DNA of 38,806 nt from Acidobacteria bacterium 13_1_20CM_2_55_15 (GTDB taxonomy: Bacteria; Acidobacteriota; Terriglobia; 20CM-2-55-15): the NCBI GenBank assembly GCA_001920875.1, contig MNKP01000044.1:1-38806 (forward strand), in the 5' to 3' direction. The position numbers were made by a program, and so were the translations under genes. Within the stretch, counting starts at the first letter, position 1. Each line of letters starts with the position of its first letter. Positions 1 through 38,806 of the stretch are shown here, piece after piece. The notes beneath the pieces were generated by a model. The model searched no databases and was not told where the DNA came from. It saw only the letters and a list, made by a program, of their open reading frames with translations.

Positions 1-2
1 TC

Positions 3-131
3 GGCGGGATGGTAACATCGGCAATTCTCATATTGTTGGTCTTGCCCGCGATGTACTTGATTGTCCATCGCTGGGCCGAGCGCAGAGCGACAGTCCGGGA
101 ACCGATGGAAGCTGAACCGGCGAGTGAATAG
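3..131 (+). CDS. RND heavy-metal efflux permease, C-terminal end (CzcA/CusA type), partial
   Basis: The first 43 codons of the window are open in frame 3 and end at TAG 129-131. The peptide starts GGMVTSAILILLVLPAMYLI and continues to a charged tail ending in EPASE. A GGM-T-S-x-L-x-L-L-V-x-P-A-x-Y segment is the characteristic last transmembrane helix of CzcA/CusA-type RND pumps, which export metal cations from the periplasm or cytoplasm through a tripartite envelope complex. Only this last helix and cytoplasmic tail are present; the gene starts upstream of the window. The family call rests on one motif but the motif is distinctive. AcrB-type drug pumps are a less likely alternative. Confidence 0.75.
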   Translation, partial: GGMVTSAILILLVLPAMYLIVHRWAERRATVREPMEAEPASE

Positions 132-147
132 AGGCGGACCAGAGACC

Positions 148-456
148 TCAGGCTAACTCCCTTGCAGTAAGCCGCATCGTCAAATTCGAACCAAGCAGAC
201 GTCCCACTTCCAGACGCGTGTGATCCGGCGAGACAGTTGCAAATGAAAACTGGTGAGGATCGATCGCGATCTGCCGCTGGGACTTTGGAGCCAATAAAAG
301 GACGCGAGGTGGGGCTGCATCAACCTCCTGGACCTTCATTCGCTCATATTGAGTGATACCTTCAAATATCGAAACGGCAATATCCAACTCGCGGCCAAGG
401 TGTGTCCGGAAAAAACTGAGGACCTCTTCCACTTCACGAGGGTCACTAATATGCAT
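148..456 (-). CDS. hypothetical protein, about 102 aa
   Basis: Open reading frame on the minus strand, downstream of and codirectional with the PagL-like gene. The start is taken at ATG 456, just inside a TTG at 459. The product has mixed alpha/beta character (DPREVEEVLSFFRTHLGREL, later LEVGRLLGSNLTMRLTARELA), no signal peptide and no membrane segment. I do not recognise a family. A shorter plus-strand frame at 353-592 overlaps it and has poorer protein character. It could be a small cytoplasmic protein or the remnant of a longer gene, since this part of the window is visibly rearranged. Confidence 0.4.
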   Translation of the reverse strand: MHISDPREVEEVLSFFRTHLGRELDIAVSIFEGITQYERMKVQEVDAAPPRVLLLAPKSQRQIAIDPHQFSFATVSPDHTRLEVGRLLGSNLTMRLTARELA

Positions 457-508
457 CAACTCGATTATTGCACTCGCGAAAGCCCGATTACAATCGGCCT
501 GCTCCGCG

Positions 509-1111
509 TCATCTGATCCGGTTCCAACGCATCCCGATGGACAACATACTTCCGTTGAAGCCGTGATTGGGTGGAGTCAATCCCGCGTTTGACATATGGA
601 AATATCGGTACTCCATCACGAGTGAGCGTTCCAAGCTCAGACGGCGCTGTATGCCGGCCCCTGCTTGCGATATGAACTGGATATGCCCGCCGAGTTCCGG
701 CGCCTTTTGATCCAAACTTGTATGCAGCGGCCCGGAAGACACATTGAAAAACGGAACGAACCTTCTTCTGGAGTTGCCGCTAACACGGAACATGAGCGTA
801 TCCCCAAAAAGGTGCCCACCCGGATGAATGGCCCCCCCAACGACACCTTCGCTCACAATTTCAAATCGTTTGATGGGCAGCCTGGATTCGGGAGAATCCC
901 AGACGATGATGCCTACCTGCGGTTGCGCATAGAGCATTTTGATGTGGGAAATGTTGCGAGGAATATTGTTCTCTAAACCGAAGGCGGCTTGGAGACCGAA
1001 GATTAGACGGTCGCTCGCCGCCAACGGCCCGGCGGTACAAATGGGAATCGCAGAGACGACTGAAAAGAGCAACAGGACGGGGCGTGGCGCGTACATCGTG
1101 GTGTGCGGCAT
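509..1111 (-). CDS. PagL-like lipid A 3-O-deacylase / acyloxyacyl hydrolase
   Basis: Predicted outer-membrane beta-barrel enzyme that would remove the 3-O acyl chain of lipid A. From ATG 1111 (alternative ATG 1096) the protein begins with a signal peptide whose core is PVLLLFSVVSAIPICTA. The C-terminal part contains YRYFHMSNAGLTPPNHGFNG, which matches the PagL active-site region with His-x-Ser at about residues 172-174. The third catalytic residue, Glu in Pseudomonas PagL, is Asn here by my by-eye spacing; a similar substitution may occur in distant relatives. The frame stays open to a GTG at 1228, but that start lies inside a duplicated fragment of the E1-like gene and is less likely. Part of the signal-peptide coding region (977-1084) is duplicated at 1971-2078. 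Confidence 0.65.
   Translation of the reverse strand: MPHTTMYAPRPVLLLFSVVSAIPICTAGPLAASDRLIFGLQAAFGLENNIPRNISHIKMLYAQPQVGIIVWDSPESRLPIKRFEIVSEGVVGGAIHPGGHLFGDTLMFRVSGNSRRRFVPFFNVSSGPLHTSLDQKAPELGGHIQFISQAGAGIQRRLSLERSLVMEYRYFHMSNAGLTPPNHGFNGSMLSIGMRWNRIR
977..1084. repeat. duplicated fragment B, copy 1 (inside the PagL-like gene)
   Basis: This 108-bp stretch matches 1971-2078 without gaps and with 8 mismatches by my count. It covers the coding region for the signal peptide and first mature residues of the PagL-like protein. Because copy 1 lies in an intact reading frame, it is probably the source and 1971-2078 the derivative. Confidence 0.85.
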
Positions 1112-1216
1112 TATATTCGATGTCGCCAGGTTAACCGCCCCCGAATGCTGGCGCCGATGAGTGAATTTCGAGATCATCGGAAGCATCAAACAAATTAAAC
1201 TCAAGATCGAAAAAGT

Positions 1217-1319
1217 GGTGAGGAACACTTCAAAAGGAACTCATTAATCTGAACAGGACCGAACGCAGCGATCGATTTGGAAAGTTCTTTGAAATTCAGG
1301 TCGCCTTTCACGCCGGGGA
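1217..1319. repeat. duplicated fragment A, copy 1 (orphan piece of the E1-like gene)
   Basis: This 103-bp stretch matches 2661-2763 without gaps and with 8 mismatches. The 2661-2763 copy is coding sequence for the C-terminal region of the E1-like ThiF/MoeB protein on the minus strand. Here the fragment sits between the PagL-like gene and the truncated methyltransferase and is not part of an E1 reading frame, so it is an orphan copy. Confidence 0.85.
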
Positions 1320-1360
1320 ATGAGGAAAAACGCTTTTCGTCTGGTAGGATCTCGATCCTG

Positions 1361-1999
1361 ATGACGGTTACTCCGCAGCTCTGCTGTGTCGAATGCTATT
1401 CGCCGCTCGGCGCCGAGTTGCGTTGCACGAAATGCGGAAAGACTTATCCGCGCGCTCAAAACGGAGCGCCCGTTTTGATGACGGCGCTCGATCGCGCCCA
1501 ATTCACAGTCCTACTCGATCGTGAAGAAGGCGCGCAGATGCAGGCATCCTACGTGCGCCGCCGCGAGCGAAACTGGATTCGCAAATTCTTTCCCCCGGAA
1601 CCGGTGTACGTGAATCCACAGGCGCCCCCTTTGCCGGTTCCGCGGCCTGGCGCATGTGTTTGGCTCGGCGGCGCGGGATTGGACTTGCCCGGCTTCATCG
1701 ACCTGGATGTCGCGCCTTCAGCAGGTGTGGATATTGTTGCTAATGCTGCGCGATTGCCGTTCGAACCTTCGTCATGCGATCTGATCGCGTGTCTTGCCCT
1801 GTTGGAGCATGTCACCGATCCGGAGAAGGTCGTCGGAGAAATCTATCGCGTGTTAAAACCCGGCGGTGAAGTTCAGGTCGTGGTGCCGTTCTGCCACCCC
1901 TATCACGCCTATCCTGCGGATTACTGGCGCTTCTCGCGCGAAAGATTGCAGAACATGTTTACAACCTTTCACCGAAGGGGGCTTGGAGACCAAAGATGA
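1361..1999 (+). pseudogene. truncated class I SAM-dependent methyltransferase with N-terminal zinc ribbon
   Basis: From ATG 1361 the protein has a zinc-ribbon-like start (CCVEC, then CTKCGKTYP), a linker, and a type-11 methyltransferase core. Recognisable core parts are GAGLDLPGFIDLDV (binding loop), NAARLPFEPSSCDLIACLAL, EHVTDPEKVVGEIYRVLKPG and a PADYWRFSRERL segment typical of this subfamily. At about residue 203 (position 1971) the frame runs into the duplicated PagL-gene fragment and stops at 1999, so the C-terminal strands of the fold are missing. A frame beyond the fragment (near 2079-2110) might be the remains of the original end. Most likely a broken gene; substrate unknown. Confidence 0.65.
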
Positions 2000-2078
2000 G
2001 ACGGTCGCTCGCCGCCAACTCCTCGGCGGTACAAATGGGAATCGCAGAGACGACTGAGAAGAGCAACAGGACCGGGCG
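1971..2078. repeat. duplicated fragment B, copy 2 (joined to the methyltransferase)
   Basis: Ungapped 108-bp match (8 mismatches) to 977-1084 in the PagL-like gene. Its left edge coincides with the point where the methyltransferase loses homology, so the duplication or recombination that placed it probably truncated that gene. Confidence 0.85.
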
Positions 2079-2167
2079 ATCAAAGTGGAAGCCAGCAATG
2101 GTTTTGTGATTTGATGCTATATTGAGGTTGCCCTTCGCGCCCTGCAAGGTCGGCTATCACACATGAC

Positions 2168-2518
2168 ATGACACCCGAGGAAAGATTCACTAACATCGAA
2201 CGCGTGCTCGAACGCACAGCAGAACAAATAAGCAAATTGCAAGTGGAGCAAGCGGAACAGAGCAAACTGCAGTCTCAGCAAGCGGAACAGATCCGAAACC
2301 TGATTGCGAATGGTGATAAGCAAAATGAGGCAATTCGCAGCCTCATTGTCGTGAGCCGGACGGTATTGAGCTCTATCCAGGAAATGCGCGCCGCCCAAGA
2401 GAAGATGATTGAAGAAGCTCGCGAACTGAGTAAACACACGGACGAGAAACTCAACATCCTGATCGATACAGTCGACCGGATCATCCGGCAGCGCGGTTCA
2501 GATCGCGGCGAAAAGTGA
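2168..2518 (+). CDS. small coiled-coil protein of unknown function
   Basis: 116 residues starting at ATG 2168, with no signal peptide or membrane segment. The sequence is almost entirely helical and rich in Gln, Glu, Lys and Leu. It has an internal near-repeat (QVEQAEQSKLQSQQAEQIRN) and a long C-terminal helix (MRAAQEKMIEEARELSKHTD), which together predict a coiled coil that probably oligomerises. The start MTPEERFTNIERVLERTAEQ resembles small helical proteins often seen in Acidobacteriota genomes, but I cannot assign a function. It is convergent with the E1-like gene. Confidence 0.6.
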   Translation: MTPEERFTNIERVLERTAEQISKLQVEQAEQSKLQSQQAEQIRNLIANGDKQNEAIRSLIVVSRTVLSSIQEMRAAQEKMIEEARELSKHTDEKLNILIDTVDRIIRQRGSDRGEK

Positions 2519-2557
2519 TACGTGCGGGTTTTGGAAATGCGGCACGCTCAATCCGCT

Positions 2558-3583
2558 TCACAGCCCGACCATTTTCGAGTACACCGACCGGGCCACGCCC
2601 GGCTCCTCGGTTCCTTTGATTATGGCGCGGCCATCTGTGAATAAGGTGATCTCGTAGGGCGGTGAGGAACACTTCAAAAGGAACTCATTAAACTGAACAG
2701 GGCCAAACGCAGAAATAGATTTGGAAAGTTCTTTGAAATTGAGGTCACCTTTCACGCCGGGGATGAGCTGTACGGCATTTCGGCCGCACAGCGTGATCGT
2801 ACGGAGCGGATTTCCATTCAGGTACTCAAAACTTCCTTTTGAACAGACGGGGCAAGCCGCCATTGAATCCGTACCCACATCGATGCGTTGAAATCGATGG
2901 GACCAGACATCATAGGCGATCAGGCGAACGTCCGAAGAATCGAGATGTCCAGTTAAGAACTTCAAGGCTTCCGCTACTTGGATGGAAGCAATGATATGAG
3001 TGATGGGAGCCACAACGCCCGCTGTTTCGCATGTCGGCGAGGTGCCAGGTGCCGGAAGGTTTCCGAGCAGACAGCGCAGGCATGGGGTCGCCCCGGGAAT
3101 CACCGGCATCACCAAACCATAGCTCCCGACCGCCGCCGTGTAGATCCATGGCTTGCGTTGCTTGGCGCATGCGTCGTTAATCACGAAACGCGTCTCAAAA
3201 TTATCCAGCCCGTCGAGTACCAGATCGACATCACCAATGTAGTCTTCAATGTTCGTTGGATTCACATCGTCCACTCTCGCTTCGATGAGCACGGCGGAAT
3301 TCACACGGCGCAGTTTCGCCTCTGCAGCGACAGCTTTGGGAAGGTTGTTCTTGATGTCGTCTTCATCGAAGAGCGATTGCCGTTGCAAATTGGAAAGCTC
3401 GATAAAATCCCGGTCGACCACCCGCAGAAATCCAACGCCGGCACGCACAATCTGATCGGCGGCGACTGTGCCGAGCGCACCGAGCCCAATCAGGAGGACG
3501 CGGGACGAAGCGAGCCGCTTCTGGCCTTCTTGCCCGATAGGCGTGAATCGTATCTGTCTGGAATAACGATCATCGCGGGACAA
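2558..3583 (-). CDS. HesA/MoeB/ThiF-family E1-like adenylyltransferase
   Basis: 341-residue E1-like enzyme that would adenylate the C-terminus of a small ubiquitin-fold sulfur carrier (MoaD or ThiS type) for molybdopterin, thiamine or related synthesis. Visible hallmarks: the start RYSRQIRFTPIGQEGQKRL, the nucleotide loop GLGALG (about residues 33-38), LSNLQRQ, DGLDNFETR, zinc-binding pairs CLRC and CPVC, and a candidate catalytic Cys in SPTCETAGVVAP. The C-terminal extension is longer than in minimal MoeB. The start overlaps the end of the Fic-like gene by 14 nt, suggesting translational coupling. No carrier protein or rhodanese gene is in the window, so the pathway is undetermined. A 103-bp piece of its 3' part is duplicated at 1217-1319. 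Confidence 0.85.
   Translation of the reverse strand: MSRDDRYSRQIRFTPIGQEGQKRLASSRVLLIGLGALGTVAADQIVRAGVGFLRVVDRDFIELSNLQRQSLFDEDDIKNNLPKAVAAEAKLRRVNSAVLIEARVDDVNPTNIEDYIGDVDLVLDGLDNFETRFVINDACAKQRKPWIYTAAVGSYGLVMPVIPGATPCLRCLLGNLPAPGTSPTCETAGVVAPITHIIASIQVAEALKFLTGHLDSSDVRLIAYDVWSHRFQRIDVGTDSMAACPVCSKGSFEYLNGNPLRTITLCGRNAVQLIPGVKGDLNFKELSKSISAFGPVQFNEFLLKCSSPPYEITLFTDGRAIIKGTEEPGVARSVYSKMVGL
2661..2763. repeat. duplicated fragment A, copy 2 (inside the E1-like gene)
   Basis: Coding sequence for the C-terminal region of the E1-like protein; probable source of the orphan copy at 1217-1319 (95 of 103 positions identical, no gaps). Confidence 0.85.
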
Positions 3584-4193
3584 GGGCCAGCATCTCCCGC
3601 TTCACGGTTTTGTAGATTGCGTTCACCAGCGGTTGGGTTTCGATAACCATCGCTTGAGCGACAGCTGTATTGAATTCCTTCGCATGTTCCGGTGGAAAAA
3701 AGAACGGAGCAAAGCCGGCCTGGCCCAAACACATGTTTCCGCAAACCAAAGCAACAGTAAGGTTACCGAATTCAAACGGCCATATATCGGCAATCCGCGT
3801 AAGCACAAGGGCCGCTCGTTCGATCGGGTGGATCTCAGAAACACTTTCAGCTGACAGCCAATTGAAAAAATTCTGCAGAGAACGATCGATGAATTGCGGA
3901 GCGGGACAGTCTTGACCCCGATAAAGAGGATTAAGCGACCCACGTCGCAAAAGACCCGCGTCCTCCCGGCCGCCGAAGAGGATCGCATGAGCACGCAGCA
4001 GGTTAGGTTTTGTCAACCCGGTTAACGATTCCCGAGCACGCCGAGCATCGATTGCCCCTTCAAACTGTTCGATGAACTTGTCCGATTTTTCCCACACTGA
4101 TGTCGTATCAATCCCCTTCAGCCTCTCTAAATCTTCAAACTGCAGCCTCGTTCGCAGGATGGATTCAGAGTAGATCGGCAAGTCTTCAGGCAC
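3570..4193 (-). CDS. Fic-fold protein with degenerate active-site motif (pseudo-Fic)
   Basis: About 207 residues from GTG 4193, which has a plausible AGGTGA ribosome-binding site; the frame stays open to ATG 4259 through a palindromic repeat. Known Fic enzymes transfer AMP or related groups using the motif HPFx(D/E)GN(G/K)R. The matching place here reads IADIWPFEFGNLTVALVCGN, followed by the usual downstream helix and a GFAPFFFPPEH segment. Catalytic His is replaced by Trp, the acidic residue by Phe, and the final Gly and Arg by Leu and Thr. The upstream PIERAALVLTRIADI also fits the fold. It is therefore predicted to lack AMPylation activity and may act as a binding or regulatory partner. 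It sits between smpB and the E1-like gene, overlapping the latter by 14 nt. Confidence 0.65.
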   Translation of the reverse strand: MPEDLPIYSESILRTRLQFEDLERLKGIDTTSVWEKSDKFIEQFEGAIDARRARESLTGLTKPNLLRAHAILFGGREDAGLLRRGSLNPLYRGQDCPAPQFIDRSLQNFFNWLSAESVSEIHPIERAALVLTRIADIWPFEFGNLTVALVCGNMCLGQAGFAPFFFPPEHAKEFNTAVAQAMVIETQPLVNAIYKTVKREMLALVPR

Positions 4194-4209
4194 GGGTTCA
4201 CCTATTCCT

Positions 4210-4236
4210 ATTCCCCTCCTCTGCGAGGAGGGGAAT
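4210..4236. repeat. palindromic repeat, 12-bp perfect stem
   Basis: Two perfect 12-bp arms (4210-4221 and 4225-4236) separated by three bases. The arm sequence is the same as the terminal arm of the larger element at 9893-10011. It lies between smpB and the Fic-like gene, and would be read as the first residues of the latter if translation began at 4259. Confidence 0.8.
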
Positions 4237-4268
4237 TGCTCCTTACACAATAATCCCACACGCCGGCA

Positions 4269-4715
4269 TTATTCCCTCTCCCTCACGGCCTGTTTGGTTT
4301 CTTTTTCAATCGTCTTGCGCCGAGAGACTTCACGTTTATCGTGGACTTTCCGTCCCTTAGCCAAAGCAACCTCACATTTGAGTAGCCCGTCTTTCAGGTA
4401 CATCCGCAGCGGCACCAGCGTCAAACCGCGCTCAGTGGTACGCCCAATGAGACGGCTGATCTCCGAACGTTTCAACAATAGTTTTCGCGTGCGTAAGGGA
4501 TCGTGGTTGGCGTAATTGCCATGGGAGTACGGACTGATGTGGCAATTCAGTAACCAGACTTCTCCCGATTTTACGAGTCCATAGGCGTCTCTCAGATTTA
4601 CCCGGCCTTCGCGCGCGGACTTGATTTCGGTACCCGTCAGGACAAGGCCGGCTTCGAATTTTTCAAGGAGCTCGTAGTTGTGGAAGGCTTGACGGTTGAC
4701 GGCAATTTCCTTCAC
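4269..4715 (-). CDS. smpB: SsrA-binding protein SmpB
   Basis: 148-residue partner of tmRNA in trans-translation; it delivers tmRNA to stalled ribosomes in the cytoplasm. Family hallmarks are the start VNRQAFHNYELLEKFEAGLV, the GTEIKSAREGRVNLRDAY segment, HISPYSHGNYANHDPLRTRK, and the basic C-terminal tail KGRKVHDKREVSRRKTIEKE that folds on the decoding centre. Length is normal. The start is GTG 4715, overlapping the stop of the upstream STN-domain gene by 4 nt (GTGA), so the two are probably coupled. No tmRNA gene is visible in this window. Confidence 0.97.
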   Translation of the reverse strand: MKEIAVNRQAFHNYELLEKFEAGLVLTGTEIKSAREGRVNLRDAYGLVKSGEVWLLNCHISPYSHGNYANHDPLRTRKLLLKRSEISRLIGRTTERGLTLVPLRMYLKDGLLKCEVALAKGRKVHDKREVSRRKTIEKETKQAVRERE

Positions 4716-5479
4716 GGTCTAGGCTGCGTTGCCCCTGGAACGCCAAACACCGTTGGAGCACCGAACATATTCAAATTGTTCTGATTGTTTTGGGGCGCCC
4801 CAAACGGGCTAGGCGTCCCGAACGGGTTAGGTGTCCCGAAGGGGGTGGGCGTGGGGGTCCCTCCGACTGTGCCTGGCTGGTTCAGCCGTTGATCGGGAAA
4901 CAGAGGACTCTGCTGCGCTGGTGCAGGTGCAGGGACAATTTGGGGCACAGGTTGGCCGGCGCGCGGATTTGCGATTGGTCCGAATGGCGTCTGGATAGTG
5001 GGTGGCTGCTGTTGTGGTATCGGCGGCTGGCCGGGCTGAGGCACCGGAATCTGCGGAAAATCCGGTGTGAATGGCTGTTCAACGGGCTGTGGTGAAAACG
5101 GCTGAGCCTGCGGCGCATTATAAATCGGCGCCGATTCCGCGCCGACTGGGGTCGTCTGTGACGCCGAAGTCACAATCACCCCTCGCCCTTCAACCACGAC
5201 GTAGTCCAACGGCTGCCCTTGGAATATCTTTCGAACGCCATCCTCGAGACTCAAGCCTGAAAATTTGACACTGATGTTGCGGTTCGCAAGCTCTGCCGGA
5301 ACCTTTGACTGCATGCCCGTCGCAAGGTCCAACAGGCGTAGCAATCGGCCAAGTGGAATGGTTTCGGCGTTGATGGAGAGCTTGTTATCGACGAGATCGA
5401 TTTCGGGACCTTTACCGGCGGCGAAAGCACCGGCGCTCATGGCCAGGATTACTAAAAGCGTAGCAAGCGATGATTTCAT
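4712..5479 (-). CDS. secreted STN-domain protein with proline-rich repetitive tail
   Basis: 255 residues from ATG 5479, preferred over ATG 5491 because a GGTGG stretch lies about five bases upstream. It has a signal peptide (LATLLVILAMSAGAFAA) and one secretin/TonB short N-terminal (STN) domain at about residues 35-100, with SINAETIPLGRLLRLLDLAT and NISVKFSGLSLEDGVRKIFQ. The remaining 150 residues are a Pro/Gln/Asn-rich tail ending in near-repeats such as PFGTPNPFGTPSPFGAP. STN domains occur in secretins and TonB receptors; a stand-alone one may be a periplasmic accessory of the secretin encoded at 7021-9318. That link is inferred from domain type and proximity only. Confidence 0.75.
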   Translation of the reverse strand: MKSSLATLLVILAMSAGAFAAGKGPEIDLVDNKLSINAETIPLGRLLRLLDLATGMQSKVPAELANRNISVKFSGLSLEDGVRKIFQGQPLDYVVVEGRGVIVTSASQTTPVGAESAPIYNAPQAQPFSPQPVEQPFTPDFPQIPVPQPGQPPIPQQQPPTIQTPFGPIANPRAGQPVPQIVPAPAPAQQSPLFPDQRLNQPGTVGGTPTPTPFGTPNPFGTPSPFGAPQNNQNNLNMFGAPTVFGVPGATQPRP

Positions 5480-5531
5480 AGATTCCACCATAGCTTAAGG
5501 ACAATTTAAATTATAACCCGGTTTAGTGTGT

Positions 5532-5646
5532 TCTCTCCCTCTGGCAGAGGGAACCGCGACAGCCAGCGGGCTGGCGCGCCGGGTGAGGGTCACAATTTCC
5601 GCAAATCTTGAGACCTTCACCCTGCCCTCTCCCAGAGGGAGAGGGC
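5532..5646. repeat. REP-like inverted-repeat element
   Basis: A complex palindromic element. The outer arms (CTCTCCCTCTGG near 5532 and its complement near 5646) enclose an inner inverted pair around 5579-5591 and 5611-5622. Its right half, about 40 bp, is nearly identical to the right half of the element at 16095-16236. It lies between the STN-domain gene and the 3' end of the sugar-transferase gene and could also act as a transcript-end hairpin. Confidence 0.8.
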
Positions 5647-5653
5647 AGGATTC

Positions 5654-7006
5654 CTACTTCGCCCCTCTACCTAAAAGCACGACCGGTACCGTTTTGAGCA
5701 AAATTTTTAAATCCAAGAGAAGGGACCAGTTGTCAATGTAGGTGAGATCGAGCTTCATCCAGTCTTCGAAGCTGACTTCGTTGCGGCCACGGATTTGCCA
5801 AAGGCAGGTCATGCCGGGCTTCATGCTCAACCGGCGGCGCTGCCAACGCTCGTAACGCGCCACTTCTTGCGGGAGCGGAGGGCGAGGGCCAACAAGGCTC
5901 ATGTGGCCTTGTAAGACATTGAAAACTTGGGGAAGTTCGTCGATGCTGCGGCGGCGGATGATTTTGCCGATCGTTGTAACCCGGGGGTCACGCGAAGATT
6001 TGAAGACCGGTCCATCCATTTCGTTGAACGTCTCCAACTCGACGCGGTGCTGTTCGGCGTTGTCGATCATCGAGCGGAATTTGTACATCGTGAAAACGCG
6101 CCCGTTCAAACCGCAGCGCTTCTGCTTGAACAAGACCGGACCGGGCGAGGTGAGCTTAATAAGAAGGGCAGCCGGTAACATGACCAGCGGACCAAAAATG
6201 ATGAGGATGAGCGTGGCTAAGAGAATATCGAGAATTCGCCGCACAAACATCAATCCTTCATTTGTGGGCGTCGTACTGAAAGAAAGGAGCGGAAAGCCCT
6301 CGAATTCGTCCAACTCCATTCGAGCTATCGAATGAGGAAAGAAATTCATCACCACGCGCGCCGTGACTCCAAGCTCTTCACACAGCAAGAAGATGCCGGT
6401 GTACTCATCAAGGCTTTCACGATCGATCGCAATGATCAATTCATCGACTCCTCCCTGTTCCAGGAGTGTCCGGATTTCGTCGCGGCCAAATACGCCGAGA
6501 AGTTTCAGTCCCCAAACGTCGTGGCGCTCGATCGTTCGGGCGAACTCATGTGCCGTTTTCTCATTACCCACCACAGCCACATGGCGTATGTCGAGAACAC
6601 CGTGTTTCCTGACTTTAATCAAAACGACTCGATACGAAACAAGAAGGATGTAATTGATGACCAACGTGGACAAAACGATGATGCGATTCGAGGCGTCCGG
6701 GTTCACGAAGGAAATCAAAACCGCCACGACCAGCCATGCGAAACCTATCGCCTTCGAAAGCCGTCCGATTTGATTCAGCGGCGGCAGCGTCGGCTCGGAA
6801 TAAACGCTAAAGAGGGGCAGCAACAGAGCCCAGGTTGGAAGGATGATTGCAATATGCCAAAAGTAAGTCTGAATGGGCATGACGATGTGTCCACTCAGTT
6901 CAAACAAGGAACGAAAGCGGTAAGCCAAAAAGAAACTCGCCGTTGTCAAAGCCAAGTCAGCCAGCCACAGGTTGACGGCAAAAATTCTTTTTCTTTGACC
7001 GATCAT
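5654..7006 (-). CDS. exopolysaccharide polyprenyl-phosphate sugar-1-phosphate transferase
   Basis: About 450 residues from ATG 7006. The upstream start at 7057 would overlap the divergent secretin gene and adds no conserved sequence. Membrane enzyme that starts a polysaccharide repeat unit by moving a sugar-1-phosphate onto undecaprenyl phosphate. The N-terminal half has about four or five membrane helices and a nucleotide-binding-like middle region (DIRHVAVVGNEKTAHEFART). The C-terminal catalytic domain shows the family signatures KRCGLNGRVFTMYKFRSM, RRRSIDELPQVFNVLQG, SLVGPRPPLPQE and KPGMTCLWQIRGRN. No other polysaccharide genes are adjacent, so the sugar and product are unknown. Confidence 0.9.
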   Translation of the reverse strand: MIGQRKRIFAVNLWLADLALTTASFFLAYRFRSLFELSGHIVMPIQTYFWHIAIILPTWALLLPLFSVYSEPTLPPLNQIGRLSKAIGFAWLVVAVLISFVNPDASNRIIVLSTLVINYILLVSYRVVLIKVRKHGVLDIRHVAVVGNEKTAHEFARTIERHDVWGLKLLGVFGRDEIRTLLEQGGVDELIIAIDRESLDEYTGIFLLCEELGVTARVVMNFFPHSIARMELDEFEGFPLLSFSTTPTNEGLMFVRRILDILLATLILIIFGPLVMLPAALLIKLTSPGPVLFKQKRCGLNGRVFTMYKFRSMIDNAEQHRVELETFNEMDGPVFKSSRDPRVTTIGKIIRRRSIDELPQVFNVLQGHMSLVGPRPPLPQEVARYERWQRRRLSMKPGMTCLWQIRGRNEVSFEDWMKLDLTYIDNWSLLLDLKILLKTVPVVLLGRGAK

Positions 7007-7020
7007 GCAGGTCCAGGAAG

Positions 7021-9318
7021 ATGAACGCGCACTATAGATTTGAAACCAACAAGACATTATTGGCCCTTATCGCTGTTTTAGCAATCAACGTTGCAGGCTG
7101 CGCATCCAGGCAGGCGTACACGCGAGGCAACCGCGCGGAAATTACCAGGGATTTCGACACGGCAATGATCGAGTACAAGGCCGCTTTGGATCGGGATCCG
7201 CGGAACTACGAGATCCGCCTAAAGTACGAGCAGGCACGTTTCAACTCGGCCTTCCAGCACTTCGAAGCAGGACGGCGCGCTTTCGATAAACAGGATTACC
7301 AAACGGCAAAAATGGAATTCACGCGTGTGCTCGAGATCGACCCGACCCATACGCTCGCGGAACAGCAATTGGCCAAAGTGAACGAAGTCCTGACGAGCCG
7401 CAGCCGCAAAGAGCCGGAACCCGAGGTTCAGTTCGAGCAGCTCAAGGAAGAGACGCGCACAAATCCCACGCCGCAATCGCAGCTGGAGCCGAAAACCCGG
7501 GGCCCCATCGACGTTCACATGACGCAAGACAGCAAGATCGCGTTCGAAACCTTAGCTGAGTTGGCGGGTTTCAACGTGATTTTTGATCCGGACTTTCGTG
7601 GCGCCAGGATTCAGATTGATCTAAACAAAGTCGATATCTTCGAAGCTCTCGACATTTTGGCTCTGCAGACGCGCTCGTTCTGGAAGCCGGTCAACAGGAC
7701 AACGATTCTTGTTTCTCCCGACAACCAAACGAAGCGCCGCGATTACGACGAGCTCGTGTTGAAAACGATCTACATGACGAACAGCGTCACATCGACAGAA
7801 CTCACCGAGGCCATCACTACACTTCGCACGCTGCTCAATATGCGGTATCTGATGTCCAGCACTTCCATGAACGCCATTATCGTCCGCGATACGGCAGACC
7901 GCGTAGCGATCGCGGAAAAGATTATCGAAGATCTGGATAAAGCCAAACCGGAGGTGCTCGTCGAGGCGACCATAATGGAAGTCGACCGCAGCACGCTGCG
8001 TCAACTCGGAATCTTGCCCCCGCAGGGCACTGCCGTCACCACAACCGGGGGGACCGGGGGAACAGGTACATCAACTGGAACTTCTTTTCCCTTGAATAGG
8101 CTGCCGCGAAGCAGCGCGTCCTTCTCTCTTACGATTCCGCCAACAACCGCGCAATTCCTGGCAACTAGCACCAATACGCGGCTGCTGCAAAATCCGCGTA
8201 TACGGGCGACCGACGGGAAGCTTGCTTCAATCCGCATCGGTTCACAGGTCCCGATCGCTTCGGGGAGTTTTCAACCGGCATTTGTGGGAGCAACGGGAAC
8301 GCCGGTTGTCAACTTCCAATTTGTCGATGTTGGGGTAAACTTAGATATAACGCCTCGCGTTCTCCTCAATCACGAAGTTTCAATGACCGTCATGGTTCAA
8401 GTTCGTGCTGTCGCCGGAGACAGAAACGTTGGCGGCGTCACACAACCGGTGCTCACGAATCGTCAGGTACAACATGAAATTCGCCTGGCCGAGGGTGAAA
8501 CGAACATTTTGGGTGGAATCATTACAGATACGGAAGCGACATCTCTCAACGGTCTTCCCGGTCTCAAGAATATTCCGATATTGCGATACTTTTTCTCACA
8601 AGAACAAAAATCCCGAGATTCGACCGAAATCATCATTATGCTGACACCGCATATTCTCCGCATGCCGAATATATCGGCGGGCAACTTGCGCGGTCTCTAC
8701 ACCGGCTCCGAAACCATCCCGCGGCTTCGGGCAAGTCCGGAGGTGCCGGCCATCGGCGCGCCGTCTCCAACGCCCGGGACTCCTGCGCCAGGTGCGCCCC
8801 CGGCTCCCCAACCGCCCGCCGGGCAACCCCCTGCTCCAACGCCTCCGCCCGCCGGAGCGCCGGCAGCGCCGCCTAATGCGCAGCCGCAAGCCCAACGGCA
8901 GACCAATTCGACTGTCATGTTCGCGCCGTCACCGCTCACGTTGCCGGCAACGGGAACGGAAACCTTAATTATCATTGGCAACGGAATGGACTTCTTTGGT
9001 GTCGATCTGACGCTTTCGTTTGAGCCCGGAGCAGTCAACATCCGGGAGATTCGAGATGGGGGTTTCCTCAGCCGCGACGGACAGATTGTGGCTTTCGTTC
9101 AAAGAATGGAAACCGAGAGCGGCACCGTTCGAATTTCAGTTGAGAGGCCCCCGGGAGCTGCGGCAGTGTCGGGAACCGGTAATCTCGTAACGCTGGTGCT
9201 CGCGCGCGGCATGCGAGCCGGTGATTCGACGATCCGCATCACCGATTTTCGCATCCGCGATCCACAACAAAACGTCGCAATCGGACAACCGGCGGAGGTG
9301 CGCGTCTTAGCTCCATGA
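7021..9318 (+). CDS. type II secretion-type secretin (GspD family) with TPR start and cohesin-like C-terminus
   Basis: 765-residue outer-membrane channel of a type II secretion or type IV pilus-like system. A lipoprotein signal (LIAVLAINVAGC, Cys27) is followed by TPR-like repeats (about 35-120) and a secretin N-domain (GPIDVHMTQDSKIAFETLAE). A second N-type domain follows (YMTNSVTSTELTEAITTLRT), then the secretin core (about 310-545) with LLQNPRIRATDGKLASIRIG and GETNILGGIITDTEATSLNG. After a Pro/Ala-rich linker (about 580-620) comes a cohesin-like beta domain to the end (STVMFAPSPLTLPATGTE, then GMDFFGVDLTLSFEPGAVNI). It overlaps the first pseudopilin gene by 4 nt. Only 14 bp separate it from the divergent sugar-transferase start, so promoters must overlap coding DNA. 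Confidence 0.92.
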   Translation: MNAHYRFETNKTLLALIAVLAINVAGCASRQAYTRGNRAEITRDFDTAMIEYKAALDRDPRNYEIRLKYEQARFNSAFQHFEAGRRAFDKQDYQTAKMEFTRVLEIDPTHTLAEQQLAKVNEVLTSRSRKEPEPEVQFEQLKEETRTNPTPQSQLEPKTRGPIDVHMTQDSKIAFETLAELAGFNVIFDPDFRGARIQIDLNKVDIFEALDILALQTRSFWKPVNRTTILVSPDNQTKRRDYDELVLKTIYMTNSVTSTELTEAITTLRTLLNMRYLMSSTSMNAIIVRDTADRVAIAEKIIEDLDKAKPEVLVEATIMEVDRSTLRQLGILPPQGTAVTTTGGTGGTGTSTGTSFPLNRLPRSSASFSLTIPPTTAQFLATSTNTRLLQNPRIRATDGKLASIRIGSQVPIASGSFQPAFVGATGTPVVNFQFVDVGVNLDITPRVLLNHEVSMTVMVQVRAVAGDRNVGGVTQPVLTNRQVQHEIRLAEGETNILGGIITDTEATSLNGLPGLKNIPILRYFFSQEQKSRDSTEIIIMLTPHILRMPNISAGNLRGLYTGSETIPRLRASPEVPAIGAPSPTPGTPAPGAPPAPQPPAGQPPAPTPPPAGAPAAPPNAQPQAQRQTNSTVMFAPSPLTLPATGTETLIIIGNGMDFFGVDLTLSFEPGAVNIREIRDGGFLSRDGQIVAFVQRMETESGTVRISVERPPGAAAVSGTGNLVTLVLARGMRAGDSTIRITDFRIRDPQQNVAIGQPAEVRVLAP

Positions 9319-9881
9319 AGAGCACGACTGTAGCGGCGGTCCGCGAAGCGCTAGCGCGGCAGCGCGCAGCCTCAAGAAACGACCGCCGACAATCTCCTGA
9401 TCGCTGCACAGCCGGCGCTCATAGAGAGCCGCTACAGCTCGGCTTCACACTGATCGAGTTGATCGCAACGGTCTTCATTATTTCGATCCTGCTCGGTGTG
9501 GCCGTTCCGTTGGCCCGGAACTCGATCCAGCGTCAAAAAGAAGTCGCGCTACATGAGGCCCTGCGGGAGCTACGCACAGCGATCGACAAATATAAGGAGG
9601 CGTCGGAACGGGGCATGATTCCGATGAAACTCGACACCGAGGGGTACCCGGAATCGTTGCGGGTGTTGGTCGAAGGCGTGGATATGAACGGTACCGTCGG
9701 CAAGAAACTGAAACTTCTGAGACGCATACCGACCGATCCGATGACCAACACGACCGAATGGGGGCTGCGTTCGTACCAGGATGATCCCAAGAACAATTCT
9801 TGGGGTGGTCAAAATGTCTTCGATGTGTATACGAAGTCGCAGGGGACTGCGTTAGATGGAACGAAGTATAAAGATTGGTAA
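9315..9881 (+). CDS. GspG-like major pseudopilin with repeat-derived long leader
   Basis: 188 residues. The prepilin signature GFTLIELIATVFIISILLGV has the cleavage Gly, the conserved Glu at +5 and a hydrophobic helix. The mature domain ends in a GspG-like GGQNVFDVYTKSQGTALDGT..KDW with a SYQDDPKNNSWGG calcium-loop-like segment. Such proteins polymerise into the periplasmic pseudopilus of a type II secretion system. The leader before the cleavage Gly is about 43 residues instead of the usual 6-15. Nearly all of it is encoded by a palindromic element (9328-9437) read in frame. No start codon lies between the element and the cleavage site, so the long leader seems real. It overlaps the secretin stop by 4 nt. 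Confidence 0.88.
   Translation: MKSTTVAAVREALARQRAASRNDRRQSPDRCTAGAHREPLQLGFTLIELIATVFIISILLGVAVPLARNSIQRQKEVALHEALRELRTAIDKYKEASERGMIPMKLDTEGYPESLRVLVEGVDMNGTVGKKLKLLRRIPTDPMTNTTEWGLRSYQDDPKNNSWGGQNVFDVYTKSQGTALDGTKYKDW
9328..9437. repeat. palindromic element in the leader of pseudopilin 1
   Basis: A 10-bp perfect terminal inverted repeat (9328-9337 and 9428-9437, CTGTAGCGGC type) encloses GC-rich, partly self-complementary sequence. The element differs in sequence from the CCCCTCC-type palindromes nearby. It is read in frame as the leader peptide of the pseudopilin and ends just before the FTLIE cleavage region. Confidence 0.7.
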
Positions 9882-9882
9882 C

Positions 9883-10392
9883 GTGTTCAGACATTCCCCT
9901 CCTCGCAGAGAAGGGGAGGCGCGACAGCTTAATAGAAGCTGGCGCGCCGGGGTGGTCAGACCGGCGCCACGTCCCGCGGCGCATCCACCCCTCCTCTGCG
10001 AGGAGGGGAATAGTTACGGTTTTACTCTTCTCGAGTTGATGATCGTCATCGCCATCCTAGGGATCTTGGCTTCTATTGCGATCCCCATGTACAGGGCCGT
10101 GGTGCTCAATGCCAGAGAAACCGTTTTGAAGGACAATCTGCGGGAAATGCGGCGCGTAATCGACCAGTACACAGCTGATAAAAAGAAGGCTCCGGTCAGC
10201 CTGCAGGATCTCGTCGACGCCGGTTACTTTCGTGAAATGCCGGTGGATCCCATGACCCATTCTAATTCCAGCTGGCAACCGGTTAACGATACGTCGGTGA
10301 CGTCACCGGATCAGACCGAGAGCGGCATCGTGAACGTCCACAGCGGGTCAGCTGCGATCTCGTCGGAAGGCACGCCGTACAACACCTGGTGA
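9883..10392 (+). CDS. second GspG-like pseudopilin with repeat-derived long leader
   Basis: 169 residues from GTG 9883, one base after the previous stop; the frame also has an ATG at 9856 inside the upstream gene. The prepilin signature GFTLLELMIVIAILGILASI has cleavage Gly, Glu+5 and the hydrophobic helix. The mature part shares the GspG plan (LREMRRVIDQYTADKKKAP, MPVDPMTHSNSSWQPV, and a final SSEGTPYNTW), so it is a paralogue of the preceding pseudopilin. The leader is about 45 residues and is almost entirely the palindromic element at 9893-10011. It is convergent with era, with the stops only a base or two apart. Function within the pseudopilus is inferred from the family. Confidence 0.85.
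   Translation: MFRHSPPRREGEARQLNRSWRAGVVRPAPRPAAHPPLLCEEGNSYGFTLLELMIVIAILGILASIAIPMYRAVVLNARETVLKDNLREMRRVIDQYTADKKKAPVSLQDLVDAGYFREMPVDPMTHSNSSWQPVNDTSVTSPDQTESGIVNVHSGSAAISSEGTPYNTW
9893..10011. repeat. palindromic element in the leader of pseudopilin 2
   Basis: 119-bp element with perfect 17-bp terminal inverted repeats (9893-9909 and 9995-10011). Its arms contain the same CCCCTCCTC...GAGGAGGGG core as the palindrome at 4210-4236. The whole element is open in the frame of the pseudopilin and encodes most of its leader. Confidence 0.85.
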
Positions 10393-10393
10393 G

Positions 10394-11269
10394 TTATTCA
10401 AGCCCCAGACTTCTAAGCATCTCCTCGTCATCCCGCCAGTGCTTCTTGACTTTGACGTGCAGCTCGAGGAAAACCTTTCGTCCGAAGAAGGATTCCAGTG
10501 CCTTACGCGCCTCCGTTCCAATCTGCTTCAATTTCTGTCCGGCCTTGCCGATCACGATCCCTTTTTGGGAATCGCGCTCAACGAAAATGCTTGCAAAGAT
10601 GCGCTGAAGTTTGTCGTCCTCTTCAAACCGGTCGATCACCACTGCAGTCGAATATGGCATTTCTTCCTCGGTTAAAACGATTAACTTTTCACGGATCATT
10701 TCTGCAGCGATGGCTCGTTCTGGCTGATCGCTGATTTGATCATCCGGATAAAACATCGGCCCTTCGGCAAGATATTTGAGGATTTCACTGAGTAGCGAGT
10801 CGACGTTCTCACCCGATAACGCGCAAATCGGAATGATCTCTTCGAAATTACCCGCCTTTGAATAGCGATCGATGATTGGAAGCAAGTTCTTCTTTTCAAC
10901 GAGATCGATTTTGTTTAACAGGAGAATTTTTTTTCTGGTAAGCGGCTTCAACAACTCGAGCGTGAACTCGTCGCCCCGCCCGAATTCAGCGGAGGCATCG
11001 ACGATGAGCAGGATTAGATCGGTGTCCGCCATCGCCTCCCGCACGGCTTTCATCATGCTTTGATTCATTCGGTGAATCGGTTTGTGAATACCCGGCGTGT
11101 CTAGAAAAATAATTTGCCCATCAGGTCTGGTTACGATTCCCCGGACGATGCGCCGCGTGGTTTGCGGCTTCTTCGTAACAATGGAGACTTTCTCGCCGAC
11201 AAGGTAGTTGAGCAGTGTGGATTTTCCGGAATTTGGCCGCCCGACGATCGAAACGAATCCGGACTTCAT
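10394..11269 (-). CDS. era: GTPase Era
   Basis: 291 residues from ATG 11269. Ribosome-associated GTPase that binds the 3' end of 16S rRNA during 30S maturation. G motifs are all visible: GRPNSGKS (G1), TTRR with Thr (G2), DTPG (G3), NKID (G4) and CALSG (G5). The C-terminal KH domain has GIVIGKAGQKLKQIGTEARK followed by KVFLELHVKVKKHWR. The frame runs upstream into a MITE-like element; an alternative ATG at 11290 lies inside that element. No good ribosome-binding site is visible before either start, probably because the element separated era from its original upstream sequence. Last gene of the phoH-ybeY-corC-era run. Confidence 0.96.
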   Translation of the reverse strand: MKSGFVSIVGRPNSGKSTLLNYLVGEKVSIVTKKPQTTRRIVRGIVTRPDGQIIFLDTPGIHKPIHRMNQSMMKAVREAMADTDLILLIVDASAEFGRGDEFTLELLKPLTRKKILLLNKIDLVEKKNLLPIIDRYSKAGNFEEIIPICALSGENVDSLLSEILKYLAEGPMFYPDDQISDQPERAIAAEMIREKLIVLTEEEMPYSTAVVIDRFEEDDKLQRIFASIFVERDSQKGIVIGKAGQKLKQIGTEARKALESFFGRKVFLELHVKVKKHWRDDEEMLRSLGLE

Positions 11270-11273
11270 GACA

Positions 11274-11552
11274 CTAGTGTCGCGTTTCATAAATAGCTGC
11301 ACCAATTGCCGATGGGGCTTGCGAGGCGAGGTCGAGGAGCGATGAGGAGGCTGATGTTCATTCATCGCCGACGAATCGCGACGACGAGATCGCCCGCAAC
11401 ACCCATCGGCCCAAAGGGTTGCGGCGGAACGGCCCCGTCTTCGTTGTCGCTCCTCGGTCACAATGAAAGAGCATTGCTTCCTCGTCGCTCCTACAATCCG
11501 GGGCCGTTGCGCTCGCAACAATGGTGCAGCTATTTATGAAACACGACACTAG
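11274..11552. mobile_element. MITE-like element with 31-bp terminal inverted repeats
   Basis: The 31-bp ends (11274-11304 and 11522-11552) are inverted copies with one mismatch. Each outermost tetranucleotide is CTAG, which could be a 4-bp target-site duplication around a 271-bp element (11278-11548). There is no transposase frame inside, only non-coding GC-rich sequence, so it would need a transposase supplied elsewhere. It fills the space between the corC stop (11557) and the era start (11269). By comparison with the tight spacing elsewhere in this run, those two genes were probably about ten bases apart before insertion. Confidence 0.8.
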
Positions 11553-11556
11553 GATG

Positions 11557-12825
11557 TCATTCTTTTGGGACCATCGGCTTGAGGCGCAGGCGTCGCACGC
11601 GCCGACGGTCGGCCTCGAGCACTTCGACCTCGATTCCGCCGTGCTCGATTTTTTCTCCTGGAACGGGGACTCGTCCAAAGAGTTCAATGACGGCGCCGGC
11701 AACCGTAGTGCAATCGGTCTCGGAAACCAAGGGAATTCCCAATTTTTCTTCGAGCGCACCAAGTTCGAGGCTGCCGGGCACGATAAACACACCACGGCTC
11801 TCCTCGATGACTCTCTCGCCGTCGGGTTCCGATTCGTCGCGGATATCGCCGACAATTTCTTCGATGAGATCTTCCATTGTGATCAGCCCCGCTACTCCTC
11901 CGTACTCATCGACGACCAAGACCATTTGATCGCCTTTCTGCTTCATCTCCCGAAGGAGATCGTCCACGGGTTTGGTCTCGGGCACAAAATAGGCCGGTTT
12001 GATCAGAGATCGGAAATTATCGAGCTTGTCGCCCCGCTGCCAGACGCGCAGCAAATCGCGCTCGTGAACGATGCCTTCAACATTGTCGAGGTCATCGCGA
12101 TAAACGGGAATCCGGGCATGACGCTTGTTGATCACAAGTTGAAGCAATTTCTCCACAGACGAGTTTATGTCGGTTGCCACAATCTGAGTGCGCGGTGTCA
12201 TTACATCTCGCGCCACGATGTCGCCGAACTGCAGGATCGACTGGATCATTTCGCCTTCGTCGCGTTCCAAAATTCCTTCTTCCTGGCCCGCATCGATGAA
12301 TGCCTGAATCTCTTCTTCAGAGGCTTCCTCTTCCTTAGCCGGTTCTATTTGATCTTCCAGGCGGTGAAAATAGTTCAGCGCGGACATAAACATGCGCGAA
12401 ATAGGGCCTAAGATGAAATGAGACGCCTTGAAGACCGGAAAGAAAAGAACCAGAACAAATTCAGGATTACGCCGGGTAACGATCCGCGGAAGAAGATGGC
12501 GGAAAATCAGGATTAGAAACATCATAACGACAACCGTCGCCACTACAGAAGTCGTATATCCGATAGGCCGCTGCTCCAGCGCCGTAAACAAGGAGACGGC
12601 TCCCGATACCAAAAGCATTTGAATGATAATGTGAATGGAAGTCAGGACTTCCGTCCGCGTATCGAGTAGCGCCGCAATCGATGAAGCGGCTTTCCCCCTT
12701 GGTCCGTCGACCAGACGGCGCATCGATACCTTGTTCACATTTGCGAACGCGACGTCGATGATCGACATCACCGTCAGCCCCGCAATGAACAGGACCGCGC
12801 CGAGTAATTCCGTTGCGCTTAACAT
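11557..12825 (-). CDS. CNNM/CorC-family transporter-associated membrane protein (DUF21-CBS-CBS-CorC_HlyC)
   Basis: 422 residues. An N-terminal DUF21/CNNM membrane domain with about four helices (residues 1-135) is followed by two CBS motifs (VMTPRTQIVATDINSSVEKL onwards; YGGVAGLITMEDLIEEIVGD). The C-terminal CorC_HlyC domain (FIVPGSLELGALEEKLGIPL, VAGAVIELFGRVPVPGEKIE) ends the protein. The family is linked to divalent cation (Mg, Co) export; hemolysin annotations for it are historical. The start overlaps the end of ybeY by 7 nt. The gene order phoH-ybeY-corC-era is conserved in many bacteria, which supports the assignment. Confidence 0.92.
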   Translation of the reverse strand: MLSATELLGAVLFIAGLTVMSIIDVAFANVNKVSMRRLVDGPRGKAASSIAALLDTRTEVLTSIHIIIQMLLVSGAVSLFTALEQRPIGYTTSVVATVVVMMFLILIFRHLLPRIVTRRNPEFVLVLFFPVFKASHFILGPISRMFMSALNYFHRLEDQIEPAKEEEASEEEIQAFIDAGQEEGILERDEGEMIQSILQFGDIVARDVMTPRTQIVATDINSSVEKLLQLVINKRHARIPVYRDDLDNVEGIVHERDLLRVWQRGDKLDNFRSLIKPAYFVPETKPVDDLLREMKQKGDQMVLVVDEYGGVAGLITMEDLIEEIVGDIRDESEPDGERVIEESRGVFIVPGSLELGALEEKLGIPLVSETDCTTVAGAVIELFGRVPVPGEKIEHGGIEVEVLEADRRRVRRLRLKPMVPKE

Positions 12826-13244
12826 TGGAACCTTCGCCGTAAACGGCGTTCCATAGCCCTCATCTCACCGTTGTCGGTTTCGTGGTCGTATCCCAACAAA
12901 TGCAAGAGTCCATGCAGAATGAGGCGCCGAATGTTGGTTTCAAAACTGAGCGTGCTGGATTTACGTGATTGATTATAAGCCGTTTCAGACGAGATGAGAA
13001 TATCGCCCAAATACCCTCCATCTCCCTGAAAAGACAACACATCCGTCGACTTGTTGAAACCACGATAATCGCGGTTGAAACGACGCATCTTCTCATCGGT
13101 GAGGAACACAACCGAAAATCCACGCTCTTGCAATCCAAGTGCCGGAGCGAGCGACTCGAGAAAGCGCCGAAGCCTTCCATTCTCGATGGCGTGCTTCCGC
13201 TGTTTGTTAATAATCAGGAAGTTTTCTCTAAGTGGAAGCTGCAT
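12819..13244 (-). CDS. ybeY: endoribonuclease YbeY (rRNA maturation factor)
   Basis: About 141 residues from ATG 13244; the longer open frame to 13406 lies within phoH in another phase and has no family similarity. YbeY is a zinc-dependent single-strand RNase needed for 16S rRNA 3'-end processing and 70S quality control. The metal-binding signature HGLLHLLGYDHE (three His) is intact near the C-terminus, preceded by the typical NRDYRGFNKSTDVLSFQ segment. The start overlaps the end of phoH by 17 nt and the stop overlaps the start of corC by 7 nt, indicating one co-translated operon. Confidence 0.95.
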   Translation of the reverse strand: MQLPLRENFLIINKQRKHAIENGRLRRFLESLAPALGLQERGFSVVFLTDEKMRRFNRDYRGFNKSTDVLSFQGDGGYLGDILISSETAYNQSRKSSTLSFETNIRRLILHGLLHLLGYDHETDNGEMRAMERRLRRRFQC

Positions 13245-14226
13245 CTTGTCCGAATTGCAGCGACTCCTGGCGCGCGGTGTTCTGTGCGCTATAGGACTCA
13301 TAAGCCCGGACAATCCGCTGTACGAGCGGATGACGGACGACATCTCTCTCGTTGAAATAAATGAACGAAATTCCCTCAACACCGGAAATAACATTCCGCG
13401 CTTCAATCAATCCCGACATTTTTCCTATTGGAAGATCGATCTGGGTAATGTCGCCCGTGATTAGGGCCTTGCTGCCACACCCGATCCGCGTGAGGAACAT
13501 TTTCATTTGCTCGGTTGTCGTATTCTGTGCTTCGTCGAGAATGACAAATGAATCGTTTAACGTTCGTCCACGCATAAAAGCAATGGGCGCAATTTCGATC
13601 ACCCCACGCTCAACGTTGCGATCCACCCGTTCCACATCAAGCATGTCGTAGAGCGCGTCATATAGAGGCTTCAGGTACGGATCGATTTTCTCCTGAAGCG
13701 TTCCCGGAAGAAATCCGAGCCTTTCGCCGGCTTCGACCGCTGGCCGCGTCAGAACGATACGGCTGATTTTTTTCTCCAGTAGCGCACGCACGGCCATGCT
13801 GACGGCGAGATACGTTTTTCCGGTACCGGCAGGCCCGATCCCAAAAACCATATCGTGTTTTTCTATGGCTTCGATGTAGAGCTTTTGGTTGAGTGTCTTC
13901 GGCGCGACATTCCGTTTTCCTGCTTGAAGGCTCTTAGAGCTCGACACCACACCGCGCAGGCTTTGTGACGTGTCTTCGGAAATGATCCGGATGATCGATT
14001 TCAGATCGCCGTTGCTGAACCTTACACCTTCCGTTCGCAGCTGCGCATAGTCTTCCACGAGCCGCTCGACCAGCTGAACGTGCTCGTCCTCACCGTCGAT
14101 TGTGAGATTGTTTTCGCCGTCGATATGAATCTGAACTTTGAGGAGAGACTCGAGATATTTGATATTTCCGTCGTACGTTCCGAAAAACTCGGCGACGCCG
14201 TCGCCGATTCGAATGCTTTTCTTCAT
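13228..14226 (-). CDS. phoH: PhoH-family ATPase
   Basis: 332 residues of the PhoH/PhoL type, a cytoplasmic RNA-associated P-loop NTPase. The N-terminal KH-like part (about 1-95) has FFGTYDGNIKYLESLLKVQI. The ATPase part shows Walker A GPAGTGKT, RPAVEAGERLGFLPG, the Walker B region FVILDEAQNTT and a TRIGCGSKALITGDITQIDL segment. First gene of the phoH-ybeY-corC-era run. A TATAAT box and a 12-bp palindrome lie directly upstream. Confidence 0.95.
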   Translation of the reverse strand: MKKSIRIGDGVAEFFGTYDGNIKYLESLLKVQIHIDGENNLTIDGEDEHVQLVERLVEDYAQLRTEGVRFSNGDLKSIIRIISEDTSQSLRGVVSSSKSLQAGKRNVAPKTLNQKLYIEAIEKHDMVFGIGPAGTGKTYLAVSMAVRALLEKKISRIVLTRPAVEAGERLGFLPGTLQEKIDPYLKPLYDALYDMLDVERVDRNVERGVIEIAPIAFMRGRTLNDSFVILDEAQNTTTEQMKMFLTRIGCGSKALITGDITQIDLPIGKMSGLIEARNVISGVEGISFIYFNERDVVRHPLVQRIVRAYESYSAQNTARQESLQFGQDAAST

Positions 14227-14228
14227 CC

Positions 14229-14240
14229 TACCTATAGGTA
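14229..14240. promoter_or_regulatory. 12-bp perfect palindrome upstream of phoH
   Basis: TACCTATAGGTA is a perfect palindrome two bases before the phoH start codon. It overlaps a second palindrome (TAGGTACCTA). It covers the predicted ribosome-binding region and the very start of the transcript, so it could be an operator or simply a fortuitous symmetric site. Confidence 0.4.
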
Positions 14241-14249
14241 CCTAGTCTA

Positions 14250-14255
14250 ATTATA
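14250..14255 (-). promoter_or_regulatory. candidate -10 box for the phoH-ybeY-corC-era operon
   Basis: Exact TATAAT on the minus strand, about 24 bases upstream of the phoH start. No convincing -35 hexamer is seen 16-18 bases further upstream, where the sequence is AT-rich. Transcription would start near 14243 and give a very short leader. Confidence 0.5.
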
Positions 14256-14321
14256 ACATTGGGCCTTTACCCGAAAATTCGGGGATTTTCTGATATTATT
14301 CTTATTTTTGAAGGAGATTCG

Positions 14322-14588
14322 ATGGCAAATCATCCGTCCGCGCTCAAAAGGTATCGCCAAAGTCAGCGGCGTCGCCTAGTCAATCAGATGAACCGTCACA
14401 AGTTGAAGACTCAAATTAAAAAGCTGCGAGCGGCAATCGCTGCGGGAAAAGGCGCAGATGCGAAGCCGCTGTTGCCTGCCACTCTCAGTATTATTGACCA
14501 GTCCGTGCAAAAAGGCGTGATCAAGAAAAATACGGCACGCAGGTACAAATCACGTCTGGCGAAAAGGGTCAACGGTCTACCTGCATAG
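14322..14588 (+). CDS. rpsT: 30S ribosomal protein S20
   Basis: 88 residues from ATG 14322, preceded by a strong AAGGAG ribosome-binding site at 14311-14316. The product is a small, very basic primary 16S rRNA-binding protein. Typical features are MANHPSALKRYRQSQRRRLV, NRHKLKTQIKKLRAAIAAGK and the C-terminal KGVIKKNTARRYKSRLAKRV. Length is normal. A short hairpin (around 14271-14284) lies in the leader and could take part in autogenous control, as known for S20 elsewhere; that is inference. Its 3' end overlaps the convergent holA gene by 20 bp. Confidence 0.97.
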   Translation: MANHPSALKRYRQSQRRRLVNQMNRHKLKTQIKKLRAAIAAGKGADAKPLLPATLSIIDQSVQKGVIKKNTARRYKSRLAKRVNGLPA

Positions 14589-15555
14589 CCCAGTTCACCA
14601 TCATCTTCCACAGCATTACGTCAAAGTAACCCTCGGGATTGGGCGTCGAGGTCTTCAAGGCACGATCGGCATTGAGTAATAGCCGGAACCCGGCCGCGAG
14701 TTGTCTCCACTCGAACTTCTTGCATGAGGCGGCAAAATCCGCCGCTTTCCATGCGGGTATCAGAGCGGTGGCTGCGATCTCTTTCGCGTTTTTTTTCTCG
14801 ACTAGCGACTTCCCGATAAAAAGCTGGCGCCATACCCGGACGATCCGCGAAAGTGCGATTAGCGGTTCCACGCCTTCATCGAGCATTGCTCCAACAACCT
14901 GCACGGCCTTCTTGTAATCTCCCGCCAGAACCGCGTCGTCGAGATCGAAAGCACCAAACTGTTCCGAACGCAGAATCAGTACATCGACGTCGCGCATTTC
15001 GATCGGCCGCGCATTGCCCGTATACGTTTGCAGTTTTTCAACCTCATTGTGCAATTGATAAAGGTCGGTACCAACGTTATCGGTGAGATACCGAGCGATT
15101 TGGGGTGTGAGTTTATAGCGGTCCATCAACCAACGGGCAACATCCGCCGGCCTCAATGAGTCGATTTCGATGACGGGAAAAATCTTTGGCCAAGATTCGA
15201 CGGGCTTACGCGTATCCGTCACGAGGACAATTCGCAATGACGCGTCCGGTAGGCTTTGAACCCTTCCCAAGACTTCAATTCTTGCTTTCGTGAGTCTGGC
15301 GGCATCAGTCACGATAATCAGCCGGTTCTCGGCGAATAGCGATCGTGTCAGCGCGTCATCGATCAGCCGGCTTGATGGAATCTCCTCGAACTCCTTCGCG
15401 CTATATTTTTTGGAAACCCATTCGCCGGCTGGAATACCAGAGATGCGTTGCCAAACCACCCGCGATTCCTCAATCAAGAAATCGTCTTCGCAGACGAACA
15501 CGTAAACTTTGGAACTCTGCTTTGGTTGAATCTGCTTGAACTCCCAAAATTTCAT
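14569..15555 (-). CDS. holA: DNA polymerase III delta subunit
   Basis: 328-residue clamp-loader subunit that opens the beta clamp. The N-terminal part shows VYVFVCEDDFLIEESRVVWQ, then FAENRLIIVTDAARLTKARI and LSLPDASLRIVLVT-like segments. The middle has VGTDLYQLHNEVEKLQTYTG and the C-terminal collar domain AGDYKKAVQVVGAMLDEGVE, LIALSRIVRVWRQLFIGKSL. The start overlaps the lptE stop by 4 nt. Neighbourhood lptE-holA opposite rpsT is common in bacteria. Confidence 0.93.
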   Translation of the reverse strand: MKFWEFKQIQPKQSSKVYVFVCEDDFLIEESRVVWQRISGIPAGEWVSKKYSAKEFEEIPSSRLIDDALTRSLFAENRLIIVTDAARLTKARIEVLGRVQSLPDASLRIVLVTDTRKPVESWPKIFPVIEIDSLRPADVARWLMDRYKLTPQIARYLTDNVGTDLYQLHNEVEKLQTYTGNARPIEMRDVDVLILRSEQFGAFDLDDAVLAGDYKKAVQVVGAMLDEGVEPLIALSRIVRVWRQLFIGKSLVEKKNAKEIAATALIPAWKAADFAASCKKFEWRQLAAGFRLLLNADRALKTSTPNPEGYFDVMLWKMMVNWAMQVDR

Positions 15556-16055
15556 TTTGAGTGCAGCAGAGAAGCCACGAGCGACGACGCGAAATGCCGC
15601 GCAAGCCTGTCCAGCGCCGCCGTATCTTCGGCCACGAATTCGCTGGAGCTCTGCGAGAGCTCGAATACCTCGCGAAAGGACCAGCGATCATTTTGAAACA
15701 AGACTTTGCCTGTTCGCGTATCCGTAACGTGGACGCTCAGGTCAACGAGCATCGTGTATGCTGAACCCCTCCCTTGCTGGTTAAAAATGACGGGCACCGC
15801 GTTATAACCCAAGACTTCACCGCTCATTAAGAGATCGCCTGCATTGTCGGACACGACTTTGAACCGGGTCCGCCGGATGAGTTCGCGACGAACTTCTTCC
15901 GCCAAGCGCTGTTCGATTCTGTAGGTTGTCGTTTTGTTGATGAAGGTCGGCACGGCAATAGTACTGCCGGCACCTTCATTAAGTTGCGAATTGGCCAGAT
16001 GATACCCGCAGCCGCTTGCAGCGAGGCAGACAAGACTGATTAATTTACGGACCAC
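15552..16055 (-). CDS. lptE: LPS-assembly lipoprotein LptE
   Basis: About 167 residues from GTG 16055; the ATG at 16097 would put start codons inside a palindromic repeat. A lipoprotein signal (KLISLVCLAASGCGYHLA, lipobox ASGC) is followed by the LptE pattern IAVPTFINKTTTYRIEQRLA, VRRELIRRTRFKVVSDNAGD and MSGEVLGYNAVPVIFNQQGR. LptE plugs and assembles the LptD outer-membrane translocon. Sequence conservation in this family is low, but the lipobox, domain order and holA neighbour fit well. This supports a Gram-negative envelope, in line with the PagL-like gene. Confidence 0.88.
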   Translation of the reverse strand: MVRKLISLVCLAASGCGYHLANSQLNEGAGSTIAVPTFINKTTTYRIEQRLAEEVRRELIRRTRFKVVSDNAGDLLMSGEVLGYNAVPVIFNQQGRGSAYTMLVDLSVHVTDTRTGKVLFQNDRWSFREVFELSQSSSEFVAEDTAALDRLARHFASSLVASLLHSK

Positions 16056-16094
16056 GGCCTTATCATAGCGTAATGAGGAATGACGGGTAAGGCG

Positions 16095-16236
16095 CATTCC
16101 CCTCTCCTTCTGGGAGAGGGCGGCGCAAAGCGCCGGGTGAGGGTCGCGCGAAGCGCGAGCCCGATAGGGCGAAGCCTCAAAAGAAGTCTATTCGAATCTT
16201 GAGACCCTCACCCTGCCCTCTCCCAGAGGGAGAGGG
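16095..16236. repeat. REP-like inverted-repeat element between lptE and recX
   Basis: About 140 bp. Outer arms of the CCCCTCTCC...GGGAGAGGGG type (near 16097 and ending near 16236) enclose inner inverted segments of the CCGGGTGAGGGTC type (16131-16147 against 16203-16214). The right half is nearly identical to the element at 5532-5646. It lies between divergent starts, so it may affect the promoters of both lptE-holA and recX-alaS. Confidence 0.82.
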
Positions 16237-16248
16237 GTGACGGTACTC

Positions 16249-16677
16249 ATGAACGAAATTTATGCGTACGCCCTGAAACTCTTGCGCGGCCGCGATTACA
16301 CCATTTCGAAATTATGCGCAAAGCTGGAAGCGAAGTTCGGGTCGGTCCCACCGGAAGTCATTGAACAACTGCTGGAAAAAAAATTTCTGAATGACCGCCG
16401 GTTTGCTGAGAATTACATAGCAAAGCGGAAGTCCTGCGGAGCTCAACAGGTTCGAGAAGAACTGCTGGCCCTCGGGATCTCGGCGAAACTGGCGGAAGAA
16501 ATCGTCTCTCACACAGAGTGGCCCTCGCTTCAGGACGCCCTCACGGCTAAAATGAGGGATTGGAATTTGCGTCCCCCTCTTCAACCCCGCGATGCCGGCC
16601 GGCTTTTTAGGTCTTTGCTTCGTCTTGGTTACGATGAGGACGCCATCCGAGAGGAATTAGAACAACTTGAACAGTAA
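16249..16677 (+). CDS. recX: regulatory protein RecX
   Basis: About 142 residues from ATG 16249; a GTG four codons upstream (16237) is an alternative that sits at the edge of a repeat. RecX binds RecA filaments and modulates recombination. Three helical repeats typical of the family are visible: AYALKLLRGRDYTISKLCAK, DRRFAENYIAKRKSCGAQQV with REELLALGI, and RLFRSLLRLGYDEDAIREEL. The end overlaps the alaS start by 11 nt. recX next to alaS is a frequent arrangement. Confidence 0.92.
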   Translation: MNEIYAYALKLLRGRDYTISKLCAKLEAKFGSVPPEVIEQLLEKKFLNDRRFAENYIAKRKSCGAQQVREELLALGISAKLAEEIVSHTEWPSLQDALTAKMRDWNLRPPLQPRDAGRLFRSLLRLGYDEDAIREELEQLEQ

Positions 16678-19306
16678 TGAAATCCGCCGGCGGTTTCTTC
16701 AGTTCTTTGCAGATCGCGGTCACGCCATCGTTAAGAGTTCCTCTTTGATCCCGGCCGAAGATCCGACGTTGTTGTTCGTCAATGCGGGAATGAATCAGTT
16801 CAAGGACGTGTTTCTCGGACGCGAGCAACGTTCCTACACCACGGCAACAAGCTGCCAAAAATGTGTCCGCGCCGGCGGCAAGCACAACGATCTGGACAAC
16901 GTCGGACATACGCGGCGGCACCAGACCTTTTTCGAGATGCTCGGAAATTTTTCGTTCGGCGGATACTTCAAGAAAGAAGCTATCGATTACGCGTGGACAC
17001 TCCTGACACGAGAATTCAAACTGCCGATCGACAAGCTGTGGGTCACGATTTTCCGCGAAGATGATGACGCGGCAAAGTCCTGGATTTCCGGTCCCGGCGT
17101 CGCTCGCGACCGGATCTTGCGTCTGGATGAAAAAGACAATTTTTGGCAGATGGGGGATACGGGACCTTGCGGACCGTGCTCGGAGATTCATTACGACCTC
17201 GGTCCGGCTGCGAGCGAACTTGGACATACGAACTGCGCGTTTCCTTGCGATTGCGGCCGCTATGTGGAGATTTGGAACCTCGTGTTCATGCAGTTCGATC
17301 GCGACTCCGAAGGCCACCTCTCGCCATTACCTAAACCATCGATTGATACGGGCATGGGTCTGGAACGGATCGCCTCCGTCCTTCAGGGAAAGATCAGCAA
17401 TTACGAAACCGACCTGCTCAGGCCGATCATTGACGAGGCTTGCCAATTATTCAACGTTGAATACGGCGGGGCGGCCTCTTCCGACGTCTCGCTCCGGATC
17501 ATCGCCGACCATGTCCGCGCCGCGACTTTCTTGATTAGCGACGGTGTGATCCCATCCAATGAAGGCCGCGGGTACGTTCTCCGTAAGATCATGCGGCGCG
17601 GGATTCGGCAAGGAACCCTGCTCGGTTATAAGGAACCTTTCCTGTACACGTTGTCCGGCTACGTTGTTGAGATGATGAAGGAAGCGTATCCGGAACTGAT
17701 CCACACGCGCGAGTACGTCGCGCGCGTCATCAAGACCGAGGAAGAACGTTTCGCCGCCATGGTGACGGTTGGCTTACAGCGGCTTGAACAAACGATCCAT
17801 CAGCTCGTCAATTCAGGCAAAGATGTCATTCCCGGTATCGAAATTTTCAAGCTCTACGACACCTATGGATTTCCGCTCGATTTCACTAAAGAAATCGCCG
17901 ACGAAAAATCGATGCGACTTGATATGGACGGCTTCGAAGCGGAACTCGAGAAACAGCGCGAACGCGCGCGCCAGAGCTGGAGAGGCGATGAGACGGCGGT
18001 CAGTCCATTCTATGAAAAATTCGTTGGGAAGGGCGGGACCCCCTTCCTTGGCTATGACGCGATCCGGTCCACCAGCCGCATCGCCGGGTTTCTGGTGAAT
18101 GGCATGCCGGTCGACTCTGTCGGGGGCGGCCAAACGGCAGAAATCATTCTCGATGAGACGCCGTTTTACGCTGAATCCGGCGGGCAGGTGGGCGATACCG
18201 GCACCTTGACGTCACCCTCCGGAGTGGCGCGCGTCCTCGACACTTATTCGCCGGTTCGGGGCGTCATCGTTCACAAAGTGCAAATGGAATTTGGGAACCT
18301 CGCAGTGAACGATGAAATACAAGCTCAAGTCGATGAAGAGCGGCGGTTGCGAATCGCGGCGAATCACACCGGCACGCACATTCTTCACGCAGTACTGCGC
18401 GAGACGTTAGGAACACATGTGAAACAGGCCGGCTCGCTCGTCGCTCCGGATCGTCTTCGTTTCGATTACACCCATTTCGCGCCGCTCACCGACAGGGAAA
18501 TCGAAGAAATCGAGCAGAAGATCAATCGGATCGTTTTCCGAAATCTCCCGGTTCAGACCGAAATCATGGAAATCAACCAAGCGATCGCTCGAGGCGCACT
18601 CGCGTTTTTCGGCGAGAAGTATCAGCAGCAAGTCCGTGTGGTGTCAATACCCGAGGTGAGCATGGAACTCTGCGGCGGAACACATACCAGAATGACAGGC
18701 GACGTCGGCCTGTTCAAAATTGTCGGCGAATCGAGTATAGCTTCCGGCATTCGGCGCATCGAAGCTCTCACCGGTTTTGGAACATTTGTCCGCCTGGAAG
18801 AAGACGAAAACCTGCTCCAGGAGATTGCCCACACGTTACGGACGCCGCGAACCGAACTTACACGGGCAATCACGCGTCTGCTGGAACAGCAGCGGCACCT
18901 TGAAAATGAATTGGAGGCGCTGAAGCGCAGAACCGCAAAGTCGCAGATCGGAAATCTGGTTGAAAGCCCGGCAACAGTTAAAGGCATTTCCGTGGTGTCG
19001 CGTCGAGTCGAAGGTGTGGATGCTTCCATGCTTCGAGAATTGGCCGAGAACGCCGGCACAAAAATTGGTTCCGGTGTGGTTGTCCTCGGTTTAGCCTCTG
19101 ATGGTAAGGCGTCGCTGGTAGCGGTAGTTTCGCCGGATCTTCAAAAAAGGCTACACGCCGGCAGGATTATTAAAGAGGTTGCGGCCTTGGTCGGTGGAAG
19201 CGGCGGCGGCCGCCCGGATTTTGCTCAGGCGGGTGGAAAGAATGCCGAAAAATTGGAAGAAGCTTTACAAGCTGTGTACAATATCGTGGCTGAGTTTCTC
19301 GTCTAA
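16667..19306 (+). CDS. alaS: alanyl-tRNA synthetase
   Basis: 879 residues from a TTG start (16667) that overlaps recX. Charges tRNA-Ala in the cytoplasm. Class II catalytic domain: RRRFLQFFADRGHAIVKSSS, HTRRHQTFFEMLGNFSFG, and the GDTGPCGPCSEIHYD region. The editing domain keeps NHTGTHILH (about 566-574) and CGGTH (about 668-672), the zinc-coordinating editing motifs. A C-terminal DHHA1-like domain has GSGGGRPDFAQAGGKN. Length and domain order are standard. Confidence 0.98.
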   Translation: MNSNEIRRRFLQFFADRGHAIVKSSSLIPAEDPTLLFVNAGMNQFKDVFLGREQRSYTTATSCQKCVRAGGKHNDLDNVGHTRRHQTFFEMLGNFSFGGYFKKEAIDYAWTLLTREFKLPIDKLWVTIFREDDDAAKSWISGPGVARDRILRLDEKDNFWQMGDTGPCGPCSEIHYDLGPAASELGHTNCAFPCDCGRYVEIWNLVFMQFDRDSEGHLSPLPKPSIDTGMGLERIASVLQGKISNYETDLLRPIIDEACQLFNVEYGGAASSDVSLRIIADHVRAATFLISDGVIPSNEGRGYVLRKIMRRGIRQGTLLGYKEPFLYTLSGYVVEMMKEAYPELIHTREYVARVIKTEEERFAAMVTVGLQRLEQTIHQLVNSGKDVIPGIEIFKLYDTYGFPLDFTKEIADEKSMRLDMDGFEAELEKQRERARQSWRGDETAVSPFYEKFVGKGGTPFLGYDAIRSTSRIAGFLVNGMPVDSVGGGQTAEIILDETPFYAESGGQVGDTGTLTSPSGVARVLDTYSPVRGVIVHKVQMEFGNLAVNDEIQAQVDEERRLRIAANHTGTHILHAVLRETLGTHVKQAGSLVAPDRLRFDYTHFAPLTDREIEEIEQKINRIVFRNLPVQTEIMEINQAIARGALAFFGEKYQQQVRVVSIPEVSMELCGGTHTRMTGDVGLFKIVGESSIASGIRRIEALTGFGTFVRLEEDENLLQEIAHTLRTPRTELTRAITRLLEQQRHLENELEALKRRTAKSQIGNLVESPATVKGISVVSRRVEGVDASMLRELAENAGTKIGSGVVVLGLASDGKASLVAVVSPDLQKRLHAGRIIKEVAALVGGSGGGRPDFAQAGGKNAEKLEEALQAVYNIVAEFLV

Positions 19307-19319
19307 GACACTTTAGGTT

Positions 19320-20132
19320 GTGGACGTGTTGCGAAATCAATTTGCCGTGCTCCTCGGCGGAGTGGTGCTGTTGGGGCTGATCAAAACGGGGCCGGCCCGC
19401 GCCGAGGACAAGATTCAGGCGGTTGTTAATTCCAGTGGGAGAATTGTTTTCACGAATCTTGCCGGCAATGCGCCAACACCTCGCGTTGACGATGTTCCGC
19501 CTGTCATCGATAACACCCCTCGTCCCCCGGCTCCGGTGATTGCGCCTTCAACTGATTTGCTTGCCGAAGCGATGCCGGAAGCACTTCGAAAACTTGTCGA
19601 GTCCATTTCTTTAAGTCATGGTGTCGATCCCGCGCTGGTTCGAGCCGTGATCAAGACGGAATCCAACTTCAATCGCTGGGCGGTGTCTCCTAAAGGGGCG
19701 CGGGGCTTGATGCAACTCATACCCGAGACAGGCAGGCGGTACGGGGTGCGGGATTTTTTTGATCCACAGCAGAATGTCGAAGGGGGCGTGCAATATTTGA
19801 AGTTCCTCCTTGAAAAATTCAAAGGGAATTTAGATTTGTCATTGGCCGCATATAACGCCGGTGAAAACCTCGTCGAAAGGTTGGGACGTATTCCCCCAAT
19901 TCCCGAGACGACGAATTACGTGCGGCAGGTACGTGCGAGCTACTTGAAACGGACTAAGCCTTTTGTGCCGGCGCCGATTGCAAAACCGGCTGCACCGGCC
20001 GCGGGCGTCGTTTCAGCGGCGCCCGCATCTCAAGAGCCCTCGAGAGAAACGCAAAAAGAAACATCGGCGATATTTCGGACCGTTGACGAACACGGCGTGG
20101 TGCACTTCTCGAATATCGGGCCACCGAACTGA
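19320..20132 (+). CDS. soluble lytic murein transglycosylase with DUF4124-like segments
   Basis: 270 residues from GTG 19320 with an N-terminal signal peptide ending near ARAED. The SLT domain (about residues 88-205) has the catalytic Glu in VIKTESNFNRWAVSPKGARG and LMQLIPETGRRYGV. The later AYNAGENLVERLGRIPPIPE is also diagnostic. Short segments before and after the SLT domain (IQAVVNSSGRIVFTNL; IFRTVDEHGVVHFSNIG) look like DUF4124-type repeats. The enzyme would cleave peptidoglycan glycan strands in the periplasm. It abuts the amidase gene, whose start overlaps this stop, so two peptidoglycan hydrolases are co-transcribed downstream of alaS. Confidence 0.92.
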   Translation: MDVLRNQFAVLLGGVVLLGLIKTGPARAEDKIQAVVNSSGRIVFTNLAGNAPTPRVDDVPPVIDNTPRPPAPVIAPSTDLLAEAMPEALRKLVESISLSHGVDPALVRAVIKTESNFNRWAVSPKGARGLMQLIPETGRRYGVRDFFDPQQNVEGGVQYLKFLLEKFKGNLDLSLAAYNAGENLVERLGRIPPIPETTNYVRQVRASYLKRTKPFVPAPIAKPAAPAAGVVSAAPASQEPSRETQKETSAIFRTVDEHGVVHFSNIGPPN

Positions 20133-21823
20133 TGAGCGCCTCCAATACGATGAAAACCCACGCAGTTTTAATTGCTGCGCTACTTTTAATTTCTTCCTTC
20201 CTTGGTGCACAGTCCGTGCAGAATCCGTCCTTGCTCGAGAAGGCTCGGCAAGCGTACCTCTCAGCTCAGGCACTCGAATCCGAACTCAATGAGAAAAAGG
20301 AGGCTGAACGCAGTCGCGAACAGTACTTGAAAGTGATCAGCGTCTATCAGCGAGTCTATCTGATTACGCCTCATACCGGCTATGCCGATGACGCGCTGCT
20401 GGCGATTGCGCATCTTTACGAAGCAATTCACGACTACGAGGATGCAACTCGCACCTTGACTTTCCTGATTCGGGAGTATCCCGGCACACCTTTCAAAGAT
20501 ACAGCGGAAAAAGACCTCAACCGCCTCAGGGGTGTGCCGTTGCAGAAGACCATCGCGGTGGATAATATCCGCTACTGGGAAGCGCAGAATTCTGTTCGCG
20601 TTGTAGTCGATCTGGGTGGCGAGATTCATTTCAACCAGGGCGAGGCCAAAGGTCCCGATCGTGTATTCATCGACATCTTCCCGGCCAGGTTGAATACCGC
20701 TCTGAACGGAAAACAATGGCCCGTCAAATCTGGACTGCTGCAGCAGATTCGTGTTGGGCAGTACGAACCATCGACCGTGCGGGTCGTCCTGGATGTTGGC
20801 ACTGTTGGCCATGTGACCAGTTTTACGTTGCGCGATCCGGACCGGTTGATTATTGATGTACTCGGGCAAGAGGTTGTAGCGAATGCCTCTCCCCGTGGGA
20901 GAGGCCGGTCCGACAGCCGGCAGGGCGGGCCGGGTGAGGGTCTCACTGCGACCGCCGCAGAACCCGCAAAAGCAGCGACCGCAATAAAAACTCCGGACAG
21001 ATCGGCCGACGCGGGACCCTCACCCGCTGCTTCGCAGCGGCCTCTCCCAGAGGGAGAGGCAAAACCCATTACGCCGGCGAAAGCTCCTAACTCCGGCACG
21101 CGCTCCCTGGTTCGAAGTCTCGGCCTGAAGCTCTCCCGAGTCGTCATCGATGCTGGACATGGGGGATACGACACCGGCAGCATCGGACCCGCGGGTTATA
21201 CGGAAAAGGAACTGGTGCTCGACGTCGCCGAGCGGCTCCGGGGTCTCGTCCAAATGGAGTTAGGCGCTGAAGTCGTGATGACCCGCAGCGACGACACTTT
21301 CGTTCCACTGGAAAGCCGTACGGCCATTGCGAATCAGCAGGAAGCAGACCTTTTCATCTCCATCCATGCAAACTCGAGCCGAATGCGGGCTGCTCGGGGC
21401 GTTGAAACATACTTTCTGAACTTTACGTCATCGCGTGAGGCGTTGGAAACCGCCTCTCGCGAGAACGCGGCATCCGAACGATCGATTCACGAGCTTCAAG
21501 ATCTCGTAAAGAGGATTATGCTGCGCGACAAGCTCGACGAATCCCGTGAGTTGGCGCGCCATATCCAGCACGCCATGGCCGCTCGGAAAGGTGCGGGCAC
21601 CGATCGCGGCGTGAAGCAGGCGCCATTTGTGGTACTCATTGGCGCAAATATGCCATCGATTCTGGCCGAGATTTGTTTCATCAGCAATCCTCAAGAAGAG
21701 AAAGTCGTCAAGACCACTGCCAACCGCCAGGCGATTGCCGAGGCTCTGTTTGAAGGTGTAAGATCGTATGCGGAGTCTCTTAGCGGCACGAAAACCGCAG
21801 GAACCCAGGACAAAATCAACTAG
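20132..21823 (+). CDS. N-acetylmuramoyl-L-alanine amidase (AMIN + Amidase_3), with an in-frame repeat in the linker
   Basis: 563 residues from ATG 20132, or 557 from ATG 20150, which better fits the signal peptide MKTHAVLIAALLLISSFLGA. Order: signal, TPR-like helices (about 45-130), AMIN domain (about 145-245; VRVVVDLGGEIHFNQGEAKG), low-complexity linker, Amidase_3 domain (about 335-555). Zinc-site motifs VVIDAGHGGYDTGS, EKELVLDVAERL and ISIHANSS, and the catalytic AEICFISNPQEE, are intact. It would cut the amide bond between MurNAc and the stem peptide, usually for cell separation. Linker residues of about 252-310 are encoded by a REP-like palindromic element that keeps the frame open. Confidence 0.93.
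   Translation: MSASNTMKTHAVLIAALLLISSFLGAQSVQNPSLLEKARQAYLSAQALESELNEKKEAERSREQYLKVISVYQRVYLITPHTGYADDALLAIAHLYEAIHDYEDATRTLTFLIREYPGTPFKDTAEKDLNRLRGVPLQKTIAVDNIRYWEAQNSVRVVVDLGGEIHFNQGEAKGPDRVFIDIFPARLNTALNGKQWPVKSGLLQQIRVGQYEPSTVRVVLDVGTVGHVTSFTLRDPDRLIIDVLGQEVVANASPRGRGRSDSRQGGPGEGLTATAAEPAKAATAIKTPDRSADAGPSPAASQRPLPEGEAKPITPAKAPNSGTRSLVRSLGLKLSRVVIDAGHGGYDTGSIGPAGYTEKELVLDVAERLRGLVQMELGAEVVMTRSDDTFVPLESRTAIANQQEADLFISIHANSSRMRAARGVETYFLNFTSSREALETASRENAASERSIHELQDLVKRIMLRDKLDESRELARHIQHAMAARKGAGTDRGVKQAPFVVLIGANMPSILAEICFISNPQEEKVVKTTANRQAIAEALFEGVRSYAESLSGTKTAGTQDKIN
20885..21060. repeat. REP-like palindromic element inside the amidase coding sequence
   Basis: Two terminal palindromes of the GCCTCTCCC...GGGAGAGGC type (20885-20905 and 21040-21060) and inner inverted GGGTGAGGGTC/GACCCTCACCC segments place this in the same group as the elements at 5532 and 16095. 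It is about 176 bp, lies between the AMIN and Amidase_3 coding regions and is fully open in the amidase frame. Confidence 0.82.
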
Positions 21824-21826
21824 GGA

Positions 21827-21895
21827 GGTAATTCGGGGACAGACACCGGATTTCTGAAGGACAAGAAGAAATCCGGTGTTTGTCCCCGAATTACC
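21827..21895. terminator. 27-bp inverted repeat after the amidase gene
   Basis: Arms 21827-21853 and 21869-21895 are inverted copies with one mismatch and a 15-base loop. The arm contains GGGGACAGACAC-type sequence, which recurs in REP elements linked to REP-associated transposases. It starts three bases after the amidase stop and could be a transcript-end or mRNA-stabilising hairpin, but no T-run follows, so rho-independent termination is not assured. Confidence 0.7.
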
Positions 21896-21912
21896 AATCT
21901 CAAATAAATTAA

Positions 21913-22986
21913 ATGTCAACAAGATGGTTCTGGAGCATGCTGTTGCCGCTCCTGACAGCAGCAGCTTTGCAGGGCCAGTCGCGGGAATCCATCCTTAAGG
22001 CTGTTACGGAAACTTCGAGATGGTCCCCAGCCGATAAGCCCATCCAATACGACGAGAAGAACATCGAAACGATTGCAGGAAAGCGCGCCGCCACGATCAG
22101 GCGTTATGGCTTCGTGGGTGCGACCACCCAAAACTGGAAAGAACCAGAAGGCAAGATCCGCCTCACCTTGTATGAGATGGCGGATGCGATCGCAGCCTAT
22201 GGTCTATTCACAATGGAACGTGCGGCCGCACAGCCTAGTCCTGAGTCAGTTCCTGTTGGTACGGAAGGCTTCCGAATCGGCAATCGAGTCGTGTTTTGGC
22301 AATCGAAATATCTGGTCACACTGGAGGGGCTTCCGGCTTCCGCTGTCGAGTTCGCGCGCATTATTGGAGAGCACATTTTGGGGCGTTCGCGAAAGCCACC
22401 GGTTTCCCAACATCTTCCGCCGGAAAATCTAATTCAAGGGACGGACAGATATATCGTCGATGAGGCGAGCGTTGGACGAGAGCTCGGGTTGGATCCGGGG
22501 GTGCTAGGTTTCGACGATAGCGTTGAAATCGCGACCGCGGACTATCGGGTCAACGAAAAGACGGCTCACCTTGTGCTCCTGATGTATCCCACACAGCAGG
22601 TTGCGAAAAAATACGAAGATCAGTGGGCTGGCGCTTCCAACGATGAACCGGCGTTTCGAAAGCGCGTCGGTCCGTTGATCGCGCTGGTTCGGGGTTTGCG
22701 TGATGCTACCATCGCGAAATCCATTTTGGATGGTGTAAATTATGAGTCTCAAGTGACTTGGGATCAACCTCGCCCGGACCTTTCACTGCGCCAAGTCATT
22801 CTGACGATCTTCACCTTCATCGGAATCGCGCTGTTATTTACCCTCATTGCGGGCTTAAGTTTCGGGGGCTTGCGCCTTTTCCTGAAAGCGCGATACCCGA
22901 ACCGGGTTTTCGACCGGCCGGAAGACATGGAAATTATCCAACTCAAACTGACACAAGGACTTACGCGCAAGGAACTTAGCCGGTAA
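21913..22986 (+). CDS. secreted/membrane-anchored protein of unknown function (DUF6599-like)
   Basis: 357 residues. A signal peptide (LLPLLTAAALQGQ) is followed by a soluble domain with AATIRRYGFVGATTQNWKEP and LYEMADAIAAYGLFTMERAA. A repeat-like second half has LVLLMYPTQQVAKKYEDQW. One transmembrane helix near the C-terminus (about 298-325, ILTIFTFIGIALLFTLIAGL) precedes a short cytoplasmic tail with EIIQLKLTQGLTRKELSR. It resembles proteins annotated DUF6599 in Acidobacteriota as far as I recall, but I assign no activity. It follows the amidase gene in the same direction and may belong to the same envelope-maintenance operon. Confidence 0.75.
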   Translation: MSTRWFWSMLLPLLTAAALQGQSRESILKAVTETSRWSPADKPIQYDEKNIETIAGKRAATIRRYGFVGATTQNWKEPEGKIRLTLYEMADAIAAYGLFTMERAAAQPSPESVPVGTEGFRIGNRVVFWQSKYLVTLEGLPASAVEFARIIGEHILGRSRKPPVSQHLPPENLIQGTDRYIVDEASVGRELGLDPGVLGFDDSVEIATADYRVNEKTAHLVLLMYPTQQVAKKYEDQWAGASNDEPAFRKRVGPLIALVRGLRDATIAKSILDGVNYESQVTWDQPRPDLSLRQVILTIFTFIGIALLFTLIAGLSFGGLRLFLKARYPNRVFDRPEDMEIIQLKLTQGLTRKELSR

Positions 22987-23057
22987 AATTGCCCGTGCCC
23001 CGCAATCTCAACTAAACACAGCCATCTGAGGAGCTTAAAAAGGTCGAAAATAATTCG

Positions 23058-23086
23058 TTGACAAGGTGTACCCCCCTCTTTAAATT
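23058..23086 (+). promoter_or_regulatory. candidate promoter upstream of a short terminated transcript and tRNA-Thr
   Basis: An exact TTGACA at 23058-23063 followed, after 16 or 17 bases, by a TTAAAT/TAAATT box (23080-23086). Transcription would begin near 23092. The next feature downstream is a strong terminator at 23154-23181, then the tRNA. Confidence 0.5.
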
Positions 23087-23091
23087 AACTG

Positions 23092-23181
23092 CATTGGAGC
23101 TTTGGAACCTCGTTTTGACGAGGGTTCCGATTCTTTTTCTCTTTACAACTATTGCTCACCCGGCAGGGTGAGCATTTTTTT
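23092..23181 (+). ncRNA. candidate short terminated RNA upstream of tRNA-Thr
   Basis: Between the candidate promoter and a strong terminator lies about 90 nt without an open frame. It includes a hairpin around 23104-23128 (GGAACC/GGTTCC arms closed by TCG/CGA) and then a pyrimidine-rich stretch. It could be a small RNA, or a leader whose terminator controls read-through into the tRNA gene. Inference from sequence elements only; no family recognised. Confidence 0.3.
23154..23181 (+). terminator. strong rho-independent terminator just before tRNA-Thr
   Basis: Perfect 8-bp stem GCTCACCC/GGGTGAGC (23154-23161 and 23166-23173) with a GGCA loop, followed by A and eight T residues. It ends at the base before the tRNA gene begins at 23182. 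Confidence 0.8.
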
Positions 23182-23254
23182 GCCGGCGTAGCTCAGTTGG
23201 TAGAGCAGCTGATTCGTAATCAGCAGGTCAGCGGTTCAAGTCCGCTCGCCGGCT
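23182..23254 (+). tRNA. tRNA-Thr (anticodon CGT)
   Basis: 73 nt with a full cloverleaf: acceptor GCCGGCG/CGCCGGC, D stem GCTC/GAGC, anticodon stem GCTGA/TCAGC with loop TTCGTAA (anticodon CGT, reading ACG), variable loop AGGTC, T stem AGCGG/CCGCT with TTCAAGT loop. The discriminator is T and CCA is not encoded. The 3' 39 bases plus two more are repeated exactly at 30334-30374, marking this tRNA as an integration site. Confidence 0.97.
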
Positions 23255-23256
23255 TT
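23216..23256 (+). repeat. attL-like 41-bp direct repeat (tRNA-Thr 3' end)
   Basis: From the anticodon loop to two bases past the tRNA, identical over 41 bp to 30334-30374. This is the usual footprint of tyrosine-recombinase integration into the 3' half of a tRNA gene. Confidence 0.88.
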
Positions 23257-23642
23257 TATCGAAAATAAAGTACTTAATCCATTTTCGGATGGGCTTTTTT
23301 CTTACCCAAAATCGCCTGGCAACCCCCGGCAACCGTCTGCCTAACGTCTTCCTTAGAAATCGCAGGAAACGTGAATAGCTTCTCTTAATTGTTTGGCCGC
23401 GAGCTCCACCGGGTACGTCACATCCCACGTCTCGGTAGACAACCCATTCCTGATTCTTTTTAAAGAATTTGCTGCTTATGACCCTGAACGTGACTTTTCT
23501 CTTTGATGACGGGGACGGAGTTCATACGTACCGAGGTGCCCCCTCTGATCAGCCATCGTCAAAACAACTCGCACATGAGGCGCGTAGCGAGTGAAGCAAA
23601 GCTGAAAACGCGCCAACCACCGCAAATCAAAGAGAAATCGTT
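23257..23642. other. non-coding left end of the island
   Basis: No convincing gene. A weak hairpin and T-run around 23278-23300 may terminate the tRNA transcript. Two GGCAACC repeats lie at 23318-23334. A 12-bp inverted pair (23496-23507 and 23626-23637) encloses REP-like sequence. A minus-strand frame here ends in residues that are just the tRNA read backwards. Confidence 0.5.
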
Positions 23643-23948
23643 TTGATAAATGAACACACCATAAGAAACGAGATTGCCGCCGGAGAAGGTTCGAGGTCGG
23701 AATTCAAGTCATCGCTGCGATGGTATATCAACGGCGCGAAGAACGATGAAAGAATAATCGAAGTGCTTGAGGCCATCGCTGGATTCTTGAACACGGGTGA
23801 TGGCGTTCTACTAATTGGAGTGAGAGACGATGGCTCGCTTCATGGGATCGCATCGGACGGCAAGATCTACCATCAACGCTGCCAGGAAGAGTCTCGTGCT
23901 GCCGATTCGAATCTGAGAGCAGTCAGCAGCGGAGTTCTTTCCGAGTAA
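23643..23948 (+). pseudogene. AlbA_2 / Schlafen-type domain fragment
   Basis: About 101 residues from TTG 23643. The first 75 residues match the start of AlbA_2 (divergent AAA-associated, Schlafen-like) proteins: EGSRSEFKSSLRW, then EVLEAIAGFLNTGDGVLLIG and VRDDGSLHGI. In these families the domain continues for another 60-100 residues, but here similarity ends near residue 76 and the frame runs into an unrelated SlyD-type fragment. Full-length relatives act as putative regulators or nucleases and often sit in defence islands. This copy is a truncated remnant. Confidence 0.6.
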
Positions 23949-24049
23949 CACAGATCCGGGTCCATGCCGATCGTATCGTGTTGGATTTCAATCATGAATT
24001 GGCCGGACACGCGCTGACTTTCGACTTGCGTATCGTAAAGGTTGAATGA
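23930..24049 (+). pseudogene. SlyD-type FKBP peptidyl-prolyl isomerase, C-terminal fragment
   Basis: A short frame, missing its start, encodes SSFRVTQIRVHADRIVLDFN followed by HELAGHALTFDLRIVKVE and a TGA at 24047-24049. LDFNHxLAGxxLTFDxxIV is the characteristic C-terminal end of SlyD-like FKBP isomerases. About 100 upstream residues of the family are absent, so this is a gene fragment joined to the AlbA_2 fragment in another phase. Confidence 0.75.
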
Positions 24050-24465
24050 TGGCGAGGCCGATGATGCGCCGGTCCGGCCGGGCAGATGTGTGCTACACTG
24101 TTGAAGTCTTTACACCGCCCGATTCGGCCTGGAACCGACGCTCAACAAATCGGTGGAAAGACGGGAAAGTTTAGAAATCCTCCAGAGAAAACCTTCCGAC
24201 GATTTCTGCGTTACTCCTCGGCACTGTTTGGAAGGGCATGCCTTCCACTCCGCAGCGGTTGCATCGTTGCACAGGCAGCGCCCTGCGGTTTCTGCTCGTC
24301 CGGGTACAGTGGCGCAGCTTCGGTCCGAGAAATCCTAACGGGCGACGTTTGGGGCCGTCGGGACGATGAATACCAGGATGTCATTGACAATCCTGAATAT
24401 AAGCCTATGCTGGTGATAGCGGTAATTAAGCCGCACAATCCAAGTTTGGAAGCTCCTGTACGACA
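24050..24465. other. stretch without a convincing gene
   Basis: Frames in all phases here are short or have atypical composition (Ser/Arg/His-rich shadows). No tRNA, repeat or clear promoter is seen. It may contain decayed coding sequence and the leader of the following RRM gene. Confidence 0.4.
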
Positions 24466-24765
24466 ATGTCGAAAAAATTATATGTTGGGAATTTGTCGTT
24501 CCAAACGACAGAAATCTCCATCACCGAAACGTTCACACAGTGCGGTACTGTCGAATCCGTCAATATCATTACGGATCGAGACTCCGGCCGTTCGAAGGGA
24601 TTCGGATTTGTAGTCATGGACGAAGAAGGCGCCGATAAAGCCATTGCTACTCTCAACGGTTCGCAACTCGATGGACGCCCGTTGACCGTGAATGAAGCGA
24701 GGCCCATGGTTCCAAGAGATTTCGGTGGCGGCTCTCGCGGCGGCGGACGTCGAGATCAGTACTAG
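24466..24765 (+). CDS. RNA-binding protein with single RRM domain
   Basis: 99 residues from ATG 24466. One RNA recognition motif spans nearly the whole protein: RNP2 LYVGNL (5-10) and RNP1 KGFGFVVM (about 44-51), with ITETFTQCGTVESVNIITDR before it and AIATLNGSQLDGRPLTVNEA after. A short Gly/Arg-rich tail ends in RRDQY. Bacterial proteins of this size and layout bind single-stranded RNA and are often cold- or stress-induced. It lies inside the island; a frameshifted second copy is at 28157-28376. Confidence 0.93.
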   Translation: MSKKLYVGNLSFQTTEISITETFTQCGTVESVNIITDRDSGRSKGFGFVVMDEEGADKAIATLNGSQLDGRPLTVNEARPMVPRDFGGGSRGGGRRDQY

Positions 24766-24835
24766 TTTTCGCGGATCGCAGTTGCGTTCAATATGGCCGT
24801 TAAGGCCCCTCACCTACAGATCCTCTGGAGTTCTG

Positions 24836-25075
24836 ATGCGTATTGTCCAGTGGTCTAAAGTTGATGCCAGATGGTATCTCGGCGTGCTTTGCCGAAAGTG
24901 CGAAGCGCCGATCTTATTCGCACTTGATCATAGCGAAGGAGAAGCCAAGCCCGCGAGAGCCGAAAAGCTATTGCTGACCTGCAGTCGCGCGGAATGCGGA
25001 CACAAGGCCGATTACACGACGGCCAAAGTGTCACGTTTTCAGAAGTCCTCACGCGCGCAGAACGAAGCGACATGA
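24836..25075 (+). CDS. small zinc-ribbon-like protein of unknown function
   Basis: 79 residues from ATG 24836. Four cysteines in two pairs (CRKCEAPILFAL; LLTCSRAECGHKADY) suggest a zinc ribbon, with a basic C-terminal end. No wider similarity is recognised. It lies 70 bases after the RRM gene in the same direction and may be co-transcribed. Could be a nucleic-acid-binding or structural small protein. Confidence 0.55.
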   Translation: MRIVQWSKVDARWYLGVLCRKCEAPILFALDHSEGEAKPARAEKLLLTCSRAECGHKADYTTAKVSRFQKSSRAQNEAT

Positions 25076-25337
25076 TTTAGGTTATCTCGGACACGACGGG
25101 AATACGCGAGGAACTATGCAAGACGTTCTCGCAATGACTGTCATTGCGTCACTCCGGACAGCCCGATTCTTTGCCAATAACTGCATATTTTCGCTTCGGC
25201 CCGGAGCGTCAACTTTCTTTACATCGGCACGTGATAGACCGCTTGCGTCACTCTGACTGCAAACGGCAGCCCGGATGCATGATTCATGCGAGAGAAGAGA
25301 AGCGCGAAGTGTTTGCCAGACAAGAAAGGAACAAGCC

Positions 25338-25916
25338 ATGACGCGCATCATCCGAAAAATGATCGGGATATTGCTCGCGGTTGCGATCACGGCAACAGTG
25401 GGCACCGCGGCGGAAAACCACGGCAGCAAGAAAACTGCAAGTGATGGGGCCGAACCCTCCTATATGGGTGAACCGCTGAGTTATTGGCTGCGATTCATCC
25501 AGGATCGCGACAAGAACAATATGGACCTGGCCCTTGATGCGATTCGAGAACTCGGCCCAGATGCCCGTTCGGCGGTTCCTGAGCTCACGCAAATTGTGGC
25601 TGAGCCGTCCGCACCAATCGAAATCGGTGTCGATAAGCGCAGTGTGATCGCCTTCAAAATTCGGAGTATTCTTCTTCGATCCGATGCGATCGACGCTTTG
25701 GCCGCCATCGGTGAGGCTGCGACGCCATCGACTGTCCCACTGATTCAGTGGGAGCTCACAGTGCGTGTCGTTCATCGGAGTATCCGCAATACGGCAGATG
25801 ACGAACTTTTCGTTGATCTTGTATATCGGCCAGAAGCGCAATTCCGAGTTTCCGTTCTTCGCAGTTCCGGGATTTCAACAGGGGCCTTGCTATCGCCAGA
25901 GTGTCTTCACTCGTGA
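25338..25916 (+). pseudogene. secreted HEAT-repeat protein, 5' part (gene apparently broken by inversion)
   Basis: From ATG 25338, preceded by an AAGGA site, the frame encodes a signal peptide (IIRKMIGILLAVAITATVG) and HEAT-type helices: LALDAIRELGPDARSAVPEL and SDAIDALAAIGEAATPSTVP. Sequence character is coherent to about 25815 (DDELFVDLV). The remaining 33 residues to the stop are unlike HEAT repeats and lie opposite a minus-strand frame that itself encodes HEAT helices (25822-26034). The simplest reading is a single gene whose 3' part is now inverted. An alternative is two convergent, partly eroded HEAT genes. Confidence 0.6.
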
Positions 25917-26034
25917 TCGCGACACCGAGTTTTCGACTTTCATCATCGGGCGAACTCAATAGCGCGGTCACTGCTACAGCAGCATCAGGCCCAAATTGCG
26001 CAACTGCGCCAGCCACTCGCATCCGTTCGAGCAC
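25822..26034 (-). pseudogene. HEAT-repeat segment on the opposite strand
   Basis: On the minus strand this stretch encodes VLERMRVAGAVAQFGPDAAV, VTALLSSPDDESRKLGVAIT and ARPLLKSRNCEERKLGIALL. These are amphipathic helical repeats of the same style as the plus-strand gene at 25338-25815. Outside these limits the frame loses that character. The plus-strand part ends just where this part ends, consistent with an inverted internal segment of one gene. Confidence 0.55.
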
Positions 26035-26101
26035 GCTCGTGTGCGATGCAAACTGATCGGCCGATATTGGACGCTCTCTTGTAGTAGTGAAAGGATCCAT
26101 A

Positions 26102-26404
26102 ATGGAGGAAGCCTTCCGCCTGGATTTGAACCAATCGTGGGAGGCCATCGACATCAAAACCGGCCACGCGGTTCTCATCCCCAAAGGTTCCCACCGGGCC
26201 ATCCGGATGCTTCTTAAGGGCCCACACGATCAAATAGAAGAAAACTACCTGGTGGTCACGGTCCAACACGAAGGCACCCTGGTGTTGGCGGGCCTGCGCG
26301 AAGCCTTCTGGCGCCAGTGGGAAGGCCACTATATTCCAGAACTTCGCGTGACGATCCGGGAAATGACGGAGAAACCACATCCACCACTCAAAAAACGCCC
26401 ATGA
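26102..26404 (+). CDS. hypothetical protein, 100 aa
   Basis: From ATG 26102, preceded by GAAAGGA at good spacing. The protein (MEEAFRLDLNQSWEAIDIKT, ending EMTEKPHPPLKKRP) is predicted soluble with mixed strands and helices, without signal peptide or known motif. A longer minus-strand frame across the same DNA has weaker protein character. No family recognised. Confidence 0.5.
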   Translation: MEEAFRLDLNQSWEAIDIKTGHAVLIPKGSHRAIRMLLKGPHDQIEENYLVVTVQHEGTLVLAGLREAFWRQWEGHYIPELRVTIREMTEKPHPPLKKRP

Positions 26405-26456
26405 CAAAAGGGATAGCGCTTTAAACCATATCAAGCTGAATACTTAACGGAAGAAG

Positions 26457-27128
26457 ATGCCCGCCACTTCAGAACGAACCGACATCTACGACAAGCTTGG
26501 ACGGGCCTTGAAGCTGCCTGCCGGCAAACTCGCGGGCTTAGCCGATCTCCAGCGGGGCCAAGAACTCAAGAAGAAGATACAGACTTCGCCGCTGGCGTTG
26601 TTCAGAGAGGTTCGAGAGCTGCTTCTTCAAAAATGTAAGGCTGCGAAGCGAACTCAGGTCCGTGCCATTTTCGAGAAGGAACCGTTTGGCGAGCTCGAAC
26701 GCCTGATTACTCAGACGCTTCTGGAGGTCGTCAAGGTGTTGGTGAGAGAGGAACTGGGGCGCGAAAAATCGCTCCGAACCGTAGCACGAGAGAGCAATCG
26801 AAGTTATAAACAAATGCGCGTTGCCGTTCTCGAATTCCTGGATGCAGACGTTTTCAACATAACGCCGGAAAGCTGCATCGCTTTCCTCGATCCTCTGATC
26901 GTATCGTGGGACATCGATCTTGCGTCGTTCAGCCTGGAGATCGCCCTGAATTCCAGAGTTGCTCCAGGCAGATTGAAGAGGTTTGAATTTATCGAGAGGG
27001 AAGCTCGAGGGACGTCCGTTCATGAGCCGGGCCTGCGGGCATTTCTCAAAGATCGTTCTCTGAGCGGAGACGCGACCCCAGAAGAAATCGAATTTCTCAG
27101 TTCCCCGAATCCCTCATGGGCTATTTGA
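26457..27128 (+). CDS. hypothetical protein, 223 aa
   Basis: From ATG 26457, preceded by GGAAGAAG. Predicted mostly helical and soluble. The middle (VKVLVREELGREKSLRTVAR, then ESNRSYKQMRVAVLEFLDAD) could form a DNA-binding-like helical bundle. The C-terminal part has SWDIDLASFSLEIALNSRVA and a final EEIEFLSSPNPSWAI. I recognise no domain. It follows the 100-aa gene by about 50 bases and may share its transcript. Reading frame length and composition support a real gene. Confidence 0.6.
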   Translation: MPATSERTDIYDKLGRALKLPAGKLAGLADLQRGQELKKKIQTSPLALFREVRELLLQKCKAAKRTQVRAIFEKEPFGELERLITQTLLEVVKVLVREELGREKSLRTVARESNRSYKQMRVAVLEFLDADVFNITPESCIAFLDPLIVSWDIDLASFSLEIALNSRVAPGRLKRFEFIEREARGTSVHEPGLRAFLKDRSLSGDATPEEIEFLSSPNPSWAI

Positions 27129-27271
27129 GCCTAATCGCAATCTCATTCGAACAACTTTGGACAGGATCTCTGAGAAGTATTTTCACATGAAGTAGGAAGC
27201 TAACGATTTCTTGTTCGCGAGCAGCTGAAATGGTTCTCAAGCCACTTCGGCCGTCAGCGGGCAATGGTTAG

Positions 27272-27958
27272 TTAGGGGTGGAATTTCGGTTTGTTTATGG
27301 ACCGGGCGGCCTCTTGCGCTGCACGTGCCTCGTCCGCCTGTTTCTTCTGCCGCGCGAGTTCCCTTGCAGGCGCCTCCAGCTTGTCCAGCCGGTCCGCCTC
27401 AAGGCTTGCATTACGTGCCATCAGGTCAAGCATTTTGGAGAACGCGACCAGTCCGAAGGTGTTGCCGTAAGAGGACCGGTACAGGTTGTATGAATACTGT
27501 GCATCGTCCCAGCGGGCGAGGACCTTTTCCTGATCCTCATAGGTTGAGGAGTTGGAAACGGAAACCGAATCTCCCGGGGTGGTCGCAGTGCCATAGGCTT
27601 CGGAAATCGCTTCCATAATGTCGTTTGCGGTTAACCCGTTGGTCTCAGCCGGATTGTATGTAACCACCATTTTCCAAAGTTCACCATTGTAAAAGTCAAA
27701 ACGAATGCTGCGGACTGAAGTGGTTTTCGCGCCGGGCGCGGAATAACCGACTTGATTCCACTCCAGCGTTTGAATCACTGCTGGCCGCTCGTGAGTTGTT
27801 TTCGCTTCCGTGGTTTTCATCTGGATTTGCTTAGCCACGGAATCCAGGGTCATCCCAAACTGGAAATCACGATATTTGCTGAGGTCCTGCGCGATGCACA
27901 CAGACGAAAAGGAGGCGAAGCACAACACCGATATGAGGAATCTGATAGAACTGACCAT
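27272..27958 (-). CDS. secreted protein of unknown function
   Basis: About 228 residues from the ATG at 27958 (an upstream in-frame start at 28000 would bury the signal peptide). Signal peptide SIRFLISVLCFASFSSVCIA, then a mature domain beginning DLSKYRDFQFGMTLDSVAKQ with a globular middle (RSIRFDFYNGELWKMVVTYN). The C-terminal helix is rich in Ala, Arg and Glu (LARQKKQADEARAAQEAARS). The style is common among exported Acidobacteriota proteins, but no function can be given. It is transcribed opposite to its island neighbours. Confidence 0.7.
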   Translation of the reverse strand: MVSSIRFLISVLCFASFSSVCIAQDLSKYRDFQFGMTLDSVAKQIQMKTTEAKTTHERPAVIQTLEWNQVGYSAPGAKTTSVRSIRFDFYNGELWKMVVTYNPAETNGLTANDIMEAISEAYGTATTPGDSVSVSNSSTYEDQEKVLARWDDAQYSYNLYRSSYGNTFGLVAFSKMLDLMARNASLEADRLDKLEAPARELARQKKQADEARAAQEAARSINKPKFHP

Positions 27959-28156
27959 GTTTTTCTCCCTGGAGGCGATTTGATTTAGCCTGCCGATCAC
28001 CCGATGCTTCGCGAACCGCCCACGTAATCCTCCATGGTGTTCCCATTCGGCAATTGCGTTTATCCATGTCTTTGCTTAACCAGTATAGGTGAATTATTTT
28101 GCAATAGCTACGATAAATGTAGGGTATGATGCACTGGAGTTAGTTAAGGCGAGAGT

Positions 28157-28376
28157 GATCTCAAGGAATTGTTCGGCCAGGCAGGTTCAGTTGAGACCGT
28201 CCGTATCATTACGATCGGGACACCGGCCGCTCCAAGGGTTTTGCTTTCGTAGAAATGCAGGACGGCGGGACAAGGCGATTGCCGCGATGAACGGCAAGAA
28301 CTTCATGGGCCGGGATCTCACCGTCAATCAAGCTCGGCCGATGTCTTCGCGGGATAGTCGTGGGTTTAAACACTAA
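28157..28376 (+). pseudogene. frameshifted second RRM RNA-binding protein
   Basis: Reading across two frameshifts gives DLKELFGQAGSVETVRIIT, then RDTGRSKGFAFVEMQD, then AIAAMNGKNFMGRDLTVNQA and a tail ending RGFKH. This is clearly the RRM domain of the intact gene at 24466-24765, with RNP1 KGFAFVEM. One base is missing after IIT and another change disrupts the codons near 28268. The first 15 or so residues, including RNP2, are not recognisable. A dead paralogue, suggesting duplication within the island. Confidence 0.85.
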
Positions 28377-28448
28377 CCCTGAACTCAAAAGCCGTGCTGC
28401 GTTTTCCGCCAATTCATTGCTGTGGCAGCGCGACCTTCTGGAGAAGAT

Positions 28449-28841
28449 ATGTCTTTAGCAATATCGTCAAGAATCGTTTCCGGCGTCATCGTTGTTGATA
28501 TAGTCGGCAGGTTGTGCTTCCTTAACGTCACCTTGCGTGACCGTGTGAACGAATGGCTGCAAGAAGGCCACCGCGCATTCGTATTTAACTTGGCCAACGT
28601 TCCATACGCCGACAGCTTCGGCTTAGGTCAGTTGATTACTATCTCGAATTCCGTTCGAAGCAAAGGCGGCCAACTCATCCTTCTAGGGCCAACAGATCAC
28701 GTCCGGGCGCTGTTTCAGATTACAAAGCTTAATACGGTTTTTAACATTTCTACGGATGAAGCTCATGCCGTCAGAAGCGTGCGAGCAAAGGCTGTTGAAT
28801 CTGTTCCCCACGCCGTTTCGGCAAAGTCACACCTGCCGTAA
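28449..28841 (+). CDS. STAS-domain protein (anti-sigma factor antagonist type)
   Basis: 130 residues from ATG 28449 with a good GGAGAAG site. One STAS domain: IVSGVIVVDIVGRLCFLNVT, then AFVFNLANVPYADSFGLGQL and KGGQLILLGPTDHVRALFQI. The conserved Ser after Asp in the DSxGL motif (DSFGLG), phosphorylated in SpoIIAA and RsbV, is kept. Such proteins switch partners with an anti-sigma kinase to control a sigma factor or a multicomponent signalling complex. No kinase or phosphatase gene is adjacent, so its partner is unknown. Confidence 0.85.
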   Translation: MSLAISSRIVSGVIVVDIVGRLCFLNVTLRDRVNEWLQEGHRAFVFNLANVPYADSFGLGQLITISNSVRSKGGQLILLGPTDHVRALFQITKLNTVFNISTDEAHAVRSVRAKAVESVPHAVSAKSHLP

Positions 28842-28898
28842 AGCTTTATCTGCGGCGTTGCGAACAGCAGTCCAGGGGTGACTCTGCGATTTGCCTGA

Positions 28899-29438
28899 TT
28901 CGCCGCCATTTTTCCCCACCAGAACGGCGGCCAGTACACTCATGCCGCAATCTGGTCGGCGATGGCATTCGCCGGGCTCGGCGATGCTCATCGGGCATGG
29001 GAACTACTCGGCATGATCAATCCTGTAAACCACGGTGGATCTTCAAAAGCAATTGCGACGTACCGGGTGGAACCCTATGTCGTAGCCGCGGACGTTTATG
29101 CATTACCGCCCCATACGGGCAGGGGCGGATGGACATGGTATACGGGGTCGGCCGGCTGGATGTACCGTCTGATCATGGAGTCGCTCCTCGGCCTTCGCCT
29201 TGAGGTGGACAAGCTGTACTTTGCGCCTCACTTTCCTTCAACGTGGGATTCATTTGTGGTGCACTACCGCTGTCGAGAGACCGTTTACCACATCATGGTT
29301 CGACGCGCACGTCATGGACAAACGGCAACCAGCGTGACGCTTGATGGTGTCATGCAACACGGAACGTTCGTCCCTCTTGTTGACGACCGCGCGGAACACC
29401 GCGCGGAAGTGACATGTTCGCCATCAGGTACTGTTTGA
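28899..29438 (+). pseudogene. GH94 / cyclic beta-1,2-glucan synthase-type C-terminal fragment
   Basis: Open from an in-frame stop at 28896-28898 to TGA 29436-29438. It encodes HQNGGQYTHAAIWSAMAFAG, then EPYVVAADVYALPPHTGRGG, WTWYTGSAGWMYRLIMESLL and LRLEVDKLYFAPHFPSTWDS. This is the final part of the NdvB/GH94 glycoside phosphorylase-like domain; full-length proteins are many times longer. All upstream sequence is absent, so this is a relic, not a functional gene. Confidence 0.8.
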
Positions 29439-30333
29439 AACAACGAAACGGCTAATGCCGTGTCGGCGGATTTCTTGATCTCGCGTTCCTCACCGTTCCA
29501 CGGTCTTGGGTTTTTTTGAGAAATGCGGGTTATGTGCAAAGTAGGTTTTGTGGGATCGCACTCACGAACTCCAAGTGCTTGCTTCCGGCCCGCGCCCGCA
29601 GTCACGAACCCTAAGTGCTTGCTTCCGGATCGCGCTGTCTGTGCAACCGGAATCGCTTTCGGATGTAGTTGTTCAAAGTTGTAGAAGCCGCGCAGCCGAG
29701 CGCTGTTTGGAAAATCAGAAAGGCGATCTGCGCAATACGGCACAGCCCGCGCCAATTCGACCAGAAGAATGTACAGACTTTCCCCGCTGGTAACAAAGCC
29801 GTTGAGCGTTGCTTATCGAGGGAACAGCGACGTAGGCAGACGCGCCGGTCCCGATGACAGCGAGTGGAATAACGGCAAGTGCTCCACCATTTTCACCTTT
29901 CACCAGTTCTGTCTGAATCCGCCGCTGCCACCGAACGAGCCTGACCGTTAGCATCAGATGTTGAACGTTTCATAGGCCGCAGTACTTATAGCAAACGGAA
30001 AATGACTTCTCGCCGGATTCCGAAATTCTTAAACAGAGACCGCGCTGCTCCGTATCGAAAACCTGATCAAAAACCTGCGTCCGTTTTCCGGATGGCCTCA
30101 TGCTTTCCACGATCCGCGCGGTCAACTTCATTCTTGGCATCTTTCAATTTCCTCGGAGCCCAGTATAAAATCGGGGCAACCTCTGGGGCAACCCCGGGGC
30201 AACCGCAGGACGAAATGATCCGAAACGCGAAGAAACGGATCGAACGCGCCGAAATGCAGGACTGGCAATGGTTCCAGGAGATGGACTTGTTTCAGCCGGT
30301 TTCAGCTAAGTTCAATAAATGGCTCTGAAAAAT
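29439..30333. other. 895-base non-coding right part of the island
   Basis: No gene that I can support. It contains a tandem 40-bp-period repeat (29562-29635), three GGCAACC repeats (30175-30204) and, just before the right att copy, a short frame (30217-30328, ending FQPVSAKFNKWL) that could be the tail of a lost gene. Other frames look like shadows. Confidence 0.5.
29562..29635. repeat. two-copy tandem repeat, 40-bp period
   Basis: 29562-29595 and 29602-29635 match at 30 of 34 positions (TCACGAAC...AAGTGCTTGCTTCCGG core). Only two copies, so not a CRISPR array. Confidence 0.75.
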
Positions 30334-30374
30334 GTAATCAGCAGGTCAGCGGTTCAAGTCCGCTCGCCGGCTTT
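30334..30374 (+). repeat. attR-like 41-bp direct repeat of the tRNA-Thr 3' end
   Basis: Identical over 41 bp to 23216-23256. The 5' half of a tRNA is absent, so it is not a gene. Marks the distal boundary of the island, about 100 bp before the TonB-dependent receptor gene. Confidence 0.88.
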
Positions 30375-30474
30375 CTGTAGGAAGCCCCTCGCAGAGGCGT
30401 TTCAGGAACTGATCGTCTTCTGAACAGGATCTCAGGCCGCAGGCTCGTACAATTTTGATTCGCTGAGTCGCTTG

Positions 30475-33400
30475 ATGGAATCTATGCCGCGTTTTCTGAT
30501 CGCCTTGTTTGGCCTGCTTCTAGTACTGCGGCCTTGGTCGGTCTACGCGCAGACGGCGTCTTTAACTGGAACCGTCACGGACCCCGCCGGAGTTGTTCTT
30601 CCAGGTGTGACGATAACAATCACCGAGGCCCAGACGAACGCTTCGCGAATGTTCGCCACCGACGAGCGCGGCAATTATAGTGTCTCATTTTTACCGCCGG
30701 GGCTGTATCGCATCGAAGCGGGTCTTCCAGGGTTCAAGACGGCAATACGAGAAAGTGTTGTATTGAGCGTCGACGACCGTCTCCGGATCGACTTCACTTT
30801 GCAAATCGGCGAAGTTGCAGAAAAGATCGTCGTCACCACAACCACACCGCTCGTGCAATCCGAAACGTCTTCGGTAGGAACCGTCATCGACAACCAAAAA
30901 ATTGTTGAACTCCCTTTAAACGGCCGGGAATTTGAAGCGTTGGCTCAACTTGCGCCGGGTTCCCTTTCCCCAGCTCCAGGATCGGCACTGAGTTTGCGCG
31001 GCGGTTTCAATGTCATCGGAGCTCGAGAGACTGCCAATAACAACTTACTCGACGGTATCGACAACAACGATCCGGCTATCAACAATTTCACACTTCGCCC
31101 TATTCTCGATGCCATTCAGGAATTCAAAGTTCTGGCCAATTCCTATTCTGCGGCGTATGGGCGAGGAGCTGGCGCACAGGTGATCGTGAACACGAAATCC
31201 GGAACAAACGGACTGCACGCGACGGCGTGGGAATTTCTGCGAAACGACAGGCTGGATGCACGTGATTTTTTCAATAAAAAGGATTCTGCGGCGAAACCGC
31301 CGTTTCACCGTAATCAGTTCGGCGCGACCGCAGGGGGGCCTCTGGTACGCAATCGCAGTTTCTTCTTTGTGGCGTATGAAGGCGGCAGGCGCCGGCAAGT
31401 CTTCACGAGTCTGCAGCCGGTTCCGACAGAGGCTTTCCGTAAGGGTGATTTTTCCGCCGCCACTGTGCCGGTGCGCGATCCGGAGCGGGGCCTAGCCGCC
31501 TTTCCCGGCAATATTATTCCGTCTAGCCGGATCGATCCCATCGCGCGAAAGATCCTGGACCGCGGTTCGTTCCCATCCCCAACAGCCGGACTTTCGCCGC
31601 CGAACAATTTCTCTGCGGTGAACCCGCTTCCGGAGGATGTCAACCAGTACAGCGCGCGGCTGGACCATCGCTTCAGCGGAACCAACAGTTTATTCGGACG
31701 TTACGCTCACACACAGGACTCGTTGCTGGTACCCTGCGCAAGCAACAATCAGACTTCGTGTGTGCCTGGTTTCGGTCACAACGATGTCACCCGCGCTCAT
31801 TCTCTTTCGCTGAACGACACCCATATCTTTTCACGGAAACTTGTCATGGAAGCCCGCGCGGGATTCAACCGTCAACTGCAATCGCGTATCGCCTTGGCCT
31901 CCGGCAAAAGTGATATCTCCTCTCAATTAGGTATTCCAGCCTCACATGATCCGAAAGATTTCGGCCACCCGATGATCGCAATAACAGGCTTCGGCACCAT
32001 CGGTGACCGCGGCTATCAGAAGCGGGCCGGCACGACGGGACAGATTGCAACCAGCCTGAACTATACGCCGACATCCCATTCCATTCGCGCAGGTGTGGAT
32101 CTACGGAGGATTCGGTTTAATGCGGGTTCCAACGTGCGCGAAACGATCAATTTCAGCGGGATCTGGGCCGGCAATGCGTTTGCAGATTTCTTGCTCGGCC
32201 TGCCCAGCCGCACGGCTCGGGATCCCACGGACAGTTTTCGATACCACAGCGTGAATTCTTATAACTGGTTCGTGCAGGATGACTATGTTGTCTCGGGACA
32301 GCTCACCCTGAACCTGGGTTTACGGTATGAATACAACACACCCGACGTGGAGAAGCAAAACCGTTTGGCTCAACTCAACATTCAGACGATGAGATATGAG
32401 ATCGCGGGTGAGAGCGGAGCATCACGGGCTTTATATAGACCAGACAAAAACAACTTTGCGCCAAGGTTTGGTTTTGCATTGAGACCCGATGGCACTGGCC
32501 AAACGGTGGTCCGCGGAGGATACGGAATCTTTTACGATCTGCCGATCATTGGTAATAACTTGTTCTTTGTCCGGACCGGGCCTCCATTTCAACAGCCGCA
32601 AACTTTCGAGGCAGGGATTCTCCCGGCAGATTTGACGCTTTCCGACCCGTTTCCGTCGGCCCGGCTTGCGGCTTCGCCGGTCTTTGATGCTCCTTCAATC
32701 GATCCAAATTTTCGCGATGCATACATCCAGGATTGGAATCTGGGTTATCAACGGCAGCTTCCAGAAAACATGCTCTTCGAGGTGAGCTACATTGGGAGCA
32801 AGGGGACAAGGCTGGTCCGAACCGTAGATGTCAATCAAGCCTATCCTGTACCAGGATTTATCCAACCTGAAGTCCAGCCGCGGCGTCCCCTGTCGGCGTT
32901 CGGCTCTGTGCCCGTTCTTCAAAGTTCGGGAAGTTCGATCTATCACGGCCTGCTCGGGCGATTGCAGCGGCGGTTCGGGACCGGATTGTCTTTTCTGGTG
33001 TCGTACACGTACGGACATGCGATTGACGACTCCACCGGCGGCAATGTTGCCCAAGATGCGCGAAACTTGAAAATGGACCGCGGCAGTTCGGATTTCGACG
33101 CTCGGCAGCGATTTGTTCTCAGCTATGTTTACGAATTGCCGTTTGGCCGCGGTAAGGCCTTTGGAACGAACTGGGGAACCACGCTCGAGAAGCTGCTGGG
33201 TGGTTGGGGACTTTCGGGGATCGCTACTTTCCAATCCGGCCGGCCCATCTTTATTCAACTGAGCCCGTCGAACCAGAATAGCAATACCGGGTCGACCCGC
33301 GATCGGCCGAATATTGCTTACATCGTTGACTACAATATTGTGCACACCACGGCTGACCCGGTAATCGCCAACCGCAAAGACAAAACGGTCTACCTGAATC

Positions 33401-33675
33401 CGGCAGCATTTGCTATCCCGACGCGGGGGACATTTGGAAATGCACCGCGAAATTATTTCGACGGTCCTGGAATGAACAATTGGGATTTAATGTTGGCAAA
33501 AAACTTTCGGACGGAAGGCTTGAATGTCCAATTCAGGACGGAGTTCTTTAATGCTTTCAATCATCCGTCCTTCAACCAGCCAAACAGGTTTTTAGACGCC
33601 ACTTCGTTTGGGACGATCACCAGCACGCTACTGGAGAACCGCCAAATTCAGTTCGGACTAAAGATCAATTACTAG
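30475..33675 (+). CDS. TonB-dependent receptor with N-terminal carboxypeptidase-regulatory-like domain (Oar type)
   Basis: 1066 residues from ATG 30475. A signal peptide (FLIALFGLLLVLRPWSVYAQ) is followed by a Cna-B/carboxypeptidase-like domain (about 28-115; LTGTVTDPAGVVLPGVTITI, GLPGFKTAIRESVVLSVDD). A plug region follows (about 120-250; VIDNQKIVELPLNGREFEAL, TANNNLLDGIDNNDPAINNF, YSAAYGRGAGAQVIVNTKSG). The rest is beta-barrel ending in LLENRQIQFGLKINY, with a C-terminal aromatic as usual. It would take up large ligands across the outer membrane using TonB energy. Such Oar-like receptors are strongly expanded in Acidobacteriota. Ligand unknown; no adjacent SusD or regulator. Confidence 0.93.
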   Translation: MESMPRFLIALFGLLLVLRPWSVYAQTASLTGTVTDPAGVVLPGVTITITEAQTNASRMFATDERGNYSVSFLPPGLYRIEAGLPGFKTAIRESVVLSVDDRLRIDFTLQIGEVAEKIVVTTTTPLVQSETSSVGTVIDNQKIVELPLNGREFEALAQLAPGSLSPAPGSALSLRGGFNVIGARETANNNLLDGIDNNDPAINNFTLRPILDAIQEFKVLANSYSAAYGRGAGAQVIVNTKSGTNGLHATAWEFLRNDRLDARDFFNKKDSAAKPPFHRNQFGATAGGPLVRNRSFFFVAYEGGRRRQVFTSLQPVPTEAFRKGDFSAATVPVRDPERGLAAFPGNIIPSSRIDPIARKILDRGSFPSPTAGLSPPNNFSAVNPLPEDVNQYSARLDHRFSGTNSLFGRYAHTQDSLLVPCASNNQTSCVPGFGHNDVTRAHSLSLNDTHIFSRKLVMEARAGFNRQLQSRIALASGKSDISSQLGIPASHDPKDFGHPMIAITGFGTIGDRGYQKRAGTTGQIATSLNYTPTSHSIRAGVDLRRIRFNAGSNVRETINFSGIWAGNAFADFLLGLPSRTARDPTDSFRYHSVNSYNWFVQDDYVVSGQLTLNLGLRYEYNTPDVEKQNRLAQLNIQTMRYEIAGESGASRALYRPDKNNFAPRFGFALRPDGTGQTVVRGGYGIFYDLPIIGNNLFFVRTGPPFQQPQTFEAGILPADLTLSDPFPSARLAASPVFDAPSIDPNFRDAYIQDWNLGYQRQLPENMLFEVSYIGSKGTRLVRTVDVNQAYPVPGFIQPEVQPRRPLSAFGSVPVLQSSGSSIYHGLLGRLQRRFGTGLSFLVSYTYGHAIDDSTGGNVAQDARNLKMDRGSSDFDARQRFVLSYVYELPFGRGKAFGTNWGTTLEKLLGGWGLSGIATFQSGRPIFIQLSPSNQNSNTGSTRDRPNIAYIVDYNIVHTTADPVIANRKDKTVYLNPAAFAIPTRGTFGNAPRNYFDGPGMNNWDLMLAKNFRTEGLNVQFRTEFFNAFNHPSFNQPNRFLDATSFGTITSTLLENRQIQFGLKINY

Positions 33676-33720
33676 GCAAGGGCGCTCCTGATCTCGATTA
33701 GGATACAGAATGGGCCCGCA

Positions 33721-33786
33721 TGTAGGGGCGGTCTATTCCTTGAGGCTGCGCTACCCCGCAGCCTCAAGGAATAGACCGCCCCTACA
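33721..33786. terminator. perfect 30-bp inverted repeat between convergent genes
   Basis: Arms 33721-33750 and 33757-33786 are exact inverted copies with a six-base loop. The arm begins TGTAGGGGCGG, another widespread REP-like sequence. It stands between the receptor stop (33675) and the AAA+ gene stop (33806) and would form a very stable hairpin in either transcript, so it probably serves as a bidirectional terminator or mRNA 3'-end protector. Confidence 0.85.
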
Positions 33787-33805
33787 GGATCAATTCAACA
33801 CTCCA

Positions 33806-34981
33806 CTAACGCCGGTCGCAGCTTGCGGCTTCCGTCTCTAGGAGCTGCACTCGAGCCCCAGCTTGCGAGGCTTTACGGCTCGGAAATTCCATCACGTTAC
33901 CGGATCCTGGTACCGCGAAGCCGGGCGTGGCGCGTTCTTTCGAGAAAGTCAGTTTGGCAGCTGATGGAGCGAGATCGATTTTAATGACATCGCCCAGACC
34001 GATCTGGCCGGTCGCGATCAAATTCGAAATCGGGTAAACCAGATGCCGTTCAATGGCGCGTTTAAGATGACGTGCACCATATTTCAGGTCGGTACCTTCG
34101 CGAAGCAAAAAATCCTTTGCTTCTAACGTGCACCGGAAGATGAACTGCCTGTCCGGCTGTGATGCCATAATCCTGCTCTGGACGTCGTTCAGTTCGATGT
34201 CCAGCACCTGGCGGAGATTGGTTTGGCTGAGGGTACGGAACACAACGACCTTGTCGATTCTGTTCATGAACTCAGGAGAAAACTTCCTCTTCGCTACCTC
34301 GATGGCCGTGTGGTACAGCTTTCGGTCAAGGTCCGCGAGGTTCGCCTCGTCTTGCCGGACGCCTGAGGTGAAACCGATGCCGCCGCTCAGCAATTCACAC
34401 ATTTCAGCGGCGCCAAGATTGGATGTCATAAAGATGACACAGCGGGATAAGTCGACTTTACGGTTGTCGCCGAGTGTCAGAGTCGCCTTATCCAAGATTC
34501 CCAACAAGAGCTGCCACAGCGCGTCGTTTGCTTTCTCGATTTCGTCAAAGAGGATAAAGCTAAAGCGAGCTCGCTCGGTCTGATATTGGTCAATCGCTTC
34601 CTGAGTTAGCAAAGGCGGTGTTTCGCGATGTCCGAGATAACCCGGGGGCGAACCGATCAACTTGGCGATCTCGTGGCTGTGCTGAAACTCCGCGCAGTCG
34701 ATCTTGATGAAGGCGCGTGGACTGCCAAAAAGGATTTCGGCAGAAGCCTCTACAATGCGCGTCTTGCCGGAGCCAGTCGGTCCCAGAAACAGAAGATTAC
34801 CGATCGGGCGGTTCGGCATAGCCATTCCCGCCAGATAGATCTGATACATGTTGACGATTCTGCTCACGGCGCGATCCTGCCCAACGATCTTGCCCAACAG
34901 CCGGCGTTCAAAGTCGAGGACTTCAGCACTTCTTATCTCGGGATCGAGGAGTACTTCTTCAGAAATATATGGTTTCACCAT
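33806..34981 (-). CDS. single-ring Clp-type AAA+ ATPase (ClpA/C/B D2-like)
   Basis: About 391 residues from ATG 34981; the frame extends to 35029. It has one AAA_2 module with Walker A GPTGSGKT, a pore-loop-like SPPGYLGH, Walker B FILFDEIEKA, sensor-like MTSNLGAAEM, an arginine region FSPEFMNRIDKVVVF, and a ClpB_D2-small domain with KYGARHLKRAIERHL. The loop between sensor 1 and FSPEF contains IGF (GGIGFTSG), where ClpA and ClpC carry their IGL/VGF ClpP-docking tripeptide, which ClpB lacks. It has no Clp N-domain, zinc domain or first ATPase domain. It could be an unfoldase working with ClpP or a stand-alone remodelling ATPase. Confidence 0.85.
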   Translation of the reverse strand: MVKPYISEEVLLDPEIRSAEVLDFERRLLGKIVGQDRAVSRIVNMYQIYLAGMAMPNRPIGNLLFLGPTGSGKTRIVEASAEILFGSPRAFIKIDCAEFQHSHEIAKLIGSPPGYLGHRETPPLLTQEAIDQYQTERARFSFILFDEIEKANDALWQLLLGILDKATLTLGDNRKVDLSRCVIFMTSNLGAAEMCELLSGGIGFTSGVRQDEANLADLDRKLYHTAIEVAKRKFSPEFMNRIDKVVVFRTLSQTNLRQVLDIELNDVQSRIMASQPDRQFIFRCTLEAKDFLLREGTDLKYGARHLKRAIERHLVYPISNLIATGQIGLGDVIKIDLAPSAAKLTFSKERATPGFAVPGSGNVMEFPSRKASQAGARVQLLETEAASCDRR

Positions 34982-35183
34982 TGCTTTGTACCTCGTGCCC
35001 GTTCCTTCCGGGCCTTGCCAGGATGCCATCGGAATCGGTTTCCACTAGTTAGCGTGCAAATCGTCTGCCAATCGTCATCCTGTCTCATCGTTTTGACGTC
35101 AGTTCCTTAGTTTCGGTGGAATTGCCATTCTCATAACATCTTATCGGCCGTGGGACTTAGGTGCTTTATGGGACTTACGTGCT

Positions 35184-36317
35184 CTAGTGGCGGGACCGGA
35201 CTTCTTCGATCGTCCGACTGTAAAGATCCTCGTATTGCAATACAATCTTGCTTGCGCAGAAATGCCGCGTCGCCCGATCTCGCGCAGCTTTTCCTAAATT
35301 CTCGCGAACTTTTGGGTTATTTAGGACGGAGAGACAGCCGTCGGCCATCGCCTGAACGTCGCCCACCTCGTATAAGTACCCGTCAATGCCATCCCGGACG
35401 ACCTCGGGAACGCCACCGACGCGCGTAGCAATAACAGGGACCTCGCATGCCATTGCCTCAAGGGCAACAAGACCAAACGATTCCAATTCGCTTGGCAGCA
35501 AAAGGACGTCAGAAATGGCCAACAGTTCGCTCATATCATTTTGCTTGCCCACGAACAGGACATCCTGGGCAACTCCATGAGTGTTGGCGAGCCACTCCGC
35601 TTTTGGCCGCTCAGGACCATCGCCGACCATCAGCAGGCGCGCCTTCCGGTTTTTCCGAACGAGCGCGAAGATTCCAATGACGTCCTCGACACGCTTGACC
35701 GGACGGAAGTTTGAAATGTGGGTCAAAATTCCTTCATCGTCCTGCGCAAATCTTCTTCGAAGAGTTCGATCCGACGAGCGGCCGTACACATTGCAGTCGA
35801 CGAAGTTGGGAACAACAAGAATGGGCCGGAGGATTTGAAATTCTTGGATCGTGCGCTGTCTGAGGTACTCCGACACTGCGGTAACGGCGTCGCTCTGCTC
35901 GATGCCAAAGCGGGTGATGGGAAGGTATGAGCGGTCATTACCGACCAGTGTAATGTCGGTACCATGCAACGTCGTGACAAAAGGAACGACGCGGTCGCGC
36001 AACATCATCTTCGCCAGATAGGCACTGATCGAATGCGGGATGGCATAGTGAACATGAAGAATATCCAGATCAAAGCGGGTCATCACTTCTGCCATCTTCG
36101 TCGCCAGAACCAGATCGTATGGCGGATATTCGAATAATGGATAAGTCAGAACTTCGACTTCATGGAAATAAACTCGGTCCTTCATCGTCAGACGGATCGG
36201 AAGGGCATAACTGATGAAATGGACGTCGTGGCCGCGGTTGGCCAGTTCCTTACCCAATTCCGTAGCCACCACACCGCTTCCGCCGTAAGTGGGATAGCAG
36301 GTAATTCCGATCTTCAT
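35184..36317 (-). CDS. bshA: N-acetyl-alpha-D-glucosaminyl L-malate synthase BshA
   Basis: 377-residue GT4 glycosyltransferase that joins UDP-GlcNAc and L-malate in the first step of bacillithiol synthesis. The start MKIGITCYPTYGGSGVVATE with the SGVVATELG loop is specific for BshA. Further signatures are ILHVHYAIPHSISAYLAKMM, LHGTDITLVG, THISNFRPVKRVEDVIGIF and the PSELESFGLVALEAMACEVP region with the GT4 E-x7-E pair. The start overlaps the bshC stop by 4 nt. BshB (deacetylase) is not in the window and must be elsewhere if the pathway works. Confidence 0.95.
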   Translation of the reverse strand: MKIGITCYPTYGGSGVVATELGKELANRGHDVHFISYALPIRLTMKDRVYFHEVEVLTYPLFEYPPYDLVLATKMAEVMTRFDLDILHVHYAIPHSISAYLAKMMLRDRVVPFVTTLHGTDITLVGNDRSYLPITRFGIEQSDAVTAVSEYLRQRTIQEFQILRPILVVPNFVDCNVYGRSSDRTLRRRFAQDDEGILTHISNFRPVKRVEDVIGIFALVRKNRKARLLMVGDGPERPKAEWLANTHGVAQDVLFVGKQNDMSELLAISDVLLLPSELESFGLVALEAMACEVPVIATRVGGVPEVVRDGIDGYLYEVGDVQAMADGCLSVLNNPKVRENLGKAARDRATRHFCASKIVLQYEDLYSRTIEEVRSRH

Positions 36318-37849
36318 ATCTCGACAACCTGATGCGCCCTGGAATCCAAACTCAGTGTTTCTTCGAGGCGAGGAAGAAAGGCGAGACCATAACGAACCAG
36401 AAACGACGTGATGTTGAGTACGCGTTCCTGGAGTTTCTTCTCGGGAAATAGGGAATTGCCGACGGTGTCCAAATGTCTCTCGAGCGTCTCGTTCCGGCGC
36501 GCCTCTGCGTTGACAAACTTCGTTCGAAGCGTCTCCACCTGGTGCAATATTTTCTGGCGAGCCGTATCGAGTGCTCCTACCAATGTCGAATCCACAGCAT
36601 CCAAGGCAGGCCGAAGGGATTCCAATTCTGAGGTCATGCGGTCTCGCGCGCGATCAAAAATGTCGACGGCTTGAACGGTTCGGACCGCTTGCCGCCGCAT
36701 GAAATCGCGGCCGCGAAAAACGTCCGTGAATTCCATGTTGTACTTTTTTAGCGCACGAGCTACCCGCGGTTCGAGAATTGTCACGCTTATACGCGGAACA
36801 ACCGGCGGCACCGCCCGGCCCAAAACCTCGTAAACGGCCGCAGCCTGTCCGAAGTAAGCGATCTCGGCTGGGCCTCCGACGTAGGCCGCGGTTGGAAATA
36901 TCGCGTCCTGCATTGCAGGCCGCACCAGGACATTTGGGCTCAGCCATAGATCCGTGCTGAGTTCTTCCGGACGGACCGGTTGCCGGGACTTGCCGCGATA
37001 CGCAAAAAAGCCGCTGAAATCCTCGTCAATTCTTACCTGCTCATGGTAGCCGGCTTTCGATAATGCTCGGTTTCGCGCGAGCAAGGCCGATCGAACGGCT
37101 GAGTTTTGCCGCACGACCTGATGAAGGGTCCCCGTCGCAAGTTTGCGAAGTTCGGCGTCGAGCGGATTGACAAGAATCAGATGGGAGCCTTCGAACAGCT
37201 TGGCCAGCATTCGGGCAAAAGCATCGACCGGAGACACCCCCGGTTTGTACGACGTCATCAACAGATCGCGGACTTCGGGTTGAAATTCTGATTCCGGCAA
37301 CTTAGTCAGGCAATTGGAAATCGCGTCCACCACGTCGTCACCCAAGCCAAGCCAAGCCGAAGGGCGGGATTCAGGATTCGAAAGATTCACACGGACCTGC
37401 TGCAGGGCGGAATCTCTGTCGAGTATAGCGGCCCACTCGATCTCTTGATAGTCGTGGTCTTCTGCGGCAATCCAAAAAACCGGAACGGCTGTTACTCCGC
37501 GATCGCCCAAAGCCCGAGCGAGTTTAATTGCCGTGATCGCCTTGAGGATCGTGTAGTTGGGGCCAGTGAACAGTCCCGGCTGTTGACCGCAAATCACCGC
37601 GACAGCCCCTGCCCGGAGCTTCTCCACAGACGACGGGTTAGCTCCCCATTGTCGTTGTTGCGCGTCCAGCACCGTACACAATGTTTCACGATGCGCTCGG
37701 TCGAGAGCCGGACGCTGCCGCGCAAAAGATACAACGGCTTCTAACGAATAATCCTGCCGGTAGAATTCGCGGACACGGCTCGAGTCGTTGATGTAATCAA
37801 GGAAGAGAGCCGACATTGAGGGCAGGCTCCCGAAGGGAATCCGCATCAT
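36314..37849 (-). CDS. bshC: bacillithiol synthase BshC (putative cysteine ligase)
   Basis: 511 residues, close to the family norm. Catalyses or supports the last step, adding cysteine to glucosaminyl malate. Visible parts include AVAVICGQQPGLFTGPNYTI, the core AAEDHDYQEIEWAAILD, FPTAAYVGGPAEIAYFGQAA and PRISVTILEPRVARALKKYN. A long helical coiled-coil region follows (about 395-480) and then a LRYGLAFLPR-like end. The gene overlaps both the upstream aldolase stop and the downstream bshA start by 4 nt, a clear operon. Confidence 0.95.
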   Translation of the reverse strand: MMRIPFGSLPSMSALFLDYINDSSRVREFYRQDYSLEAVVSFARQRPALDRAHRETLCTVLDAQQRQWGANPSSVEKLRAGAVAVICGQQPGLFTGPNYTILKAITAIKLARALGDRGVTAVPVFWIAAEDHDYQEIEWAAILDRDSALQQVRVNLSNPESRPSAWLGLGDDVVDAISNCLTKLPESEFQPEVRDLLMTSYKPGVSPVDAFARMLAKLFEGSHLILVNPLDAELRKLATGTLHQVVRQNSAVRSALLARNRALSKAGYHEQVRIDEDFSGFFAYRGKSRQPVRPEELSTDLWLSPNVLVRPAMQDAIFPTAAYVGGPAEIAYFGQAAAVYEVLGRAVPPVVPRISVTILEPRVARALKKYNMEFTDVFRGRDFMRRQAVRTVQAVDIFDRARDRMTSELESLRPALDAVDSTLVGALDTARQKILHQVETLRTKFVNAEARRNETLERHLDTVGNSLFPEKKLQERVLNITSFLVRYGLAFLPRLEETLSLDSRAHQVVEI

Positions 37850-38745
37850 GAAAGTTCGGCTAGCTCGTTATTCATCCTTCGGAAGATCTGCGCCAGATCC
37901 TCATGGCCGGCGGGTTTCAACGGAAGAAGAGGACGTCTCGGCACGCCTGCCTGGAATCCCTCCAGTTCCATCGCGGCCTTCAGCCCCGCAATACCATACC
38001 GTTCTGTTACGGCTCCCGCAGCGGGGGCGATGATGCGCTGAATCACTCCCGCTTTTTTGTAATCGCCGGCGGCGAAGGCTCGATACAGCGACAGCGCCGC
38101 CTTAGGCGCAGCGCAAGCGATCGCAACAATGCCTCCGCGCGCTCCAGCAGCCATAGCTGGGAAAAGAGTAGGAGCCGCTCCGGCCAGGACCGGAAATTTG
38201 TCCGTATTCCAGACAACCTCGGAGATCAATTTCACATCACCCGAACTGTCCTTCAGGCCACCAATGTTGGGATGTTTAGCAAGCTCGATCACTAATCGTG
38301 ATTGCAATGGAACGCCGGTAAAAACAGGGACGTTGTAGATAATAACGGGGACTGGGGAAGCTTCCGCAACGGCCGTATAGTGATTTAGATAAACATCAAA
38401 GGTCATCTGACTCTTGAAATAGAACGGATTTTTCACGAGCACCGCATCAACTCCGCGCTCGGCCGCCTGCTTCGTTAGTTCAATCGTGGCGCGCGTCGAT
38501 TCCACGCCTGTGCCCGCCAGCAACGTCATCGACGACGGAATGCGTTTACGAGCAGCTTCGATGAGCTTTAATTTCTCGGAGTGTTCCAGGTATACCGACT
38601 CGCCATTGGAGCCGAGCACAAGATAACCTTCGAGCCCGGCTTTCAAGTATTCCTCGACGTTCCGCTCGAAAGCATCATAGCGAACCATGCCGGTCTCGTC
38701 GAACGGTGTCACCATTGGTGGGATGATTCCTTTAAGCTCTAACAA
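37846..38745 (-). CDS. dihydrodipicolinate synthase / 4-hydroxy-2-oxoglutarate aldolase family protein
   Basis: 299-residue TIM-barrel class I aldolase starting at TTG 38745. The Schiff-base Lys is in HPNIGGLKDSSGDV and the catalytic Tyr in PVIIYNVPVFTG. Features such as YLVLGSNGESVYLEHSEKL, LLAGTGVESTRATIELT and ERYGIAGLKAAMELEGF resemble 4-hydroxy-2-oxoglutarate aldolase (HOGA) at least as much as classical DapA, which normally has GTTGE at the first of these places. It may therefore be a catabolic pyruvate-forming aldolase and not the lysine-pathway enzyme. It is the first gene of the run with bshC and bshA. Confidence 0.85.
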   Translation of the reverse strand: MLELKGIIPPMVTPFDETGMVRYDAFERNVEEYLKAGLEGYLVLGSNGESVYLEHSEKLKLIEAARKRIPSSMTLLAGTGVESTRATIELTKQAAERGVDAVLVKNPFYFKSQMTFDVYLNHYTAVAEASPVPVIIYNVPVFTGVPLQSRLVIELAKHPNIGGLKDSSGDVKLISEVVWNTDKFPVLAGAAPTLFPAMAAGARGGIVAIACAAPKAALSLYRAFAAGDYKKAGVIQRIIAPAAGAVTERYGIAGLKAAMELEGFQAGVPRRPLLPLKPAGHEDLAQIFRRMNNELAELS

Positions 38746-38789
38746 CGCGTTGTTCCATCCTCTCTTTATAAAATCGTCAGAACTGAACG

Positions 38790-38795
38790 ATTATA
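38790..38795 (-). promoter_or_regulatory. candidate -10 box for the aldolase-bshC-bshA operon
   Basis: Exact TATAAT on the minus strand, about 45 bases upstream of the TTG start of the aldolase gene. The -35 region would lie beyond the window edge, so it cannot be checked. An AGAGAGG ribosome-binding-like stretch is present a little far (about 13 bases) from the TTG. Confidence 0.45.
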
Positions 38796-38806
38796 GATGC
38801 TGGCTG

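Follow-up and report, generated by a model that had tools for sequence, protein, structure and literature searches.

Two adjacent genes for GspG-like pseudopilins contain palindromic DNA immediately upstream of their predicted prepilin peptidase sites, which raises the question of how such DNA came to lie within a signal leader and what becomes of the peptide that it encodes. The genes are located in a window of 38,806 nucleotides (contig MNKP01000044.1 of Acidobacteria bacterium 13_1_20CM_2_55_15, denoted here as genome G000) and follow a gene for a GspD/PilQ-type secretin (7021..9318, +; Pfam Secretin, 1.9e-39; TIGR02517, 1.2e-45, which is under the cut-off of that model). Pseudopilin 1 (188 aa; 9315..9881, +) matched N_methyl over its cut-off (match 41-63) and pseudopilin 2 (178 aa; 9856..10392, +) matched it at 2.1e-08 (match 52-76). 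The best model for both was TIGR01710 (GspG), at 31.8 and 41.5 bits versus a cut-off of 88.85, and matches of both to GspG and prepilin models were mostly below the equivalog cut-off. The N_methyl matches place the predicted Gly(-1) codons at 9441..9443 (+; cleavage predicted after it, G|FTLIE) and 10018..10020 (+; cleavage predicted after it, G|FTLLE), such that the leader comprises 41 residues ahead of Leu-Gly|Phe in pseudopilin 1 and 54 residues ahead of Gly in pseudopilin 2. Prepilin leaders are hydrophilic, cytoplasmic, and variable in length, and are cut off by prepilin peptidase after Gly(-1), the key residue for cleavage (PMC10191384, PMC6497953). A gene for this peptidase (Peptidase_A24) was found in G000. 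The order secretin-pilin-pilin is conserved around the locus, and a query with pseudopilin 1 yielded matches in all 100 of the relatives searched. G000 represents a soil member of the Acidobacteriota; the nearest relative with a name that was identified is a MAG of Candidatus Sulfopaludibacter, which belongs to the family Solibacteraceae in the order Bryobacterales.

An earlier note on this DNA had described two palindromic elements with unrelated terminal repeats, each open in the pseudopilin frame and ending just before G|FTL, and our analysis bears out that description. Element 1 (9328-9437, +; 110 nt), a GTAG-tagged palindromic repeat within the leader of pseudopilin 1, encodes TVAAVREALARQRAASRNDRRQSPDRCTAGAHREPLQ, is bounded by perfect 10-nt terminal inverted repeats (CTGTAGCGGC/GCCGCTACAG), and ends 3 nt before the Gly codon; its fold has a z of -2.2 relative to shuffled sequences. 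Element 2 (9893-10011, +; 119 nt), an ATTCCCC...GGGGAAT palindromic repeat within the leader of pseudopilin 2, encodes HSPPRREGEARQLNRSWRAGVVRPAPRPAAHPPLLCEEGN, has arms of 27 nt that are 93% complementary, and ends 6 nt before the Gly codon; its hairpin folds at -82.5 kcal/mol (z -8.8 versus shuffles). An Rfam search returned no match at the curated threshold, and mir-1913 was rejected as a candidate given that its match was far under the cut-off.

Both elements belong to families dispersed in G000. BLAST identified 53 matches to element 1 and 112 to element 2, in each case at about 40 loci. Many matches to element 1 begin exactly at its first base and end near base 61 or at base 110. Nearly all of 41 oriented rows of element 2 with both arms, which include two sites in pseudopilin 2 genes and both orientations of many loci, start with ATTCCCC and end with GGGGAAT, and inspection of their flanks by eye revealed no consistent duplication, where MITEs would be expected to show target-site duplication and TA ends. 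By chance, the pilin frame is open in roughly half of the copies of element 2; openness alone is therefore weak evidence, and we rejected it as a sign of strong selection for an open frame. Although the families have unrelated terminal repeats, some longer copies of element 2 (L204, L205, L206, and others) hold an internal unit resembling element 1, such that the families are partly nested. Two further fragments were detected in the window: an element-2 end within a minus-strand ORF (4212-4236) and a piece of element 1 (16142-16180).

The earlier note had proposed that relatives be compared for short leaders free of elements, and such leaders were identified. Pseudopilin 2 leaders of 10-11 residues, all element-free, are present in G001 (MERSTKIGKR|GFTLL), G005 (MEPNTKIGKSR|GFTLL), and likewise G004, G006, and G008, versus 54 residues in G000. 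Leaders of pseudopilin 1 comprise 7 residues in G005 and G006, 10 in G002, 13 in G003, and 18 in G001, versus 41 in G000; that of G004, at up to 37 residues, is built of a different, 45-nt repeat. In the nearest relative (G003; 90% identity), element 1 is absent, but a 149-nt copy of element 2 occupies the same nucleotide of the pseudopilin 2 gene as in G000, with the same flanking bases (CGTGYTCAGAC). The two copies differ by net indels of 3 and 33 nt that keep the frame, and the mature pilin genes of the two genomes have diverged to dS values of approximately 0.65 and 1.0. Both copies score closer to other members of the family than to each other. A single common insertion followed by turnover is the likely, but not proven, history of element 2 in these two genomes. 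In the other relatives examined, these hairpins were found at neither pilin site.

These observations lead us to conclude, with a probability of roughly 80%, that two non-autonomous palindromic families dispersed in this Bryobacterales genome were inserted in frame into the class III leaders of adjacent GspG-like pseudopilins, and that the resulting peptide is translated and discarded. Membership in repeat families, the open in-frame position, short leaders without elements in relatives, and the presence of element 2 at the same site of a second species with the frame kept are directly observed; we infer from the sequences that the element-coded leader is translated, cleaved, and neutral. Translation would begin at the ancestral starts, namely the ATG overlapping the secretin stop for pseudopilin 1 and the ATG inside the end of pseudopilin 1 for pseudopilin 2, and the ribosome would read through the element. 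The hydrophobic segment would then target the pseudopilin to Sec, and prepilin peptidase would cut after Gly(-1) and discard the whole element-coded peptide, leaving the mature subunit unchanged. The leader would thus behave as translated intergenic DNA. Because the leader is removed after Gly(-1), in-frame sequence added upstream of that residue is expected to be tolerated and discarded. The claim of the earlier note that the peptide would be cut off gains support from the short leaders of relatives, the lack of an in-frame start between element and cleavage site, and the prepilin peptidase gene.

This reading depends on where translation starts. The start of pseudopilin 1 appears to be fixed, since its ATG overlaps the secretin stop (CATGA) and this ATGA overlap is kept in seven genomes (G000-G006); it is the sole in-frame start of the gene. 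The ATG of pseudopilin 2 falls within the 3′ end of the pseudopilin 1 gene, which is conserved, and a corresponding ATG is present in relatives. The earlier note had named an internal start after the elements as evidence against its proposal; no ATG, GTG, or TTG occurs between either element and its Gly codon, which makes it quite unlikely that translation begins inside or after the elements and that they belong, in whole or in part, to the 5′ untranslated sequence. Pseudopilin 2 does, however, have one in-frame GTG within element 2, located 22 codons ahead of Gly, such that part of element 2 might be untranslated; for this reason, as Di Nocera et al. caution, REPs assigned to N-termini may in many cases be extragenic (PMC3733652). 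Regulation of the operon by RNA hairpins, which would protect or attenuate the mRNA between the secretin and the two pseudopilins and thereby set subunit ratios, with translation of the leader being incidental, is also unlikely. REPs are thought to act in this way elsewhere (PMC3733652), the stable hairpin of element 2 follows just after the stop of pseudopilin 1, and G003 and G000 share an identical right arm of this hairpin (35 nt), against only 80-86% identity in adjacent coding DNA. Yet these arms are likewise unchanged among many unrelated copies of both genomes, and homogeneity of the family therefore explains this identity; moreover, other relatives examined do not have these hairpins at these sites. 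Finally, the draft of G000 is broken into 211 contigs (82% complete) and both elements are repetitive, so the arrangement could have come from collapsed repeats or a chimeric contig in a metagenome bin; such an artefact is highly improbable given that the flanking genes keep their conserved order and that element 2 recurs at the identical nucleotide in another species, next to the same conserved flank.

Whether prepilin leaders are a special location for these elements was evaluated with 131 prepilin-type genes from 11 genomes. The nearest in-frame start lies a median of 6 codons before Gly (90th percentile, 15), and the three element-bearing genes, at 42, 33, and 22 codons, have the most distant such starts, with one other gene tied at 22. 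Element 1 or 2 was matched over most of its length in only these 3 of 131 leaders, a count that leaves out a weak match of 33 nt located upstream of a single gene in G001, and they represent only two independent insertions. That leaders are a preferred target of the elements, rather than merely tolerant of them, is very unlikely, even though two of the five prepilin-type genes read in G000 contain elements where uniform insertion predicts about 0.004 (~81 element loci, 3.44 Mb, and ~180 nt of leader; a post hoc calculation), and even though a third repeat family adjoins prepilin starts in G003 and G004. The two events among 131 genes argue against preference, as do the mostly extragenic location of the copies, the at least eight other genes that carry elements, and the spacing of elements, which is not clustered (one gap < 1 kb observed versus 1.8 expected). 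Given the density of elements, chance alone would be expected to produce a pair with this spacing, and clustering was accordingly rejected as the cause of the adjacent pair. The suggestion in the earlier note of a safe landing place thus holds in the sense of a permissive site, while we found no evidence of a special or preferred target. We consider it doubtful that cleaved prepilin leaders are a recurrent refuge for mobile palindromes, in which elements with open frames persist because prepilin peptidase erases their product; were this true, tiny repeats would have in such leaders a proteolytic equivalent of an intein or intron.

The location of other copies is consistent with in-frame insertion that is not confined to leaders. 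Coding context in the draft genome was read in the stretches around element copies and was assigned with a codon model and domain matches (Pfam/NCBIfam), with empty sites compared for some but not every copy. In these stretches, most copies are outside genes, and the at least eight other genes carry them at internal or N-terminal positions. In several unrelated conserved genes, the element is in frame and the frame is open throughout. In homoserine kinase (ThrB), a copy of element 2 (L222 1501-1628) forms an in-frame insert, and residues 54-99, which span it, have no counterpart in 5wat, while the flanks align to residues 3-45 and 49-274 of that structure. Elements at L181 1501-1560 and 2467-2658 involve PriA, both sides of which still align to solved PriA, and a type-4 uracil-DNA glycosylase (UDG), in which the element is N-terminal to its domain. 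In-frame elements were also identified in AddA-like and AddB-like proteins (L173 1501-1553 and 4241-4362), an amidohydrolase (L176 223-277), a glycosyltransferase (L199 1501-1537), and, following a probable signal peptide, a serine hydrolase (L201 1501-1554). The peptide of element 1 (EAxARQRAA...GAHRxPLQ) recurs in pseudopilin 1, UDG, and AddB. According to published work, replication and repair genes often harbor intragenic REPs (PMC3733652). The copies in PriA, UDG, AddA, AddB, and others agree with that statement and with the way RPEs have been described (PMC2229807). Since the same families are in frame inside several enzymes, where they would occupy loops, linkers, and N-termini, the leader is one permissive site among several. 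As a separate observation, the right end of element 2 is AGGAGGGGAAT. A G at the following position turns it into AGGAGGGGAATG, which combines a Shine-Dalgarno-like motif and a start codon; at L214, the start of a gene for a hydrolase-like protein with a signal peptide may come from this end.

The kind of element described here is already known from Rickettsia palindromic elements (RPEs) and intragenic REPs; what is new is the two families and their position in a cleaved leader. RPEs and Wolbachia palindromes are ~100-150 bp, have terminal inverted repeats, occur between genes and in frame in unrelated conserved genes, and are regarded as mostly neutral to function (PMC2229807). The elements described here resemble them in dispersal, terminal inverted repeats, and in-frame insertion into genes, a likeness in kind, and the comparison with RPEs drawn in the earlier note was thus apt. 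Unlike RPEs, however, these elements are from Acidobacteriota and are GC-rich, and two copies are in a leader that would be removed, such that the mature protein would be untouched. Judged from its sequence, element 1 is REP-like: it starts with CTGTAG followed by a GC-rich hairpin and is present in high copy number, as are GTAG REP/REPIN, and REPs inside ORFs, especially in DNA-repair genes, have been reported previously (PMC3733652). Its units of 61 or 110 nt are nevertheless longer than the 20-40 bp typical of GTAG REP/REPIN, and no associated RAYT was found. TIRYT, families with terminal inverted repeats and tyrosine transposases, are known in Acidobacteria and feature long inverted repeats and moderate copy number (PMC3733652). 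The present elements share the phylum and both properties, but, inspected by eye, the arms of element 2 show no GGGGWSAS motif, nor was an associated transposase identified. In Yersinia, YPO1552 is a YAPL/RU-2 fusion whose signal peptide is partly made by a MITE (PMC2229807); there, as in the pseudopilins, part of an N-terminal signal derives from a mobile repeat. The Yersinia repeat, however, helps to form the signal itself, whereas elements 1 and 2 lengthen a class III leader that already existed, upstream of the recognized site. In the collection of papers searched, nothing relevant was found on palindromes in prepilin leaders or in Solibacter.

Candidates for a mobilizing enzyme were rejected. 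No Y1_Tnp/RAYT gene was found in G000 (82% complete), and neither element flanks any of eight Y1_Tnp loci retrieved from relatives. A DUF559 nuclease is present as one copy with a stop and is not flanked by the elements.

Collectively, the range of protein-coding palindromes, which are best known from Rickettsia and Wolbachia, appears to include environmental Acidobacteriota, in which housekeeping and repair enzymes carry insertions of two families. In the leaders, the inserted peptide would be removed by proteolysis in the host, which makes them a clean setting for testing tolerance while the mature protein is left unaffected.

Two additional features of these genomes were observed. A 45-nt tandem repeat encoding MSGANASPxGRSHQx, every unit of which starts with ATG, adjoins prepilin start codons in G003 (L134 1321-1500) and G004 (L278 1501-1590) and the start of another, different gene in G008 (L281); it may extend the N-termini of adjoining genes or lie in their leader. 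G000 comprises 3.4 Mb (82% completeness) versus 5.7-7.1 Mb in its genus mates and contains only 5-6 prepilin-type genes versus 11-17.

Follow-up and report, generated by a model that had tools for sequence, protein, structure and literature searches.

The intragenic invertons of Chanin et al. 2024 (Nature 634:234) are reportedly segments inverted within a coding sequence, which swap a full-length reading frame for a truncated one. In a programmed switch, repeats are expected at the boundaries and a recombinase is often found nearby, and the recombinase may also be encoded elsewhere (PMC5903667). The microinversions of primates are flanked by short inverted repeats, which accompany all 59 definite cases, and template switching and microhomology-mediated repair were proposed as their routes (PMC8755829). 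In yeast genes, template switching inverts the spacers of repeats (PMC8604942).

Here we analysed a stretch of 38,806 nucleotides (the window), which lies on a 45-kb contig (C158) of an acidobacterial draft genome (3.44 Mb in 211 contigs, 82% complete). Very probably, an in-place flip of some 210-225 bp in the 3′ part broke a HEAT-like gene of 248-249 codons in the window, through a one-off replication or repair error that left a pseudogene. This resembles the microinversions of both studies (PMC8755829, PMC8604942): a short segment is replaced by its own reverse complement, a short inverted repeat lies close to the ends of the segment, and in yeast such segments also lie inside genes. When compared to the primate cases (PMC8755829), the segment is longer (about 210-245 bp here and 17-33 nt there), and the right arm of its repeat is positioned 16-28 nt off the boundary set by homology, whereas the inner edges of the primate repeats fall within -5 to +4 nt, with two exceptions. 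Unlike the microinversions of these two studies, the one in the window is bacterial and breaks a gene.

On the plus strand, the ATG at 25338 starts a frame of 192 amino acids that ends with the stop at 25914-25916 (ORF 25275-25916, with the ATG inside). According to the ORF list, the minus strand has an open frame over 25756-26202. Neither piece of the gene has acquired a stop in its frame. Their intact homologue is P0002, an uninterrupted protein of 249 amino acids (L005:3956-4705) from Candidatus Sulfopaludibacter sp. SbA3 (G006), which belongs to another genus of the same family as the window genome. In the tblastn search, P0002 matched the plus strand at 25437-25832 (residues 27-157, E 1.2e-36) and the minus strand at 26085-25819 (residues 143-229, E 2.9e-21). 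When aligned to P0002, the plus piece can be followed as far as FVDLV (residue 154), and the minus piece takes over with TSVLERM at about residue 157. The pieces therefore join at residues 154/157 in opposite orientations, with no real overlap and no sizeable gap.

The 5′ part of the gene occupies 25338-25823 on the plus strand, where 162 codons keep the original orientation (alignment A1, P0002 residues 1-154). The 3′ part, inverted in place and with its frame still open, lies at 25823-26034 on the minus strand (P0002 residues about 157-228). The inversion would have given the plus frame a missense tail of 30 codons and a stop (25824-25916, plus strand). The possible original end of the gene may have been left in place at 26035-26084 on the plus strand, with a stop at 26082-26084 that is in phase with 25338. 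Judged by eye, the N-terminus looks like a signal peptide, and the product of the gene is probably exported.

The minus-strand DNA is homologous to a remnant of the gene in another genome of the window genome's own genus (G005) over 25823-26034 (71% over 213 nt) and to G006 over 25823-25971 (68% over 149 nt), while the plus-strand homology stops at 25821-25823. Against G006, the block scored 66 as the reverse complement and 11 in the forward orientation, and the highest score among 500 shuffles was 16. Against G005, the corresponding scores were 87 and 17, and the forward score was slightly above the highest of 500 shuffles (15). The limits of the DNA homology, together with the reverse-complement scores, establish at the level of sequence comparison that the two pieces come from neighbouring parts of a single ancestral gene and abut in opposite orientations.

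The initial annotation had proposed a local inversion of about 220 bp within a single gene, and this is supported by our results. It had followed HEAT-like helices on the plus strand to about 25815; this part does match P0002, but its homology ends at 25821-25823. The minus-strand stretch had been placed at 25822-26034, accurate to a few bases, and the loss of repeat character of the plus frame past the junction agrees with the forward scores given above.

We considered whether the minus-strand stretch could instead be of independent origin, either as a second copy of the gene or as a small gene in its own right, and lie tail to tail by chance with a plus-strand gene that is truncated. In G005, the C-terminal part of the gene stands without the N-terminal part and starts at nearly the same residue. 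The minus-strand tblastn match, which begins at residue 143, also has a short and weak formal overlap with the plus part. However, the fringe of this match (residues 143-156) is weak and lacks DNA-level support, and both the DNA homology and the protein alignment put the join at 154/157. The G005 copy carries a frameshift and is fused to the final codons of another gene, and no second copy was found in the window genome (82% complete). A separate intact minus-strand gene, named in the initial annotation as evidence against an inversion, was not found in the genomes searched, in which the only other copy is the frameshifted G005 remnant. An independent origin of the minus-strand stretch is very improbable.

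Re-inversion of 25815-26040 in silico, suggested along with the proposed inversion, turned the 192 amino acids into one continuous frame of 248 amino acids. This frame matched P0002 over residues 1-228 with 50% identity (E 2e-67 at nominal database size), so a database protein joining both parts does exist. The same length of 248 amino acids was obtained with three other breakpoint pairs, chosen by homology or length, while an exact flip between the arms of a 9-bp repeat (25823-26067) gave a frameshifted product of 192 amino acids. At least 225 amino acids were obtained with 319 of the 990 breakpoint pairs tried, which is about the third expected from the frame alone. Restoration of the frame is consistent with an inversion and does not prove particular breakpoints. 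By homology, the breakpoints fall at about 25817-25824 on the left and 26031-26043 on the right, and the best-scoring pairs are 25820/26031 and 25817/26034. Since a single full-length homologue was found (P0002, 50% identity), the breakpoints are uncertain by about 10 nt.

Between the frame-restoring breakpoint zones, 25812-25832 and 26026-26048, inverted matches did not exceed 4 nt. Beyond residue 228, the end of the gene was unrecognisable at either candidate place. From 26068 onwards, the DNA resembled the gene tails in G005 and G006 at chance level in both semi-global alignment (684/1000 and 666/1000 shuffles reached the score) and local alignment (154/1000 and 583/1000). The 12-residue frame before 26082 likewise matched the protein tails of G006 and G005 at chance level (1344/2000 and 1947/2000 shuffles). 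As for the origin of 26041-26101, its best local match was 25356-25378 with a score of 14, again at chance level, as it was reached by 84 of 500 shuffles and by 90 of 496 other stretches.

The initial annotation had reported no clear flanking inverted repeat, which holds only in part. A perfect 9-bp pair is present close by (pair I15 of the 16 inverted pairs in a list covering 1.3 kb), spanning 245 bp overall. Its left arm, ATATCGGCC at 25823-25831, is positioned on the left breakpoint and starts exactly where the minus-strand DNA homology to both relatives (G005 and G006) ends. The right arm, GGCCGATAT at 26059-26067, is found 16-28 nt outside the right breakpoint as placed by homology. Repeats of at least 9 nt between zones of the same size were found in 25/3000 random window pairs and 11/3000 shuffles for narrower zones, and in 36/3000 and 31/3000, respectively, for wider zones. 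Chance would therefore rarely produce a nearby 9-bp repeat (about 0.4-1.2%, with zones that were chosen once the repeat was known).

These observations bear on a variant of the one-off inversion, in which the segment inverted precisely between the 9-bp arms (25823-25831 / 26059-26067) through a template switch or strand annealing, and the gene was frameshifted before or soon after. In addition to the left arm at the homology limit and the improbable position of the repeat, the two arms are paired with each other in the fold predicted for the single strand (z -1.9; equalled or surpassed by 9 of 200 shuffles). All 59 definite microinversions of the primate study likewise have short inverted repeats at their flanks (PMC8755829). 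However, an exact inversion at the repeat leaves 20 nt extra when compared to G006 (hand count) and a broken frame at the left junction, and among 3150 breakpoint pairs ordered by their likeness to G006 it comes 2397th. We regard this variant as possible but doubtful. The 9-bp repeat may be a footprint of the event, an older repeat with a later indel, or a product of chance.

A different reading is a phase-variable intragenic inverton, in which a site-specific recombinase flips the segment and alternates between the full-length protein of 248 amino acids and the truncated one of 192. Both pieces are open, the re-inverted frame is 248 amino acids long compared to 249 in P0002, and the perfect 9-bp repeat with its 245-bp span lies near both ends. 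The genome also has eight matches to tyrosine recombinases (PF00589) and one to Transposase_20 (PF02371, on C199), a family that presumably includes Piv-type invertases. All of these are on other contigs, and serine recombinases (PF00239) had no match in the genome, so that none of the three recombinase families tested is present on the 45-kb contig. As in the invertons of Chanin et al. 2024, the inverted segment is within a coding sequence and a full-length frame stands against a truncated one. Unlike in those invertons, the segment was seen in one orientation here, the contig is without the tested recombinase families, and an exact flip at the candidate repeat yields 192 amino acids with a frameshift instead of the full frame. 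Moreover, inverted matches around the breakpoints that restore the frame reach no more than 4 nt, and in the five other genomes of the genus that were searched the gene was either absent from the matches (four) or broken (one). As recombinases may be encoded elsewhere, a switch is conceivable but very unlikely. In that case, a recombinase from another part of the genome would reversibly switch an exported HEAT-like protein from within its gene, and the assembly would have caught the off state.

An assembly or amplification artefact is likewise a very unlikely explanation. The assembly is a draft of 211 contigs with 82% completeness, but no second copy of the gene that could confuse it was found. 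When a k-mer assembler is misled by repeats, it does not produce a two-junction inversion that preserves length and shares at most 9 bp, and chimaeras that arise in amplification usually show a single junction.

The one-off inversion that we favour would be a rare replication or repair error, either a polymerase template switch or microhomology-mediated repair between strands. It would also be recent enough for both pieces to stay open. In the plus part, the encoded residue is shared with P0002 of G006 at 76 of 152 aligned codons, and mismatches to G006 at the first, second and third codon positions number 54, 40 and 82. In the minus part, the encoded residue is shared at 48 of 84 codons, and the mismatches, counted in the pre-inversion frame, number 28, 22 and 49. 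The excess at third positions in both pieces, in the pre-inversion frame, implies that most of the divergence predates the flip. We infer that the gene diverged while it was coding and flipped late. The outcome would be a pseudogene, which may still make a truncated product of 192 amino acids. The inversion probably survived because the gene is dispensable, as it is intact in one of 11 genomes of the order.

To follow the gene outside the window, P0002 was searched in 399 genomes sampled from the class and in 11 genomes of the order, and matches were found in the same three genomes both times (the window genome, G005 and G006). The N-terminal part matched two of 101 genomes (own and relatives), namely the window genome and G006. 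Within the 11 genomes of the order, several of which are incomplete, the gene is intact in G006. In the other five genomes of the genus that were searched, it was not found in four and was broken in one. Genome contig scans, which find close relatives only, gave no further homologue for the window part and only the G006 record for P0002, and a scan of viral contigs, with the same reach, gave no match. The HEAT-like gene is rare and decaying, since the only other copy besides G006 in the 11 genomes of the order is the frameshifted remnant in G005.

This remnant is C-terminal (residues about 155-241) and lies on the minus strand at L030 (G005:C552) 6500-6800. It directly adjoins the final codons of an acyltransferase gene; in the relatives of this acyltransferase in G002, G003, G006 and G008, other DNA follows within the 150 nt examined. 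The remnant starts at about residue 155, within a few residues of the break in the window gene. Because the G005 remnant extends beyond residue 228 into a tail of its own, we treat the shared start point, for which we have no explanation, as a coincidence. A single ancestral event behind both genomes was rejected by the same reasoning, as G005 runs on to residue 241 and the window block is cut at about 228.

Next to the intact homologue, G006 has a long inverted repeat at L005 about 4828-4955, just downstream of the gene, with arms of about 45-50 nt (by eye) and a short spacer. It could be a mobile hairpin element.

The HEAT name was taken over from the initial annotation, where it is a fair description as "HEAT-like", that is, a label by resemblance and not a demonstrated membership. 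Pfam HEAT models matched neither of the pieces (E up to 1) nor P0002 (E up to 10), and no NCBIfam match was near the cut-off. The small profile A1, searched in 396 genomes sampled from the phylum, matched three, which were the window genome, G422 (E 2.3e-5) and G594 (E 1.8e-5). Both of the latter proteins carry Pfam HEAT_2 (PF13646) above the curated cut-off; the A1 match overlaps the HEAT_2 stretch in G594 and ends about 30 residues before it in G422. The AlphaFold model of P0002 is mostly helix, with 10 helices, at low confidence (mean pLDDT 51.6, pTM 0.34). The gene thus resembles HEAT-repeat proteins (HEAT_2, PF13646) in its helical-repeat look and in the reach of A1 to HEAT_2 carriers, and differs from them in that the window pieces and the intact homologue reach no HEAT model.

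Around the locus, at 23182-29438 of the window, a tRNA-Thr is followed by a stretch with partial genes, among them a partial AlbA_2 domain (23643-23948) and a C-terminal fragment of GH94 (28962-29438). The tRNA-Thr together with the partial genes could be an old integration site. The tRNA-Thr and the AlbA_2 and GH94 fragments are in keeping with a decaying island, which makes the earlier description of the surroundings as such plausible.

Synteny with the stretches of G003, G005, G006 and G000:C137 beyond the HEAT-like gene is limited to the neighbour at 26102-26408 (G003 and G000:C137), a 40-bp match and a diverged end of an outer-membrane-protein gene in G003. The neighbour is a small gene with no family assigned; its homologue in G003:C68 is 84% identical in DNA, and a second, diverged copy is found in the window's own genome (G000:C137, 73%). 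In both, the DNA homology begins at the ATG. The 40-bp stretch is at 16149-16188 of the window and is 95% identical to G003:C68 DNA (L028 4097-4136). Further downstream, the stretch 26448-26999 belongs to a gene at 26457-27128 whose family is present in all six genomes of the genus searched, with as many as three long copies that are 73-79% identical in DNA and no Pfam family above the cut-off.

If the segment were reversible, the locus would be an intragenic switch in an acidobacterium. If the inversion was a one-off event, it would be a clean natural case of a bacterial gene broken by an inversion of about 220 bp, and not by a stop or a frameshift. Gene callers could hide such inversion damage as two small hypothetical genes on opposite strands.
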